A stretch of DNA of 64,000 bases from Magnetococcales bacterium (GTDB taxonomy: Bacteria; Pseudomonadota; Magnetococcia; Magnetococcales; JADFZT01). This document shows positions 1 through 64,000 of the stretch, one piece after another. Numbering within the stretch: position 1 is the first letter of the stretch; each line of letters starts with the position of its first letter. Where the stretch lies: contig JADFZT010000003.1 in NCBI GenBank assembly GCA_015232395.1, positions 62,001 through 126,000 on the forward strand. The letters run 5' to 3'. The translations under genes were made by a program, and so were the position numbers. The notes under the pieces are model-generated. The model was given only the letters and a program-made list of their open reading frames with translations. It made no database searches and was not told where the DNA came from.

Positions 1-2
1 CC

Positions 3-980
3 CAGCAGCCCGATGCCCCCGAAGAGAACAAAGAGGGCACCTCGGCGGAACAGGAAGAAAAGAGCGGTCGTAAACGCAGACGCAGGCGCAGGCGGAAAAA
101 ATCCTCTGGGGAAAGTAAGGATGGCGGCCAAAACAGCCAGTCACAATCCGATCAGGCCAATCAGCAGCCCAACCAAGAGAGCCCGTCATCGGAGCCAAAC
201 GCGCCAGAGGCCAACCAGCCCCCGGCACACCCCGGTTCCGGCCCCCAACCTGTCACACCCCTGGGAGATCCGTCCCCACCCCCCCTCCCTGTCAGCAAGG
301 ATTCTGAGCAGGCTGATGGAAAGTCGGATAGTGCTGCTCCCCCAGCTGCCAACAATGAAGCAGCTGCCCCACCTCCGAGCCCGGCTAAAACCACTGGAGT
401 TCCCGGGCTTTATGTACTCAACACCCCGGACAAACCCGTAGCCGATGCGCCTCCCTCGGCCCCGCCTGACGATGAAGCGGCCAGCCCCGATGCGCCTCCC
501 TCGGCCCCGCCTGACGATGAAGCGGCCAGCACCGAGGCAGAAGATACAGAAGCCAAACCCCGCACCGCCTCCCGCTCCAGACGTCGGCGTCGGCGCAAAC
601 CGGCTCGGGAGCGCACAGAGGCAGAAGCAACGGACTCTTCACAGCCATCCTCATCGGAAAATAGCGAGCAGACCTCAGGGGATTCCAGCAATAAAGAGCC
701 CCCTCAAGAAGCGTCTCCAGAGCAGACCCCTCAAGAAGCGCCTCCAGAGCAGACCCCTCAGGTAGCTGACAAAACAACAGCCCCTCAGGAAGCGCCTCGT
801 GAGCAGACCCCTCAGGAAGCCGCCAAGGAACAGGCCCCTCAGGTAGCACCTCGTGAGCAGGCTCCTGAAGAAGCCACCCAGACCCTGGAACAAGCCCCTC
901 AGGTAGCTGCCAAGGAACAGGCCCCTTCTGGGAAGCCTTCCCCTGCTATTGAGATAGATGACGATCCACCACCCTTCTGA
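3..980 (+). CDS. C-terminal tail of probable ribonuclease E/G (5' partial)
   Basis: The reading frame is open from the left edge to a TGA at 978-980 (325 codons visible). It is entirely low complexity: an Arg-rich patch near the start (GRKRRRRRRKKSS), a second Arg-rich patch (SRSRRRRRRKPAR) near residue 195, long Pro/Ala/Glu/Gln stretches, and a C-terminal run of PQEAP/EQAPQVA-type repeats ending in an acidic IEIDDDPPPF. RNase E C-terminal halves in Proteobacteria look like this: disordered, with Arg-rich RNA-binding patches and short degradosome-binding motifs. No catalytic domain is visible, so the name rests on style only. Another disordered RNA- or DNA-binding protein is possible. A strong hairpin follows 44 bp downstream. 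Confidence 0.5.
   Translation, partial: QQPDAPEENKEGTSAEQEEKSGRKRRRRRRRKKSSGESKDGGQNSQSQSDQANQQPNQESPSSEPNAPEANQPPAHPGSGPQPVTPLGDPSPPPLPVSKDSEQADGKSDSAAPPAANNEAAAPPPSPAKTTGVPGLYVLNTPDKPVADAPPSAPPDDEAASPDAPPSAPPDDEAASTEAEDTEAKPRTASRSRRRRRRKPARERTEAEATDSSQPSSSENSEQTSGDSSNKEPPQEASPEQTPQEAPPEQTPQVADKTTAPQEAPREQTPQEAAKEQAPQVAPREQAPEEATQTLEQAPQVAAKEQAPSGKPSPAIEIDDDPPPF
444..530 (+). repeat. Tandem 45-bp in-frame duplication
   Basis: Two identical 42-bp copies (444-485 and 489-530), each starting GATGCGCCTCCCTCG, are separated by one codon. They encode a duplicated DAPPSAPPDDEAAS block inside the disordered tail. Exact identity suggests a recent slippage event. Confidence 0.9.
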
Positions 981-1502
981 TCGAAACAAAATGCTCGACA
1001 GCTTATCCAGTCACTGTTGATTCGGTGGGGGAGGAGATAAAATACCCTCCCCCACCCTGCTGAAAACCAAATCTTCCTGACCTCGCTGAATTTCCTGCCT
1101 TTCTGACCGATGATAAATTTTATAAATGGTGGCTACCGCCCATTTCCAGGCATCAAAAAAACAGATCCCTTTCAGAGTTGTCACCAAACCTGCTCCCTTG
1201 GTTGCCGCTGGAGCTATGATCAATAAAGTGATTTAAGTCAAAAAGAACTCAATCCCTGAACATTCAACTGTCCGATATCGAACTATTTCGAAAAAAACAA
1301 AGAAACTCCATGCCAAGCCAGGAAAAATAAAATATCCTTTCCAGCTTAAAGTACCACTCTCTCCATCCACCTTAGGTAAAACCTGGCTGTACACCCTCAG
1401 GATGAGTACGCCAAACAGCTGATTGCCAACATGGATCCAGATCCATTTACCGGCTGCCGGGCTTGCCTTCCATAAGCTGCCAATACCGATGGAAACCAAT
1501 CC
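981..1502. other. Intergenic region, no gene recognised
   Basis: This 522-bp stretch separates the RNase E-like tail from the first kinase gene. Apart from the hairpin at 1024-1056 I see no feature. Short minus-strand frames are AT-biased, lack recognisable domains and have no convincing start. It presumably carries the promoter of the signalling cluster, but no clear -35/-10 pair stands out. Confidence 0.5.
1024..1056 (+). terminator. Strong hairpin downstream of the RNase E-like gene
   Basis: A perfect 11-bp inverted repeat (GGTGGGGGAGG / CCTCCCCCACC) with an 11-nt AT-rich loop lies 44 bp after the stop. There is no T-run behind it, so it may be a 3'-stabilising hairpin or an atypical terminator. 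Confidence 0.5.
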
Positions 1503-3746
1503 ATGAACATCCTCGTCGTTGAGGACAGCATCACCCAGGGGCTCCTGCTCAAAGCCATTTTACAAAAGGCCGGGTATAGGGTCACTCTGGCCAGAGATGG
1601 TGATGAGGGGCTGCGCCTCCTCCACACCCTCTCCCTTCCGGATCTGGTCATCACCGATATCCGGATGCCGGGTATCGATGGCTATGAACTCTGCCATCGC
1701 ATCAAAAGCGACCCGAAGCTCATGCAAATCCCGGTGATGCTGCTCTCGGGACTGGCTGAAACAGAAGATATCCTCCTCGGCCTCGAAGCCAATGCCGACA
1801 GCTATATCATCAAACCCTTCGACGAAGAGGAAATAGTCCGCAACGTAGCCCAACTGGTGGCTGTCAACACCGAGGAACAGGCCGAAGAGAGCGCAAGCCG
1901 CCCCCCCCTGTCGGTCCAGCTCCATTCCGGGGAGCACCAGATCCGATCCAGTCGCCGACAAATTCTCAACTTTTTGCTCTCCATCTACGATAACGCCATC
2001 CGCCGTAACACCGAGCTGACCGAAATTCAGGCCCAGCTGCGGGTGATCAACGAACAGCTCTCCGAACGCACCCAGGCCCTGGAAGAGTCGGAAACCCGAT
2101 TTCGCAGCTTGGTGCAGACCGCCCCGGACATCATCTACCGCATCGATAAGGAAGGCTGTTTTTCCTTTGTCAATCATGCCATCCGCAAATTGGGGTATGA
2201 ACCAAGCGAACTGATCGGAGAGCATTTTTCCATCCTCATCGCCCCCCACCAGGTGGATCAGGTTTCCCGAAAAAAAGTCCTGCCGGACTACAAAAGCCGT
2301 TCCGACCCCCCCCCGGCTCCCCCCAAACTGTTTGATGAAAAACGCACCGGGTCCCGCAAGACCATGGGCCTGGAGGTGGTACTCAAGACCAAATCACCCG
2401 GCCACGAAAAAGTGGGACGCCTGGAGACGATGGATTCCAGCCAGTTGGTGGTGGAGGTCAACAGCTCCGGCATGTATCAGATTTCCACCGACACCCCCCA
2501 GGGCCAATTTATCGGTACGGTCGGGATAATCCGGGACATCACCGACCGCCAACGGGTGGCTGAAGCCCTACGCATGGCCAAGGACGAGGCGGTACTGGCC
2601 AACCAGGCCAAGTCCGACTTTCTCTCCCGCATGAGCCACGAACTGCGCACCCCCCTGAATGCCATCCTGGGTTTTGGCCAACTCCTGGAGTCAGATCCCG
2701 AAGAGCCTCTCAGCGAAAGCCAGGCCGATTCCCTGGAACACATTCTGGAAGCGGGTCGACATTTATTGGAGTTGATCAACGAAGTGCTCGATCTGGCCAA
2801 GATTGAAGCGGGCCGGGCCGAGGTCAATCCCACCCGGTTAAACCCCGCCCCTATTTTGGAAAATTGCCTCACCCTGACCCGAACCGAAGCCCAAAAAAAA
2901 TTTGTCGCCCTCATCAACCGCTGTGAGTCGGAACAGCTGCCCTGGATCCAGGGAGACAAAACCCGTTTTAAACAGGTGCTGTTGAACCTCCTCTCCAACG
3001 CGGTCAAATACAATCGGGTTGGGGGGCATGTGGTGGTGAGCCACGAAGAAACCGCCTCCAGAATGTTGCAGATAACGGTCACAGACACCGGCCAAGGCAT
3101 TGCCGAACATCTGCGCCCCCAGATTTTTGAGCCCTTCAGTCGCCTCAATGCCGAAAGCACCGATATCGAAGGCACCGGTATCGGCCTGACCATCACCCGA
3201 AAACTGATCAAGATGATGCACGGGGAAATCGGTTTTGACAGCGAAGAAGGGGTAGGCAGCCGCTTTTGGGTTCGCCTGCCCATGGCCGACATCAACGACC
3301 AGGAGATGGGGGAAATGGCCTCGGTGATGGATGAAAAAACCGTTCCAACACCCCTGGAACTCCCCGATGAACAGACCATTCTCTATGTCGAAGACAACCC
3401 CTCCAACGCCCGCCTGATGATGCGCATTATCCGGCGGATTCCGGGGATGACCTGTCTCCAGGCCGAAACCGCCGAAATCGGCATCGAAAAGGCCCGGGAA
3501 GCCCTTCCCCAAGCCATTATCATGGACATCAACCTGCCCGGCATGAGCGGTTACGATGCCCTGAAAGAATTGAAAAACATGGCGGAAACCAAACACATTC
3601 CAGTGATCGCCCTTTCCGCCAACGCCATGCCCCAGGATGTCGAAAACGGCCTGCGGGCAGGATTTGACAAGTATTTGGTCAAACCATTAAAAGTAAACGA
3701 AGTTTTGGACGCTCTCGGCGAAGCTCTGGACGGCCACAACGGCTAG
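1503..3746 (+). CDS. Hybrid histidine kinase REC-PAS-HisKA-HATPase-REC
   Basis: A 747-aa soluble sensor kinase. The N-terminal receiver (about 1-120) keeps the acceptor D52 (VITDIRMPG). A linker (about 145-200) with SSRRQILNFLLSIY leads into a coiled coil. A PAS domain (about 205-350) carries a Pro-rich insertion. HisKA has the phospho-histidine H379 in SHELRTPLNAI, and the HATPase has DTGQGI and GTGIGLTI. A C-terminal receiver has D675 (IIMDINLPGMSG). It starts at ATG 1503 and opens the plus-strand chemosensory cluster, 63 bp before cheW. No membrane segment is seen, so the input is probably cytoplasmic or comes through phosphorylation of the N-terminal receiver by the cluster's CheA. That receiver input is inference; the kinase identity is clear. 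Confidence 0.93.
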   Translation: MNILVVEDSITQGLLLKAILQKAGYRVTLARDGDEGLRLLHTLSLPDLVITDIRMPGIDGYELCHRIKSDPKLMQIPVMLLSGLAETEDILLGLEANADSYIIKPFDEEEIVRNVAQLVAVNTEEQAEESASRPPLSVQLHSGEHQIRSSRRQILNFLLSIYDNAIRRNTELTEIQAQLRVINEQLSERTQALEESETRFRSLVQTAPDIIYRIDKEGCFSFVNHAIRKLGYEPSELIGEHFSILIAPHQVDQVSRKKVLPDYKSRSDPPPAPPKLFDEKRTGSRKTMGLEVVLKTKSPGHEKVGRLETMDSSQLVVEVNSSGMYQISTDTPQGQFIGTVGIIRDITDRQRVAEALRMAKDEAVLANQAKSDFLSRMSHELRTPLNAILGFGQLLESDPEEPLSESQADSLEHILEAGRHLLELINEVLDLAKIEAGRAEVNPTRLNPAPILENCLTLTRTEAQKKFVALINRCESEQLPWIQGDKTRFKQVLLNLLSNAVKYNRVGGHVVVSHEETASRMLQITVTDTGQGIAEHLRPQIFEPFSRLNAESTDIEGTGIGLTITRKLIKMMHGEIGFDSEEGVGSRFWVRLPMADINDQEMGEMASVMDEKTVPTPLELPDEQTILYVEDNPSNARLMMRIIRRIPGMTCLQAETAEIGIEKAREALPQAIIMDINLPGMSGYDALKELKNMAETKHIPVIALSANAMPQDVENGLRAGFDKYLVKPLKVNEVLDALGEALDGHNG

Positions 3747-3809
3747 TTCATCTCCCTTGCCACACTCCGGCTTTTTCCGGAATCCGCCTCGAAGCCATGG
3801 TGGTCCCCC

Positions 3810-4310
3810 ATGAATGATATTCAGCAACTGCTGCTTTTAGCCACTCCCTCCCGAAAACTGGCCGTGCCCCTGCAAAACGTTGTCCGGGTTTTGCCCCTGG
3901 CAGCCTGGCAACCGGTACCGGAAACGCCGGAATGGTTTTTGGGTCTTCTCAATCTGGCGGGAGAAGGGCTGCCCATTCTGGACCTCTCCCTGCGTCTGGG
4001 GCTGGGTGAGCCTGGTTCCTATTCCATAGAAACCCCCATCGTGGTGATCGAAGCGGCAGAAAAACGGGCCGGATTGGTGTTGCAGGAGGTGCTGGGTGTG
4101 CAGAGCGTCCAGACTGGCGGCTTGCAGCGAACCGATCTCTTTGCCGAAAGCAACCAGCCATTTTTGGGGCTTTTTCAGACCCGGGAGGGGGAGCTGACCC
4201 TGGTCTTGGATCCCATCCGCATATTGGATATCGTCTTGACGGAGATGACCCCGACCGATGGGGTGGATGCCCAGCTTATCTCCCAGCTGGAGCTGGAGGC
4301 TGGCACGTGA
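3810..4310 (+). CDS. CheW-like coupling protein
   Basis: A 166-aa single CheW domain (about residues 5-145) with the usual beta-barrel pattern: an ALVPLQNV-like strand (KLAVPLQNVVRVLP), then EWFLGLLNLAGEGLPILDLS, where CheW normally has the G-hinged 'GV.NLRG..VPVIDL' motif. CheW proteins link receptors to CheA in the signalling array. Its stop overlaps the GTG start of cheR by 4 bp (GTGA), so the two are translationally coupled. The order CheW, CheR-TPR, CheW matches wspB-wspC-wspD. It may partner with a different receptor from the second CheW of this cluster; that is inference. Confidence 0.88.
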   Translation: MNDIQQLLLLATPSRKLAVPLQNVVRVLPLAAWQPVPETPEWFLGLLNLAGEGLPILDLSLRLGLGEPGSYSIETPIVVIEAAEKRAGLVLQEVLGVQSVQTGGLQRTDLFAESNQPFLGLFQTREGELTLVLDPIRILDIVLTEMTPTDGVDAQLISQLELEAGT

Positions 4311-5947
4311 CCTGGGAGCACACCGGCAAAGGAGGACAACAAGGCCCCTCCCCCCCGGATCCGGAGTGTCGGGCCAAAGTGGTTGCCTTCATCAGTCAGC
4401 GCACCGGCATCGTCATACGCCCCCATCAGCTGGACAATCTGAACGAAACCCTGGCAGCACTCTATGAACGCTTCAACCTGGCAGATTGCCAAGCCCTGCT
4501 GAACCATTTTCAAAATCTGCCCGACACCTCCCCGGAGCTGGAATTTTTGATCAGCCGCATCACCGTTGGGGAGAGCTATTTTTTTCGGGATGAAAACCAA
4601 ATCGCCTTTTTGCGGGATACCTGGCTTCCCCAGACTGTGGCGGCCAAACGGGAGGCTGGGGAGCTGAGCTTACGCATCTGGAGTGCGGGCTGCTCCAACG
4701 GGCAGGAGGTGGTCACCCTGGCCATTCTGCTCCAGGAAACCATCCCCGACCATCCCCTCTGGAAGATTCATCTTTTGGGCAGCGACATCAACACCAATTC
4801 CCTGTCCCAGGCGATGATCGGCCGCTATCCCGAGTGGTCGTTTCGGGCTACCCCGATGACCCTGCGCCAACGCTATTTTATTAGCGAAAATAACGCCTGG
4901 CGGGTAAACGAAACCATTCGATCCATGTCCCAGTTCGCCTACCTCAATCTGGTAGACGACACTTTTCCGTCGGTATTGAGCCAGACCAACGGCCTGGATC
5001 TGATTTTATGCCGCAATGTTTTTATCTATTTTGATCCTGAAACCGTTCGCCGGGTGTTGGCCAAATTTGTCGACTGTCTGGTTCCCGGGGGATATCTCAT
5101 TTTGGGAGCTTCGGATCTGGTGCTGGATCAAGTGCCCGGTTGTGAAGCCCGGCTCCATGGGGATCATCTCTACTTCCGAAAGCTGACCGAAGCCGAATCC
5201 TCCCCCCCGGCCCAACCCAGCTGGCAAGAGATATCCAGCCCCCGATCCTCCCCGGGATGGAAAGGTAAATCCCCTCCCACCTCGACCACGGCACTGAAAG
5301 AGAGTTGGCCCCCATCAGCCAAGCCCGGCAAGAGATCATCAGCCCAGCCCCTCCCCCCCGCCTCAAAGGTTGGGATTTTCACAGCCACCCAGGCCCCATC
5401 CACTCCGGACACGCCAGCCCTGCTCGATCCTTCCACAACCAGGGGCACAGCCTCCACCAGGCAACAGCTCATCACCCGGTTGGCCCGGGAAGAGTGGCAA
5501 GAGGCCCTGGCCGAACTGGAGCAGCTTGCAGAGGGTGAAAAACAACACCCGCTCATGGGGCAGTTTCAGGCCAAAATCATGGCCAACCTGGGTCAGATGG
5601 ATCAAGCGCTGGAACTCTGCCAAACCGCCATCGCCGCTGACCCCACGGACAAACACATCTATCTGATTCAGGGTCAGGCTTTTCTGGAAGCGGGCCGTTT
5701 TGGGGAAGCGGAAAAAAGCCTGCGCCGGGGTATTTTTCTCGACCGGGGCTTTGTGGAGTGTCACTTTCATCTGGGAATGCACCTGATTCAATCCAAACGC
5801 CGTCAGGCAGGCATCAAAGCGCTCAAAAATGCCGCCCGGGCCATACAGAGTGGCCATCCCGACTGGCAGGTTCACAACGCCCGGGCCATCTCCTATTCCC
5901 AGTTGGCAAGTGTGTTGCAGAAAGAACTATCGGTTTACGACCCATGA
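4307..5947 (+). CDS. CheR methyltransferase with C-terminal TPRs (WspC-like)
   Basis: A 546-aa SAM-dependent receptor methyltransferase starting at GTG 4307 inside the cheW stop. The N-terminal helical CheR domain and catalytic core show GESYFFRDENQ, RIWSAGCSNGQEV and ILCRNVFIYFDPETV. These are followed by a Pro/Ser-rich linker (about 285-385) and at least three TPR-like helix pairs (about 390-540, e.g. AKIMANLGQMDQALELCQ). CheR-TPR fusions are typical of Wsp and ACF-type systems. The SAM-binding loop reads GCSNGQEVVT, while the paralogue at 49643-51223 has the canonical GCSTGEEPYT. The Glu to Gln and Pro-Tyr changes may lower activity. TPRs probably bind the receptor or another array protein. 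Confidence 0.92.
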   Translation: MTWEHTGKGGQQGPSPPDPECRAKVVAFISQRTGIVIRPHQLDNLNETLAALYERFNLADCQALLNHFQNLPDTSPELEFLISRITVGESYFFRDENQIAFLRDTWLPQTVAAKREAGELSLRIWSAGCSNGQEVVTLAILLQETIPDHPLWKIHLLGSDINTNSLSQAMIGRYPEWSFRATPMTLRQRYFISENNAWRVNETIRSMSQFAYLNLVDDTFPSVLSQTNGLDLILCRNVFIYFDPETVRRVLAKFVDCLVPGGYLILGASDLVLDQVPGCEARLHGDHLYFRKLTEAESSPPAQPSWQEISSPRSSPGWKGKSPPTSTTALKESWPPSAKPGKRSSAQPLPPASKVGIFTATQAPSTPDTPALLDPSTTRGTASTRQQLITRLAREEWQEALAELEQLAEGEKQHPLMGQFQAKIMANLGQMDQALELCQTAIAADPTDKHIYLIQGQAFLEAGRFGEAEKSLRRGIFLDRGFVECHFHLGMHLIQSKRRQAGIKALKNAARAIQSGHPDWQVHNARAISYSQLASVLQKELSVYDP

Positions 5948-6120
5948 CCCCACCCTGATTGACCATGGCTGATGGGGCTATTTTTGACTGAATCACCTCT
6001 CACCGGTGAAAATTCCACCCACGGGATGGGGGAGCAGCGACCTTGTGAATTGTGGGTTGGGGAAACCATGGCTTGAAAAAACCATCCCCTGGTGAAACCG
6101 TTTGATGATCGGATACAAAG

Positions 6121-6711
6121 ATGAATCACACTTCTGATTCCAGAGAGACCGTTCACAAAAACGATCCCACCACCCGCCTGCCTGCCTCCAAGCGGGATCG
6201 GGAAGTTCTTCAGCAGCGGGCCAAAGCCCTGGCCGGAGGGGATCTTCCCAAGCAGGAGAGAGCCCAAGGGGAGCTGTTTTTATTGGTTCGACTGGGCCCC
6301 CGGGAACACTACGGCATTCCCTATCGATTTACCGATGAGATCATCTCTCCTGTGGGGTTGGCGGCAGTCCCATGTAGCCCGGGTTTTATCGCCGGGGTGA
6401 TCAACCGCCGAGGGGAGTTGCTGACGGTGGTGGAGCTGAAACATTTTTTTGGCCAAGATCATTTGGAAATGGGACCCCAGGCTCGCATCGTGGTCGTTCA
6501 TGCGGGGGAGATCACCGCTGGGGTGCTGGTGGATGAGGTGATCGGCAACGACCGTTATCTTGCTGGCCAGCTCACTCCCCCCCTCAACCCCAACGGCGGG
6601 GCGGGCAAAGGAGTGGTAGAGGGCATCCACAAGGGACGCATCGCCATTCTGGATCTGGAGCCCCTCTTTGCCAGCCAAACCCTCGCCGTTCGCCACGAAA
6701 AGGGAAAGTGA
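6121..6711 (+). CDS. CheW-like coupling protein with N-terminal helical extension
   Basis: A 196-aa protein with a polar helical N-terminus (about 1-50, KRDREVLQQRAKALAGG) and one CheW domain (about 52-190): ELFLLVRLGPREHYGIPY, then SPGFIAGVINRRGELLTVVEL. It lies 6 bp upstream of the globin receptor gene and is probably cotranscribed. The second half of the two-domain CheW at 48350-49411 has the same helical lead-in (RERAKRLMRAL), so the two are probably orthologous modules. It corresponds in position to wspD. A 173-bp gap precedes it, so an internal promoter is possible though none was recognised. Confidence 0.88.
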   Translation: MNHTSDSRETVHKNDPTTRLPASKRDREVLQQRAKALAGGDLPKQERAQGELFLLVRLGPREHYGIPYRFTDEIISPVGLAAVPCSPGFIAGVINRRGELLTVVELKHFFGQDHLEMGPQARIVVVHAGEITAGVLVDEVIGNDRYLAGQLTPPLNPNGGAGKGVVEGIHKGRIAILDLEPLFASQTLAVRHEKGK

Positions 6712-6717
6712 CCCACC

Positions 6718-8310
6718 ATGCAGCCCGAAACAATCTTCCCCCCCAAGCCTGAAACAGAGCCCCTGCCGGAGAGTGGCCGCATCGAGACCACCCAGGCCCA
6801 AGATATCGTCTCCGGGATGGCCATCGAAAAACGTTGGGGCTATCTACAGCTTTCCCAGGGGGATGCCCGCCTGCTTCAGGAGATGCATCCTTTGATGGTG
6901 CGCCACGCTGAAGGGGTTGTGGAAGAGTTTTACAACCATGTGGCACAATTTCCGGAACTGGTCACCATCATCGGCCAAACCGGCATCGCCACCGAAGCCC
7001 TGAAAGCCACCCAACGGGACTATCTGCTGGGACTTTTCAGTGGCGACTATGGGGCGGACTATGTGGCCAAGCGTTATAAAATCGGTCTGGTCCACTACCG
7101 TATCGGGCTCGACCCCAGCTGGTATATCGGCGGCTACAGCATCTATTTTCAGCTGCTGCTCCCCCTGATTGTCAAACGCTATCGCTTTCGCCCCTTCCGC
7201 CGTCGTCGCAGCCTCATCGCCTTGAACCGCCTCTTGGCCCTGGACATGCAGCTGGCCATGGAGGCCTATATCCAGAGCCTGGTGAAAAACCTGAAACGCG
7301 AAAGCCTCTCCCGGGAGGCCATCGAGGGGCAAGTGAAGGTTTTGGGGGGGCTCATCGAAGGGGTTTCCCGGGGGGATCTGCGGGCACGCTTCGACGTGGT
7401 GGCCAGCCAAGGGGATATGTCCCAGCTGGGAGAGTGGCTCAACACCATGATCGGCAACCTGGGCAGGATGGCCCTGAACATTCGGAATACCGGTCAGGAG
7501 ATGGCCGCTGCCCTTAAAGGGGTTCGCAATGCAGCCAAGACCCAATCCGCCGGGGCCTCCCGACAAGCTGCCGCCATTCACGAAACCATCGCCACCCTGG
7601 AAGAGATTAAAAACACCTCCCGGCAAAATCTCGAAAAAGCCCAGGGGTTGGGCGGGATGGCCGATCACACCCAGGCAGAAGGGGAACGGGGTTTGGTGGC
7701 CATGGAGGAGTCTGTGGCAGCGGTTCGGGAGATCCGTCAACGCATGGAAAATATTTCCGAAGCGATCCAAGCCCTCTCCCATCGCACCCAACGCATCAGC
7801 GAAATCACCGCTGCCGTGGACAACCTGGCCCAGCAATCCAAAATGGTCGCCCTGAACGCCTCCATCGAAGCGGCCAAAGCCGGAGAAGCGGGCAAAGGGT
7901 TCGCAGTCGTCGCAGATGAAGTCAAAAATCTGGCCGAACAGTCCCATCAATTTACCAGCCAGGTCCACCGCATTCTGGAAGAGATCCGCCACTCCACCAA
8001 CCAAGCCGTGGTGGCCAGCGAAGAGGGAGGCAAGGGGGTGGATCGAGGGCTTGCCATGATGGAAGAGACCGGAGCTTTGGTGGAAAATCTTTCCCAGGTG
8101 ATCCGGGAGACCGCCATGGCCAGCCAACAGATCGGTGCGGCGGTACGTCAGGAGTTTACCGGCATCGACCAGATCTCCATCGCCATGACCGAAATCAACC
8201 GGGTGACCGAAGAGTTTGTGGCTGCGGCCCGGGAGATGGACCGAACCACCGATGTCATGACGCAACATGTGCGTAAGCTGGAAACGACTGTTTCCGCTTA
8301 CAAGGTTTAA
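6718..8310 (+). CDS. Globin-coupled methyl-accepting chemotaxis protein (HemAT-like oxygen sensor)
   Basis: A 530-aa receptor without transmembrane segments. Residues about 38-195 form a protoglobin-type sensor domain: YLQLSQGDARLLQ at the start and KRYKIGLVHYRIGL with H126 as the likely proximal haem ligand. A short HAMP-like segment (about 210-260, GGLIEGVSRGDLRARF) leads into a standard MCP signalling hairpin (about 265-525) with the tip [20 protein letters not shown]. Globin-coupled receptors bind O2 and drive aerotaxis. Here it sits between CheW and a nitrate-type receptor ahead of CheA, so it probably supplies oxygen input to this array. The haem and O2 roles come from family knowledge. 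No CheR docking pentapeptide is seen at the C-terminus (SAYKV). Confidence 0.93.
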   Translation: MQPETIFPPKPETEPLPESGRIETTQAQDIVSGMAIEKRWGYLQLSQGDARLLQEMHPLMVRHAEGVVEEFYNHVAQFPELVTIIGQTGIATEALKATQRDYLLGLFSGDYGADYVAKRYKIGLVHYRIGLDPSWYIGGYSIYFQLLLPLIVKRYRFRPFRRRRSLIALNRLLALDMQLAMEAYIQSLVKNLKRESLSREAIEGQVKVLGGLIEGVSRGDLRARFDVVASQGDMSQLGEWLNTMIGNLGRMALNIRNTGQEMAAALKGVRNAAKTQSAGASRQAAAIHETIATLEEIKNTSRQNLEKAQGLGGMADHTQAEGERGLVAMEESVAAVREIRQRMENISEAIQALSHRTQRISEITAAVDNLAQQSKMVALNASIEAAKAGEAGKGFAVVADEVKNLAEQSHQFTSQVHRILEEIRHSTNQAVVASEEGGKGVDRGLAMMEETGALVENLSQVIRETAMASQQIGAAVRQEFTGIDQISIAMTEINRVTEEFVAAAREMDRTTDVMTQHVRKLETTVSAYKV

Positions 8311-8327
8311 TCATTTTCAACGATCCA

Positions 8328-8345
8328 ATTTGATTGCGATCAAAT
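8328..8345 (+). promoter_or_regulatory. FNR-family operator upstream of the NIT receptor gene
   Basis: ATTTGATTGCGATCAAAT is a perfect 7-bp inverted repeat around 4 bases. The core TTGAT-TGCG-ATCAA (8330-8343) equals the FNR consensus TTGATNNNNATCAA exactly. It lies in the 114-bp gap between the two receptor genes, about 88 bp upstream of the ATG at 8425. It is a likely site for oxygen-dependent control by an FNR/CRP-family regulator not found in this window. Confidence 0.6.
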
Positions 8346-8424
8346 CGTCCGGCTTCATCCATGGAGCTGATCGATCCCCATCCAATGAATCGCGTGGCTC
8401 ACTGCCCACAAGGTGCAACACAAG

Positions 8425-10614
8425 ATGAAAACCATCGGCAATCTCGGAATCCGAACCAAACTCGCTCTCATGCTGACCCTGCCGGTCTTAAGCCTTCTTT
8501 ATTATGCAGGCTCCGGCTATCAGCAGCAAAAAAGCCTGATGTCGGAATTGGAACGCCTGGACCGGCTCTCGGTCTTTTCGGTTCAGGTGGGGGTGTTTGT
8601 CCACGAAATGCAAAAAGAGCGGGGCCGCACATCCCTCTATCTGGCTGCTCAGGGTAAAAAATATGCCACTCCCCTGGCCGACCAGCGCCAAGCCACCGAT
8701 GATAAAAAAGCCCCCCTTGCAGCCTCCCTGGGCACCTTTTTGGGGCAACTGGACGGGGATGACCTGGAGGGAGTGGGCCGCACCATCCATAACCAACTGG
8801 ATGGACTCAAACAGCTGCGAGATCGAGTAGACCAGGTGGCCATTCCCGCCCGGGAGGCCCTCTCCTACTATACCACCACCAATGCCCGCCTGCTGGATCT
8901 GGTGGAAAAGGTCTCCAGCTCCATCACCCGGGCCGGTGTCGGCAATCATCTGATCAGCTATCTCATGCTGCTCAGAGGAAAAGATCTTCTGGGGCTGGAG
9001 CGGGCCGAAACCGGCAAGGTGCTCCATATGGGTGAAGCCACCCGGCAGGATGCGGTCCGCCTGACGGAACTGAACGCCTCCAAGAAGATCTATCTCAATC
9101 TTTATCTAAGCCATGCCGACACCACGAGCCGGGAATTTTATACCACGGTCATGGCTGCCGACTGTGTCACCCAGGTGGAGGAGATTCAAACAAACCTGCT
9201 GGGTGACCACACAGCTGCCTTCCCCAAAGCCACCGCTTCCCAATGGTTTGATCTCATCACCTGCAAAATCGATCACCTGAAACAGGTGGAAGATCAGCTG
9301 GTGTCGGACATCAAAAGCCATATCAGCGATTTGATGGCCTCAACCCGGTATAATTTCATGTTCTTCATCGCCTTGAATATCGGCGCCATCGGACTCACCC
9401 TGATCCTGGTGCTGACCATCGCCCATCACATCACCTCCCAAACCGGACAGCTGGTACGCACCATGGGACGCTTTGCCGAAGGGGCGTTGAGCGAACGCAT
9501 GGGAGGGGCCTTTCGGGATGAGATCGGTCGCATTGGGCTGTCGTTCAACAAGATGGCCAATCGGATCGAGATCAACACCGAAGAGGAAAAAAAACGCGCC
9601 CTGGAAGATCGGGAAGAGGCCCGGCGTTTTCGGGAACGGGTGGATCTGTTGCGCCAAACCATCGCTCGGGTCGCGACGGGTGACCTCAGCCAACGCACCC
9701 CGGCCCAGGGGGATGACGAACTCTCCCAGCTGGGGCAAAATCTGAACGCCATGATCGAAAGCCTGGCCCAGATGGCCCGCCAGACCGAAGAGGTCACCCA
9801 GGCGCTGGCCACCACCCTGGAAGAGGTCCAAGGCTCGGCCCGGGCGCAATCTTCCGGCGCCTCGGAGCAGGCCGCAGCGGTCAACGAAACCACCACCACC
9901 CTGGAGGAGATCCGCGCCACCTCCACCCAGACCCTGGAAAAGGCCCAAACCCTGGGCCGCATGGCTGATCGCACCCGCACCGAAGGCGAACAGGGCCATC
10001 TGGCGGTAGAGGAGAGTCTGGCCTCCATGCGGGAAATTCGCGCCAAGGTGGAGGTAATCGCCCAAAACATTCTCGACCTTTCAGAGCAGACCCTGCGCAT
10101 CGGCGAAATCACCTCCTCGGTCAACAACCTGGCCCAGCAATCCAAAATGCTCGCCTTGAACGCCGCCATCGAAGCAGCCAAAGCGGGAGAGGCGGGCAAG
10201 GGATTTGGGGTGGTGGCTGAAGAGGTCAAAAATCTGGCCGAGCAATCCCAGCAGTTTACCACCCAGGTGCACCGGATTTTGGAAGAGATCCGCCACGCCA
10301 CCGACAAGGCGGTGATGGCTACTGAAGAGGGCTCCAAGGAGGTGGATCAGGGGGTGATCCGCATGGAGCAGACCGGCACCTCGGTGCGCAGCTTGTCGGA
10401 GGTGATTCGGGAGACCGCCATGGCTGGCCAGCAGATCGTCGCAGCGGTGCGCCAGGAGGCCACCGGCATCGACCAGATCTCTACCGCCATGACCGAAATC
10501 AACAAGGTGACCCAACAGTTTGTCTCGGCGACCCAGCAGGCGGTGCAGGCGACCACTGATCTGGGCAACCTGTCCGGCAAGCTCAAGGAATCCATCCGCT
10601 TCTATAAGGTATAG
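8425..10614 (+). CDS. Methyl-accepting chemotaxis protein with NIT (nitrate/nitrite-sensing) domain
   Basis: A 729-aa receptor from ATG 8425, preferred over the in-frame GTG at 8413 because AAGGTG sits 9 bp upstream. TM1 is at about 8-27. A helical extracytoplasmic domain (about 40-305) contains EMQKERGRTSLYLAAQG, the signature of the NIT domain family that senses nitrate and nitrite. TM2 (about 312-337, FFIALNIGAIGLTLILVL) is followed by HAMP repeats (to about 450) and an MCP hairpin with tip AAIEAAKAGEAGKGFGVVAE. The C-terminus ends KESIRFYKV. It sits 3 bp ahead of cheA. The FNR-like box upstream fits use under low oxygen. The ligand assignment is by family only. Confidence 0.9.
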   Translation: MKTIGNLGIRTKLALMLTLPVLSLLYYAGSGYQQQKSLMSELERLDRLSVFSVQVGVFVHEMQKERGRTSLYLAAQGKKYATPLADQRQATDDKKAPLAASLGTFLGQLDGDDLEGVGRTIHNQLDGLKQLRDRVDQVAIPAREALSYYTTTNARLLDLVEKVSSSITRAGVGNHLISYLMLLRGKDLLGLERAETGKVLHMGEATRQDAVRLTELNASKKIYLNLYLSHADTTSREFYTTVMAADCVTQVEEIQTNLLGDHTAAFPKATASQWFDLITCKIDHLKQVEDQLVSDIKSHISDLMASTRYNFMFFIALNIGAIGLTLILVLTIAHHITSQTGQLVRTMGRFAEGALSERMGGAFRDEIGRIGLSFNKMANRIEINTEEEKKRALEDREEARRFRERVDLLRQTIARVATGDLSQRTPAQGDDELSQLGQNLNAMIESLAQMARQTEEVTQALATTLEEVQGSARAQSSGASEQAAAVNETTTTLEEIRATSTQTLEKAQTLGRMADRTRTEGEQGHLAVEESLASMREIRAKVEVIAQNILDLSEQTLRIGEITSSVNNLAQQSKMLALNAAIEAAKAGEAGKGFGVVAEEVKNLAEQSQQFTTQVHRILEEIRHATDKAVMATEEGSKEVDQGVIRMEQTGTSVRSLSEVIRETAMAGQQIVAAVRQEATGIDQISTAMTEINKVTQQFVSATQQAVQATTDLGNLSGKLKESIRFYKV

Positions 10615-10617
10615 GTC

Positions 10618-13215
10618 ATGTTCAAAGACCTGGACCCCGCCTTGAAGGAAGAGCTGATCAGCGTCTTCCGGATGGAACTGGGCCAACAGATAGATGCCAT
10701 TGCCGATTGTCTGATGAAGCTTGAAAGAGAGCTTCCGGACCCGGATCGCAAAAAGCTTCTGGAAGATATTTTTCGGGCAGCTCATAACGTCAAAGGGGCT
10801 TCCCGGGGAATTGGCCTGGAGCAGGTTGCTGATCTGGCCCACCGTCTGGAGTCCCTCTTCACGGTACTCAAGCGGGCCTCGCTGGCCCCTTCAGGAGAGA
10901 TGGCTGATCTGATATTGGAAACCCTCGACTTTATGAAGGAGACCTTTGAGGGATTTGTTCTGGGACAGGAGGCCTCAGCCGGTAAAGTCCAGGCGTTGGG
11001 GGATCGGATCCACGGCTTGACCCAGTCGATCCAACCGGGTGGCAAGCCTCTCCCAGCGACCACGCGATCCACCCCTGCCCTGCCCCCCGAGCTGATGGCT
11101 ACCCCGGCACCGGTCAGTGGCTCCAAACCCAAAGGTGTTGGAGCACCCCAAGCTGATGGATTGGCACCCTCCCAGGACTCGGCACCCGACCGCAAAGTTC
11201 AGAAGACTCTCTCCCCTTCACCCCCTCGTTCGTTGCCAGACCCCCCTGAAACGCAACCTGAAACCAAAACCGATTCACCCCCCATGGGCATTCGTCGGCA
11301 AAAGCCCCCGATGGCCATGGAGAGGCCCACCAGGGAGGAAGCCCCACTCCCCAAGCCATCCCAGCCATCCCAAAGCCAAGAGCCCACTGTAACTGTAAAG
11401 CCCCCCAAGCCCCAACCACCCAAGCCGGAAACGATTCCAGCCACCGAAGAGAAAAGCCCCCCGCCCGCCTCAACCCAGGCTGACACGACCAAGGAGCGTC
11501 GCAAATCGAGTCAAGGGGAGGTGTTGCAGGTACCGGTAGAGCGCATGGAACGACTGGGGGCCTGGGCGGAAGAGTTGCATGTAAGCCTGGTGGATATGGA
11601 ACTCCATGGCCGGGCGACCCGCTCGATTCTGGATCTTTCTGAAAATTTGGGACGCGCCATCGAATCCGGTGGGACGCCATCGGTCAAAACCCTCGACATT
11701 CTGGGAGAGCTGCGCCGCGCTTCAGCCCATCTCCAGCAGGATTTGCTCGCCACCACCCGGCAGTTGCAAGTGCTCACCCACTCCATGCAGCACGACATCC
11801 GCCAGCTGCGTCTGGTGCGGGTGGCGACCCTCACCCGTCCTCTGGTGCGCTCGGTTCGGGATCTGGCCCGGGAGTTGAAGAAAAAAGTCGCCTTTACCAT
11901 CAGCGGTGATGACAACGAAATCGACCGCTCCATTCTGGGCCGCATCCGCAGCCCCCTGACCCACCTCCTCAACAACGCCCTGGATCACGGTCTGGAACCC
12001 CCGGACCAAAGGTTGGCCGCAGGCAAGCCGGAAGAGGGACGCCTCACCATTGACATCACCCGGGAAGGGAGTCGAATCCTCATCCGGATTCAGGATGATG
12101 GCAGAGGACTCGACCCGGAGTGGATCGCCCGACAGGCTGTCAAGAAGGGGCTCCTCACCCGGGAGGAGGTTGAGCGGCTGGACCGACAAAAAATTTTGGA
12201 GTTGGTTTTTCGTCCGGGGTTTTCCAGCCGGGAGATCGTCACGGCCATTTCGGGGCGGGGGGTTGGGCTCGATGTGGTGCGCTCCAACATGCACGCCATC
12301 AATGGCCGGGCCACCCTCCTGAGTAAAAAAGGTCAGGGCACCACCATCACCCTGGAGCTGCCCCTCACCCTGGCTACGGAGCGGGGACTGCTGGTCCACA
12401 CCGGGGGACAGCTGTTCGCCATCCCCACCCTCTCGGTGGAACGCATTATCGAGTTGACCCCTGAGCGGATTGTGCGGGTGGAAAACAACGATGCCATCCT
12501 TCTCGACGACCATCCCGTCCCCCTGGCCGCCCTTTCTGATATTTTAAGATTAAAAAAATCGACACAACCCCCTACCAATCCTGACAAAACCATCAAAGTG
12601 GTGGTGGTGGCCCAGGAGTGGCATATGGCAGCACTCATCGTTGATGAAGTGGAAGGGGAGCGGGAAATCGTCGTCAAAAAACTCCAACCCCCCCTCCATC
12701 GGGTGGAAAACGTCTCCGGGGGAGCGGTGACCGGTACCGGCCAGGTGGTGATTGTCCTCGACCCCCGGGATCTGGTGGAGTCAGCCCCACGCCTCAAAAA
12801 CGATATGAGCTGGACCCCCAAAGAGTCGGAAACCGCTGAAAAGCCAATCCCCCATATCCTGGTGGTGGACGACTCCATCACCACCCGCACTCTGGAAAAA
12901 TCGATTCTGCAAAATGCCGGCTACCAGGTAAGCGTGGCGACCGATGGTGAAGAGGCGTGGGAAATTCTCAAAACCCGCTCCTTCGACCTGGTGGTCACCG
13001 ATGTCGAGATGCCCATCACCAATGGTATTGTCCTCACCGGACGCATCAAGCAGAGCGACACCCACCAGGAGACCCCGGTGATTATCGTCTCCTCACTGGG
13101 ACGGGACGAAGACAAGGAGCGGGGCATCGAGGTGGGAGCGGATGCCTATATCGTCAAAAACCAGTTCGAAACCCGGGCGCTGCTGGAGGTGGTGGAACAG
13201 CTGCTATTATATTGA
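10618..13215 (+). CDS. CheA-REC hybrid histidine kinase (WspE-like)
   Basis: An 865-aa chemotaxis kinase. The HPt domain (about 1-120) carries phospho-acceptor H56 in RAAHNVKGASRG. A Pro/Lys-rich linker (about 140-300) replaces the P2 domain. A helical dimer segment (about 305-430) leads to the HATPase with LTHLLNNALDHGLE, DDGRGLD and SGRGVGLDVV. A CheW-like domain (about 600-730) and a C-terminal receiver (about 742-865, VVTDVEMPITNG) follow. This HPt-kinase-CheW-REC order is that of WspE and FrzE-type kinases, where the fused receiver acts as a phosphate sink or CheY substitute. It begins 3 bp after the NIT receptor gene. No separate CheY gene follows. Confidence 0.94.
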   Translation: MFKDLDPALKEELISVFRMELGQQIDAIADCLMKLERELPDPDRKKLLEDIFRAAHNVKGASRGIGLEQVADLAHRLESLFTVLKRASLAPSGEMADLILETLDFMKETFEGFVLGQEASAGKVQALGDRIHGLTQSIQPGGKPLPATTRSTPALPPELMATPAPVSGSKPKGVGAPQADGLAPSQDSAPDRKVQKTLSPSPPRSLPDPPETQPETKTDSPPMGIRRQKPPMAMERPTREEAPLPKPSQPSQSQEPTVTVKPPKPQPPKPETIPATEEKSPPPASTQADTTKERRKSSQGEVLQVPVERMERLGAWAEELHVSLVDMELHGRATRSILDLSENLGRAIESGGTPSVKTLDILGELRRASAHLQQDLLATTRQLQVLTHSMQHDIRQLRLVRVATLTRPLVRSVRDLARELKKKVAFTISGDDNEIDRSILGRIRSPLTHLLNNALDHGLEPPDQRLAAGKPEEGRLTIDITREGSRILIRIQDDGRGLDPEWIARQAVKKGLLTREEVERLDRQKILELVFRPGFSSREIVTAISGRGVGLDVVRSNMHAINGRATLLSKKGQGTTITLELPLTLATERGLLVHTGGQLFAIPTLSVERIIELTPERIVRVENNDAILLDDHPVPLAALSDILRLKKSTQPPTNPDKTIKVVVVAQEWHMAALIVDEVEGEREIVVKKLQPPLHRVENVSGGAVTGTGQVVIVLDPRDLVESAPRLKNDMSWTPKESETAEKPIPHILVVDDSITTRTLEKSILQNAGYQVSVATDGEEAWEILKTRSFDLVVTDVEMPITNGIVLTGRIKQSDTHQETPVIIVSSLGRDEDKERGIEVGADAYIVKNQFETRALLEVVEQLLLY

Positions 13216-13365
13216 ACCAGAGAGTAAAGTCCCCCTGTATATCAATAAAACCTTCTCCCCTCCCAGACACCCTTTCCCCTGAAAACGGGCAAGATGGATA
13301 CCCGGGATGGTGGACATGGTGTGCCCCAAAGAGCGATTGTAATCCAACGGGGATAAGATAAAATC

Positions 13366-13439
13366 CATCAAAATTGCCAAGACGACACCCATCAACAATC
13401 GAAACAATATCCATCAAGGTTTAATATGACTTTCATCAA
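13366..13439 (+). repeat. Four CATCAA direct repeats spaced 22-24 bp
   Basis: In the 248-bp gap before cheB, CATCAA occurs at 13366, 13390, 13412 and 13434, so the sites recur about every two helical turns on one DNA face. Three of the four are preceded by C or CC. They could be iterated operator sites for cheB, or chance in an AT-rich leader. Confidence 0.4.
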
Positions 13440-13463
13440 AAAGACAGATTTCCCAATCCGCTC

Positions 13464-14534
13464 ATGATTCGCATTTTGATCGTTGAGGATTCCCAGGTGG
13501 TGGCTCTGCTGCTCAAGGCGCTCCTTGAGCAGGAAGTGGATATAACGGTGGTGGGACACGCCAAAAATGGCCAGGAAGCGGTGGAGATGGTCAAAACCCT
13601 GCGCCCCGACCTGATCACCCTGGACATCCGTATGCCGATCATGGATGGCTTCGAGGCGACCCGGCTGATCATGTCCACCCGCCCCACCCCCATCGTGGTG
13701 GTCTCTTCCAGCGTTGATGACGAAGAACTCAGCATCACCTTCCGGGCCATTGAGGAGGGGGCGCTGGCGGTGATTGAAAAACCCCGGGGGATGCACCATC
13801 CCGATTTTAACGCCATTCGCAGCCATCTCATCGACACCATCCGGGCGATGTCCGAGATCAAGCTCGTGCGCCGTTATCTCCACCGTCGGCCAACCTCTCC
13901 CACACCTCCCGCCATCACGCCGCCACATGTGGCTCCCCATCCGTTTGCCCCCCCCATCAGCGGATTTTTTAAAATGGTCGCCCTGGCCTGTTCCACCGGA
14001 GGCCCCCAGGCGCTGCACCACATTTTTTCCAATCTGCCGGGGGATTTGCCCTTTCCGGTTTTGGTGGTACAGCACATTTCTCCAGGATTTGTCGGAGGGC
14101 TCTGTTCCTGGTTGGATGGCGCTTCCCAACTTCGGGTCAAACTGGCCGAAGAGGGGGAGGTTCCCCTTCCCGGCACGGTCCTGATCGCCCCGGACAGCTA
14201 CCACATGGTCTTGAAACGGGATCTTTCCGGCCTCTCCATCGCGCTCAACGCCACCCCACCGGTCAACGGCTTCCGTCCCTCGGCAAGCCCTCTTTTTCGA
14301 TCCTTGGCCGAACATCTCCCGGGTCAAAGCGTCGGTGGTATTCTCACCGGCATGGGCCACGATGGGGCCGAAGGGCTCCTCGCCATGCACCGGGCGGGAT
14401 GCCACACCTTCGCTGAAGATGAAAAAAGTGCCATTGTCTATGGCATGCCCGCTGAAGCCCTGGCCATCGGTGCGACTAAGACCGCTCTCCCTCTGGAGAG
14501 CATCGCTTCCCACCTGGAGTCCTTGATCAAATGA
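13464..14534 (+). CDS. cheB: CheB protein-glutamate methylesterase/deamidase
   Basis: A 356-aa two-domain CheB. The receiver (about 1-120) has acceptor D54 (LITLDIRMPIMDG). After a Pro-rich linker the methylesterase domain (about 168-350) has the nucleophile S177 in ALACSTGGPQAL, the catalytic His in VVQHISPGF and the Asp in TGMGHDGAEG. It removes methyl groups added to receptors by CheR and is activated by CheA phosphorylation. It ends in a 4-bp ATGA overlap with the next small gene. The start ATG has no strong ribosome-binding site. It corresponds to wspF in order. Confidence 0.94.
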   Translation: MIRILIVEDSQVVALLLKALLEQEVDITVVGHAKNGQEAVEMVKTLRPDLITLDIRMPIMDGFEATRLIMSTRPTPIVVVSSSVDDEELSITFRAIEEGALAVIEKPRGMHHPDFNAIRSHLIDTIRAMSEIKLVRRYLHRRPTSPTPPAITPPHVAPHPFAPPISGFFKMVALACSTGGPQALHHIFSNLPGDLPFPVLVVQHISPGFVGGLCSWLDGASQLRVKLAEEGEVPLPGTVLIAPDSYHMVLKRDLSGLSIALNATPPVNGFRPSASPLFRSLAEHLPGQSVGGILTGMGHDGAEGLLAMHRAGCHTFAEDEKSAIVYGMPAEALAIGATKTALPLESIASHLESLIK

Positions 14535-14959
14535 CCCACGCCAAGCCCCCCGACAACCCCATGGCCGAACAGCTCCCTGACCTTCTGGAAGCCATGAAGA
14601 GGGAGTGCCGGGAACGGATGAAACGGGCGGAGGAAGCCCTTGCTCTGTGCCCAGCGGAACTCTCCGTTGAAACCTGCTGCAACCGCGTACATCAGGAGTT
14701 TGACAGCCTCCACGGCGCTGCCCGGGCTGCCAATCTCCAGGGCGTTGAAGGATTTTCCCGCCTGGTGGCCCAGGTGGCCCGAAATACCCGCAAGCGTGGG
14801 GAGCAATCGGATCTTGATCCACACATTCGTGACCTTCTTGAAGCCGCCATACAACTCACCAGCCGCTGTTTTGAGGGGGCTGATCCCGGTTCCATAGAAG
14901 AACAAAAGGATGTGCGCCACCTGACCCACCGTATGAAAAGCCTGCTGGCCCCCCTGTGA
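14531..14959 (+). CDS. Small helical protein, degenerate HPt-like domain
   Basis: A 142-aa, all-helical, soluble protein, translationally coupled to cheB. Residues about 45-95 (EFDSLHGAARAANLQGVEG) line up with the HPt motif of the CheAs in this window (AAHNVKGASRG and EAHSLKGSARM). The phospho-histidine position is D58 and the usual Lys is H61. The Gly-Ala-Ala helix breaker and downstream hydrophobic spacing are kept. I infer a non-phosphorylatable HPt scaffold that might dock receivers of CheB or of the next protein. There is no transmembrane segment. The family is not otherwise recognised, and an unrelated four-helix protein is possible. Confidence 0.6.
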   Translation: MTHAKPPDNPMAEQLPDLLEAMKRECRERMKRAEEALALCPAELSVETCCNRVHQEFDSLHGAARAANLQGVEGFSRLVAQVARNTRKRGEQSDLDPHIRDLLEAAIQLTSRCFEGADPGSIEEQKDVRHLTHRMKSLLAPL

Positions 14960-15216
14960 AATCAGGGTGTGGTCGAAAAAAATTCCCGCAAATTCCGGGA
15001 TGACCCCAATCTCTCTTTCCCTTTCGCGCCATTTTCAACAACCCCTCTGATATCCCTCCTAAAAAGGCCATTGACCACCTTGGCCCAAGGTACCTCTGAC
15101 CCCCTTTTCTCCCCCCTCTTTCGGCATCGCTCTCCACTTCAACCCTTGACCCCCCAGCCACTTTGGCGGAAAAAAGTTCCTATCAAATCAATTTTTTTAA
15201 AAAAACAGGCCACCAC

Positions 15217-16971
15217 ATGTCCCATATCAATACCCTTCTGATTACCGATTCATCCATGATCAACCGCATCATCCAATCGGCTCTGGAAGAGCGTTTCCAG
15301 AGTACGGTCCTTGATTCCAGTGCGGAGGGCTTTATTGAGGCGATTGCGGCCCAAAAGCCGGACCTGGTTTTTTTACGGACCCAGCTTAAGGAAGCCAACG
15401 GACTGGAGGTGTGCGACCGCATTAAAAACCACCCGGATCTTACGGATACCAGGGTGGTGTTTCTCTCCACCGACGCCAAGGTTCGGGAACAGGCCATTCA
15501 CCACCGGGCCGACCGCTTTTTGACCATCCCCTTTGTACCCAAAGCGGTCAAACAGGTGAGCGGTGCGCTCTATCCGCCTCAAAAAACAGTCCTGTTTGTG
15601 GATGACAACGACCTGCCCCATAAGATTATCGTCCCCCCCCTGCAGGAAGAGGGTTTCCGGGTGATCGAAGCGTGGGATGGGCGGGAAGCCCTGGACATGG
15701 TGGATGAAAACCAGGTGGACCTGATTCTTTCAGACATGGAAATGCCCGCCATGAACGGCATCCAGCTCTGTCAATCCATCCGCAAATCCCTGGCCCAGGA
15801 TATTCCCTTCGTACTCCTGACTTCCAACGCCGGAGAGCAGCACATCCAGGAAGCGATGGAGATGGGGGTGGATGAATATTTGACCAAGCCCATTGTCGTG
15901 CCGGAAATCATCTCCCGGATCAAACGCCTGACCGAAATTGACAAACATCGAGGCCGACCTGAACGCATTCTGGTGGTGGAAGACAATGCCGAGGACCGGG
16001 GGGCTGTTGCCAAGCCTCTCAGAGCCCAGGGATTTGATGTGGAAGAGGCTGAAAATGGCTTGGTCGCCTTCGGCCTGCTCAATGCCAGGCCCTTCAGCCT
16101 GGTGGTCACCGCCTTCACCATGCCCCACATGGATGGTTTGGAGCTGGCTCTCAAAATCCGCAAGCATCCAAGCCCCAACCTGCGCAAACTCCCCATCATT
16201 TTTGCCACCAAGCGCAACACCCAGGCCGATATGGTGCAGGTAAAATCGGTGGGTATTCAATCGTTCCTGGCCAAGCCTTTCTCTGGTGACCGGATTGCCG
16301 CCGAGGTAGAGCGGGTGCTCTCGGAAGAGCGCCTGGAATCAAGCCGCAATGAGATGCGCCACTACTGGACCGAAGATGTCATTCGCCAGGTGGAAAGCGC
16401 TGATGCCCTGAGCCAAGTGGTGGCTGAAGATCAATTCCGCACCATTCTCTACTGTACGATTCACAACTTTCCAGCCCTGTGTGAAGAGACCACCTCCGAG
16501 GAGCAGGTGACCCTGCTCAATCATTTTCTGGATGCCTGTAGCGATGTCCTCGACCAACACGACATCATCATTCAAGCCACTTGTGCGGGGGATTCGTTGA
16601 TGGGTTCTGCTGGTCGTCAGGAGACCGGAGCCTTAAGGGCGGTACAGGCCGGCTTGGCCATCTTGGCCAAGCAAGCGGAACTCAGCAAATATGCCGGTCG
16701 TGAAGTCACCTTGCGGGTGGGTGTCCACTCCGGACATGTGGTGGCCGGACATCTGGGCGGTAAACGCCATGGGCGCAGCTTGGCGCTGATCGGCAAAAAC
16801 ATGGAGATCGCCCGCTGTGTGGCCCGGGCTGATTCTGGCAAAGGACTCTCCATCAGCCACAAAACCCTGGAGATGATCCGGGACAAGGTTGGGGTGGGAG
16901 CCTCCCAAAGCGTGCCGATTGCGAGCCTCAATCAAGCCATCGACATTCATCAGGTGACCGGCCTAAAATAA
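15217..16971 (+). CDS. Triple-receiver protein with degenerate class III nucleotide-cyclase domain
   Basis: A 584-aa protein from ATG 15217; a TTG 54 bp upstream is also in frame but less likely. REC1 (about 4-120) has R54 at the acceptor position (LVFLRTQL). REC2 (about 126-240) keeps D173 (LILSDMEMPAMNG). REC3 (about 248-370) has A299 (LVVTAFTMPHMDG). The C-terminal 405-584 resembles adenylate/guanylate cyclases: YCTIHNF where FxDIxGF is expected (T414 replaces the first metal Asp), then AGDSLMG with D459, then GVHSGHVVAGHLGG, but EIARCVA in place of the VNxAARL motif. Cyclase activity is therefore doubtful. It fills the WspR output position, with a cNMP-binding gene 114 bp downstream. Confidence 0.85.
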   Translation: MSHINTLLITDSSMINRIIQSALEERFQSTVLDSSAEGFIEAIAAQKPDLVFLRTQLKEANGLEVCDRIKNHPDLTDTRVVFLSTDAKVREQAIHHRADRFLTIPFVPKAVKQVSGALYPPQKTVLFVDDNDLPHKIIVPPLQEEGFRVIEAWDGREALDMVDENQVDLILSDMEMPAMNGIQLCQSIRKSLAQDIPFVLLTSNAGEQHIQEAMEMGVDEYLTKPIVVPEIISRIKRLTEIDKHRGRPERILVVEDNAEDRGAVAKPLRAQGFDVEEAENGLVAFGLLNARPFSLVVTAFTMPHMDGLELALKIRKHPSPNLRKLPIIFATKRNTQADMVQVKSVGIQSFLAKPFSGDRIAAEVERVLSEERLESSRNEMRHYWTEDVIRQVESADALSQVVAEDQFRTILYCTIHNFPALCEETTSEEQVTLLNHFLDACSDVLDQHDIIIQATCAGDSLMGSAGRQETGALRAVQAGLAILAKQAELSKYAGREVTLRVGVHSGHVVAGHLGGKRHGRSLALIGKNMEIARCVARADSGKGLSISHKTLEMIRDKVGVGASQSVPIASLNQAIDIHQVTGLK

Positions 16972-17085
16972 AATTATCCAGCCTTTTTCCGGACAGATGG
17001 AATCCTTCCCGTGCCTTTATGGTTAGGATTCGGAAACCACCAACAGGCCGACTGAAACGACAAACCGGGGAAGGGGGAGAGTTTC

Positions 17086-17577
17086 ATGGTCATTCTGGAA
17101 CTGCTGGAACAAATCCCATTTTTCTGGGATATGACCGAAGAGGAAAAAAAGCTCATTCTGAAAGATGACAGCTTTTTTTCCGTGTATCAGCCCGGTGATT
17201 ATATCATCAAGGAAGGGCCGGAAGAGACCTACCCCCTCTATGTGATGGTCACCGGGGATGTCAAAGTCACCAAAAACTGCGCTGAGGGGGAAAAGGAGCT
17301 GATACAGCTCACCGCTGGAGCCGTGATTGGTGAGATGTCCTTTCTGGTCTCCCGCCCCCGGGCCACCAACGTCATAGCGATCAACCAGGTAACGGTTTTT
17401 CGTATCGACGACAAAACCCTGGTCAAAATGCCCTGTGACACCCAGATCAAAATCAAAGACAAACTGATAGAAATCCTGATCAAGCGTCTGGATGACATGA
17501 ACACCAACCAGGCCCGAGCGGATATGGCCAACCAGGTGCTCACCAAGGCGTTGCGGGAGGCCCAATCCGGCCCATAG
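17086..17577 (+). CDS. Stand-alone cyclic-nucleotide-binding domain protein
   Basis: A 163-aa Crp-like cNMP-binding beta-roll (about residues 5-130). The phosphate-binding cassette reads GEMSFLVSRPRAT, with E83 and R92 in the positions that bind the ribose and phosphate of cAMP or cGMP in CRP. A C-terminal helix follows, but there is no helix-turn-helix, so it is not a transcription factor. It lies 114 bp after the cyclase-like gene on the same strand, which suggests a signalling pair. Whether it binds a nucleotide or has become a structural partner cannot be read from sequence. A GGGGAAGGGGGAGAG ribosome-binding region precedes ATG 17086. Confidence 0.88.
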   Translation: MVILELLEQIPFFWDMTEEEKKLILKDDSFFSVYQPGDYIIKEGPEETYPLYVMVTGDVKVTKNCAEGEKELIQLTAGAVIGEMSFLVSRPRATNVIAINQVTVFRIDDKTLVKMPCDTQIKIKDKLIEILIKRLDDMNTNQARADMANQVLTKALREAQSGP

Positions 17578-17968
17578 ATCAGCCCTTCTCAATGGAAGTG
17601 GTGGGCAACAGACCGAGCGATAGCAAAAACAAGCCCGCAGACCATCCAGCCAATCAGCAGATGTTCCTGAAAAGCCATCTTTAACTCTTTATTTTCCCGT
17701 CATTTCCCCGGTTTCAGTTGACATTTCTCCTCAGTACGAAGACCATGCTTCGTTTCTTCGAGCGATGGAGAGGCCGTTTTCCAAAGCCTCCTTTCGAACG
17801 ACAGGTCAGCCATTTGAAAACACCTCTTTATTCGATCGATCCGCCAACTGTTTCAAGGCTGGCGTTGGACGCCTTTAGCGATATGTCAAAGTAGACATTT
17901 CAGGTTGGAAGCGACCATCTGGCGTAAAGAGTAAAACGGTTTACGTCCAAAGGGGGACGGAAAGAAAG
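17578..17968. other. Intergenic region upstream of feoB
   Basis: This 391-bp stretch has no credible gene; in particular no feoA frame was found. It contains a short imperfectly spaced palindrome, ATGTC-N6-GACAT (17883-17898), about 70 bp before the feoB start, and a TTGACA at about 17718 without a convincing -10. No Fur-box-like sequence was recognised. Confidence 0.4.
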
Positions 17969-20107
17969 ATGGAAAACACCAAGCGCACCATCACAGTGGG
18001 GTTGATCGGCAATCCCAACTGCGGTAAATCGACACTTTTCAACAAACTCGCCAAAGCCAATGCCAACATCGGCAACTATCCCCGGGTGACGGTGGATATT
18101 CAGGAGGCGGTTTTTGAATATAAAGGCCACACCATCCAACTTTTGGACCTGCCGGGAATCTACTCCCTCACCTCCAAATCTCCGGAAGAGCGCTTGGCCC
18201 GAGAATTTCTCCATTCTGAAAAAGCGGATGTCCTGATCAACATTCTCGATGCGGGCAACATGGAGCGCTCCCTCTTTTTTACCACCCAACTTTTGGAAAT
18301 GGGGCAAGCCACGGTCTACGCTCTGAATATGATCGACGAAGCCCATAAAAAGGGCATCCGGCTGGCTACTGATCAGATTTCCAGCATGTTGGGCGGCCCG
18401 GTGGTAGAGACCTCCGCACGCAATGGTGAAGGGCTGGAAGCCTTGATGGATGCGGTTATTGCCCGCCCCCATCATGACGAAATCCAACCGGTGGATATCA
18501 CCTATGACAGCCATCTGGAGAGTTCGGTCACCAATGTGCAACAGCTGATCGCCGAACTCCACCCGGACGAGATGGACAGCCATCAAACCCGATGGCTGGC
18601 GATCAAACTCCTGGAGGGGGACGATGAATTTTTGGAGCGCCAGGAAGCGGACCACACGGTACTCATCGAAATGGTCCGCCGGGAGCGGTTCGATCTACAG
18701 CGCTCCCATGGCGATGAGTGCGAAACCATGTTCGCCTATGCCCGATACGGCTTTATCAACGGCCTCCTTTCCGAAACCCGTACCACGGTGGAAGATCCGG
18801 CCAAGCGCATGGAGTGGACCCGGCAGGTGGATCATTTCCTGCTGCATCAATTTTTGGGACTGCCCCTCTTTCTGTTTTTGATGTGGCTGATGTTCGAAAC
18901 CACCTTCACCATGGGTAACTTTCCTGCGGGATGGATCGACTCCGGTGTGCAGTGGTTTTCCAGCGGGGTAAGCGCCATCCTGCCTGCGGGGCTGGTGCAC
19001 GATCTCCTGGTAGAGGGGGTGATTGCCGGTGTGGGAGCAGTGATTGTTTTCCTACCCTATATCCTGATTCTCTTTTTCTTTTTAGCCCTCTTCAACGAAA
19101 CCGGCTATATGGCTCGGGCCTCCTTTTTGCTGGACCGGGTGATGCATATCTTCGGACTCCACGGCAAGGCGTTCATTCCCCTGGTGATGGGGTTCGGCTG
19201 CAATGTGCCTGCTGTCATGGCGACCCGCACCATCGAAAGCCCCCGCTCCCGGCTGATCACCATTCTGATCAACCCCTTCATGTCCTGCTCCCAGCGGCTG
19301 CCGGCCTTTATTCTTCTGGCGGGCGCCTTTTTTACAGATCGCCAGGGACTGGTCATCTTTTCCATGTATATCATCTCCATCGTGGTGGCCATGGGGGCAT
19401 CGGTGTTTCTGAGCCGGTTTGTGATTCACGGCGGCAAGGAATCCTTCGTCATGGAGCTTCCCCCCTATCGGCTCCCCACCTGGGAATCGATTCTCTTCCA
19501 CATTTGGGAAAAAGCCTACGATTTTGTCCGCATGGTGGGAGGGGTGATCGTGGCGGGTTCCATCATCATCTGGTTCCTACAGGCCTTTCCCCAGGAGATT
19601 CCCTTCGGCACCGACTATGAAGGGCAGATTGCCAGCCTTTCCTCCCAGCAGACCACCCCTGAGACCGCTGAAACCATCAGCCAGCTTAAGCGGCAGCGTC
19701 ATCAGGAGCGGCTGGAAAAAAGCTATCTGGGGGTGTTGGGCCAATCCATCAGCCCGGTTTTTGAGCCTTTGGGGTTTGACTGGAAGGATGCCGTCGCCAT
19801 CGTCACCGGTATTTTTGCCAAGGAGGTGGTGGTGGCCAGCTATGCCGTGCTTTATGCCCAGGATGAAGGCAGCCATGGAGAGGGCTCCGACTCCCTCCGG
19901 GAGGAAATCTCCCATGCCATGGCCCCTCTCACTGCGTTTGCCCTGATGGTTTTTCTCCTGCTCTACTCCCCTTGCCTCTCGACCATCGCGGCCATTCAGC
20001 GGGAGACGAAAAGCTGGGGGTGGGCTGGATTTTCGGTGGTGTTTTCGTTGAGCATCGCCTGGGTACTGGCTTTTGGCATCGTCTCTTTAGGGGGGTATGT
20101 GGCATAA
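17969..20107 (+). CDS. feoB: Ferrous iron transport protein B
   Basis: A 712-aa Fe(II) transporter of the inner membrane. The N-terminal G domain has G1 GNPNCGKST, G3 DLPG and G4 NMID, followed by a helical switch-like region to about residue 285. The membrane domain has at least eight segments from about 290 on, with the family motifs GFGCNVPAVMATRTIE and INPFMSCSQRLPAF, each containing a Cys lining the gate region. Length is normal for the shorter FeoB class (700-770). No feoA or feoC is adjacent. It is monocistronic, ending in a clear terminator at 20175-20225. Fe(II) uptake is central in microaerophiles and magnetite-forming bacteria, but nothing here shows a magnetosome link. Confidence 0.95.
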   Translation: MENTKRTITVGLIGNPNCGKSTLFNKLAKANANIGNYPRVTVDIQEAVFEYKGHTIQLLDLPGIYSLTSKSPEERLAREFLHSEKADVLINILDAGNMERSLFFTTQLLEMGQATVYALNMIDEAHKKGIRLATDQISSMLGGPVVETSARNGEGLEALMDAVIARPHHDEIQPVDITYDSHLESSVTNVQQLIAELHPDEMDSHQTRWLAIKLLEGDDEFLERQEADHTVLIEMVRRERFDLQRSHGDECETMFAYARYGFINGLLSETRTTVEDPAKRMEWTRQVDHFLLHQFLGLPLFLFLMWLMFETTFTMGNFPAGWIDSGVQWFSSGVSAILPAGLVHDLLVEGVIAGVGAVIVFLPYILILFFFLALFNETGYMARASFLLDRVMHIFGLHGKAFIPLVMGFGCNVPAVMATRTIESPRSRLITILINPFMSCSQRLPAFILLAGAFFTDRQGLVIFSMYIISIVVAMGASVFLSRFVIHGGKESFVMELPPYRLPTWESILFHIWEKAYDFVRMVGGVIVAGSIIIWFLQAFPQEIPFGTDYEGQIASLSSQQTTPETAETISQLKRQRHQERLEKSYLGVLGQSISPVFEPLGFDWKDAVAIVTGIFAKEVVVASYAVLYAQDEGSHGEGSDSLREEISHAMAPLTAFALMVFLLLYSPCLSTIAAIQRETKSWGWAGFSVVFSLSIAWVLAFGIVSLGGYVA

Positions 20108-20174
20108 GGTCAGCGATGTGAGGAACCCCACTCTCCCCACCTTCGAGGGGTGGGAAAAGTGGATGTTTTCAGAC

Positions 20175-20225
20175 AAAAAAGGCGTCACCCTGGTCTTGGC
20201 AAACAGCCTGGGGGACGCTTTTTTT
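20175..20225 (+). terminator. Rho-independent terminator of feoB
   Basis: A stem GCGTC-ACCC / GGGG-GACGC flanked by A6 before and T7 after (20219-20225), about 70 bp after the feoB stop. It could work in both directions. Confidence 0.75.
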
Positions 20226-20583
20226 GTTCCACCAGCTGCCTCCCCACAGCGGGAAAAAACGGACCCCCCATAAACCTAAATCCGGCAGTTGGGCGTACGC
20301 ACATGCCCCAGCCTCTTGATCCACCAAGCCAATCGGGAGAAAGTCTTGTGACCAATCAGGTGACGGCGATTTCTCCCAATTCACTATGCGAACCAATATC
20401 CTGCACCAGCCGCACAGGCCCAACTGCCGGATTTAGGATAAAGGGACTCCCCCTCCACGGCACCCCCCTCCTCCACCGGAACGATCTGGGCGCTCAGATA
20501 GGTGGCAAGATCCGCCAAATCCTGCTCGCTCAGATTGAACAACCAAAGACAAAAAAATCATCCCCATGACTTTCAAATCAACT

Positions 20584-20822
20584 CATACTAATTCTGGCTC
20601 AAACGATGAGCTTAAGGCCATTGTTTGATCTTCATTCAAAACCGAAAAATCTGCCACAGAGAACACAGAGGCCACAGAGGATAATCATGAAAAACAGCTG
20701 AATATTCCGAACACTACCTGGAACGCGTTTTGGCTCGATTTTGGTTTTCTCTGTGTTCTCCGTGTCCTCTGTGGCTAAACGTTTGTTTTGTTCGACTCAC
20801 CTTCTGAACCGGAATTAGTATG
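20584..20822. mobile_element. MITE-like non-coding element with terminal inverted repeats
   Basis: Terminal inverted repeats of 18 bp, CATACTAATTCTGGCTCA (20584-20601) and TGAACCGGAATTAGTATG (20805-20822), match at 16 of 18 positions. Inside, a second inverted pair of CCACAGAG/ACACAGAG-type sequence (about 20653-20679 and 20749-20776) makes the whole unit foldable. There is no open reading frame. This fits a miniature inverted-repeat element or a mobile intergenic repeat; no transposase is in the window. Confidence 0.55.
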
Positions 20823-20855
20823 GGCTTTTCTTGAAGGCCATCACGATCTCCCTGG

Positions 20856-20875
20856 ATCCCCGCTTTCGCGGGGAT
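20856..20875. repeat. REP-type palindrome
   Basis: A perfect 8-bp stem ATCCCCGC/GCGGGGAT around a TTTC loop, inside GGATCCCCGCTTTCGCGGGG followed by ATGACGA. This is a widespread repetitive extragenic palindrome type in Proteobacteria, often present in many copies per genome. Confidence 0.6.
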
Positions 20876-20952
20876 GACGAGTCAGGGAATCGTGTCCAAT
20901 TTTCAGAGAGAACTGCAATATATGAATCACCCCCCTTCAGGGGTCATCCAAC

Positions 20953-20997
20953 AAAAAAAAGGGTGGGCACCGTAGATAGCGTGCCCACCCTTTTTTT
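20953..20997 (-). terminator. Bidirectional rho-independent terminator of the double-Cache receptor gene
   Basis: A perfect 10-bp stem GGGTGGGCAC/GTGCCCACCC with a 10-nt loop, flanked by A8 and T7. It lies 34 bp beyond the stop of the minus-strand gene ending at 21031. Confidence 0.9.
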
Positions 20998-21030
20998 GAT
21001 TGATTCAGCCGTTGGATTGAAACGAATCGT

Positions 21031-23967
21031 CTAGAACTTTTCAAACTCGTCGTCAGATCCACCACCGCCCAAATCCAGGCTCACGCCACCACCACCTCCG
21101 CCGCTATGATCCGGAAGGGCTTTGGCTGGTGCACGCCTGGGAGCAGCAGCCTGAGGAGCTGGGGCTCTCCGGGGTTGCCCACCACCCTGCTGGGGCATGC
21201 CGGCCAAAGTGTTGCCATCCAACTTGAAGAAGCTGATAGCGTCACTCAACATATCGGCCTGGGAAGAGAGTTCCTCAGCCGTTGCGGCCATCTCTTCGGA
21301 GGCGCCGGCATTTTGCTGAATCACCTGATCCAGCTGGGAGATGGCCTGGTTGATCTGGGCCACACCGGTATTCTGCTCGGAGCTGGCAGCGGAAATTTCC
21401 TGAACCAGCTCGGCGGTCTTGCGAATATCGGGTACCAGCTTATCGATAATCGTCCCGGCCCGCTCCGCCACCTGCACGCTGGAGGTGGAGAGTTGTCCGA
21501 TCTCACCGGCAGCCGTCTGACTCCGCTCAGCCAGCTTGCGAACCTCAGCCGCCACCACCGCAAATCCCTTGCCGTGCTCACCAGCCCGGGCAGCCTCAAT
21601 GGCGGCGTTGAGCGCCAGCAGGTTGGTCTGCCGGGCGATCTCCTCGATGATGCCGATTTTGCTGGCGATCTCCTTCATGGCGGTGACCGCTTCATTCACC
21701 GCGTTACCCCCCTCCTGGGCATCGTTGGCGGCGCTGGAGGCGATCTTTTCAGTGGTTTGGGCGTTGTCGGTATTTTGCTGAATATTGGAACCCATCTCCT
21801 CCATGGCCGAGGAGGTCTCCTCGATGGAGGCCGCCTGCTCGGTGGCCCCCTGGGAGAGCTGTTGGGCGCTGTCGGAGAGTTCGTTGCTGCCCCCCGACAC
21901 CTGACCGGAAGCGACGGAAATTTGCGATACCACCTCCCGCAGCTTTTGACCCAGGAGCCCCAGATCGTTGGTCAGCTGACCCAGTTCATCCTGATCTTCT
22001 GAAGCACAGGTAATACCGAGATCACCGTCGGCTAACTTACTCAGATTGCCGGAACAGCCAGTAATGTTATTGGCCAGAGTGTTGGCGATCATCACAGCCA
22101 CTAACACAACGATACCGGCAACAATCAAAGCGGCGATGGTCAGAGCCAGTATCAAAGCATTGATGGGCTGTTCCACCTCTGCCAGGTCGATCTCAGCCAG
22201 AAGCGCCCAGGTGATACCGCCCACCGTGAGGGGTGTATAGGCGGAAAGCACCGGGTTGCCGTTATAGTCATCGATCACCTTGGCATCCACCTGTCCGGAA
22301 AGCGCCTCCGTAGCCCCTTGGGTATCCACCCCGTTGCTGGCGACGCTACCGGCGAAGGAGGCTGCAACCGTATGGCCCTGGGGATCCAGGAAGGAGTCGG
22401 AGCGCATCAGCTTGTCCGGTCCCACCAGATAGGTCTCACCGGATTCACCCATGCCAACCCGCATCTGCATGATGGAATTGATCGCCTCCAGGGGTAGCTG
22501 CAAGGCCACGATCAGCTCTACCTTGCCGTTATGGACCACCGGTTGCGCAACGAAAGCCGCCGGAGTGCCGTTGCTGGGAGCGTAGGGAGCAAAGTCAGCC
22601 ATGCCGAAACGCTTGGTTTGCAGCACACTGCGGGTCAGTTCACCCAGGTTGGAGCTGGCATATTTGCCATCCACCATATTGGTCTGATAGTCCGCCTCCC
22701 GGGTGGCGGTATAGAAGACATAGCCGTTGGGATTCATCAGGAAAACGTCATAGTAGCCGTACATTTCCTGATACTTCTTGAAAAATTCGTTGCCCTGATC
22801 ATCCACCGGGCTGAAAGCCTCAGCCACGTCGATTTCCGCCAGCATTGCCCAGCGCACCCCCAGAAAATCTATGGGAGCATAGGCCGAAAGCACCGGGTTG
22901 TCGTTATAATCAAGGATCACTTTCGCACCCTGCTTGCCACTGAGAGCAAGCCTGGCTGACTCCGTATCCACCTTACCCTTGACGGGATCGGCGAAACTGG
23001 CGGCCACGGTGTGATATTTGGGATCCAGGAAGGAGTCGGAACGCATCAGCTTGTCGGGACCGATGAGGTAGGTCTCACCCGATTTACCTAGACCTGTGCG
23101 TTCACCCATGATGGCGTTGATGCGGTCGATGGGCATTTGGAAAACCAACACACCGTGGCGTTTGCCTGCATGATCGAAGATAGGAGCCGCGATAAAGCTG
23201 GCAGGAGCACCGGCGCTGGGGGCGTAGGGAGAAAAATCGGTGAAAGCGACATAACCGGGCCGAAAATTGTCTGAGACCATACGGTAGATTTTAGCCAAGT
23301 CGGTATTCCGCCATTGACCGCTATTCAGGTCGGTCCCGAAATCCAGCTCCTTGTAGACCGTGTAAGCCACCTTGCCCGCTTCATTGACCAGAAAAACATC
23401 GTAGTAACCTCGATTTTCCAGCAAATTGCGGATCCAGGGGTGAAATTTGGCGTGAGCCCGATTGTAGAGGGTATCCTCCGTGTTGGCATCCAGCCGATGT
23501 TTTTGACCCGCCGGATTGGGATTTTCGGTGATATACATCCGCTGCAGCTCTGAGGTGACGCTGCTACCCAGCTGGTCCCACCCCGCCTCGAAAGCCTCCA
23601 GGCCATCAATCATCATGTGATTGCCAGCCAGGAGTTGGACATCCTCCTTGATGGAGCCCAGATAATTTTTGATCTGGGTGGTTTTGATCTGCTGTACCGC
23701 CCCCAATTTGCGGAAGGATTCCTCGCGCAGGGTGTTGACGGTCTCTACCAGCACCCCCATATCCCCTTCCCGCTCTGCAAAATATTTTTCGATCTGGCTC
23801 TTTTTTACCTCTCGCAAGGCGACCAATTGATTAAACGCAGTCTTCATCAAGGCTTCTTCAGCCCGATCACTGGAGATATAGCCCACAATGGTCAGGGGAA
23901 TCAGACCAACCGTCAGAAAGAATCCGATCAGTTTCGTCCGAATTTTGATGTTACCCAACTTCAGCAT
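21031..23967 (-). CDS. Methyl-accepting chemotaxis protein with two tandem Cache sensor domains
   Basis: A 978-aa receptor. TM1 is at about 12-30. Two homologous Cache-type modules follow: about 150-345 ([44 protein letters not shown]) and about 395-590 ([43 protein letters not shown]). TM2 (about 605-632), HAMP and a signalling hairpin with [21 protein letters not shown] come next. A flexible Pro/Ala- then Gly-rich tail ends in DDEFEKF, which fits the C-terminal CheR/CheB tether pattern x-[HFYW]-x2-[HFYW]. SD GGAGGT precedes the ATG. It is a lone gene outside the che clusters. The ligand is unknown. Confidence 0.93.
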
Positions 23968-24489
23968 GATACCTCCAGATAACCGAAATAGTGGACCGAC
24001 CTCATTGACTGGAACAGAAAAAATTATTGATTACAAACAAAGAAACCAACCAATTCGTGTATATTCAAGCATGAAAGATAGAAATGTAACGGGCAGACAG
24101 GGGGGTTATCGCCAAGCGGTCCTCAGCCAAAGTGATCCTGCAAAAAGGACATATTCGGATGATGCGTCTAGAATCCCCCCCTATCAACCGAAAAAATACT
24201 GCAACATCATCCCAATAAATGCAACAAGAAAAAACATACACCCACATCGATTAAATCTTTAATAAATAGCCGTTTTCATGGCCTATAAAAAAATCTTTCT
24301 CTGGAAAGTGTAACGCCTACCTTCCCTCTTCCCTCTTCCCTCTTCCCTCTTCCCTCTTCCCTCTTCCCTCTTCCCTCTTCCCTCTTCCCTCTTCTGTCAG
24401 AAAAATCCGTCATTTTCCCAGCTTTCAAGAGTGCAACTGCTGTATATTTGCCTAACATTCCTGATAGCGACATTAAGAGAGAGTCAATC
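23968..24489. other. Divergent intergenic region between the receptor gene and cca
   Basis: This 522-bp stretch contains the SD of the receptor gene (minus strand) at its left edge, an AT-rich central part without recognisable genes, and the heptanucleotide microsatellite at 24324-24393 close to cca. Short frames on both strands have no domain and were not called. Confidence 0.5.
24324..24393 (+). repeat. Heptanucleotide microsatellite (CCCTCTT) x10
   Basis: Ten perfect tandem copies of CCCTCTT (AAGAGGG on the other strand). It lies 96 bp before the chosen cca start, in the divergent promoter region. Perfect identity implies ongoing slippage and copy-number change, so it may alter promoter spacing. 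Confidence 0.95.
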
Positions 24490-25764
24490 GTGAGGCCATT
24501 GTTAACCTACAAAGTCGGTGGTTCAGTCCGGGATCATCTCTTGGGGTTACCGGTTTCCGACCAGGATTGGGTGGTCGTAGGAGCGACCCCCCAGACCATG
24601 CTCGACCTGGGTTTCAGGCAGGTGGGGGCTGATTTTCCAGTTTTTCTTCATCCCCAGAGTGGGGAGGAGTATGCCTTGGCCCGTACCGAACGCAAGTCCG
24701 GCCCGGGATATCTTGGATTTACAGTCAACTTTGATCCTGGGGTGACTCTGGAAGAAGATCTTGAGCGCCGGGATCTCACCATCAATGCCCTGGCCATGGA
24801 TAAAACAGGGCGCATCATCGATCCATTCGGGGGGAGAGAGGACTTAAAAAACCGAATTCTGCGCCACGTCTCCCCGGCTTTTGGGGAAGATCCGTTGCGG
24901 GTGCTGCGAGTGGCACGCTTTTTTGCTCGTTTTCATGCCCTGGGATTTCAGATCGCTCCGGACACCCTGAACCTGATGACCCAGCTGGTTGATTCCGGCG
25001 AACTCGACCATTTGACCCCGGAACGGGTCTGGATGGAAACAGTCAAAGCTTTGGCCTCCCCCCGCCCCTCCCGGTATTTCGAAACCCTCCGCATCAGCCG
25101 GGGGCTGGCGGTGATTTTTCCGGAACTGGCCGCCCTCATTGGCCAGAGCCAACCCTCAAAACACCATCCGGAAGGGGATGCCTGGGTCCATACTCTGGAG
25201 GTGCTGGACCGGGCTGCTGAATTATCCTCCCACCTGCCGGTGCGGTTCGCAAGCCTCATGCATGATCTCGGCAAGGGAGCCACCCCCAAGGATGAACTCC
25301 CTCATCACTACGGACATGATGAGGTGGGGGGCCAACTGGTGGAAAAATTTTGCCAACGGCTTCGAGCCCCCAAATCCTATCGCAAACTGGCTGTGCTGGC
25401 CGCCCGCTTTCACATCCGCTGTCACTTGGCGGAGGAGATGCAGGCCAAAAAAATCGTCAAGCTCCTGGTCGCCACCGATGCCTTCCGCCATCCGGATAGA
25501 TTCCAAAATCTCCTCACCGTCTGCCAGGCCGATGCCCAGGGACGGGGCCAATCAGAAAAACAGGGCTATCCCGAAGGGGACATTTTGCTGGCTGGATTAA
25601 AGGCCTGCCAAAAGGTGGATCATCAAAAACTGCTCGCCCAAGGATTCCAGGGAGATCAATTCGCCCAGGCGCTTCACCAGGAAAGGGTACGGTTGGTCAA
25701 AACAGTCTTGGCAGAGAGAGCAGATAGCACAGAAGAATCAACGAGGCGTTACAAAAGGGAATAA
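24490..25764 (+). CDS. cca: CCA-adding tRNA nucleotidyltransferase with HD domain
   Basis: A 424-aa enzyme that adds or repairs the 3' CCA of tRNAs. The nucleotidyltransferase head has the KVGGSVRDHLLGLP motif at residues 7-20 and the metal-binding SDQDWVVVG. RRDLTINALAMD and the ERVWMETVKAL region follow. The C-terminal HD phosphohydrolase domain (about 220-330) has LMHDLGKG, as in the multifunctional E. coli-type Cca (412 aa). I chose GTG 24490 because AGAGAGAG lies just upstream and the family begins a few residues before KVGG. An in-frame TTG at 24448 is the alternative. A slipped heptamer repeat lies upstream. Confidence 0.93.
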   Translation: MRPLLTYKVGGSVRDHLLGLPVSDQDWVVVGATPQTMLDLGFRQVGADFPVFLHPQSGEEYALARTERKSGPGYLGFTVNFDPGVTLEEDLERRDLTINALAMDKTGRIIDPFGGREDLKNRILRHVSPAFGEDPLRVLRVARFFARFHALGFQIAPDTLNLMTQLVDSGELDHLTPERVWMETVKALASPRPSRYFETLRISRGLAVIFPELAALIGQSQPSKHHPEGDAWVHTLEVLDRAAELSSHLPVRFASLMHDLGKGATPKDELPHHYGHDEVGGQLVEKFCQRLRAPKSYRKLAVLAARFHIRCHLAEEMQAKKIVKLLVATDAFRHPDRFQNLLTVCQADAQGRGQSEKQGYPEGDILLAGLKACQKVDHQKLLAQGFQGDQFAQALHQERVRLVKTVLAERADSTEESTRRYKRE

Positions 25765-26462
25765 AACAGGTAGGCAGATCAGGCATCCGAAGCCAGCAAG
25801 TTTACCCGGGAGGGATCAACGGCTTCGTTTTTGAATCCACTTCAGGAGCCCAACAAAAACAGGCGGAGAGAAATCCATCCCCCTGGCATCCGCCGGGCGG
25901 TCTGCACTTGATCAAAATTGAAAAATCACTTCCGGCGCCGGAAGTCGTCATCCCAAAATTCCGTTCGGTTTGGCTGTGATCTCCACGTCGGAAACCGATC
26001 CTGGATGATCATGCAGCCCCGATGGGAACTGGGAGGTTCGCTACCGTTGAGAGCATCCGGCTTCCCTGTTGCCTGAGCGAAGGGAAGAGATGTGGATGGT
26101 CTCTTTTCTGGCTGTTGCCATAATCAATGCAATCATAATGCCAAACACCAAACAATCCGACATCCCCGAATAAACCCGCCAACCCCCTGCCCTGACTCAC
26201 CTTTTTCGACACCCGCCCCACCCCCCCTCACCCATTCCCTCATACGGCGGAAAACCGGGGGAAAATCCTGCCTATTGAATGAGTTAACGTTCTGCTGGGG
26301 CTATGAAAGGTTTTGGTCTCTTTGCAATCGTCTGACGGGATGACAAAAAATGGCACAAGGAGGAAAAAAGCGGTTGCAAATCGCCTTTTGGTTTCATCAA
26401 AGAAATGCCGAGGTGGGAGAGTCACAAGGGTCGCTTCAGCCCCCCCCAGGGCTGACAGAGAT
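25765..26462. other. Intergenic region between cca and mobA, no gene recognised
   Basis: About 700 bp between convergent genes. The only clear structure is a perfect 18-bp palindrome ACTTCCGGCGCCGGAAGT at 25928-25945. Short open frames here lack start signals and domains. No tRNA or terminator with a T-run was seen. Confidence 0.5.
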
Positions 26463-27101
26463 TCAATCCACCGACGAAAGCCACCCCTCAGCACGACGGA
26501 AGTCCGCTGGTGAGTTAAGATTGGCAAAGGGATCCCGACCGGTGGCTGAGAGGGGAAAATCCACTCGACGGTGGGGCAGATGGGTCAACCATCGCATCAG
26601 CCGCAACTGGCCTTCATCCAGAGCCCGGGTGATGGCTGGCAGCACGCTCCGGGGCCACAGCCCCACCACCGGATGGGTGCGCTGACAGCTCTCAGCCACC
26701 ACCGCTGTCGGCCCCTCCCCCATCCCAGCCGAAAGCTTGGCCACCAGATCACGGGGCAGAAAGGGCAGATCCACCGAGGCTGTGACCAACCAAGCCGCAT
26801 CAGTTGCCAAAAAAGCTGCCTCCATCCCTGCCAGAGGCCCCGGATAGTCGGCTCTTTTATCCGGGATCACTTCCCGAGAAAACTCCTGGAATCGCCTGGC
26901 ATCGCCGTTGGCATTGATCACCAACCGATCCACCTGGGGTCCAAGGCGCTCCAAAACGTGGCTGATCAGAGGTTTGCCGCCAAAGGCAATCAAGCCCTTT
27001 TCCACCCCCATCCGCCGGGAGAGCCCACCCGCCAGAATCACGCCAACCAGCGCCTCTCCAGGTCTGTCGGAAAGAGGCTGGAACTGCTTTGTTTCCCTCA
27101 T
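26463..27101 (-). CDS. mobA: Molybdenum cofactor guanylyltransferase
   Basis: A 212-aa enzyme that transfers GMP from GTP to molybdopterin to make the guanine dinucleotide cofactor used by DMSO-reductase-family enzymes, including nitrate reductases. It shows the nucleotide-binding loop GVILAGGLSRRMGVEKGLI, then PDKRADYPGPLAGMEAA and SVDLPFLP with the metal-binding Asp, and RTHPVVGLW. The start ATG 27101 is set by a very strong SD (AAAGGAGGTG) close upstream; open frame further upstream is unlikely to be coding. It is a lone gene. It fits with nitrate-related sensing elsewhere in the window, though no molybdoenzyme gene is present here. Confidence 0.92.
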   Translation of the reverse strand: MRETKQFQPLSDRPGEALVGVILAGGLSRRMGVEKGLIAFGGKPLISHVLERLGPQVDRLVINANGDARRFQEFSREVIPDKRADYPGPLAGMEAAFLATDAAWLVTASVDLPFLPRDLVAKLSAGMGEGPTAVVAESCQRTHPVVGLWPRSVLPAITRALDEGQLRLMRWLTHLPHRRVDFPLSATGRDPFANLNSPADFRRAEGWLSSVD

Positions 27102-27336
27102 CCCACCTCCTTTCAAAAAAACGGCCACTTCCCTCTGAAGCAGCCAAATCAACCTAAAAAAAATGTGTTGAAACAGGAAACCAAATCCGCTAACAAAAAT
27201 CCAAGAAATTGAGGCCCAACCAAACCATTGGCTTTCACCTCTGCGTGATGATTTCGGGAGCACACCAACGCCAGGCAATCACCGGAATCAGAACGGAGAT
27301 TTCATGTTTTGGTATCATTTGAACGGGAGAAGACTC

Positions 27337-27585
27337 ATGAAAAAACGCGCCACCGCATTGGCCATCGCCGCACTACTCGGAATGGCGGTCATGACAACGC
27401 CAACCTCCAGTGAGGCCTATTGGGGATATCCTGGCGGCTATTACGGCTACCCCGGCTATGGCTACGGCTACCCCGGCTATGGCGGTTACGGCTATCCCGG
27501 TGGCTGGGGAGGCTATCCCTACTACGGTGGCTATTATCCCTATTACGGCAGCACCTGGTGGAATCCCTTCAGCTGGTTCTGGTAA
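27337..27585 (+). CDS. Small exported Gly/Tyr/Pro-rich protein, sulfur-globule-protein-like
   Basis: An 82-aa protein: a Sec signal peptide (about 1-27, MKKRATALAIAALLGMAV then SSEA) followed by a mature part made almost entirely of Gly, Tyr, Pro and Trp in GYPGYG/GYGYPG repeats, ending in WWNPFSWFW. ATG 27337 is preceded by GGGAGA; an in-frame ATG 33 bp upstream would spoil the signal peptide. Composition and size recall the envelope proteins (Sgp) of periplasmic sulfur globules in sulfur-oxidising bacteria. It could instead be a small outer-surface or cell-wall Gly/Tyr-rich protein. The function is inference from composition. It is monocistronic. Confidence 0.75.
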   Translation: MKKRATALAIAALLGMAVMTTPTSSEAYWGYPGGYYGYPGYGYGYPGYGGYGYPGGWGGYPYYGGYYPYYGSTWWNPFSWFW

Positions 27586-27636
27586 AAGCATCGCCCCGGG
27601 TCGGAACCTCCCCTCCGGCCCGGAGGCCTCTTCCAG

Positions 27637-29277
27637 TTACACCGGAAAACGGTCCACTAAAGCATCCAGCTCTTCAGACATCTCCATCACCGCGCTGTTT
27701 CCCGCCCGCACCGCCCGAATCAGGTCGCGCAGGTGTGCCATTGATTGATGCACCCGATTCAGATCTTCATCCGCCTCATTTCCCTTCCTCAAGGCTTGCA
27801 GGCGCTCCTGAAGGGTGTCTGCCTCCTGCTCCATCTCGACGATCAACCGCCCAAACCCCTTGGCTATTTCAGACTCATCCTCGGCATGTTCGGAAAGAAC
27901 GAAAAATATTTCCCGCAGGGTTCCGCTCATCCGCCCCATGGCCGCCGCCAGAGCCTTGATCTCATCCTTTTGCGGCGGAGCTTGATCATCGGGCTCTTCA
28001 CCACTGAAGAGATCGGCCAGGCGAATCAGGGTGGTCACCGGGTCTGTGATACGGCGGGTCATGAATACTGAGAATACCCCCCCCACCAAGATGGCCGTCG
28101 CTGCCAGGAAGAGTGCAAACGTCGTCCGGAACTGGGAGTTGGCCCGGGTGACCTTTTCAGCCCGAGCCATATCCGCCACCGCCTCAACCACGTGGGCCTC
28201 CACCAAGGGTTCCACCTGGTGCACCGCCCCCCGCATCAGGGAGGTCAAGCGGACAATTTGGTGATTCTGCTCCACCAGGGCCAAAAAGTCGGTTTCATAG
28301 CGCTTCAGAAGTGCCAGCAGTGCTGAACGATCATCAGAGGAGATTTTCGAAGCGGCGATATTGGCTGAAACCCGCTCCACCCCCCTCTGCACCATCCGGG
28401 CATAACGTTCATCCCCCCGAATCAGATAATCCTTTTCCCGACGGCGCAAAGAGAGAATATCCTCTTCCAGGTCGGCCACATGCGCTCCCTGTATAAAGGC
28501 TTCCAGCTCTCTCGCCTCATCCCGAAAAAGCCCTTTTCCTCCTGCAATATCCTCCCCGGCCAGAACACCATCGGCATAGCTTTGAAAATGGTTGAGATAA
28601 CGCTCCATCCCCTGGCTGAGTCTGGTTTTATCCGCCGCCACAAGCCCTGAATCCTGAACTTGCCGGTTGAATTGTTGCCCCAAAGCCACTACCCGCTTCA
28701 GATAGGCCTGCTCCCGGCGCAGTCCCAGATCCTTCTCTGCCCGACGAATCTGCAACAGGGTGAGATAGAGGGCGCTGGTTTTAAATTGACCGACTTTTTC
28801 CTCTACGGCGTGGATGGTCTCTCGAAAGCGTCCCCGCAACCCCTGGTTGTGATCGAGCCCCTTGATTTCCCAGGCTTCGACGATCTGTTTGAAGGCGTTG
28901 TGGTAGACCCCCAACCGCTCCCGGATGCGTTCGGCCACCCGTTGCCCCCCGGCCCGCTCCTCGATCCCCTGCAACTGCCGGGCATCCTGAAGAGCCAAAT
29001 CCACCTGCCGGGCGACACGCTCTATATATTGATGATCCTTACGGGACAAAAAATCCTTTTCGCTACGGCGGGCTTCCAGCATGTAGCGGTGGATATTCAA
29101 AGAGAGGCTTTTTTTGGTCTCATGCACCTCCATGAGATGGTCATAGCGATTGAGGGCCTCATACAGGGTGGTGTGATATTGCCACACCACCACCAAAAAC
29201 ATCAGCCCCGTCAGGCCAAACCCCATGCCCATGCGCTGGCCCACGGAAAGATTTCTGAAAAATCCATTTTCCCCCAT
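27637..29277 (-). CDS. Membrane sensor with HBM-like helical domain and HAMP, no MCP output domain
   Basis: A 546-aa protein. TM1 is at about 18-36 and TM2 at about 385-405 (FALFLAATAILVGGVFSVF). The extracytoplasmic part is long and helical, with the helical-bimodular signature ARRSEKDFLSRKDHQYI near its start and variants IRRAEKDLGLRREQAYL and LRRREKDYLIRGDERYA further on. A HAMP domain (TRRITDPVTTLIRLADLF) follows TM2. The remaining about 100 residues are a coiled coil with no MCP tip, kinase or GGDEF domain. HBM domains in other bacteria bind small organic acids. It may act through a partner or be a truncated receptor. It converges on the Gly/Tyr-rich gene. Confidence 0.82.
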   Translation of the reverse strand: MGENGFFRNLSVGQRMGMGFGLTGLMFLVVVWQYHTTLYEALNRYDHLMEVHETKKSLSLNIHRYMLEARRSEKDFLSRKDHQYIERVARQVDLALQDARQLQGIEERAGGQRVAERIRERLGVYHNAFKQIVEAWEIKGLDHNQGLRGRFRETIHAVEEKVGQFKTSALYLTLLQIRRAEKDLGLRREQAYLKRVVALGQQFNRQVQDSGLVAADKTRLSQGMERYLNHFQSYADGVLAGEDIAGGKGLFRDEARELEAFIQGAHVADLEEDILSLRRREKDYLIRGDERYARMVQRGVERVSANIAASKISSDDRSALLALLKRYETDFLALVEQNHQIVRLTSLMRGAVHQVEPLVEAHVVEAVADMARAEKVTRANSQFRTTFALFLAATAILVGGVFSVFMTRRITDPVTTLIRLADLFSGEEPDDQAPPQKDEIKALAAAMGRMSGTLREIFFVLSEHAEDESEIAKGFGRLIVEMEQEADTLQERLQALRKGNEADEDLNRVHQSMAHLRDLIRAVRAGNSAVMEMSEELDALVDRFPV

Positions 29278-29599
29278 CACCCACCCCTCTTATCGGTATT
29301 TCCGCGACCCGGAGGTCTATTCCCACCCCTCCAAGTCGCCATTTTTCAGGCATCCAAAACAGAGGAACCAAATGCACCGCTCCCCCATCCAAACATGGTA
29401 GAGAGAACCCGGCACGATATCATGGAAAATTATCGGGAAATACCTTATAATGGGAGATATCTGGCGTAGTATTGCCTTTATTTCAGATTATCGATAACGA
29501 ACACACGGGCATGGCTGGCTGACTAAACCCGGGGAATGTTGGAGAGATCTTAAATATCCCACGCTTCCGACACCCCCGCAAATCCTTGGGTTCAAGTAT
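29278..29599. other. Divergent region between the HBM sensor and the pseudopilin operon
   Basis: This 322-bp stretch carries the start region of the HBM sensor (minus strand, SD-like AGAGGGGTGG) and a sigma70-type promoter (29423-29451) facing the pseudopilin genes. Nothing else was recognised. Confidence 0.5.
29423..29451 (+). promoter_or_regulatory. Putative sigma70 promoter of the pseudopilin operon
   Basis: TGGAAA (29423-29428), a 17-bp spacer and a perfect TATAAT (29446-29451), about 150 bp upstream of the first pseudopilin start. The -35 matches TTGACA at 4 of 6 positions. Confidence 0.45.
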
Positions 29600-30067
29600 A
29601 TGGCTGCACCGCTTAAAACGCCCCCCCCCTCCTCCCAAAGCGGCTTCACCCTGGTGGAGCTGATCATGGTGATGGTGATCATCGGCATCATCAGCGTTTT
29701 CGCCGTGGATCGAGCCCCGGATAGCCTCCTCAATGTCGATGCCGCTGCCAGGCAGGTTGCCCAGGAGATCCGTTATACGCAATCCCTGGCCATGGCTGGC
29801 AATGCCCTGGCCTTGGGCGCAACCACCCAGGATCACTCCTTTGTCTATGTAGACTCCGACTCCTATCTCATACGTCAGGATGCTGACGGCTCCACCATAG
29901 CCAGCGATGATCTGGTAAATGTGACTTTTGACAGCCCCTTTGCCGATATCACCTTCGATGGCAAGGGAGACCCTGGTGGCACCACGACAACCATCACTGT
30001 AACCGCCGATGGCAACAGCATGGATATAGTGGTGATCAAAAATACCGGTGCGGTGATCATCCAATGA
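29600..30067 (+). CDS. Type IV/II pseudopilin, GspH/FimT (MshC)-like
   Basis: A 155-aa minor pseudopilin. The prepilin peptidase site is SG|FTLVELIMV after residue 15, with Glu at mature position 5, and a 20-residue hydrophobic helix follows. The rest is a beta-rich domain with AARQVAQEIRYTQSLAMAGN, typical of GspH/FimT and MshC. It is first of five overlapping or closely spaced genes. No SD is seen before ATG 29600. The order of prepilin types matches the mshC-mshD-mshO-mshP block of MSHA pilus loci. No major pilin, secretin, PilD or ATPase is in the window. Confidence 0.85.
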   Translation: MAAPLKTPPPSSQSGFTLVELIMVMVIIGIISVFAVDRAPDSLLNVDAAARQVAQEIRYTQSLAMAGNALALGATTQDHSFVYVDSDSYLIRQDADGSTIASDDLVNVTFDSPFADITFDGKGDPGGTTTTITVTADGNSMDIVVIKNTGAVIIQ

Positions 30068-30558
30068 ACAACATCTCACCCTTCCAACAGGTTCCGGGAA
30101 CCTGCCGTATTTTTAAAGCACACCGTCAAGCGGGTTTCAGCCTGATTGAGCTGATCATCTTCATCGTCATCATCTCCATCACCATCGCCGGTGTCGTCCC
30201 CATGTTCATGGAGGCCCTCTCCAGCTCCTTTGTCCGGGAAAATATCCAAGCCCGATTTTTGGCTCAGGAAGTACTCGAAGAGATCTATGGTGATGTCAAT
30301 GAAAACGGCTCTGCCGGATTTGATCGGATCAACAGCACCAACTATCCAGGGGATCTCGATCTCGATATTGGTGCCAACATCAATTTCGACCGGTTGATCA
30401 CCCTGGGTGAGGGCACCCTCTCCGGAACGACCGTTACCTGCGACTATGACACCGCTCCCAGCCCAAGCTCCGACTATGGCTGTGTCACGGTAACCGTAAA
30501 AGTTGCCTCTTCCGACAGTAACACCCTGGCCATCTCCCAACGGGTATTCGTACGATGA
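30064..30558 (+). CDS. Type IV pseudopilin, MshD/GspI-like
   Basis: A 164-aa minor pseudopilin with a 24-residue leader and cleavage site AG|FSLIELIIF, Glu at mature position 5, and a hydrophobic helix. The soluble part includes QARFLAQEVLEEIYGDVN, common in MshD-type subunits, and two Cys near the C-terminus (VTCDYD, DYGCVTV) that could form a disulfide. It overlaps the previous stop and the next start by 4 bp each (ATGA), so translation is coupled across three genes. Confidence 0.82.
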   Translation: MNNISPFQQVPGTCRIFKAHRQAGFSLIELIIFIVIISITIAGVVPMFMEALSSSFVRENIQARFLAQEVLEEIYGDVNENGSAGFDRINSTNYPGDLDLDIGANINFDRLITLGEGTLSGTTVTCDYDTAPSPSSDYGCVTVTVKVASSDSNTLAISQRVFVR

Positions 30559-31064
30559 CTTGCCACCTCCCCAGGTACTCTTCTGCCCATCATTCCCAAA
30601 GGGGATTCAGTCTCATTGAGATGATCATGGTGATCGTCATCATGTCCATCCTGGCCAGCGTCGGCTCCACCATGATCAGCAACACCATGAAGTCCTATTT
30701 CATGAGCCGGGATATCGTCCCTCTCTCCAACCAGGGCCACGTCATCATGGAACGCATGGTGCGTGAACTGCAGGAAGGGCAGTGCGCTACTGTCTCCAAT
30801 CCAGGAGGGGGTACGGACGACCTCCAGTTTGACGATGCCGATTCTCCAGCCAACACCATCCAGTTCAGCCAAACCGACACTGAAATCTTCATGGACAGCG
30901 ATATCCTGGGCCAAAATATCCAGGCTGGCAGTCTCACTTTCAACATCGATACCAGCAAATGTTACGTTCAGCTGCGATTCGTTCTGGAGTACACCCTCTC
31001 TGATTTTGCCGGGGGTGGCACCATCGAAATTCCCTTCCAGACCGGAGTCCACATGAGAAACTGA
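30555..31064 (+). CDS. Type IV pseudopilin, MshO/GspJ-like
   Basis: A 169-aa minor pseudopilin. The leader ends RG|FSLIEMIMV after residue 17, Glu is at mature position 5, and a hydrophobic helix precedes the region NQGHVIMERMVRELQEGQ, characteristic of GspJ/MshO-type subunits. The C-terminal half is beta-rich with two Cys. It starts at an ATG overlapping the upstream stop. GspI, GspJ and GspK equivalents usually form a pilus-tip trimer; the following genes fit the GspK/PilX role. Confidence 0.82.
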   Translation: MTCHLPRYSSAHHSQRGFSLIEMIMVIVIMSILASVGSTMISNTMKSYFMSRDIVPLSNQGHVIMERMVRELQEGQCATVSNPGGGTDDLQFDDADSPANTIQFSQTDTEIFMDSDILGQNIQAGSLTFNIDTSKCYVQLRFVLEYTLSDFAGGGTIEIPFQTGVHMRN

Positions 31065-31073
31065 CGTGAAGAG

Positions 31074-31940
31074 ATGACCAAAGCCTCCCGCCAGCAAGGC
31101 TCTCTACTCATCGCAGCCATCGTTATCATGGTTTTGGCGGGAACACTTGGCTTGGCGGTTTCCAAAATAGAGATGGGAACCAGCCATATCATGGTTCAGA
31201 GCGTCAAAGGGAGCGACGCCTTTGATGGCAGTGAGTCAGGCCTGAAGCTGGTAGAAAGCCTCCTGCTCCAAGCCAACTGTGATCCCTCTGCGGTGGCCGG
31301 AGGGGTGACCGTGGATCCCGTCACCACCCTGTCACTCCCCATTGATCAAAAAACCATCACCGCCCGCATCACCGATCAAACCGCCACCACACCCAATCAA
31401 TATCTGATCGAATCCGTAGACATCACCACCAACAACCAACGCACCGTGGAGCGGCAACTCCTCTGCACGCCTGGCAACGGCGAAGGCAGCAACCTGGCCA
31501 ATGGCGGCAATGCGCCCACCAGTTGGAGCATGAACGGCAGCAACAGCGTCAACGCCGACGGCAGCTTTACTTTTTCCCAAAACGGCACCAGTAAGTCCGA
31601 TAACAATCTTCTCTCCTTTCCCAGCTATAGCGGAGAGACAATCTATCTGACCTTCGATTATGAGATCACCGGATCCCTCACCATCGAAGTGCGTTTAAAG
31701 TCCAACAGCAACGATTTTGATGAAAAACGAAGAGCCTCCCTTGAAGGCAACGGCTCACATACATTTGATTTCGGCATTCTCGACCCTGAGAATATCAAAT
31801 TCGTCCAAATCAAGCTTTCAGGGGTAAGCAGCGGAGAAGAACTCAACCTCAGCGTCCCCTGCCTCGACAAAAACCCTCCTGAATCATGCACATCCACTCC
31901 AGCAAGCCTTACTCTGGGCAACTGGCGGGAACAGACGTAA
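31074..31940 (+). CDS. PilX/MshP-like pseudopilin lacking Glu5
   Basis: A 288-aa protein with short leader QQG|SLLIAAIVIMV cleaved after G9. The mature fifth residue is Ala rather than Glu, as in tip-type GspK/PilX subunits. The helix continues into SDAFDGSESGLKLVESLL, where PilX proteins have 'AF.AAEAGL'. The C-terminal half resembles a beta-sandwich (about 135-260: LTFDYEITGSLTIEVRL). It has several Cys, including a CLDKNPPESC end. It is a diverged paralogue of the larger protein encoded at 32252-34135 (shared QQGSL.I leader and NDCDP/NCDP motif). Confidence 0.75.
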   Translation: MTKASRQQGSLLIAAIVIMVLAGTLGLAVSKIEMGTSHIMVQSVKGSDAFDGSESGLKLVESLLLQANCDPSAVAGGVTVDPVTTLSLPIDQKTITARITDQTATTPNQYLIESVDITTNNQRTVERQLLCTPGNGEGSNLANGGNAPTSWSMNGSNSVNADGSFTFSQNGTSKSDNNLLSFPSYSGETIYLTFDYEITGSLTIEVRLKSNSNDFDEKRRASLEGNGSHTFDFGILDPENIKFVQIKLSGVSSGEELNLSVPCLDKNPPESCTSTPASLTLGNWREQT

Positions 31941-32251
31941 AATAAAATCCACATACCGATTTCCAACGCAAATATTGAACTCCATTTCACTGTTTTGTAA
32001 TAGATTGGCAACGATTTCAACAAAACAGCGACCCCCCCTGGAACACGCATTTTTCTTGCAATCCCCCATCAATAATTTTATATTGAGGGCGGAATGGCTA
32101 AATTTTTTTTACTTACGTTTTTTGCTACGTTTTTTGCGTTTTTTTGTTTTGCATCTTTTTTGTTAGGCGGCACCGTCAACCCAAACGATATCGGTCGGTT
32201 CTTATAGTGAACGGCCCGGCCTGGGATCTGCCCCAGTTGAAGGAAACAGTC
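31941..32251. other. Intergenic region with inverted repeat and phased T-tracts
   Basis: This 311-bp gap separates the first four pseudopilin genes from the large fifth one. It holds a 9-bp inverted repeat CTGTTTTGT/ACAAAACAG (31990-31998, 32020-32028) and a T-rich segment at 32103-32161. It may contain a separate promoter for the fifth gene. Open frame upstream of ATG 32252 runs through the T-rich part and is not credible coding sequence. Confidence 0.45.
32103..32161 (+). repeat. Run of T-tracts, probably intrinsically bent DNA
   Basis: T-runs of 8, 6, 6, 7, 4 and 6 bases have centres 6.5 to 14 bp apart, mostly near one helical turn, with the unit ACGTTTTTTGC repeated. Such phased tracts bend DNA or act as UP elements. 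Confidence 0.5.
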
Positions 32252-34135
32252 ATGAAACGCCAAACCCCGCAACAGGGCTCCCTCATCATCGTCGCCATCA
32301 TCGTCATGGTGGTGGTGGCAACCATCGGTATCAGCATCTCCAAGATGTATGTGGGGGGTGCCAAAACCTCGGTGGAAGTGGTAGAGGGCAGCAACTCCTT
32401 CGACGCAGCGGAATCGGGGGCCCAGATCGTCATCGGTCAGCTTTTGGCCAACGACTGCGATCCCAACACCCTGAGTGGCGCTGTGGTCAACGGCGACGGC
32501 TCCGTGGATGTGACCCAAACCATATCCGGCATGGGTGAATTTACGGTCACATTTACCCCCACCCCAGCTGGTCAAACCGACATCTATACCGCCTATTCTC
32601 AAGGTATTGGTCAACGCATCACCCAGGTGGAGGTCTCCTGCGCAGGCTCCGATAGTGGGGCGCATCCCATCATGGTGGAGGATCCAGCCAACCTGACAAT
32701 CCACGCCACCGTCACCATCAATGACAACACTGTCATCGATTGCGAAGCTGAAGAAGGTGGGGATGAAGAGGGCGGTGAAGAGGGCGGCAGTGGAGGTGGA
32801 GCTTCTGACGGTGGAGGGGCCTCTGAAGGGGGCGAATCAGAAGGGGGTACCAGTGGTGGTGGCTCGGCAGCTGGACTGCCCCCCCTCATGGACACCCTTT
32901 TTGTCGAACTTTTGCCTGATTTTTTCAACGCTCTGATTTCGGATGCCCGAGCGGATGATTCCGGCGGTGGCGGCAGTGAAGGGGAAGAAGAGACAACGAT
33001 CTGCCACCAACCCGGCACCCCTGCAGAGCAGACGATGACGGTCAACGCCTCCGCTCTGGATGGTCATCTGGGTCATGGTGATGAGGTGGGTGAATGTTCC
33101 GAGGGTGACAGCGGTGGTGGTGGCAGTGAAGGGGAAGCCAGCGGTGGCGGTAGTAGCAGTTCCAATGCCTATATCGGTACCTGCAACATCCTGACGGAAT
33201 CCGGCCCTCTGGAAGAAGAAACCATCGATTTTGACAGCCTCGGCAGCTATCCCGGCTCCGCAACGGATGGGGATGTCACCATCTCCGACTCCGATGACGG
33301 TGGGGGTAGTGGCGGTGGGGCCAGTGAAGGTGGAGAGAGTGGCGGTGGATCAGCTGTCAGCTTGTGGCCTCTCAAGAAAAATGTCCTGGCCAACCGAATC
33401 TCAACGGTTTTTGATCTCCTGATTTCGGATGCCCGAGCGGAAGAGAGCGGTGGTGGCGGCAGTGAAGGGGAAGAAGAGACAACGATCTGCCACCAACCCG
33501 GCACTCCTGCAGAGCAGACGATGACGGTCAACGCCTCCGCTCTCGATGGTCATCTGGGCCATGGTGACGAGCTGGGTGAATGTTCCGAGGGTGACAGCGG
33601 TGGTGGTGGCAGTGAAGGGGAGGAAGAAGTAGAAGAGAGCAGCAACATCCTTCCTCCTGGAGATTATGGCACGGTGACGGTTGAAGCGAATCAGACCGTC
33701 ATTCTGCAACCCGGTGTCTATTACATCGAAGAGCTGATTCTGGCAGATGGTGCCATCCTGCAGATCAGCCCGAGTGGGACCGTCACCCTCCACACCCAGA
33801 GTGCCACTTTTGGTACCGATACCCTGGTCAACTCCAGTGGGGATGCGGAAGATCTTCTGATCTACACCTATCTCACCCCTGGGAGTGTCGATATCGGCGA
33901 CTATTCCATCACCAAGGCGATCATCCTGGCTCCGGATAACGGCACGGATGTCACCATGGGCACCGGGGTTGAATTTACCGGAGCGGTAGCGAGCGGTGGC
34001 AGCGTCACCATTGGTGAAAACAGCGCCCTCACCTTCAACGACGACATCGCTACAGTCCTGGAAACCCTGGGCTATGCCGGTGATAGCTCTGCCGGTGGTG
34101 CCATCGAAGCAGGCTCCTGGAAAGAAACCTTCTAA
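32252..34135 (+). CDS. Large PilX-like surface or tip protein with duplicated CHQPGTP modules
   Basis: A 627-aa protein from ATG 32252 (AAGGAA upstream). The class III-like leader QQG|SLIIVAIIVMV has Val at mature position 5, then SNSFDAAESGAQ. Middle region: acidic Gly/Ser/Glu linkers around two near-identical modules, ETTICHQPGTPAEQTMTV to HLGHGDE.GEC, which resemble the exported 'CHxPPGNP...HLxHGD..G.C' motif. The C-terminal 150 residues (PPGDYGTVTVEANQTVIL, PGVYYIEELILADGA) resemble a polymer-forming beta-helix seen at the end of MshQ/PilX-like proteins. It is followed by a strong terminator. It is probably a pilus-tip adhesin; function inferred. Confidence 0.75.
   Translation: MKRQTPQQGSLIIVAIIVMVVVATIGISISKMYVGGAKTSVEVVEGSNSFDAAESGAQIVIGQLLANDCDPNTLSGAVVNGDGSVDVTQTISGMGEFTVTFTPTPAGQTDIYTAYSQGIGQRITQVEVSCAGSDSGAHPIMVEDPANLTIHATVTINDNTVIDCEAEEGGDEEGGEEGGSGGGASDGGGASEGGESEGGTSGGGSAAGLPPLMDTLFVELLPDFFNALISDARADDSGGGGSEGEEETTICHQPGTPAEQTMTVNASALDGHLGHGDEVGECSEGDSGGGGSEGEASGGGSSSSNAYIGTCNILTESGPLEEETIDFDSLGSYPGSATDGDVTISDSDDGGGSGGGASEGGESGGGSAVSLWPLKKNVLANRISTVFDLLISDARAEESGGGGSEGEEETTICHQPGTPAEQTMTVNASALDGHLGHGDELGECSEGDSGGGGSEGEEEVEESSNILPPGDYGTVTVEANQTVILQPGVYYIEELILADGAILQISPSGTVTLHTQSATFGTDTLVNSSGDAEDLLIYTYLTPGSVDIGDYSITKAIILAPDNGTDVTMGTGVEFTGAVASGGSVTIGENSALTFNDDIATVLETLGYAGDSSAGGAIEAGSWKETF
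32933..33135 (+). repeat. Direct repeat copy 1 (about 203 bp)
   Basis: Near-identical to 33419-33621 with an offset of 486 bp; only a few substitutions. It encodes the ISDARA...CHQPGTP...HLGHGD module and flanking Gly-rich linker. Confidence 0.9.
33419..33621 (+). repeat. Direct repeat copy 2 (about 203 bp)
   Basis: Second copy of the module at 32933-33135. High DNA identity, including silent positions, points to recent duplication or gene conversion inside the gene. Confidence 0.9.
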
Positions 34136-34158
34136 AGCCAGCGATCATCACGATCATC

Positions 34159-34194
34159 AAAAAAAGCCCCCAGGCTACATCGGGGGCTTTTTTT
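34159..34194 (+). terminator. Rho-independent terminator of the pseudopilin operon
   Basis: A7GCCCCC pairs with GGGGGCT7 around a 10-nt loop, 24 bp after the stop codon at 34135. The symmetrical A and T tracts make it potentially bidirectional. Confidence 0.9.
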
Positions 34195-34374
34195 GATGTT
34201 TGGGGCACTTATTCCCTCCACAACCATTAAATTTCCGAATTTCCCAAGAATGATCCCCCCGTTCGACCAATTCGTAGACCGGAAGCTGTACCTCTGTTAG
34301 TCTGTCAAGGTTTTGAAAATCGTTTTTTGGCGACTATTTTCACCTCTCCATTTTTTATTCTGAGGGCACAGGCG

Positions 34375-36129
34375 ATGGATAAAAGACTGAAAAACCCCAC
34401 CCCCTGGATTTTCGTCGTCGGCGCTCTTCTGGCCCTTTATGCCGGAGCCTGGGTCACCCCCACCTGGACCATGGAATCGGTCACCCTGGATGTTCAGAGC
34501 GATGAGAAGGGGAACCTCTATTATGTCAAGAAGGGTAAGCCCCAATATCTTCCGGACATCACAGCGGCCCACGAAGCCCGCCTCACCCCGGAAATTCTGG
34601 CTGAGCTCAACCAACAGGAAGCCGCCCCTCAGGTGATGTCGGAGGTGGTCAGCCACACCGAAATCATTGATGGGACCACCCACACCCTCTATAAACACCA
34701 CATCGCCAAAAAACATTGGCGTTTTTGGTCCCTGCTCCCAGCCATCGTGGCGGTTCTCCTCTGCTTCGTCTCCCGGGAACCGGTCACCGCCCTCTTCGGG
34801 GGTATTGTGGCGGGGGCATTTCTATTGGGACGACCCGATATCACCGATGACGTTTTGGTGCCCCAACTCGCTACCACCGGAGCCGCAGGGGTATTGCTGC
34901 TCTATCTCTGGTTGCTGGGGGGATTGATGGGGGTCTGGTCACGCACCGGAGCCGCCCAGGCCTTTGCAGAGCTGATGACCCGGCGGGTGGTGCGTGGACC
35001 CCGCTCGGCGAAACTGGTCGCCTGGTTTTTGGGGGTGATTTTTTTCCAGGGAGGCACCATGAGTTCGGTGCTGGTGGGGACCACGGTCAAACCCATCGCC
35101 GACAAGGAAAACATCAGCCACGAAGAGCTTTCCTACATCGTCGACTCCACCTCCTCCCCCATCGCCTCCCAACTGGCTTTCAACGCCTGGCCCGGCTATG
35201 TGCAGGCCTTTATTTTCGTGGCTGGCGTTCCCTTTCTCCTCACCGAAGGAGACCGGATCAGCTTCTTTTTTGCCAGTGTCCCCTTCTGTTTTTACGCCAT
35301 ATTTGCCGTTTTAAGCACCTTCCTGCTCTCCATCGACAAACTCCCCTTCATGTCCAGGCAGATGCGTGAGGCGGTCACTCGAGCCCGCACCACAGGCGAG
35401 TTGGACGGCCCCGATGCCAGCCCCTTGAGTGCCAAGGAGCTGCAATTCAGTAATATTCCAGAGGGTTATTCCCCTCACGTTGCTGAATTTTTCATCCCCC
35501 TTTTAACCTTGATCGGCATTGCCATCGGCACCTTCATCGCCTTTGGCTCCCCCCAGGTGAGGTGGGCCTTTGGGGCCGCACTCCTGATCGCCCTGTTGAT
35601 GGCGCTTTTCAGGGGAATGAGCCTCCACGATGTGATGGGGGGGGTTTCCGAAGGAATGAAAGGGGTGTTGCTGGGTTCGGTAATTTTGCTGCTGGCCATC
35701 ACCATCGGCGGCATCAGCAAAGAGGCCGGGGGGGCGATCTATCTGGTGGAGCTGTTGGGGGATCGGATTCCCTATTGGCTGCTGCCGGTCATTTTGCAGG
35801 TACTCACCATCATCATCGCCTTTTCCACCGGCACCAGCTGGGGGACTTATGCCGTTGCATTCCCCTTGGCCATGCCTCTGGCCTGGGCAGTGGCCCAATC
35901 TGCTGGGCTCGAACACCCCCAGCTCTTCATGACCATCTGCTTTGCGGCGGTGATGGATGGCTCGGTCTATGGGGATCAATGCTCCCCCATCTCGGATACC
36001 ACGGTATTGAGTTCCATGTGTACCGGCTGTGACCTGATGGATCACGTCAAAACCCAGATCCCCAACGCCTCCATAGCGGCAGGCTTGGCAGCCATCTGCT
36101 GGACGGCGACAGCTTTTTTCTTCACTTGA
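34375..36129 (+). CDS. NhaC-family Na+/H+ antiporter-like membrane transporter
   Basis: A 584-aa polytopic membrane protein. ATG 34375 is preferred over a TTG 48 bp upstream because it puts a hydrophobic segment ([17 protein letters not shown]) near the N-terminus. An extracytoplasmic segment (about 30-110) is followed by some ten further hydrophobic segments. Family motifs are [16 protein letters not shown] and [14 protein letters not shown], characteristic of the NhaC superfamily, which exchanges Na+ for H+ or carries organic anions such as malate-lactate. The substrate cannot be read from sequence. It is monocistronic, with no clear terminator after it. Confidence 0.85.
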
Positions 36130-36163
36130 TTATCAGGACAGAAAAAGGTCTCAACAAACACCA

Positions 36164-36763
36164 TCAAAATCCATAGATATGGTGCTCCCATTTATTCGAA
36201 GTGATTTTTTTGAGAGCTTCTGATGGTTCCTCAACTTGAGGAGATGCCCCACTGTGGTTTACGATAAGTGACGCAACTTTTGGTGCCAACGTCTTAAATG
36301 CAACATAATCAGGATGTTCAGAAGAATCCCATTTGAGTGGCTTCCTGTCTCGAATGGATTGCCGTAATTGTTGGTAAAGTTGCCGAAACTTTCCAAGTAC
36401 TTCAATATCTGAATTCGTCAGGCTTCGCTCACAAGCAATGCGCACCAGGGTTGATTCAAGGCGCCCTTCGGACTCACAAATCCGAGTCAATAAATCGCAT
36501 CTGGATAATTCCGGAAGCTCACTTGGGCCAACATCACGAATCAAATAGTTCCAAAGCTTCCAGATAGCGAAAAACTCACCGTAAAGCAGATGAAAATCAC
36601 GAGCCGTGGTTAAATCGTTTTCTTTCTGCTTTTGACGGATATTCCAGGAAACTGTCAGACCCTGACCAACGCCCCATGCCAATAGAAGAAGAACGAAGGA
36701 GGAGATAAACCTCAAGACCTCCTTCTGAAAAATAACATCAAACGAATCCCAAAGTGCCTCCAT
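36164..36763 (-). CDS. Unknown single-pass membrane protein, AT-richer than surroundings
   Basis: A 199-aa protein from ATG 36763 (GAGGGAAGAA upstream; TTG 36778 is an alternative). One N-terminal transmembrane segment (about 17-38, ISSFVLLLLAWGVGQGL) is followed by a mostly helical cytoplasmic domain with no recognised family. Base composition is visibly lower in GC than the neighbours and codon choice differs (more A/T third positions), which suggests acquisition by transfer. It lies convergent with the antiporter gene and about 60 bp downstream of the membrane-protein gene at 36824. Confidence 0.6.
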   Translation of the reverse strand: MEALWDSFDVIFQKEVLRFISSFVLLLLAWGVGQGLTVSWNIRQKQKENDLTTARDFHLLYGEFFAIWKLWNYLIRDVGPSELPELSRCDLLTRICESEGRLESTLVRIACERSLTNSDIEVLGKFRQLYQQLRQSIRDRKPLKWDSSEHPDYVAFKTLAPKVASLIVNHSGASPQVEEPSEALKKITSNKWEHHIYGF

Positions 36764-36823
36764 TTCTTCCCTCACCAACGATAATTTCTGTTTGGCTACG
36801 AATCATGTCCGACAGGCAAAACC

Positions 36824-37639
36824 TTACCCCACCACCCGAAAGGTAACCCCCCCCTTACCCGCCAAGCGCCGCCAATTTTCCAGAAAAGCGGTCAAAATAA
36901 GGGTGGTCCCCACCATTTCGGTCACCTCTTCCACACTGCGCATCAGGTGGCGCACCTCCTTTGACTTCATCGACAGGGCCTTCATCAACACCTTGTAATC
37001 CTTGGTTCCTTCCAGCACGTCCAGAGCCACTGCACCGGCATAACAGAACAGGCCTGCGGCAAACAGCACCCACACATCCCGACCTTTCAGCTCCCGCCAG
37101 AAAAAAACCGTCATAAAGAGCCCAAATCCAATAAAAAAAGGCAAAACCACTATCTGCCAATAATAGCTGGGCCAAGCATCGATAGCCTGAACAAACAGAC
37201 TTTTTTCACGGGCATCCTTGGCTAGATCCTCGGCAAATGAGCCCAACCGCTCATGAATCATGGCGGTATCGTCGATCCCGGAAAAAACAAAAAAAAGCGC
37301 CACCAACAACCACCCCAAAGCCAATCGCCCCCGCCCCTCGTGGGAGCGATACAGGGCAGCCGCAGCCGCCACCAACCCCACCACCACGAACTGAATGCTG
37401 GAAAACCAGGTGGGCAGGTTGGTCTCCTTGGTGATGTCCAATAATCTGCGGATATGTCTGGAATCGATGATGTCGTTAAAATAGATCAGACAGTCCACCC
37501 CAAAAAAAACAATCTCCACCAGCAACAAAAAATAAAGAATCCGGGTGACCGGAATCTTTACCTCCAGGTCACCTCCGCCTGATGCCGCCAGGTTTGGTTC
37601 CCTCAAGGGTTTTGATTCAGGAATATCAGGAGGGCTCAT
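36824..37639 (-). CDS. Unknown six-segment membrane protein coupled to the upstream kinase
   Basis: A 271-aa protein with about six hydrophobic segments (about 33-53, 79-98, 106-124, 165-185, 190-208, 243-258). Conserved-looking polar residues sit at membrane edges: SGIDDTAMIHERLG after segment 3, ALDVLEG after segment 5 and SVEEVTEMVG before segment 6. The family is not recognised, but such Asp/His/Glu residues in the membrane could bind a metal or form a proton path. The start ATG lies 14 bp inside the end of the hybrid-kinase gene, so the two are translationally coupled and probably work together. Confidence 0.7.
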   Translation of the reverse strand: MSPPDIPESKPLREPNLAASGGGDLEVKIPVTRILYFLLLVEIVFFGVDCLIYFNDIIDSRHIRRLLDITKETNLPTWFSSIQFVVVGLVAAAAALYRSHEGRGRLALGWLLVALFFVFSGIDDTAMIHERLGSFAEDLAKDAREKSLFVQAIDAWPSYYWQIVVLPFFIGFGLFMTVFFWRELKGRDVWVLFAAGLFCYAGAVALDVLEGTKDYKVLMKALSMKSKEVRHLMRSVEEVTEMVGTTLILTAFLENWRRLAGKGGVTFRVVG

Positions 37640-40121
37640 AGCGGGACAGAACTTCCAACAGTCGGCTTTTTTTGACTGGCTTGGTCAGGTGCAGATCACA
37701 ACCGGCGTCCAAAATTTGCGTAGTGACCTCTTTGAGGGCGTGGGCGGTCAGGGCAATGATTGGGGTGGGGGGCTTGTCGTTCTCCTCCTCCCAGGCCCGC
37801 ATGCGCCGAGTGGCTTCATAGCCGTCCATCACCGGCATTTGAATATCCATCAAGACCATGTCGTAGACCCCTGAAGTAAATTTATCCACCGCTACCTGAC
37901 CATTTTCAGCCACCTCGATCTGGTAGTGGTTTTTTTTCAGGTAGGCCTGTATCAACAGAACATTGTCATCAGCGTCCTCCACCAACAACAGGGAAGGAGC
38001 CGTCTGATCTTCGCCAACACTTTCTTTTCCCAGGGCTCTCACCTTGCCAGGAAGTGGCGAGCTTTCCGCTGTGGTAGCCGTTGAAACCGGCAGGGGAATT
38101 TCAAAATGAAAGGTACTCCCCTCCCCTTCGTCACTCTCCACCTGGATCCACCCCCCCATCTTTTCGATCAGTCGCCGACAGATGGTGAGCCCCAGCCCCG
38201 TTCCCCCAAAACGTCGGGTGGTGGTGGCATCCGCCTGGGTAAAAGGTTGAAATATAAGCCCCTGCTTGGCTTGGGGAATACCAATTCCAGTATCCCTGAC
38301 CGCAAAGTGCAAGTAATCCCCCTCCCCAGGGGAAAGACGGGCTTCCACCTCTCCGGCCGAGGTAAATTTGATGGCGTTGCCCAAAAGATTCAACAATACC
38401 TGTCGCACCCGATCGGCATCCCCCATCACCTCCTGAGGCAGATCAGGTGCTACCTGACACGAAAGGGCCAACCCCTTGTCCCGGCTTCGGGGGGTGAGAA
38501 TGGACACACTGCCCTCAAGCACCATGGCCGGATTGAAGGGCTCCCGGATCAAATCCAACTGCCCCGCCTCGATTTTGGATAGATCGAGAATATCGCTGAT
38601 GAGGGCCAGCAACGCCTCCCCTGCCTGTTTGGAAACCTTCAGGTAGCGCTGCCGTTCCAAATCCGGTTCGGTTTCAAGAAGCAACTCCCCCATACCGATG
38701 ATGGCATTCAACGGCGAACGAATTTCGTGGCTCATGGTGGCCAGAAAGGCGCTTTTGGCGGCATTGGCTGTTTCCGCCGCCTCCTTGGCCCGCTCCAAAG
38801 CCTTGTCCATCCGATTGCGTTCGATGATACCGGCCAAGGAGTTGGCCATAGCCAGGAGAAACTCCTCCTCCTCCGGATCCTGGGTGTGTCCCTGGGCCAG
38901 ATAGAGGGTAATCACCCCCTGGATGGCATCCTTGGAGATGATCGGCACGCAGTAGTGACCATGGGGCTGCATATCGGGAAAATGGTTGTCGTGGCGATGA
39001 TCCACACCCGAAGCAAAAAGAATCTCCCGAGAGTGGGCTGCCCGTCCACAAAGGCAGTGTCCCATGGGCACCCGGGAACAAACATTGAGGAGGGTTTTAT
39101 TGAGACCCCGATGTACCGCCAACTTCAAGACTTCCTCTTTCTCATCCAGGAGAAAAATGGCCCCTTTATTGGCCGTGGCGAGCCAGGAGCCGTTCAGGAT
39201 CAGGTCCAGGGCTACCTTGAGCTGCTCGGCAAAAAGACCCGACTTCAACCCCAAGCGCAGGAGGGTGTTGATGGCAGTCCGGGATTGCAAAATCCGCTGG
39301 TTACGCTTTTCAATGCGCCGACGTTCGGAAATATCCCGTATCACCACCTGGACCAATTCCCGCTCCCCATCGTCAAAGTGGGCATAGGAAATTTCCACCG
39401 GTATCCAGGCGTCACCGTCACGCTGGATAAAAAGGGGATGAGCATCCCGGGACTGAGCGGTGCCTGTGAAAAGAGTCTGATAAAAAGCGGTCTCTTCCGG
39501 GGGATGAAGCCGGGTATGGTGTTGGCCGATCAGCTCCTGGCGGGCCTGACCCATCAGTTTTTCAGCGGCCTCGTTACACTCCTCCAGCAGCCCCGTAACC
39601 GCATCGGCGATAAAAATGGCCTCTCTGGAAAAAGCGAATAAATTGCGAAACCGCGCCTCGCTGCGGCGATATCGTCGGCGGTTTTCGCTTGCCCGGGCGT
39701 GATAGCGCAGGCGGGCGACCATCTCCGCCCGGTCCGGCAGTTTGATCACATAGTCGTTGGCACCCAAAGAAAAAGCCCGGGCCTTGGCTTCCGGCTCATC
39801 CTGAACCGTCAGCATCACCACCGGCACCTCCCGGGTGGCTGCGTTTTCACGATAATGGGAAAGCAGGGTCAAGCCATCGATCCCCGGCATGAAAAGATCC
39901 TGAAGAATCACCGTGGGGCGAATCCGAGCCACTGCTGCCATGGCTTCCGTAGCCTGGTTGCAAAAATGCAGCTCCATGTCGGGTTCATCCAGAAGCATCC
40001 GCTGCAACACGGCCTTGGTGATAATCTGATCGTCTACCAGGAGGATTTGGATCGGTTCCTCTCCTGGTTTAATGGTATTGAGAGTGGCCTTGTCTGGGGG
40101 ATTCATGATGACAAAGCCCAC
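37626..40121 (-). CDS. Hybrid histidine kinase REC-PAS-GAF-HisKA-HATPase-REC
   Basis: An 831-aa soluble kinase (GTG 40121; ATG 40106 is also possible, neither has a strong SD). The N-terminal receiver has the acceptor in [17 protein letters not shown] domain (about 165-280) and a GAF domain (about 295-445) with [11 protein letters not shown] and HGHYCVPI follow; the Cys/His pattern recurs in the kinase at 56065-59364. HisKA carries H465 ([11 protein letters not shown]), the HATPase has DTGIGIP and GTGLGLTI, and the final receiver has [12 protein letters not shown]. It ends with no HPt tail, unlike three other kinases here. Its 3' end overlaps the membrane-protein gene at 36824-37639. Confidence 0.93.
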
Positions 40122-40697
40122 GTCAGGTTTGGTGAGTAGGCCAAAGGAGAGCGATCCAACCAGGAAAAAATGCCACGGGAACAGCGGATGGGGTAAACAG
40201 AACGTAGGTTAAAACGGGATAGCATGGGTGTGTGTGGGTAAAAACAGGAGGGTGCCGGGATGTTTGGACGAAGACGGGAAAGTTCTGAAAAGCCCCCCAC
40301 CCACTTAAAAAACAAAAAGACGTACGAAGGTATCGTACGTCTTTTAAAATGTCCCGCGGACGCCGTGGAACCTCCTTGGCCTGAACCCCGATTGTAAAGG
40401 GGATCCCCGATTGGCCGCACCAGGCGAACCTTGACGGCCAGAGCGTGGTTCCAGAGCAACAAAGAACGGCTCAGGTGGATCAGATCCTCACAAACGCCGC
40501 AGAACAATCTCATTCTTTTTCCTGTCTACTATCAAACACCAGTTGAGCGAAGAAGTAAACCATTTTTATCGCAACACAAAGTCATCCAATGACCCTCGGA
40601 AACAGTATGAAATAATCCCTGTAAATTGCGGCATAAAATCAGCACCCTATCGACAAAAAACGGTCATGAACCACCTCTCCCGGCAGAAAAAATGGAA
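40122..40697. other. Intergenic region with a minus-strand terminator and possible structured RNA
   Basis: This 576-bp stretch lies between two minus-strand kinase genes. It contains the terminator at 40315-40345. Upstream of it on the minus strand is a GC-rich segment with repeated CAATCGGGG that could fold. A frame starting at ATG 40513 (AGGA upstream) reads straight through the terminator hairpin and has no recognised domain, so I did not call it. Confidence 0.45.
40315..40345 (-). terminator. Rho-independent terminator
   Basis: A perfect 13-bp stem AAAAGACGTACGA/TCGTACGTCTTTT around a 5-nt loop. On the minus strand it runs into TTTTTGTTTTTT. It probably ends the transcript from the cheA-cheB-kinase cluster about 350 bp downstream of its last stop, or a small RNA from this gap. 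Confidence 0.8.
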
Positions 40698-42383
40698 TCA
40701 TGATTTGGCATTTCGATAGTGCTGAAGCCAGTCGACAATTCCCTCCAGATGCTCCCGGGCCTTGTTTCGATCAGAGTTGCGGGCTGCCAACACCATCCGC
40801 AAAACCTCCCGGCGCAGGGCTTCATCACCAAACAACCCGGCACACTTTTTAAGCCATTGGGCGGGTAGATCAGTGGCGAGGGGATTCCCCCCCTCCATGG
40901 CGACAAGAAATCGACCGATTTCTCGCTCCATCGCCTCTGGAAAGGTATCCAAAGTCAATGTTTCCGGGTCCGCCTCCTGGGAACCATGGGAGAGGGGTGA
41001 GCCAAGCTCCTCCGGTGACAGCGGCACCTCATCAGCAAACAGTTGGTCCGCCTCTTCCCCATCGGCCACTTCCAGGGAGATATCCAGATAAAAACAGGAT
41101 CCGCCGCTCTCCTGGTTTTCATACCCCACCTCCCCCCCCAGCCGTTCGGCCAGACGTTTGGCCAGGCTCAAGCCGATACCGGTACCGCCATATTTTCGGG
41201 TGGTGCCGCCATCCCCCTGGGTAAACTGTTGGAAAAGAAGTGCCTGTCTTTCCGGAACAATCCCAATACCGGAATCAATCACTGCAAACCGTAAGAAGAG
41301 ATGATCAGAGGGAGGCGTCCCCTCTGAGAGCGTCGATTCCAGTTCGGAAACCTCTACACGAACCCCTCCCGCTTCGGTAAATTTAACGGCATTGCCAATC
41401 AACTGGGACAAAATTTCCCGGATCCGTCGGACATCCCCCACCAGCCGATCCCCCACTTTCGGATCCACCTGATAAAAAAATGAAAGCCCCTTCTCTTCTG
41501 CCCGCTCCAAAAAGGGCTGGATAAAACCCTTGAGGCTTTCCCGAAGAGCAAATGGATGGTTTTCCACCTTGAGGGAGCCGGTCTCCAGACGGGCAAAATC
41601 AAGCAGGCTGTTGAGAAGGTTCATCAAGGAGTCAGCTGCTGAGCGGACAATGTCCAGATTTTCCTGCTGATCGGCGTTGAGTTCCGACATCAAAACCAGA
41701 TCGGTCATGCCGATAATGGCATTCATGGGGGTGCGCCATTCATGGCTCAGATTGGAGATAAAGGTGTTTCGAGCCCGGTTGGCATCCTCCAAATCCCGGG
41801 TCCGTTCCAAAACCTTTTCCTCCAACTGCTCATTCAAAAGTCGCAATTCCGTTTGCAACTGATTCAACTCACGATTTTTTCGTACCGCACTTTCATACGT
41901 CGAGAGGAGTAAATTCAGGGTCCGGCGGCGGGTTGCCTTGATCAGATGGATCTCACCGGCAAAGTTGACCTTCAAGCCATCCTCGTCACCGGCATCCGTC
42001 TCATCCGAAGGGGCTTCCATCAGATAGCGGATGCGTGAGAGGAGATCATCAGGGTCGAAAGGCTTGGTGAGATAATGATCCGCTCCAGCGCTCAAGCCCC
42101 GAATCACCTCTTTGGGATCATCAAGCCCGGTCAAAAGCATCACCGGAATGTTGGCCAAAGCTTGATCCCGCTTGATCTCCCGACACATCTGATAGCCATC
42201 CATCTCAGGCATGGCCACATCACTGATCACCAAGCGTGGTATATGGGTCCGGGCCAGCTCCAATCCCTCCAAACCATTTTTCGCTCCCAGAGGGGTAAAT
42301 CCAGCCTCCCGCAGGAGTCTCTCCAAAACCACCCGTTGGGTGGCGGAGTCCTCAACGACCAGTATGGACTCAGCCTTTTTCAT
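40698..42383 (-). CDS. REC-HisKA-HATPase hybrid kinase with pseudo-HPt tail
   Basis: A 561-aa soluble kinase at the end of the second che cluster, overlapping cheB by 4 bp (ATGA). The receiver (about 5-122) has LVISDVAMPEMDG. The linker IKATRRRTLNLLLSTYESAV and a coiled coil lead to HisKA with H214 (SHEWRTPMNAI) and an HATPase (DSGIGIV, GTGIGLSL). The last about 90 residues align with HPt domains (AQWLKKCAGLFGDEAL), but the phospho-histidine position is Q509. As the gene after cheB it takes the place of WspR, so the CheA probably phosphorylates its receiver; that is inference. The kinase domain looks intact. Confidence 0.9.
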   Translation of the reverse strand: MKKAESILVVEDSATQRVVLERLLREAGFTPLGAKNGLEGLELARTHIPRLVISDVAMPEMDGYQMCREIKRDQALANIPVMLLTGLDDPKEVIRGLSAGADHYLTKPFDPDDLLSRIRYLMEAPSDETDAGDEDGLKVNFAGEIHLIKATRRRTLNLLLSTYESAVRKNRELNQLQTELRLLNEQLEEKVLERTRDLEDANRARNTFISNLSHEWRTPMNAIIGMTDLVLMSELNADQQENLDIVRSAADSLMNLLNSLLDFARLETGSLKVENHPFALRESLKGFIQPFLERAEEKGLSFFYQVDPKVGDRLVGDVRRIREILSQLIGNAVKFTEAGGVRVEVSELESTLSEGTPPSDHLFLRFAVIDSGIGIVPERQALLFQQFTQGDGGTTRKYGGTGIGLSLAKRLAERLGGEVGYENQESGGSCFYLDISLEVADGEEADQLFADEVPLSPEELGSPLSHGSQEADPETLTLDTFPEAMEREIGRFLVAMEGGNPLATDLPAQWLKKCAGLFGDEALRREVLRMVLAARNSDRNKAREHLEGIVDWLQHYRNAKS

Positions 42384-43510
42384 GTTTGGATGCCCCGTCC
42401 CGGCTTCGTGCTTGTGGTGTGTGACAGACCGGTGTTGATCTGAACCGATTTCATCAAAAAGGGAGCTATATCCGTCACCGGCAGCACCACCCGGGCCGCC
42501 CCCAGCTCAATGGCCTGTTTGGGCATACCGAAAACCACCGACGAAGCCTCATCCTGGGCGATGGTCATGCCTCCGGCTTTGTAAATGGAGAGCAGCCCTT
42601 CCGCCCCATCCTTGCCCATACCGGTGAGCAGTACTCCCAGAGTCGACCGCCCGAAACGCCTGGCAGCTGAATGGAAAACCACATCCACAGAAGGACAATG
42701 ACCCAACTGAGCATTGGGGATCATGCCCAGATCAGCAGGGCCGGGGATGGCAAACTGTCCCTCCCGATCCACAACCAAATGGCTGCGTTCCGGTGGAAAA
42801 TAGATCACGCCAGCCTGAGGCCTCTTCCCCACCTGTGCGATCTCCACCGGCATTTTGCAATGGCTTTTCATCCAGGAGATCATCTCCTCCAAAAAACCAA
42901 AGCTGATGTGCTGAACGCAGAGAATGGGGGTGGGAAAACGGGCTGGCAGAGAGGATAAAATGGTTAACAGTGCCTGGGGTCCGCCGGTGGAAGCACCAAT
43001 GACCACCAGACGTATGGGCGTTTTGACCTGACCCTTGGAGAGCGATGGGGATGGACTCTTTTTTTCCGGAAGAGAGGCATAGCGGCTGGCGTGGCGGCTG
43101 ATGGGCACCACCCCGGAAATAATTTTGATTTTACGAACAAATTCCTGGGCCAGGACACTCTCATCGGCAACGGTCAATCCGCCCCGGGGTTTGGGAAAGA
43201 CATCTACCGCCCCCGCTTCCAGAAGTTCGAAAATATTGTGCTCGTTGGTTTTTTCCTGAACCGAAACACTCACCACCAGAATGGGCAGGGGATGGCGGGC
43301 CATAATCTGCCGGGTCAGCTCCCACCCATCCATTTTGGGCATATGCAGATCGGTACAGACCACGTTAGGCTTCAAATGATTGATCTGGGAGAGCGCTTCA
43401 ATGCCGTTGGCAGCGGTGCCCACCACCTTGATACCCGGCTCGTTTTTGAGCATTCGCTGCAAAACGGTCAGTGCTATCAGGGAGTCATCCACCAAAAGAA
43501 CCCGAATCAC
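42380..43510 (-). CDS. cheB: CheB protein-glutamate methylesterase/deamidase (cluster 2)
   Basis: A 376-aa CheB with GTG start overlapping the cheA stop by 4 bp. The receiver (about 1-120) has VCTDLHMPKMDG. After a basic linker the catalytic domain (about 170-355) keeps all three active residues: Ser in VIGASTGGPQAL, His in CVQHISFGF and Asp in TGMGKDGAEG. The C-terminus overlaps the next kinase gene by 4 bp. It is a paralogue of the CheB at 13464-14534 and the functional contrast to the esterase-dead CheB domain at 53596-56058. Confidence 0.94.
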   Translation of the reverse strand: MIRVLLVDDSLIALTVLQRMLKNEPGIKVVGTAANGIEALSQINHLKPNVVCTDLHMPKMDGWELTRQIMARHPLPILVVSVSVQEKTNEHNIFELLEAGAVDVFPKPRGGLTVADESVLAQEFVRKIKIISGVVPISRHASRYASLPEKKSPSPSLSKGQVKTPIRLVVIGASTGGPQALLTILSSLPARFPTPILCVQHISFGFLEEMISWMKSHCKMPVEIAQVGKRPQAGVIYFPPERSHLVVDREGQFAIPGPADLGMIPNAQLGHCPSVDVVFHSAARRFGRSTLGVLLTGMGKDGAEGLLSIYKAGGMTIAQDEASSVVFGMPKQAIELGAARVVLPVTDIAPFLMKSVQINTGLSHTTSTKPGRGIQT

Positions 43511-46065
43511 ACAATTCTCCTCAAGGTATCCAGAAAGGTTTTCTGGTCAAATGTGGGTTTGGTGATGTAGGCATTGGCCCCCACTTCCATGCCCTTACGC
43601 ATATCCTCTTCCGAGGAGAGAGAGGTAACCAGAATCACAGGCAGTTCCTGATAGGCTTTGTTGGAACGAATGCGATGGGTCAGATCGAGGCCGTCCAGGT
43701 TGGGCATCTGAACGTCGGAGACCACGCCATCGAAGGGACGCCTGCCCAGCTGGGTCAAGGCATCCAGGCCATCTACCGCCACCACGACATCATATCCAGC
43801 ACTCTCCAGAATCCGTTTTTCCTGGGTACGGGTGGTGATGGAATCCTCTACCAAAAGAATGGATTGCCTCCTCTCCTGGTCGGCAACCTCCTCCTCCGAA
43901 CCCGACTCCCCCCCTCTGGCGCCCAGATGAGCGATGGTGCGTTTTTGAATGGTTTTGATGAGATCCTGGGGGTTGAGCACCATACACACCTCCCCAGAGC
44001 CCAAAATCGTTGCCCCCGAAACATTGCGAACCCGTTTCAGGATCGCCCCATGGGGTTTTAACACCACTTCCTGTTCGTCCAAAAGCTCATCCACAAACAC
44101 CCCCAACCGCTCCTCTCCATAGCGGATGACCAGACAGGGGGTCAGGGGAGAGGGGTCCAAGGAGACCAGATGAGGGGGAAGATCCAGCAGATCCCCCAGA
44201 TGCGCCACAGAGACCGGCTCATTATTAAGATCAATGGTATCCCGACCATCAATGGGAAAGACCGAATCCAAAGGAATCCGTCGTACCGTCTCGACATAAT
44301 CCAGGGGAATGGCAAAGGTGCACTTGCGGGCAGAAACGATAAAAACCGGCGTCGTCGCCAGGGTGATTGGCAGACGAATGGTAAACAGACAACCCGCACC
44401 AGCCTCTGAATCCACCTGAATGGAACCCTTCAGCCGCTCGACGTTGTTGCGTACCACATCCAGCCCGACACCTCGCCCAGAGACATCGGTGACCATGGCC
44501 GAGGTGGAAAAACCAGAGGAAAAAATCACCGACTTGAGCTGGGACATGGAGAGGGTTTCGGCCTCAGCTGGGGAATAAAGGCCATTTTTGACCGCCACCC
44601 GGCGCAAGGCATTGGGATCAAGCCCACGGCCATCGTCGATCACCTCGATCACCACATGGGTAGCGGTTCTGGAAGCTTTAAGCCGAACTGTGCCTAAGGG
44701 GGGTTTGCCCGCCTGCTGCCGCTCCCGAGGCATTTCCAGAGCGTGATGCACAGCATTGCGGATCATGTGCATCAAGGGACTTTTCATCTCCTCGATCACC
44801 CGCTTATCCGCCGTGGTATCCCCCCCTTCCAGGATCAATTCCACCTGTTTGCCCAGCTGCCTGGCCAAATCCCGAACCATGCGGGGATAGAGGTTGAAGA
44901 TGGTGGAAAGAGGCAAAAGACGCAGATTGCGAATCCCCTCCTCCAACTCCCGGGCCACCATGTCCAGACCCGCTTCATCCTCAAAAACCGCATGACGCAG
45001 TTGGTGCAGACCGGCCCCCAACCGATCCAGATTGCTCTCCCCACCCTCTCCACCATTCAAACCATGGCCATCGGCAGCGTGGACTTCCCGCAGGCTCGTT
45101 TCCCAAAGAGCAATCGCCTCTTCGATCTCCGTGAGCCGCCGTTTGACCCGGGTCTTGACCACCGTGAGTTCCCCAGCCTGATTCAACAGCTGGTCAAGTC
45201 GGCGAGGTTCCACCCGGATGGTATCGACTCGATAGGACTCTTCATCGACAGGGCGCTGGCTACTCTCTCCAGAACCTGAACGTTGGCTGCTCTCTTCAGA
45301 GTCTGAGGCCGCTGGAGTGGCAGAAGAAACGTGCTGAGAACCCGGTTCTGATCTCTGGACCTCCACCACCGGGGTCGGCGCTTGTACTTCCACCACCGGG
45401 GCTGGCGCTTGTACTTCCACCACCGGGGCTGGCGCTTGTACTTCCACCACCGGGACTGGCGCTTGTACTTCCACCACCGGGGCCTGAACCTGGACCTCTA
45501 CCACCGGGGCCGGGGCCTGAACTTCCACCACCGGGGCTGGCGCTTGTACTTCCACCACCGGGGCCTGCACTTCAACGACTGGCGCTTGAATGTCCACCAA
45601 TGGGGGTGCGGATTGGGCTGGGGGTGTTTGATCGACCAGAGGAGGGGGTGAAATCGTCTCGGGTGGGGCTGGCGGAGCTGTTTTTTTAGCCCCTTTCCCC
45701 TCCATCCGGGCCAGGGCGTCGGTGATGGAGACCCCAGCTGGCTCACCGGTGACCGCCTCATGCACCAAAACCCGGATGTCATCCAGCCCCCCCATCATGT
45801 GGTCTACCACATCAGGGGTAAAAACCGTTTCCCCCCTGGAGGCTGCTCCCAGGACATCTTCAAAACGGTGAGCCAACGTCTCAACGTCGCCCACCCCCAG
45901 CATCCGCGCTGAACCTTTGAGGCTGTGGGCCTCACGGAACGCCTCCTTGAGCACCCCCTTGTCATCGGGATGCTTCTCCAGATGGAGCAGGGATTCGTCC
46001 AGCTTTTGGAGATGCTCTTCACTCTCCGCCTGGAACAGTTCCCTCAGTTCGACGTCTTCAATCAT
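43507..46065 (-). CDS. CheA-REC hybrid histidine kinase (cluster 2)
   Basis: An 852-aa kinase. ATG 46065 has GGAGAGAGG upstream; TTG 46077 is less likely. HPt (about 1-115) has H47 in REAHSLKGSARM. A long linker (about 135-270) contains nine PVVEVQ repeats. Dimerisation helices and an HATPase follow (LMHMIRNAVHHALE, DDGRGLD, SGRGVGLDVV), then a CheW domain and a C-terminal receiver (GVVSDVQMPNLDG, IVLV-type start SILLVEDSITTRT). It is organised like the CheA at 10618-13215 and WspE. It lies between the Cache receptor (31 bp upstream) and cheB (overlap). Confidence 0.94.
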   Translation of the reverse strand: MIEDVELRELFQAESEEHLQKLDESLLHLEKHPDDKGVLKEAFREAHSLKGSARMLGVGDVETLAHRFEDVLGAASRGETVFTPDVVDHMMGGLDDIRVLVHEAVTGEPAGVSITDALARMEGKGAKKTAPPAPPETISPPPLVDQTPPAQSAPPLVDIQAPVVEVQAPVVEVQAPAPVVEVQAPAPVVEVQVQAPVVEVQAPVPVVEVQAPAPVVEVQAPAPVVEVQAPTPVVEVQRSEPGSQHVSSATPAASDSEESSQRSGSGESSQRPVDEESYRVDTIRVEPRRLDQLLNQAGELTVVKTRVKRRLTEIEEAIALWETSLREVHAADGHGLNGGEGGESNLDRLGAGLHQLRHAVFEDEAGLDMVARELEEGIRNLRLLPLSTIFNLYPRMVRDLARQLGKQVELILEGGDTTADKRVIEEMKSPLMHMIRNAVHHALEMPRERQQAGKPPLGTVRLKASRTATHVVIEVIDDGRGLDPNALRRVAVKNGLYSPAEAETLSMSQLKSVIFSSGFSTSAMVTDVSGRGVGLDVVRNNVERLKGSIQVDSEAGAGCLFTIRLPITLATTPVFIVSARKCTFAIPLDYVETVRRIPLDSVFPIDGRDTIDLNNEPVSVAHLGDLLDLPPHLVSLDPSPLTPCLVIRYGEERLGVFVDELLDEQEVVLKPHGAILKRVRNVSGATILGSGEVCMVLNPQDLIKTIQKRTIAHLGARGGESGSEEEVADQERRQSILLVEDSITTRTQEKRILESAGYDVVVAVDGLDALTQLGRRPFDGVVSDVQMPNLDGLDLTHRIRSNKAYQELPVILVTSLSSEEDMRKGMEVGANAYITKPTFDQKTFLDTLRRIV
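45355..45588 (-). repeat. 27-bp tandem repeats encoding PVVEVQ units in CheA
   Basis: About nine degenerate in-frame copies of a unit containing GCTTGTACTTCCACCACCGG on the plus strand. They encode APAPVVEVQ-type repeats that form an extended linker between HPt and the kinase core. Copies vary between 21 and 27 bp. Confidence 0.9.
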
Positions 46066-46096
46066 GCCTCTCTCCAACCCTTATTTCTCAGGCCAA

Positions 46097-48250
46097 TCAG
46101 ACCATGTTCCTGAGTACTTGGGCGGCGTCATTGAGGGTCTGGATGCCGGTTTTGATCTGGCCTACCCCCGAAGAGGTCTCCTTGGCTCCCGTATTCAAGG
46201 ATTTCATCGCCTCCACGACCTGCTTGATCGCTACCGACTGTTGGCGAACGTTCATGGAGATCTGCTGGGCGCTTTCAGCCGCAGCATTGACCGACTCAGC
46301 CACCTCACGGAAGGTTTCAGCGGTGTTTTGAGCGATGAGTACCCCCTGCTCTACGGTTTTGGTGCCTTCATCGGTCACCATCACCGTGGTGTTGGTGGCC
46401 TTTTGAATTTCACCCACCAGATCGTTGATCCGGGCAGCGGAACGTTTGGACTCATCCGCAAGCTTGCGGGTTTCCACCGCCAACACCGAAAACCCCTTGC
46501 CGTGCTCCCCGGCCCGAACGGCCTCGACGGCGGCATTCATGGCAAGCATTTTGGTTTCGTTGGCAAACTCGGAGACCGTATCGGTGATATCCCGAATCTG
46601 CCCGGTGCGCTCGGAAAGCTTCAAGATTTCCCGTCCAATCGCCTCCACCTTGGAACGCGTCCCTCCCATCTCCTCCAACATCTCCTCCACACGGCCCATG
46701 CCATGCTCAGCCAACTCCAGGGCCTTTTGCGCCCCGGATGCAGCCGAATCAGCCTGTTCGGAAGATTGTCTGGCAGAGGTGCCCAGCTCCTCCATGGTGG
46801 TGTTGGTTTCATTGACCGAAACCGCCTGTTGCGCCGAAACCCGCTCCTGCTGGTTGACGGTGGTGGCTATTTCAGCGGATGAGGTGGAGACCACGTTGAT
46901 GATTTCGTTCAGGGGACGGCTGATGGAACGGGCAAAATACCACCCCACAGCCACCACCACCACGCTACAGATAATGCCCAAAATCCACATCATCCGATTG
47001 AGATTATTGAGCGCTTTATAGGCCTCCTGCTGGCTGATGGTGGCGATGAGCGCCCATTTACTCCCCCCCGGCATGCGAATGGGCGCATGGGCCAAAAGCA
47101 CCTCATTGCCCAGATAATCCACCGTATTCTCTTCCAGGTCGGTCTCTCCGGTCAGGGCCTCCTCAACGTGCTCGGTCTTAAAACTCAGAATACCGATGAC
47201 TGTTTTGTGGACCTGGATCTTCTCCAGATCCTGGTCAGAAATATGGCTGTTTTTCAAGCTGGAGAGAAAATCGTCCTGATCCTGAATCAGATAACGGGAG
47301 TTGGAGCGAAATTTAAAATCAGGGCCAACCAAAAAACTCTCCCCGCTCTTGCCCAGTCCGGTTTTTTCCCAACGACCATCGTTGGTCATGATGCCGTCGA
47401 TACGGGAGATGGGCATCTGGAAGATCAGGATACCGCTCTTTTTGCCGTCATCGTTGTAGATGGGAGAGGCGATAAAGGCGGCTGGAGCGTTATAGGAGGG
47501 AGGATAGGGCTCAAAATCAGCCAGATAGACGCTTTCACCGGCATTGGCAGCCAGGGCCTGTTTGAACACCCGGCCCAAATTGGTATTGCTGTAGGGGCCA
47601 TCACTCAGACGGGTGGCAAAGTCCACCTCCTTGAAAACCGAATAGATGATGTGGCCGCTATCGGGCTCCACCAGAAATAGATCGTAATAGCCGAATTTAT
47701 CAACAAAATTACGCAAAACCGGATGGAACTGGCCATGGAGGCGGCTGTATTCGGAATGGTCCCGGGAGGTATCAAGCTTGTGTTTTTCCCCCACGGGATA
47801 GGGATTGGTCGAGATGTAGAGATGTTGCAGAATACGACTCACCCGATTGCGGGGCCACCAGAGGGAGAGGGCGTTGTCGGGGGCGTTGTCGGTATCGGAT
47901 TCCTGCTGCACATAACGCGCCCGCAGACGCTCTTCGTTCTCTTTGAGGTTTTGATCATACCCCAGCCCCACCTCCTCTTCCGCAGCGAAAAAAGCCCCGG
48001 TGAGTCCCTCCATGGCCTCGACAATCATGATATCCTCGGAGAGGGTCAGCACCTGGTTGTTGATCACCTGAAAATAGCGATTGATCTCGGCCTGCTTGGA
48101 CTCCCGGATCAGGGCAAGACGGTTAAAGGCATCCTGCTGCAAGGCTTCGCTGCTGGTTTGGTAGGCATAGAGCCCTACAAACATGAATGGCCCCAAACCC
48201 ATCAGCAAAAACAATCCGATCAATTTGGTGGACAGTCGCATCTTCCCCAT
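46097..48250 (-). CDS. Methyl-accepting chemotaxis protein with Cache sensor domain (cluster 2)
   Basis: A 717-aa receptor (ATG 48250, GGGGGAGAG upstream). TM1 is at about 12-30. The extracytoplasmic part (about 40-405) contains a Cache module akin to those of the receptor at 21031-23967: GYYDLFLVEPDSGHIIYS, YSNTNLG, AAFIASPIYN. TM2 (about 415-437, ILGIICSVVVVAVGWYFA) leads into a HAMP-like segment and an MCP hairpin with [21 protein letters not shown]. No C-terminal docking pentapeptide is seen (VLRNMV). It sits between the double CheW and CheA genes and is the only receptor of cluster 2. The ligand is unknown. Confidence 0.93.
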   Translation of the reverse strand: MGKMRLSTKLIGLFLLMGLGPFMFVGLYAYQTSSEALQQDAFNRLALIRESKQAEINRYFQVINNQVLTLSEDIMIVEAMEGLTGAFFAAEEEVGLGYDQNLKENEERLRARYVQQESDTDNAPDNALSLWWPRNRVSRILQHLYISTNPYPVGEKHKLDTSRDHSEYSRLHGQFHPVLRNFVDKFGYYDLFLVEPDSGHIIYSVFKEVDFATRLSDGPYSNTNLGRVFKQALAANAGESVYLADFEPYPPSYNAPAAFIASPIYNDDGKKSGILIFQMPISRIDGIMTNDGRWEKTGLGKSGESFLVGPDFKFRSNSRYLIQDQDDFLSSLKNSHISDQDLEKIQVHKTVIGILSFKTEHVEEALTGETDLEENTVDYLGNEVLLAHAPIRMPGGSKWALIATISQQEAYKALNNLNRMMWILGIICSVVVVAVGWYFARSISRPLNEIINVVSTSSAEIATTVNQQERVSAQQAVSVNETNTTMEELGTSARQSSEQADSAASGAQKALELAEHGMGRVEEMLEEMGGTRSKVEAIGREILKLSERTGQIRDITDTVSEFANETKMLAMNAAVEAVRAGEHGKGFSVLAVETRKLADESKRSAARINDLVGEIQKATNTTVMVTDEGTKTVEQGVLIAQNTAETFREVAESVNAAAESAQQISMNVRQQSVAIKQVVEAMKSLNTGAKETSSGVGQIKTGIQTLNDAAQVLRNMV

Positions 48251-48349
48251 GGTTATTCTCTCCCCCGCCTGCTATTTCCAGAGGCCGTCAAAGGAAAAAC
48301 TCCCTCTCCGACAGCCAGATGAATTACCAAAAAAATACCCGGTCGGAAC

Positions 48350-49411
48350 TTATACTGTTTCGTTGACGGAAAGCTCTTCGCTCCCCAACACCTTTTCCAG
48401 ATTGAGGAGGCTGAACATTTCCTCCTCATAGCGAGCCGCACCCTTTAAAAAGTCCTTTTTCAAGGTGCCCACGGCAGAGGGTGCCCGGGTGATTTCCGAA
48501 GGGGACAAGTGGATCACATCCACCACATCATGCACCAACACCCCCACGGTAATCTCCCCCACCACCGCCACCAAGGCCATGGCAGGAGGGGAATCGGGCA
48601 AGGGGGGAATCCCCAAAAATCCCGATATTTCCACCATGGTCAGGATTTCACCCCGCAGATTCATCGAGCCGACGATATGATCAGGACAGCAGGGAATCGG
48701 CGTCACCTGCCGAAGCTGGGTAAAACCTCGAACGATGTCGAGACCAATCCCCAGCCGCTCGCCATACAACTCCACCACTGCCAAAGAGGCCAAGCCCTCC
48801 ATGACCTGCTCATCCAGAGCACGCATCAGGCGTTTGGCCCGTTCCCGAAAAACCCCTCTCTCGGACTCAGTAGCCTCCGGGTTGAACAGCCGGGGCTCAG
48901 CCAGCAGCTCCAACTCCGTCTCTTCAGACTCCTCCTCACCCCCTTCCCCTGGATCCCCTCCCAGGGGAATAAAACGGAACAGCCGTGCCGCATCCAGGAG
49001 CATCACCATCTCTTCGCCGTCGATGGCGACCCCGGTGATAAATTTTTGCTGACGTCGGGATTCAAATTCGCCAAAAGCCGGGGCTTGGTCCACCTCCCCC
49101 TCCCCCAGAACCCGCACTTCCAGGACTTCATTGACCACCAGCCCCAACCCCCGATCCGGCCCATCCAAGACCAGGATGGCATCGGTCAAACGATAGGGTT
49201 TGGTATGGCACCCCATCCGAATATTGAGATCCATCACCGGAATCACCTGCCCCCGCAGGTTGAGCACGCCGACGATATAGGGAGGGGCCTCCTCCATGGG
49301 GGTGATCTCCGGCAGCCGGACAATCTCCCGCACCAGAGTGGCATTGACCCCGTAGAGCTTACCGGTCAGGCTGAAAACCAGATGGGAACCTTGATCCAGG
49401 GAATGGTCCAT
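48350..49411 (-). CDS. Double CheW-domain coupling protein
   Basis: A 353-aa protein with two CheW domains (about 10-155 and 205-335) joined by an acidic Glu/Gly-rich linker. The first has YIVGVLNLRGQVIPVMDL and the second HIVGSMNLRGEILTMVEI, the canonical CheW core. The second is preceded by the helix RERAKRLMRALDEQ, which also precedes the CheW at 6121-6711. Cluster 1 has the two CheWs as separate genes, so this looks like their fusion. Start ATG 49411 is chosen; a GTG at 49453 is possible, and neither has a good SD. Confidence 0.88.
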   Translation of the reverse strand: MDHSLDQGSHLVFSLTGKLYGVNATLVREIVRLPEITPMEEAPPYIVGVLNLRGQVIPVMDLNIRMGCHTKPYRLTDAILVLDGPDRGLGLVVNEVLEVRVLGEGEVDQAPAFGEFESRRQQKFITGVAIDGEEMVMLLDAARLFRFIPLGGDPGEGGEEESEETELELLAEPRLFNPEATESERGVFRERAKRLMRALDEQVMEGLASLAVVELYGERLGIGLDIVRGFTQLRQVTPIPCCPDHIVGSMNLRGEILTMVEISGFLGIPPLPDSPPAMALVAVVGEITVGVLVHDVVDVIHLSPSEITRAPSAVGTLKKDFLKGAARYEEEMFSLLNLEKVLGSEELSVNETV

Positions 49412-49546
49412 GGAGAGAGCCAAAGCCTTTCTGATGGAAAAACACCCTACCACTCAAGACAAAATGACAGGTTAATTTAGTGTTATTACGAACTATTTAC
49501 AATTAAATTCCAATTTTCCAAAAAGAAGCGACCTCCTCACAACCTG

Positions 49547-49598
49547 GAATTCGAGCCCCCAACCACATGGAATTCGAACACTCAACCATCCAGAATTC
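49547..49598. repeat. Three GAATTC sites at exact 23-bp spacing
   Basis: GAATTC occurs at 49547, 49570 and 49593, each in a repeat unit beginning AACC (49541, 49561, 49584). The array lies 136-188 bp upstream of the double-CheW start. Exact spacing of palindromic sites suggests phased binding of a protein, possibly an operator. Confidence 0.5.
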
Positions 49599-49642
49599 AA
49601 TCAGGGCACTACCGGGAACAAAATCCTCCCTTTCAGAATGAT

Positions 49643-51223
49643 TCACTCCCTATTTTTTTCTCCCAACATCCCTTCCACTTGAGCAACCAACGCCCCAGCC
49701 GTCCACTCCTCATAGGTCTCAATGCTGGCATCATCCGGCAAACTGCGTAGCAGCTCCAAAGCGGACTGGCGCATTTTTTGAGCCCGTGGGAGATCCCCCC
49801 GCCGCTGATAGATCGCCCCCAACTCCAAAAAGGCCGGAATGTGGGTTGGGTCCAGATAGATCACCTTATTCAACAACTCCCTGGCCTCTCCATCCTGCCC
49901 CTGCTCCTCAAGAATATGGGCCAAAAGGTAAAGGGGCGCGGCGTTGAAGCCATCCACCTGCATCGCCTGGCGGCAACACCCTTCTGCCGCCCGTCGATCC
50001 CCCAGGTTGGCGTGACAGCGGGCCAACAGATGGAGCAGACCAAAATGATTCGATGACTGTTTTAATCCCCGCTTGGCTCGGGCGGCGGACTCGGCATAGG
50101 CCCCCCGCCCAAAAAGATCCGACGCCTCTGCAAAAAGCCCCTCCACATCCGGCGATTTGGCAATCCCTTTGGGAGTCGGCTTGGCAGAAGTCGAACGGCC
50201 TCCCTTCCAGGGCTGGGCAGTGGTTTTTTTCGAGGTGCTGACAGGCTTTTTGGACCATGAACCCACCCCCCCCTTGAATCCCGCTTTTTCCGACTTGAAG
50301 GGAGGAGGAGAAGCCAGAGGAACCTCCGAAGAGGGAAAAGAAGGGAAGTCCGCAGCCAACGATTCCAGGGGACGCTGAAACACCACCGACTCGGGAAAGG
50401 TTTTCAACACCAAGCCACTCTCCCCCCGGGTGGCGGCCTGACGTACCTCGGGGGAAAGCTCGGCATGACCGGTCATAAGATATCCCCCGGGACGCAGGGT
50501 CTGGGCAAATTTAGTCATCAACCGGGCAACGGTCTCCTGATCAAAATAGATAAAAACGTTACGGCAGACGATCAGATCCATCTCCCGCAAATCTCCGACA
50601 ATACCTGGAAAACCATCGCGAATCAGGTTGATTCGGGAAAACTTGACCCGCTTACGGATCCGCTCAACAAGTTGCCACTCCTCTTTGACCCGCTGGAAAT
50701 AAACATCCAACAGGTCTTTATCCATCCCCCGGAACGACCACGGACCATAGATCCCCTGACGGGCTGTTTTCAGAGCGGTACCGTTGATATCACTCCCCAA
50801 GATAAACACCCCCGACTTATCCAAGGTCAGGGAGAGACTCTCCAGCATCATCGCCAGGGTGTAGGGTTCCTCCCCGGTGGAGCAACCCGCACTCCAGATC
50901 CGCAATGGTTTGTTGGGAGAACGTTTGGCCAGCAGTTCCGGCAGGAGGGTGCGTTTGAGCAGGGCCATCTGCCCCGCATCCCGGAAAAAATAACTCTCTC
51001 CAATCGTCAGCTCCAACACCAACTCCCGCCACTCCATTTCGCTCTCATGGGTGGGGGTTTCCAGCAGGGAGAGATAAAGCTCGGGACCGGAAAAGCCGAA
51101 ACGCCGGGTGCGCAGCCGGATCTGTTTAGCAAGCAGGAGATAGTCGGGCTCAGGAATAATCAGGCCGGTATGCCGTGCGATCAACTGACTGAAGCGTTCC
51201 AGCAGGGCACTGTCCAAGGTCAA
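49643..51223 (-). CDS. CheR methyltransferase with C-terminal TPRs (cluster 2)
   Basis: A 526-aa WspC-like methyltransferase. The CheR core has GESYFFRDAGQ, RIWSAGCSTGEEPYTLAM and IVCRNVFIYFDQETV, with the canonical SAM loop that is altered in the cluster 1 paralogue. A basic/Ser-rich linker (about 290-365) precedes three or more TPRs (about 370-500: RCHANLGDRRAAEGCCRQAM, ILEEQGQDGEARELLNKVI). Translation starts at a TTG overlapping the TGA of metF (TTGA), as no other start fits the domain. It methylates receptor glutamates, using SAM that derives from MetF-made methyl groups. Confidence 0.92.
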   Translation of the reverse strand: MTLDSALLERFSQLIARHTGLIIPEPDYLLLAKQIRLRTRRFGFSGPELYLSLLETPTHESEMEWRELVLELTIGESYFFRDAGQMALLKRTLLPELLAKRSPNKPLRIWSAGCSTGEEPYTLAMMLESLSLTLDKSGVFILGSDINGTALKTARQGIYGPWSFRGMDKDLLDVYFQRVKEEWQLVERIRKRVKFSRINLIRDGFPGIVGDLREMDLIVCRNVFIYFDQETVARLMTKFAQTLRPGGYLMTGHAELSPEVRQAATRGESGLVLKTFPESVVFQRPLESLAADFPSFPSSEVPLASPPPFKSEKAGFKGGVGSWSKKPVSTSKKTTAQPWKGGRSTSAKPTPKGIAKSPDVEGLFAEASDLFGRGAYAESAARAKRGLKQSSNHFGLLHLLARCHANLGDRRAAEGCCRQAMQVDGFNAAPLYLLAHILEEQGQDGEARELLNKVIYLDPTHIPAFLELGAIYQRRGDLPRAQKMRQSALELLRSLPDDASIETYEEWTAGALVAQVEGMLGEKNRE

Positions 51224-52158
51224 GCACCGGCGGGGGCATCACCCCCGGAAGAGGTGGCAGATGGGGCCGCGTCAGCCTGGAACCCCAAGGCATCCAAAAT
51301 CTGGGAAACCGGGCCTTGTTGGTTCAACGTGAAAAAATGCAGTCCCGGCGCCCCACCGTCCAGGAGCTCCCGACACTGTCGAACCGCCAACTGAATGCCC
51401 GCTGCCTTCATTTGGGCCGGATCTCCCTGAAGCCGCTCCATGGTGGAAGTCAACCAACCGGGCAAGGCTGAACCACACAGTTGGGCCAGGCGACGGATCT
51501 GTTTATAATCAGTCACCGGCATGATCCCTGGAATGATGGGAATGTTGATCCCCTCTTTACGACACGCTTCGACAAAGCTGAAATAGGCGCTGTTCTCGAA
51601 AAAAAACTGGGTCACGGCAAACGCAGCCCCGGCTTCCACCTTGCGGCGAAAATGGCTCAGATCGGTTTGGGCATCCGCAGCCTCCGGGTGCACCTCCGGA
51701 TAAGCAGCCACCCCCACCCGAAAATGGGGATATTTTTCCCGGATAAAGGCGACAAAACCATCCGCATAACGAAAAGCCCCCCGCTCCAACGCCCCTTGGG
51801 GCATATCCTGGGGCTGATCCCCCCGCAGGGCGAGCAGGTGGGTAATGCCGTGGCTGTCGATGGTGTCAAGAACCGCTGTCAGGGCCTTCGCGTCATCCCC
51901 CACACAGGTCAGGTGCGCCACGGTCTCAACATCTATCCCCCGAACCACATCCCCCATCAACTCCAGAGTCCGCTGCCGACTGCCCCCCCCGGCGCCATAG
52001 GTGATGGAGACAAACTCCGGACCATAACGGGCCAGGCCGTTGACCGCCTTCCAAAAGGCCGGCTCCTTTTCTTTAAGCTTGGGGGGGAAAAATTCAAAGG
52101 AAATACCCGCCCCAGCCACACCGCCCGTGGGCGCTTTTCCCTGGATAATCTTCTCCAT
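51220..52158 (-). CDS. metF: 5,10-methylenetetrahydrofolate reductase
   Basis: A 312-aa flavoenzyme that reduces methylene-THF to 5-methyl-THF for methionine synthesis. ISFEFFPPK carries the conserved active-site Glu, followed by FVSITYGAGGGSRQRTLE, HLTCVG, LLALRGDQP and VTQFFFEN, all in family order. ATG 52158 has AGAGGAA 6 bp upstream; the GTG 18 bp further up is less likely. Its stop overlaps the cheR start by 4 bp, an unusual pairing of folate metabolism with receptor methylation. It is the first gene of the cluster 2 transcription unit. Confidence 0.95.
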   Translation of the reverse strand: MEKIIQGKAPTGGVAGAGISFEFFPPKLKEKEPAFWKAVNGLARYGPEFVSITYGAGGGSRQRTLELMGDVVRGIDVETVAHLTCVGDDAKALTAVLDTIDSHGITHLLALRGDQPQDMPQGALERGAFRYADGFVAFIREKYPHFRVGVAAYPEVHPEAADAQTDLSHFRRKVEAGAAFAVTQFFFENSAYFSFVEACRKEGINIPIIPGIMPVTDYKQIRRLAQLCGSALPGWLTSTMERLQGDPAQMKAAGIQLAVRQCRELLDGGAPGLHFFTLNQQGPVSQILDALGFQADAAPSATSSGGDAPAGA

Positions 52159-52285
52159 CGATTCCTCTTGTTCCACCAGACACCCCCCTCAATCAAGGTG
52201 CACCCGGTATGATCTCTCTCTGGTTTGCCTTCGGGGGAGCCATCCAGCCAACGCCATCAACCCCATTCAGACCCTCTATCCAGCG

Positions 52286-52322
52286 ACAGCCATCGATTCA
52301 GCTACAGCCTATCGATTTCGCT
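52286..52322. repeat. Adjacent imperfect 18/19-bp direct repeats
   Basis: ACAGCCATCGATTCAGCT (52286-52303) is followed directly by ACAGCCTATCGATTTCGCT (52304-52322), each holding ATCGAT. They lie in the 184-bp gap between metF and the REC gene, in the likely metF promoter region. Confidence 0.45.
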
Positions 52323-52342
52323 GACTGGCCAGCCGGATATTT

Positions 52343-52756
52343 CTACTCCGGCAATTCGCTCAAGGTCCAATAGATGCTGATGGTGCGGATGACATCTACA
52401 AATTGGATATAATCCACCGGTTTGACCATATAGCCCGCCACCCCCAGATCAAAGCTTTTCACCCGGTCCAGCTCATCCTTGGAGGTGGTCAAAATCACCA
52501 CTGGAATTCTTTTTTTGGCCGGATCCTTTTTGACTACCTCCAAAAACTCCAGCCCATTCATCCGTGGCATATTGAGATCCAGCAGGATGATACAGGGCCA
52601 GGGGTTTTCCTTGTCATCCAGCCAAGCCACCGCCTCCTCGCCGTTACCGACCCTGAAGAGGGGATTGGTGACATGGATCTTTTTCAAGGCCCGCTTGACG
52701 GTCATCGCATCCACCCGGTCATCTTCCACCAGGAGAATGGGTTGCGTGGCATTCAT
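52343..52756 (-). CDS. Stand-alone response regulator receiver (Rcp1-type)
   Basis: A 137-aa single receiver: acidic pair in ILLVEDDRVD, acceptor Asp in IILLDLNMPRMNG, Thr in VILTTSKD and Lys in MVKPVDY. The spacing with extra residues after the Asp loop (KKDPAKKRIPVVIL) and the length match Rcp1-type regulators that pair with phytochrome-like kinases. It follows the small kinase gene by 12 bp, with a good SD (AGGAG). It has no output domain and so acts as a phosphate relay or by protein contact. It is not a typical CheY. Confidence 0.9.
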   Translation of the reverse strand: MNATQPILLVEDDRVDAMTVKRALKKIHVTNPLFRVGNGEEAVAWLDDKENPWPCIILLDLNMPRMNGLEFLEVVKKDPAKKRIPVVILTTSKDELDRVKSFDLGVAGYMVKPVDYIQFVDVIRTISIYWTLSELPE

Positions 52757-52768
52757 GACAGCTCCTTC

Positions 52769-53599
52769 CTAAGAGGCCTCCCGGGCCAGGGTAAAATAAA
52801 AAGTGCTCCCCTCTCCCGGTGCCGATTCCAGCCAAACCCGCCCCCCGTGGAGGGCGACGATTTTTTTGACCAGGGTGAGCCCCACACCGGTGGATTCATA
52901 TTCGTCACCACCCTGGAGGGTCTGAAAAATTTGAAAAATCCGCTCGTGATCCTTTTTGGGGATGCCGGGACCGTTATCGGTGACAGAAAATCGATAATGG
53001 CTCTCCCCTTCCGCCTCCCAGGCGACCTCCACCAAACCGGCCTCCTTGTCCATATATTTGATCCCATTGGACAATAGATTCTGAAAAATCTGCCCCAGAC
53101 GGGTCTTTTCACCGGTAATGGCAGGCATCTCATCGGGGATGGTGATTTGAATGTGTCCGGGCGGACTCAAACTATCGATCACCTCCACCAGCAGCTTGTG
53201 GAGGTTGACCGGCACAATCGCCTCCCGCATGCGACCGATACGGGAATATTGCAGCACCCCGTTGATCAGGCTCTCCATGCGTTTTACCCGGCTGATGATC
53301 AGGCCCATCTGCTCCTGGCCATCCTCATCCAACACATCCTCATAATCTTCCGAAAGCCACTGCACCAGAGAGTTGATGGCCCGCAAAGGGGCCTTGAGAT
53401 CATGGGAGACCACATAGGCGAACTCCTTCAACTCCTGATTGGAACTCTCAAGCTCGGCAATGAGCTGCCTCTCCCGCTCCCCACCAGCCGCAGCCAGGCG
53501 GGCCTCCAGCTCAGCAATTCTGCGACGAGCCTGGATGAGTTCCGCCTGTGGACCCTCACCAGCCGCCGTGGCATCGGTCACGTCATTGTCACCACTCAT
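52769..53599 (-). CDS. Small histidine kinase (phytochrome-type HisKA-HATPase)
   Basis: A 276-aa kinase without a recognised sensor domain. A short coiled coil (about 15-55) leads to HisKA with H66 in YVVSHDLKAPLRAI. The HATPase (about 155-275) has NGIKYMDKE, DNGPGIP and STGVGLTLV, then GGRVWLESAPGEGSTFYF. It begins at an ATG overlapping the stop of the CheB-REC-kinase fusion (ATGA). Its DHp and ATPase domains are close to those of that fusion, so the two are probably a tandem duplication. With the following REC gene it makes a kinase-regulator pair. Confidence 0.92.
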   Translation of the reverse strand: MSGDNDVTDATAAGEGPQAELIQARRRIAELEARLAAAGGERERQLIAELESSNQELKEFAYVVSHDLKAPLRAINSLVQWLSEDYEDVLDEDGQEQMGLIISRVKRMESLINGVLQYSRIGRMREAIVPVNLHKLLVEVIDSLSPPGHIQITIPDEMPAITGEKTRLGQIFQNLLSNGIKYMDKEAGLVEVAWEAEGESHYRFSVTDNGPGIPKKDHERIFQIFQTLQGGDEYESTGVGLTLVKKIVALHGGRVWLESAPGEGSTFYFTLAREAS

Positions 53600-56058
53600 G
53601 ACCTTTTCACCCCTTCACCCCCCTGTTGTTTTTGGGTATCGGATAGCTTGGGAAGGGTAAAATGAAATTGGCTTCCCTCCCCGAGTTGTGAAGTAATCCA
53701 GATACGCCCGCCATATTTTTCGACAATTTTCCGGACCAGAGCCAGCCCCACTCCCGGGGTTTCCAGCTCATCCCGGGCCTGGAGAGTCTGAAAAATCTTG
53801 AATATCTTTTCGAAATATTTTTCATCAATCCCCGGACCGTTGTCCGCCACCTCAAACTGCCAACCCGCCCCCTCCGCCCGCCCGGTCACCCGAATCTCTC
53901 CCAGAGGTTTGTCCATAAAGCGCACACCGTTGTCGATCAGATTGAAAAAAATCTGCCGGGCCCGTCTTTCATCAAAATGAATGGTGGGTAGTGGGGAATC
54001 CAGGCGGACCTCCAGCTCTTCCGGCAGGCTCAACCCCTTGACGACACTCTTGACCAGGCGGTTGAGATCGATCGCTTTGACCTCATCCTCCACCCGGTTG
54101 ACCTTGGTATATTCCAGGAGGGAATCGATCAATCGGTTGATCCGGTCAGCCCGACCTGCGAGCAGTTGCAGCAGATCCCGGCCATCCATATCCAACTGCT
54201 CGGCATAGTCGTTGACCAGCCAGTTGGTGAGGGAGCCGATGGCTCTGAAGGGTGCCTTGAGATCGTGGGAGACGATATAGGCAAAATCATCCAGCTCCCG
54301 GTTGGCTTCCTTCAACTCTGCCATGGTCACCAGCCTGCGGGCCTCCACCTTTTTTCGCTCCTCGATCTCATCGGCCAGCTGCTTGTTGAGGGACTCCTGC
54401 TTGACCGACTGATCCACCAGCTGGAGATTCAACATTTTCAGCTCCAGCTGGCTATCGGTGAGCTGTTTGTTTTGCTGAACCGCCTTTTGGTAGGTGGACA
54501 ACAGGAGGTTCAATATCTGCCAGCGGGAGGAGTTGATGGTAAATTTACGCCCCTCAAACTCAATATCCATCGCCTTGCGCCGGTCATCCACACCGGCGTG
54601 AGGAGAAGTCAAAATATCAACACTGGAAAGAAGATGGGCCTCCTCCCACGGCTTGGTCAGATAGTTGTCCGCACCAGCTCCCAAACCCTCCAAAATTTCA
54701 CCGGGATTGGTCAATGCCGTCACCAAAATAACCGGGATGGCACCGATTTCCGGATGGGATTTGACCCTGCGACAGAGCTCAAAACCATCCATACGGGGCA
54801 TGGAAACGTCGCTGACAATGATCTGAGGCCGCACCTCAAGGGCCTTTTCCAAACCCTCCACGCCATCTTTGGCCACGGTCACGTCAAAACCGGATCGAAC
54901 CAAAAACCGCTTGAGCTTGAAGGCCTGGGTGGGGCTATCCTCGACAATCAGGACTGAAATGCCCCTCTTGGGTACTTCAGAGGGGGTCTCGCTACGAGCC
55001 TCTCCCCGCCTCTCCTGACGCCCCACCACCAGATCCAGCAAACCCCGAGGCAAGGCCGCACCCGGCAGCATGTGAGTAACCGACCCCTGCTCCTTTGCCT
55101 TTCCAGGCAGATCAAACAACAGCGCCGAGGATTGATCCTGGGCCAGGGTCACCCCCCCCGCCCGATAGATCGCCTCCATTCCCAACAAGCCATCCCGACC
55201 ACTGCCGGAGAGCAATACCCCAACCACCCTGGCACCCAACCGGTTGGCCATCGATTCCATGGTGACGGTAATGGAAGGACGACACCCCTCCACCGGCGGG
55301 GCCTGGGAGGTGGTGAGGTGTCCCTTGGCATCCAGGCTGAGATGTTGCCCCCGGGGTGGAAAATAGACCGATCCGGCCATGGCCACCTCGCCGTGGGTGG
55401 CTTTTTGAACCGGCAGGTCGGTGTGCTGCCCCACCCAATCGACAAAATCTTCCTGAAAGTCGGGATCCAGATGCTGAACACAGAGAATGGGGACGGGAAA
55501 ATCGCTGGGCAGCCCGGCCAAAAGATCCTTGAAAGCCTGAACCCCCCCAAGCCCGGCCCCCACCACCACCCCCTTGATCCCGTCATGGCGATCAAGAACG
55601 GGATATTCGGTTGCAGTCGGGGGTTTGGGAATAATGGGGGTCAAACCTGCCAAAGATTTAATCTTGGCCGCCAGATCCCGGGAAAAGGCATCGCCACCCT
55701 GGGAGCCCCAGGCCATGGTCTTGGGCAAAAAATCGAGAGCCCCCGCCTCAAACAGCGGAAAAAGGTTGCGCCGTTCGGCATCGCTTCCCGAGAGGCTCAC
55801 CACCAGAATGGGCCGGGGAAAGCGGGTCATCACCTGATGGGTAAAAGCCAGGCCATCCATCATCGGCATGTGCATGTCGGTGCAGATCACCTGAGGATCC
55901 CGCTCAGGGATAAGCGCCAGGGCTGTCTCCCCATCCCGAGCTTCCCCCACCACCTCGATTTCCGGGTGTTTGGCCAACCCCCGACGGGTCAAGGCGAGGG
56001 CGACGGGGGAATTTTCCACCAGGAGCACACGAATCGTCTTTTTCACGGCATCAGACAC
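53596..56058 (-). CDS. REC-CheB(esterase-dead)-REC-histidine kinase fusion
   Basis: An 820-aa four-module protein. REC1 (about 8-125) keeps VICTDMHMPMMDG. A full CheB-like domain (about 160-350) follows with His in VQHLDPDF and Asp in SGSGRDGLLG, but the nucleophile motif is VGAGLGGVQA: G169 replaces the catalytic Ser of GASTGG. REC2 (about 370-490) has IIVSDVSMPRMDG. The linker INSSRWQILNLLLSTYQ, a coiled coil, HisKA with H598 (YIVSHDLKAPFRAI) and an HATPase (DNGPGID, TPGVGLALV) follow. GTG 56058 has GAGGGG upstream. It probably senses receptors or methylation state without demethylating. It overlaps the next kinase gene by 4 bp. Confidence 0.9.
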   Translation of the reverse strand: MSDAVKKTIRVLLVENSPVALALTRRGLAKHPEIEVVGEARDGETALALIPERDPQVICTDMHMPMMDGLAFTHQVMTRFPRPILVVSLSGSDAERRNLFPLFEAGALDFLPKTMAWGSQGGDAFSRDLAAKIKSLAGLTPIIPKPPTATEYPVLDRHDGIKGVVVGAGLGGVQAFKDLLAGLPSDFPVPILCVQHLDPDFQEDFVDWVGQHTDLPVQKATHGEVAMAGSVYFPPRGQHLSLDAKGHLTTSQAPPVEGCRPSITVTMESMANRLGARVVGVLLSGSGRDGLLGMEAIYRAGGVTLAQDQSSALLFDLPGKAKEQGSVTHMLPGAALPRGLLDLVVGRQERRGEARSETPSEVPKRGISVLIVEDSPTQAFKLKRFLVRSGFDVTVAKDGVEGLEKALEVRPQIIVSDVSMPRMDGFELCRRVKSHPEIGAIPVILVTALTNPGEILEGLGAGADNYLTKPWEEAHLLSSVDILTSPHAGVDDRRKAMDIEFEGRKFTINSSRWQILNLLLSTYQKAVQQNKQLTDSQLELKMLNLQLVDQSVKQESLNKQLADEIEERKKVEARRLVTMAELKEANRELDDFAYIVSHDLKAPFRAIGSLTNWLVNDYAEQLDMDGRDLLQLLAGRADRINRLIDSLLEYTKVNRVEDEVKAIDLNRLVKSVVKGLSLPEELEVRLDSPLPTIHFDERRARQIFFNLIDNGVRFMDKPLGEIRVTGRAEGAGWQFEVADNGPGIDEKYFEKIFKIFQTLQARDELETPGVGLALVRKIVEKYGGRIWITSQLGEGSQFHFTLPKLSDTQKQQGGEGVKRS

Positions 56059-56064
56059 CAATCG

Positions 56065-59364
<3,300 letters not shown>

Positions 59365-59551
59365 AACCCCCGCCAAATTTGTTTGAAGAGCCCACGAGTT
59401 GCAAAGTTTACGCTTTCCCACGCTCAGCGAAAAGTACCAATCGCCAAAAGCCATTCATTTGATCGATGCCTCCCAAAATATTCAATCCCTCCTCGCCCGC
59501 TTTGCCCTCGATCACCTCTCCCATATTCCCAGGCTCTCTCACCCAGTCGGA

Positions 59552-62389
59552 TCAATGAGAGCCCTTTTTCAACACGGCCCAAACTTTTTCCAACGCCTCT
59601 TCCACGCTGGCAAACCTCTCCATGGCCGCCTGCCAGTCTGCCAATTCCACCTGCCCCCTGAGACGCAACGCCCCGGAGGCGACCCGTTCGGCCCCAATGC
59701 CTTCGGCGGCATCGATCAACCAACCGATTATTTTCAGCGCTATGCGCCCATGCGCCTCCCCAAGGGCCTGTTTCAACGCCTCCAGCTGCCCCGGAACCTC
59801 TTTGCGAAATTGATGACAGCGCGTCTCAAGCTCGACAGGATCCACCTGAACCTGCTTCAACACCACCTGGGGAGCGCTGGTTTTTCGGGATTTTTCAGCA
59901 CGCTTGCGCTTTTTGGCGAATGGTTTGATGGCACTCAAGAGTTCCGCCACCCGGTAGGGCTTGCGCAGATAGCCGTTCATCCCCGCGTCGAGACACTCTT
60001 TTTCCTGCCCCTGTCGCACCCGGGCGGTGACAGCCAGGATGGGCACCTCCCGATTTTTGGCCCACCCCCCTTCACCACTGCGAAGTTTCCGGGAAGCCTC
60101 CAGCCCTCCCATCTGGGGCATCTGCAGATCCATTAAAATCAGATCGAAGGTTTTTTCCGCTAAAATATCCAAGGCCTCCTCACCATGATGGGCCAAGGTT
60201 ACCCGATGACCCGCCCGCTCCAGAATACAGCTGGCCAGCCGTTGGTTGTTGAGGAGATCCTCCACCAACAGCACCTCCATGGCCCCCATTTCCCGCCAAT
60301 CCCGGATCAGAGAGGCCGCCTCGGGATCCTTGGGGCTGGGCTCCCAGCCCAAAACCGCTTTCACCTGTCCCAAAAGCTGAAACAGCCGAACCGGTTTTTT
60401 CAAGGCCGCCGCCCCGTCGAAGCCAGAGAGGCCAGGGAGATCTTCCAGCTCCAGGTGACTCGGCATCATCACCAGGCCCAACCCCCCCCGGGCCACGATA
60501 TCTGCACCAAACCTTTCCAATTCTGCATCCATCAGCAGAGCGTGATCCAACACCACCACATCAAAGGGCTTTCCCCCACCCTCAGCCCTGGAGAGCACCC
60601 CAGGCATCAGATGAAAATCGTTAACGCTTTCCACTTCGGCCCCAAAGAGTTTCAACATCTCCCCGACAATTTTCCGGCCCGTGGCGTGGCTGTCCACCAG
60701 CAGGGCACGCACGCCGGCAAGACTCTCCCCGGGCCAGTCGAAAGCGCACATTTTGCCCGCTCCCCGGAACACGCGGCGCTGGGCTCTTTTGCCGATACCG
60801 AACTGGGCCGTAAAGATAAAATCGCTGCCCTTGTCCAATTCGCTCTCCACCTGAAAAGCACCATCCATCATATAGACCAGATGTTTGGAAATGGTGAGTC
60901 CCAATCCAGTCCCCCCATACTCCCGGGTGGTGGAGCCGTCCGCCTGGGTAAAGCGATCAAAAATATGATCAATCCGCTCCCGGGGAATCCCCACACCGGT
61001 ATCGGAAACAGTCAAACAGAGCTTCACTGCCCCTTTGTGGGGGCTTTCTTCGGCCACCTCCTCCACCCGCACCACCACTTCCCCCTCATGGGTAAATTTG
61101 ATGGCATTGTTGATCAGGTTGATCAACACCTGCTTCAGGCGCAGGGGATCCCCGATCAGGGTTTCCGGCACATCCGGGGAGATGTGACAGTAGAGTTCCA
61201 GCTCCTTTTGGTGCGCCTTCACCGCCAGGGTTTCGCAAACCCCCTCGATCTGGCCCCGGGCATCGAAGGGAATCTCTTCCAGGGTGAGCTGTCCGGCTTC
61301 AATTTTGGAAAGGTCCAAGATGGCGTTGAGCAGGTCCAGCATGGTTTGGGAAGAACGCTGGACAATTTCCAGATTTTCCTTTTGATCCTTCGGCAAATCA
61401 GCGTTCAACACCAAGTCGGTCATACCGATGATGGCATTCATGGGGGAGCGAATTTCGTGGCTCATGTTGGCCAAAAATTCACTTTTGGAACGGTTGGCCG
61501 ATTCCGCCACCTCCAGGGTTTCCCGAAGGGAGCGCAAAAGCTGTTTGCGGTCGGTGATATCGTGGATAAAACCGATAAAAAGGGGTTTTTCCTGGCGGGT
61601 AACGGCAATGAGGGCCATCTCCACATCGATGATGGTGCCGTCAGAGCGCAACCCCGGCATTTCGATGCGTCGCCCAAACCCTGGAAGACAGGAAAACGCC
61701 CCAGCAAAACGTGCCAAGGCTTTTTTGTGCAGTGCCCTGTAATCAGGGGGAACAATCACCTCCGACATATCCTGCCCCAGCAGTTCCCGCCGGGAATAAC
61801 CAAAAAGATGTTCCGCTGCCGGGTTCATATCCACCACCCGGCTGTTATGATCGATGATGATCATGGCATCCAAAGCGTGATCAAAGACCGATTGCAGGTG
61901 CTGGTGAAGATCCCCCAACTCTGCCGTACGCTCCCGAACGATCTCTTCCAGCTGATCGTTGAGAGAGGTGAGCTGGGCGCTTTTTTGGTGCAAGGCTGCC
62001 TTGGCTTGGTGAAGCTCCAAAAAAACCGCTACCTTGGCTCTGAGAATGCGGTCATCAATGGGCTTTTGCAGATAGTCCACCGCCCCGACATGGTACCCCT
62101 TGAGGAGGCTTTCCTGATCGCCATAGGCGGCTGTGAGAAAAATGATGGGAATCCGGGCGGTGGCAGAAGAGCCCTGGAGCAGGTGTGCCACCTCGAAGCC
62201 ATCCATACCCGGCATGCTGATATCCAGCAAAATCAGCGCAAAATCGTATTCCAGACAGCTGGCAAGCGCAGCCTCCCCCGATTCCACCAAAACAAGCTCC
62301 ACCGCCATTTTATCGAGAATCCGGCGCATGGCCACCAGGTTGGCTGGCTGATCATCAACCACGAGTATGGCCGGAAACGCACTTTTCAT
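59552..62389 (-). CDS. Hybrid kinase REC-PAS-HisKA-HATPase-REC-REC with pseudo-HPt tail
   Basis: A 945-aa soluble kinase from ATG 62389 (GGGAG upstream). REC1 (about 6-125) has [14 protein letters not shown] coiled coil and PAS domain (about 160-285: [17 protein letters not shown]) come next. HisKA has H311 ([11 protein letters not shown]); the HATPase has DTGVGIP and [11 protein letters not shown]2 (about 545-660) is weak but keeps [12 protein letters not shown]3 (about 690-810) has [13 protein letters not shown]. The last about 90 residues read [18 protein letters not shown] in HPt register, with G889 at the phospho-histidine. It is first of a five-gene minus-strand run toward the REC gene at 52343, with a 187-bp gap before the next. 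Confidence 0.92.
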
Positions 62390-62612
62390 CCGGCTCCCAC
62401 CTCTGGATCCAATCCACACCAAAAAGTCGGTTCCATGATCATGAGAATTCCCCGTTCCCTGTTACCAGCCGTCGTCTCACCCACCGCGAAGCGCTCTCCC
62501 AGGTTGTTGTGTTTACATCTTACACGGCGACAACTGACAGAGGGTGTTTTTTTTCTGGAGTGAATCCTATGGAAAAAAAATCCATCACACCCCCCCAACC
62601 CACGACCCACAG

Positions 62613-63200
62613 TTATTCCCCATCCAAACCAAAGGCCTGTTTGGCTTCAGTCAAAGCCTGGCGCATCTTAAGCTCCAGCCCCCCATGGGCTCCAGCCAGC
62701 CCCACCGCGACCGCTTGTGCCCAAACCACATACCCCTGGCGCCGCTCCAGGCTCCAGCTTTGCGGTGGAGCCGCCACCAGATCCCTGAGATTATGGATCA
62801 TATCCGCAAGCTTGATCAGCTTGGCTGGCAGGGGCTTGTGGAAGGCGGTCTCGATCTGCAACTGCTTGCGGCGCAGTTTGGGCAGGCTTTTGTCATCGGA
62901 GACTTCCAGCACCAAATCCCGAACCTCTTCGCCAAAATGATCCCGAAGCTCTTCAGCAGTGGCGTCAGTATCTTCGATGGTGTCGTGGAGAAGCCCTCCC
63001 AACAGGGTCACCGTGTCGGTCACGCCCCCTTCATTGTGAAGAATATCCAACACCCCCAGGGGGTGATTGATATAGGGGGTGCCAAAGGGATCCCGACGCC
63101 GCTGATCCCGGTGCCAGAAGGAAGCCAGTCGAATCCCGGTGAGGAGCAGGGATAGATCGGTCTCCTGGGTGTGGGTGATATGGTTCGGCTGGGTATCCAT
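62613..63200 (-). CDS. HD-domain hydrolase, MESH1/SpoT hydrolase-like
   Basis: A 195-aa protein from ATG 63200 (AGGAG upstream). It contains the metal-dependent HD fold of (p)ppGpp hydrolases: GTPYINHPLGVLDIL, LLGGLLHDTIEDTDAT and KLIKLADMIHNLRDL, in the order seen in the SpoT hydrolase domain and stand-alone MESH1. No synthetase domain is present and the length (about 180-200) is that of small alarmone hydrolases. Expected activity is removal of pyrophosphate from (p)ppGpp, or of phosphate from NADPH as in MESH1. The substrate is by family. It is divergent from the Nudix gene. Confidence 0.88.
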   Translation of the reverse strand: MDTQPNHITHTQETDLSLLLTGIRLASFWHRDQRRRDPFGTPYINHPLGVLDILHNEGGVTDTVTLLGGLLHDTIEDTDATAEELRDHFGEEVRDLVLEVSDDKSLPKLRRKQLQIETAFHKPLPAKLIKLADMIHNLRDLVAAPPQSWSLERRQGYVVWAQAVAVGLAGAHGGLELKMRQALTEAKQAFGLDGE

Positions 63201-63559
63201 CAAATGCCGCTCCTGTGTCACGCCACCCCAAGGCCCAAGGGTGGATGGATGAAGATCAACCTGCTCTGGGTCAACCGCGAAAAAATTTTCCCAGTATTCA
63301 AGGGTGGCCCACAAGAGCGCTCCCTTACCAGGATGTATTATTCCCGACCAGAATGAAATGGCACTCCAGGGTCGATCCTATGGAACAATCCTTGCCAGAA
63401 TGGATCCCAGTTCGTCAGGCTGTCAAATGGATTCCAATCCTCAATCACACCGCATCGGTTGACGATCGATCAGCTCTCCAGAAGATCATAAGACCTGATC
63501 AATCGAAATCGATGGCCAAACGACCCCATCGCAATAGTATGGAAATGAAAGAGAAAAGC
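63201..63559. other. Divergent intergenic region
   Basis: This 359-bp stretch lies between the HD hydrolase and Nudix genes and should hold two divergent promoters. I see no strong -10/-35 pair or repeat. In-frame ATGs at 63512, 63539 and 63545 could extend the Nudix protein. Confidence 0.4.
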
Positions 63560-64000
63560 ATGAAAGTGGATGTTCTGGAAACCCGTGATCTCCATCAAGG
63601 TTTTCTCAAACTACGCCAGTTTCGCCTCAAATATGAACGATTCGATGGCCGAATGAGTCGGGAGATGGCCTTTGAGGTGGTGGATCGAGGCGAAGCAGTC
63701 ACGGTGATCCTCTATGAACCGGGGGCCGACCAGGTGGGGCTCATCCGGCAATTTCGCATCGGAGCCTACCTGGGCGAAAATCAAGGCTGGTGTGTGGAGG
63801 TGGTGGCAGGAGCCTGCGACGGTGAGCAGGATTTGGCCGCTGTGGCCCGCCGGGAAATTCAGGAAGAGACCGGCTGGCAGGTGATTGATCTCCAACAGGT
63901 CCACTCATATTATCTCGCTCCTGGGGGCTCCAACGAACGGATTCATCTTTTCCTGGGTATTCTGGCTCCAGGCGCCCCCCGAAAGGGAGGGGGTGGACTG
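63560..64000 (+). CDS. Nudix hydrolase, ADP-ribose pyrophosphatase-like (3' partial)
   Basis: The first 147 codons are visible; the gene continues past the right edge. An N-terminal strand region (FLKLRQFRLKYERFDG) precedes DQVGLIRQFRIGAYLG, typical of NudF-type ADP-ribose pyrophosphatases. The Nudix box is GACDGEQDLAAVARREIQEE: the REUxEE metal-binding residues are intact while the first Glu of the consensus is Gln. It would hydrolyse ADP-ribose to AMP and ribose-5-phosphate. ATG 63560 gives the usual family length at the N-terminus; ATGs at 63545, 63539 and 63512 are also in frame. Confidence 0.88.
   Translation, partial: MKVDVLETRDLHQGFLKLRQFRLKYERFDGRMSREMAFEVVDRGEAVTVILYEPGADQVGLIRQFRIGAYLGENQGWCVEVVAGACDGEQDLAAVARREIQEETGWQVIDLQQVHSYYLAPGGSNERIHLFLGILAPGAPRKGGGGL

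Follow-up and report, generated by a model that had tools for sequence, protein, structure and literature searches.

The window (the whole stretch of 64,000 nucleotides that was analysed, from a genome of the order Magnetococcales) carries a chemosensory operon on its minus strand, the features of which are collected in Table 1. One of its genes encodes a protein of 821 aa from a TTG start; a GTG start at position 56058 is equally possible, and it underlies the coordinates and residue numbering (G169) of an earlier note on this DNA. The order of domains proposed there, REC-CheB-REC-HisKA-HATPase, was borne out by Pfam (Response_reg, CheB_methylest, Response_reg, HisKA and HATPase_c). The CheB_methylest domain (PF01339, residues 165-338) scored 165 bits against a cut-off of 24. 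The better scoring of the two Response_reg stretches is that at residues 370-481 (REC2, as opposed to the N-terminal REC1), and the kinase part comprises HisKA (590-654) and HATPase_c (697-805). The G+C content is 60.9% in the REC1-CheB half and 54.1% in the REC2-kinase half of the same ORF.

Table 1. Features of the fusion gene and of the surrounding operon (positions in the window)
Feature	Position	Strand	Evidence or remark
REC-CheB(putative pseudo)-REC-HisKA-HATPase fusion	53596..56061	-	ORF, Pfam, orthologues
REC1, about residues 8-118	55708..56040	-	D62 and K114 kept, acid pair E-N
CheB methylesterase-like domain, residues 165-338	55048..55569	-	Pfam, alignment, AlphaFold, Foldseek
Nucleophile position, Gly170 (GGG) in GAGLGG	55552..55554	-	Sequence
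Triad His197, kept	55471..55473	-	Sequence
Triad Asp290, kept; the adjacent Met of GMGxDG is Ser	55192..55194	-	Sequence
REC2 (370-481), canonical; phospho-Asp D418 at 54808-54810	54619..54954	-	Pfam, sequence
Long coiled-coil helix 511-597, joins REC2 to kinase	54271..54531	-	AlphaFold model
HisKA (His599 at 54265-54267) and HATPase_c, motifs intact	53647..54294	-	Pfam, sequence
Upstream REC-PAS-GAF-HK-REC-REC hybrid kinase	56065..59454	-	Most orthologous operons have a relative at this position
Paralogous HisKA-HATPase kinase, sensorless	52769..53599	-	ATGA overlap with fusion
Stand-alone receiver	52343..52756	-	Pfam; candidate output
cheR with TPR tail	49643..51223	-	Pfam, operon comparison
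Double CheW	48350..49453	-	Domain and operon comparison
MCP with Cache-like region	46097..48250	-	No C-terminal pentapeptide tether seen
cheA with C-terminal REC	43507..46077	-	Domain search
Intact unfused cheB (GASTGG), presumed working esterase	42380..43510	-	Pfam, sequence
REC-HK gene, 4 bp overlap with cheB	40698..42383	-	ORF and domain search

The CheB domain aligned over its length with Salmonella CheB, and the correspondence of Ser, His and Asp was set by phmmer alignment to 1chd and 1a2o. The Ser-His-Asp triad is incomplete: as the earlier note had it, Gly stands for Ser in the motif GAGLGG (Gly170 from the TTG start, G169 from the GTG start), His197 and Asp290 are in place, and the unfused CheBs encoded at 42380 and 13464 read GASTGG and ACSTGG. 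The picture of loss given there held for the dead esterase and was incomplete, since REC1 and the Met of GMGxDG are also affected. In REC1, D62 and K114 are present, but Asn takes the place of the second Asp in the acid pair, which probably leaves an impaired receiver. The GAGLGG loop is GxGxxG-like because Ser is replaced by Gly; a dinucleotide-binding Rossmann reading was rejected, as NAD_binding_9 was matched only with an E value of 0.094 (below the cut-off), the second strand ends in His and not in an acid, and the motif is broken in two orthologues (those of genomes G007 and G002).

An AlphaFold2 model, run on 15 aligned orthologues, had a mean pLDDT of 77.9, with mostly 88-96 in the CheB domain, and a long helix (511-597) ahead of the kinase; the overall pTM was 0.46, and the arrangement of the domains in the model is therefore unreliable. 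In a Foldseek comparison with the PDB the CheB domain matched 3sft (TM 0.94) and 1chd (0.88) and the REC-CheB pair matched 6ymz and 1a2o (0.80-0.84), all target-normalised, and the two-domain model resembles the closed CheB of 1a2o. The protein thus shares with the CheB of Salmonella and E. coli (1a2o, 1chd) the fold, the REC-CheB order and the triad His and Asp, but lacks the catalytic Ser and the GMG Met and is joined to REC-HK, with a REC1 that is degenerate in most members. It has the CheB domain (PF01339, 165 bits) and fold (3sft, 1chd) but not the full triad, for which reason it was filed, on its sequence, with the che-cluster hybrid kinases and not with the CheB enzymes.

Homologues were sought in 61 genomes, 48 of them of the same order (including the window's own). 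The fusion was found in 14 of the 48, namely in the window's genome and 13 others. The nucleophile column was readable in 13 fusions (in G039 a contig end cuts it) and holds Gly in 10, Thr in G007, Asp in G002 and Ser in G010, which has the full catalytic triad. A sequencing error or local mutation, which the earlier note would have recognised by homologues mostly carrying Ser, is ruled out, Ser being absent from 12 of the 13 and present in one. The triad His is kept in 12 of the 13 orthologues readable there (not in G002) and the triad Asp in all 14, and none of the 14 retains the Met of GMGxDG. Most orthologues have a degenerate REC1 (Asp replaced by Gly or Asn, Lys lost): the phospho-Asp is missing from 10 of 13 fusions and kept only in G000, G010 and G016, and the complete acid pair together with the phospho-Asp occurs only in G010. 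Despite the loss of the phospho-Asp in most members, the EAGAxDxF segment of REC1 has been retained. REC2 and the kinase boxes are canonical in every fusion readable there; the G018 protein is a REC-CheB-REC that stops after the coiled coil, without the kinase half. Ser is absent from one of 44 distinct unfused CheB domains versus 12 of 13 fusions (Fisher p = 2e-10, shared ancestry ignored). Beyond the order the search covered a sample of the phylum and one genome scan, and not all bacteria. The fusion was not found in 251 genomes sampled from other orders of the phylum, where the CheB and REC-spanning matches listed all had intervening stops and were adjacent genes; the pattern-based scan of genome contigs with the full protein gave kinase or receiver matches only.

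A tree of 41 CheBs, built after removal of the catalytic columns, placed the CheB halves of the fusions in one clade (100/99), and on this evidence from sequence the fusion arose once. G010, with its Ser, is the first to branch off, and the 12 members without Ser form a group (99/94, or 94/88 without long branches), so that a single loss of Ser suffices. The placement of G010 is on a short branch, a pairing of G000 with G010 is not rejected (p-AU 0.16), and a tree from the remaining operon genes did not settle the branching of G000 versus G010. Fusion-free operons of this type occur in G005, G003 and G031; their CheWW-MCP-CheA-CheB order is unchanged, and cheR lies upstream in G005 and G031. 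The operon of G003 carries two tandem unfused cheB genes (L123:14620-15750 and L123:15761-16825), both with Ser, which shows that cheB duplication occurs in this type of operon. The downstream kinase of G010 (L046:2281-3768, minus strand, 496 aa) retains a REC of its own and the others are kinase only, which fits a tandem duplication of REC-HK with later loss of REC elsewhere. G010 might keep Ser for want of an unfused CheB: no orthologue of the latter was found there, but its contig ends inside cheA.

Selection on the domain was estimated in one genus (g17) by a Nei-Gojobori style dN/dS, with dS near 1, which makes the values rough. The median was 0.152 for the dead CheB domain versus 0.159 for the live unfused CheB, and 0.17 for the degenerate REC1 versus 0.10 for a live REC; the likeness of the two CheB values indicates that the domain is maintained under purifying selection. 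The reading frames are open through the CheB domain of the fusions. The proposal of an esterase-dead CheB module on a kinase is thus supported by sequence: the putatively dead module is conserved across families, with a dN/dS like that of live CheB.

The fullest operons have the order hybrid HK, (single REC), fusion, HK, REC, cheR-TPR, double cheW, MCP(s), cheA-REC, cheB and REC-HK; several others are fragmented over contigs. The paralogous kinase is the conserved partner wherever the fusion of the operon has a kinase, and the REC-HK gene beside cheB is the unfused version of the cheB and REC-HK layout of the fusion. The unfused cheB of the operon, in the 12 genomes where it was found, encodes GASTGG and LTGMGxDG in all. 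A C-terminal pentapeptide tether was looked for on the operon MCPs, and none was seen. Of the 48 genomes, the 13 that have a kinase-bearing fusion, and no others, have the stand-alone REC (at least 74% identity); G018 lacks it, and its cluster also has no second kinase. As the genes are neighbours, their co-occurrence does not count as independent evidence. Because the REC follows the kinase-bearing fusions exactly, and REC and second kinase are missing along with the kinase half in G018, we infer that these three form one functional unit. G018 shows that REC-CheB-REC can persist without them. The cluster matches features of the ACF chemosensory class, for which CheR-TPR with REC-HK regulators is typical (PMC3447774). 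The Wsp cluster of that class likewise has CheR-TPR and multidomain REC-HK regulators, but has a REC-GGDEF protein as its output (PMC3447774). The presumed outputs here are kinases together with one receiver, and the pseudo-CheB kinase is an addition. The window's operon also contains metF (methylenetetrahydrofolate reductase, 51220-52176, minus strand), with a 4 bp overlap with the start of cheR; it is absent from the orthologous operons read in other genomes. It may have been inserted by chance, or it could couple the provision of methyl groups to receptor methylation.

Among experimentally characterised systems the closest is CheS3 from the Che3 cluster of Rhodospirillum centenum, in which CheA3 phosphorylates a REC of CheS3, one of the two RECs being dead, and only CheS3~P phosphorylates CheY3 (PMC3868531). 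Both are che-cluster hybrid kinases with two N-terminal RECs followed by HK; in CheS3 one of the RECs can be phosphorylated (PMC3868531), as is probably so in most members here. Both also have a stand-alone CheY partner, here a candidate, and a CheA with a C-terminal REC in the pathway. The layout found here is of this kind, with a canonical REC joined to HisKA/HATPase in a che cluster that also encodes CheA and a stand-alone REC. CheS3, in contrast, is a REC-REC-PAS-HWE kinase with no CheB (PMC3868531), and a second kinase gene accompanies the REC-pseudoCheB-REC-HisKA protein; because the kinase here is HisKA by Pfam and that of CheS3 is HWE, the two are probably analogues rather than members of one family.

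The best explanation of the whole, to which we give an even chance of being right, is that the protein is a CheS3-like hybrid kinase with a pseudo-CheB module held at the array. By analogy with CheS3, phosphate would flow from CheA (43507) to the canonical REC2, the likely phospho-input, which when phosphorylated would switch the HisKA-HATPase core through the long coiled coil; the core and its paralogue (52769) would then phosphorylate the stand-alone receiver (52343). The REC1-CheB half would be a duplicated CheB, fused once to REC-HK, that lost the catalytic Ser after the fusion and in most lineages the phosphorylation of REC1 as well. Its esterase activity is presumably absent, and the removal of methyl groups would be left to the intact CheB (42380). 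Loss of the catalytic Ser in a module otherwise kept intact suggests that the CheB half is now an adaptor and not an enzyme. Retained as a protein-protein module, it would most likely hold the kinase at the receptor-CheA array, the binding place of its ancestor.

Docking of the pseudo-CheB at receptors is plausible. In Salmonella CheB the replacement of the catalytic Ser164 by Ala leaves the affinity for the receptor body unchanged (PMC8609364), and docking without catalysis would therefore be feasible. The binding of free CheB to the receptor body is weak, at about 200 micromolar when activated and 590-850 when not (PMC8609364); given also that the operon MCPs have no tether, docking would need avidity or contact with CheA. 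The earlier note had the module feed methylation state to the kinase, which is not supported: CheB, live or dead, has no significant preference for the 4Q versus the 4E form of the receptor (PMC8609364). A related reading makes the pseudo-methylesterase the sensor of the kinase, with a dead pocket, in which His and Asp remain but no nucleophile, that binds a glutamate of the receptor or its glutamyl-methyl site, or else a small ligand at the new glycine loop, without turnover; the kinase would then read the state or the presence of the chemoreceptor array directly, beside CheA. We consider it distinctly improbable.

The likeness of the two-domain model to closed CheB (1a2o), the EAGAxDxF segment kept despite loss of the phospho-Asp in most members, and the tetherless MCPs would also suit an internal regulatory lid or dimer-shaping module, the closed packing of which modulates REC2 or the coiled coil without receptor contact. 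This is unlikely, though by no means negligible; since G018 keeps REC-CheB-REC without the kinase half, the module must have a role beyond its own kinase, which tells against the main reading as well. The retention in G018 is accounted for if the dead CheB instead competes for sites on the receptor or on CheA with the live CheB (42380) and in this way sets the rate of adaptation, the kinase half having a separate function. The presence of a live CheB in the operon, wherever it could be read, and the wild type-like receptor binding of the Ser-to-Ala CheB (PMC8609364) agree with such competition, but the strict fusion to REC2-HK and the co-occurrence of the stand-alone REC in 13 genomes are left unexplained, and we regard it as quite unlikely.

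Residual demethylation, through another nucleophile or a water activated by His and Asp, might be read into the His kept in 12 of 13 members, the Asp kept in all and the full triad of G010. It is very improbable, as the position of the nucleophile holds Gly, Thr or Asp in different members, the GMGxDG Met is always lost, G002 lacks His too and a live CheB lies in the same operon. Equally hard to credit, and already disfavoured, is neutral decay of a CheB duplicate that persists through being in frame with the kinase: the CheB branches of the fusions are indeed longer than those of unfused CheB from the same genomes (for example 1.4-3.7 versus 0.6-0.8 in G007, G002 and G018), but dN/dS is about 0.15, the frames are open and the fold and Asp are kept.

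Many pseudoenzymes have been described among kinases and proteases, but the open-access literature searched gave no account of an esterase-dead CheB or of a fusion with this architecture. The putatively dead CheB module is ancient and selected, and offers a test case for the reuse of adaptation enzymes as array adaptors for ordinary histidine kinases; the operon predicts partners of the fusion kinase, and the partly active-looking early branch of G010 could allow a stepwise study of the loss of catalysis.

The window's genome encodes further CheBs. An unfused REC-CheB of 391 aa (L010:1465-2637, minus strand, contig C29) is a second one without Ser, with GAENGG (Ser replaced by Glu). The CheB-CheR fusions (L006 and L009) resemble the window protein in having CheB within a larger fusion, but carry CheR and keep Ser, both of which the window fusion lacks. 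The loop of L006 reads GASAGG, and that of L009 (L009:643-2376, minus strand, contig C44) reads GGSADS, without the usual GG after Ser.
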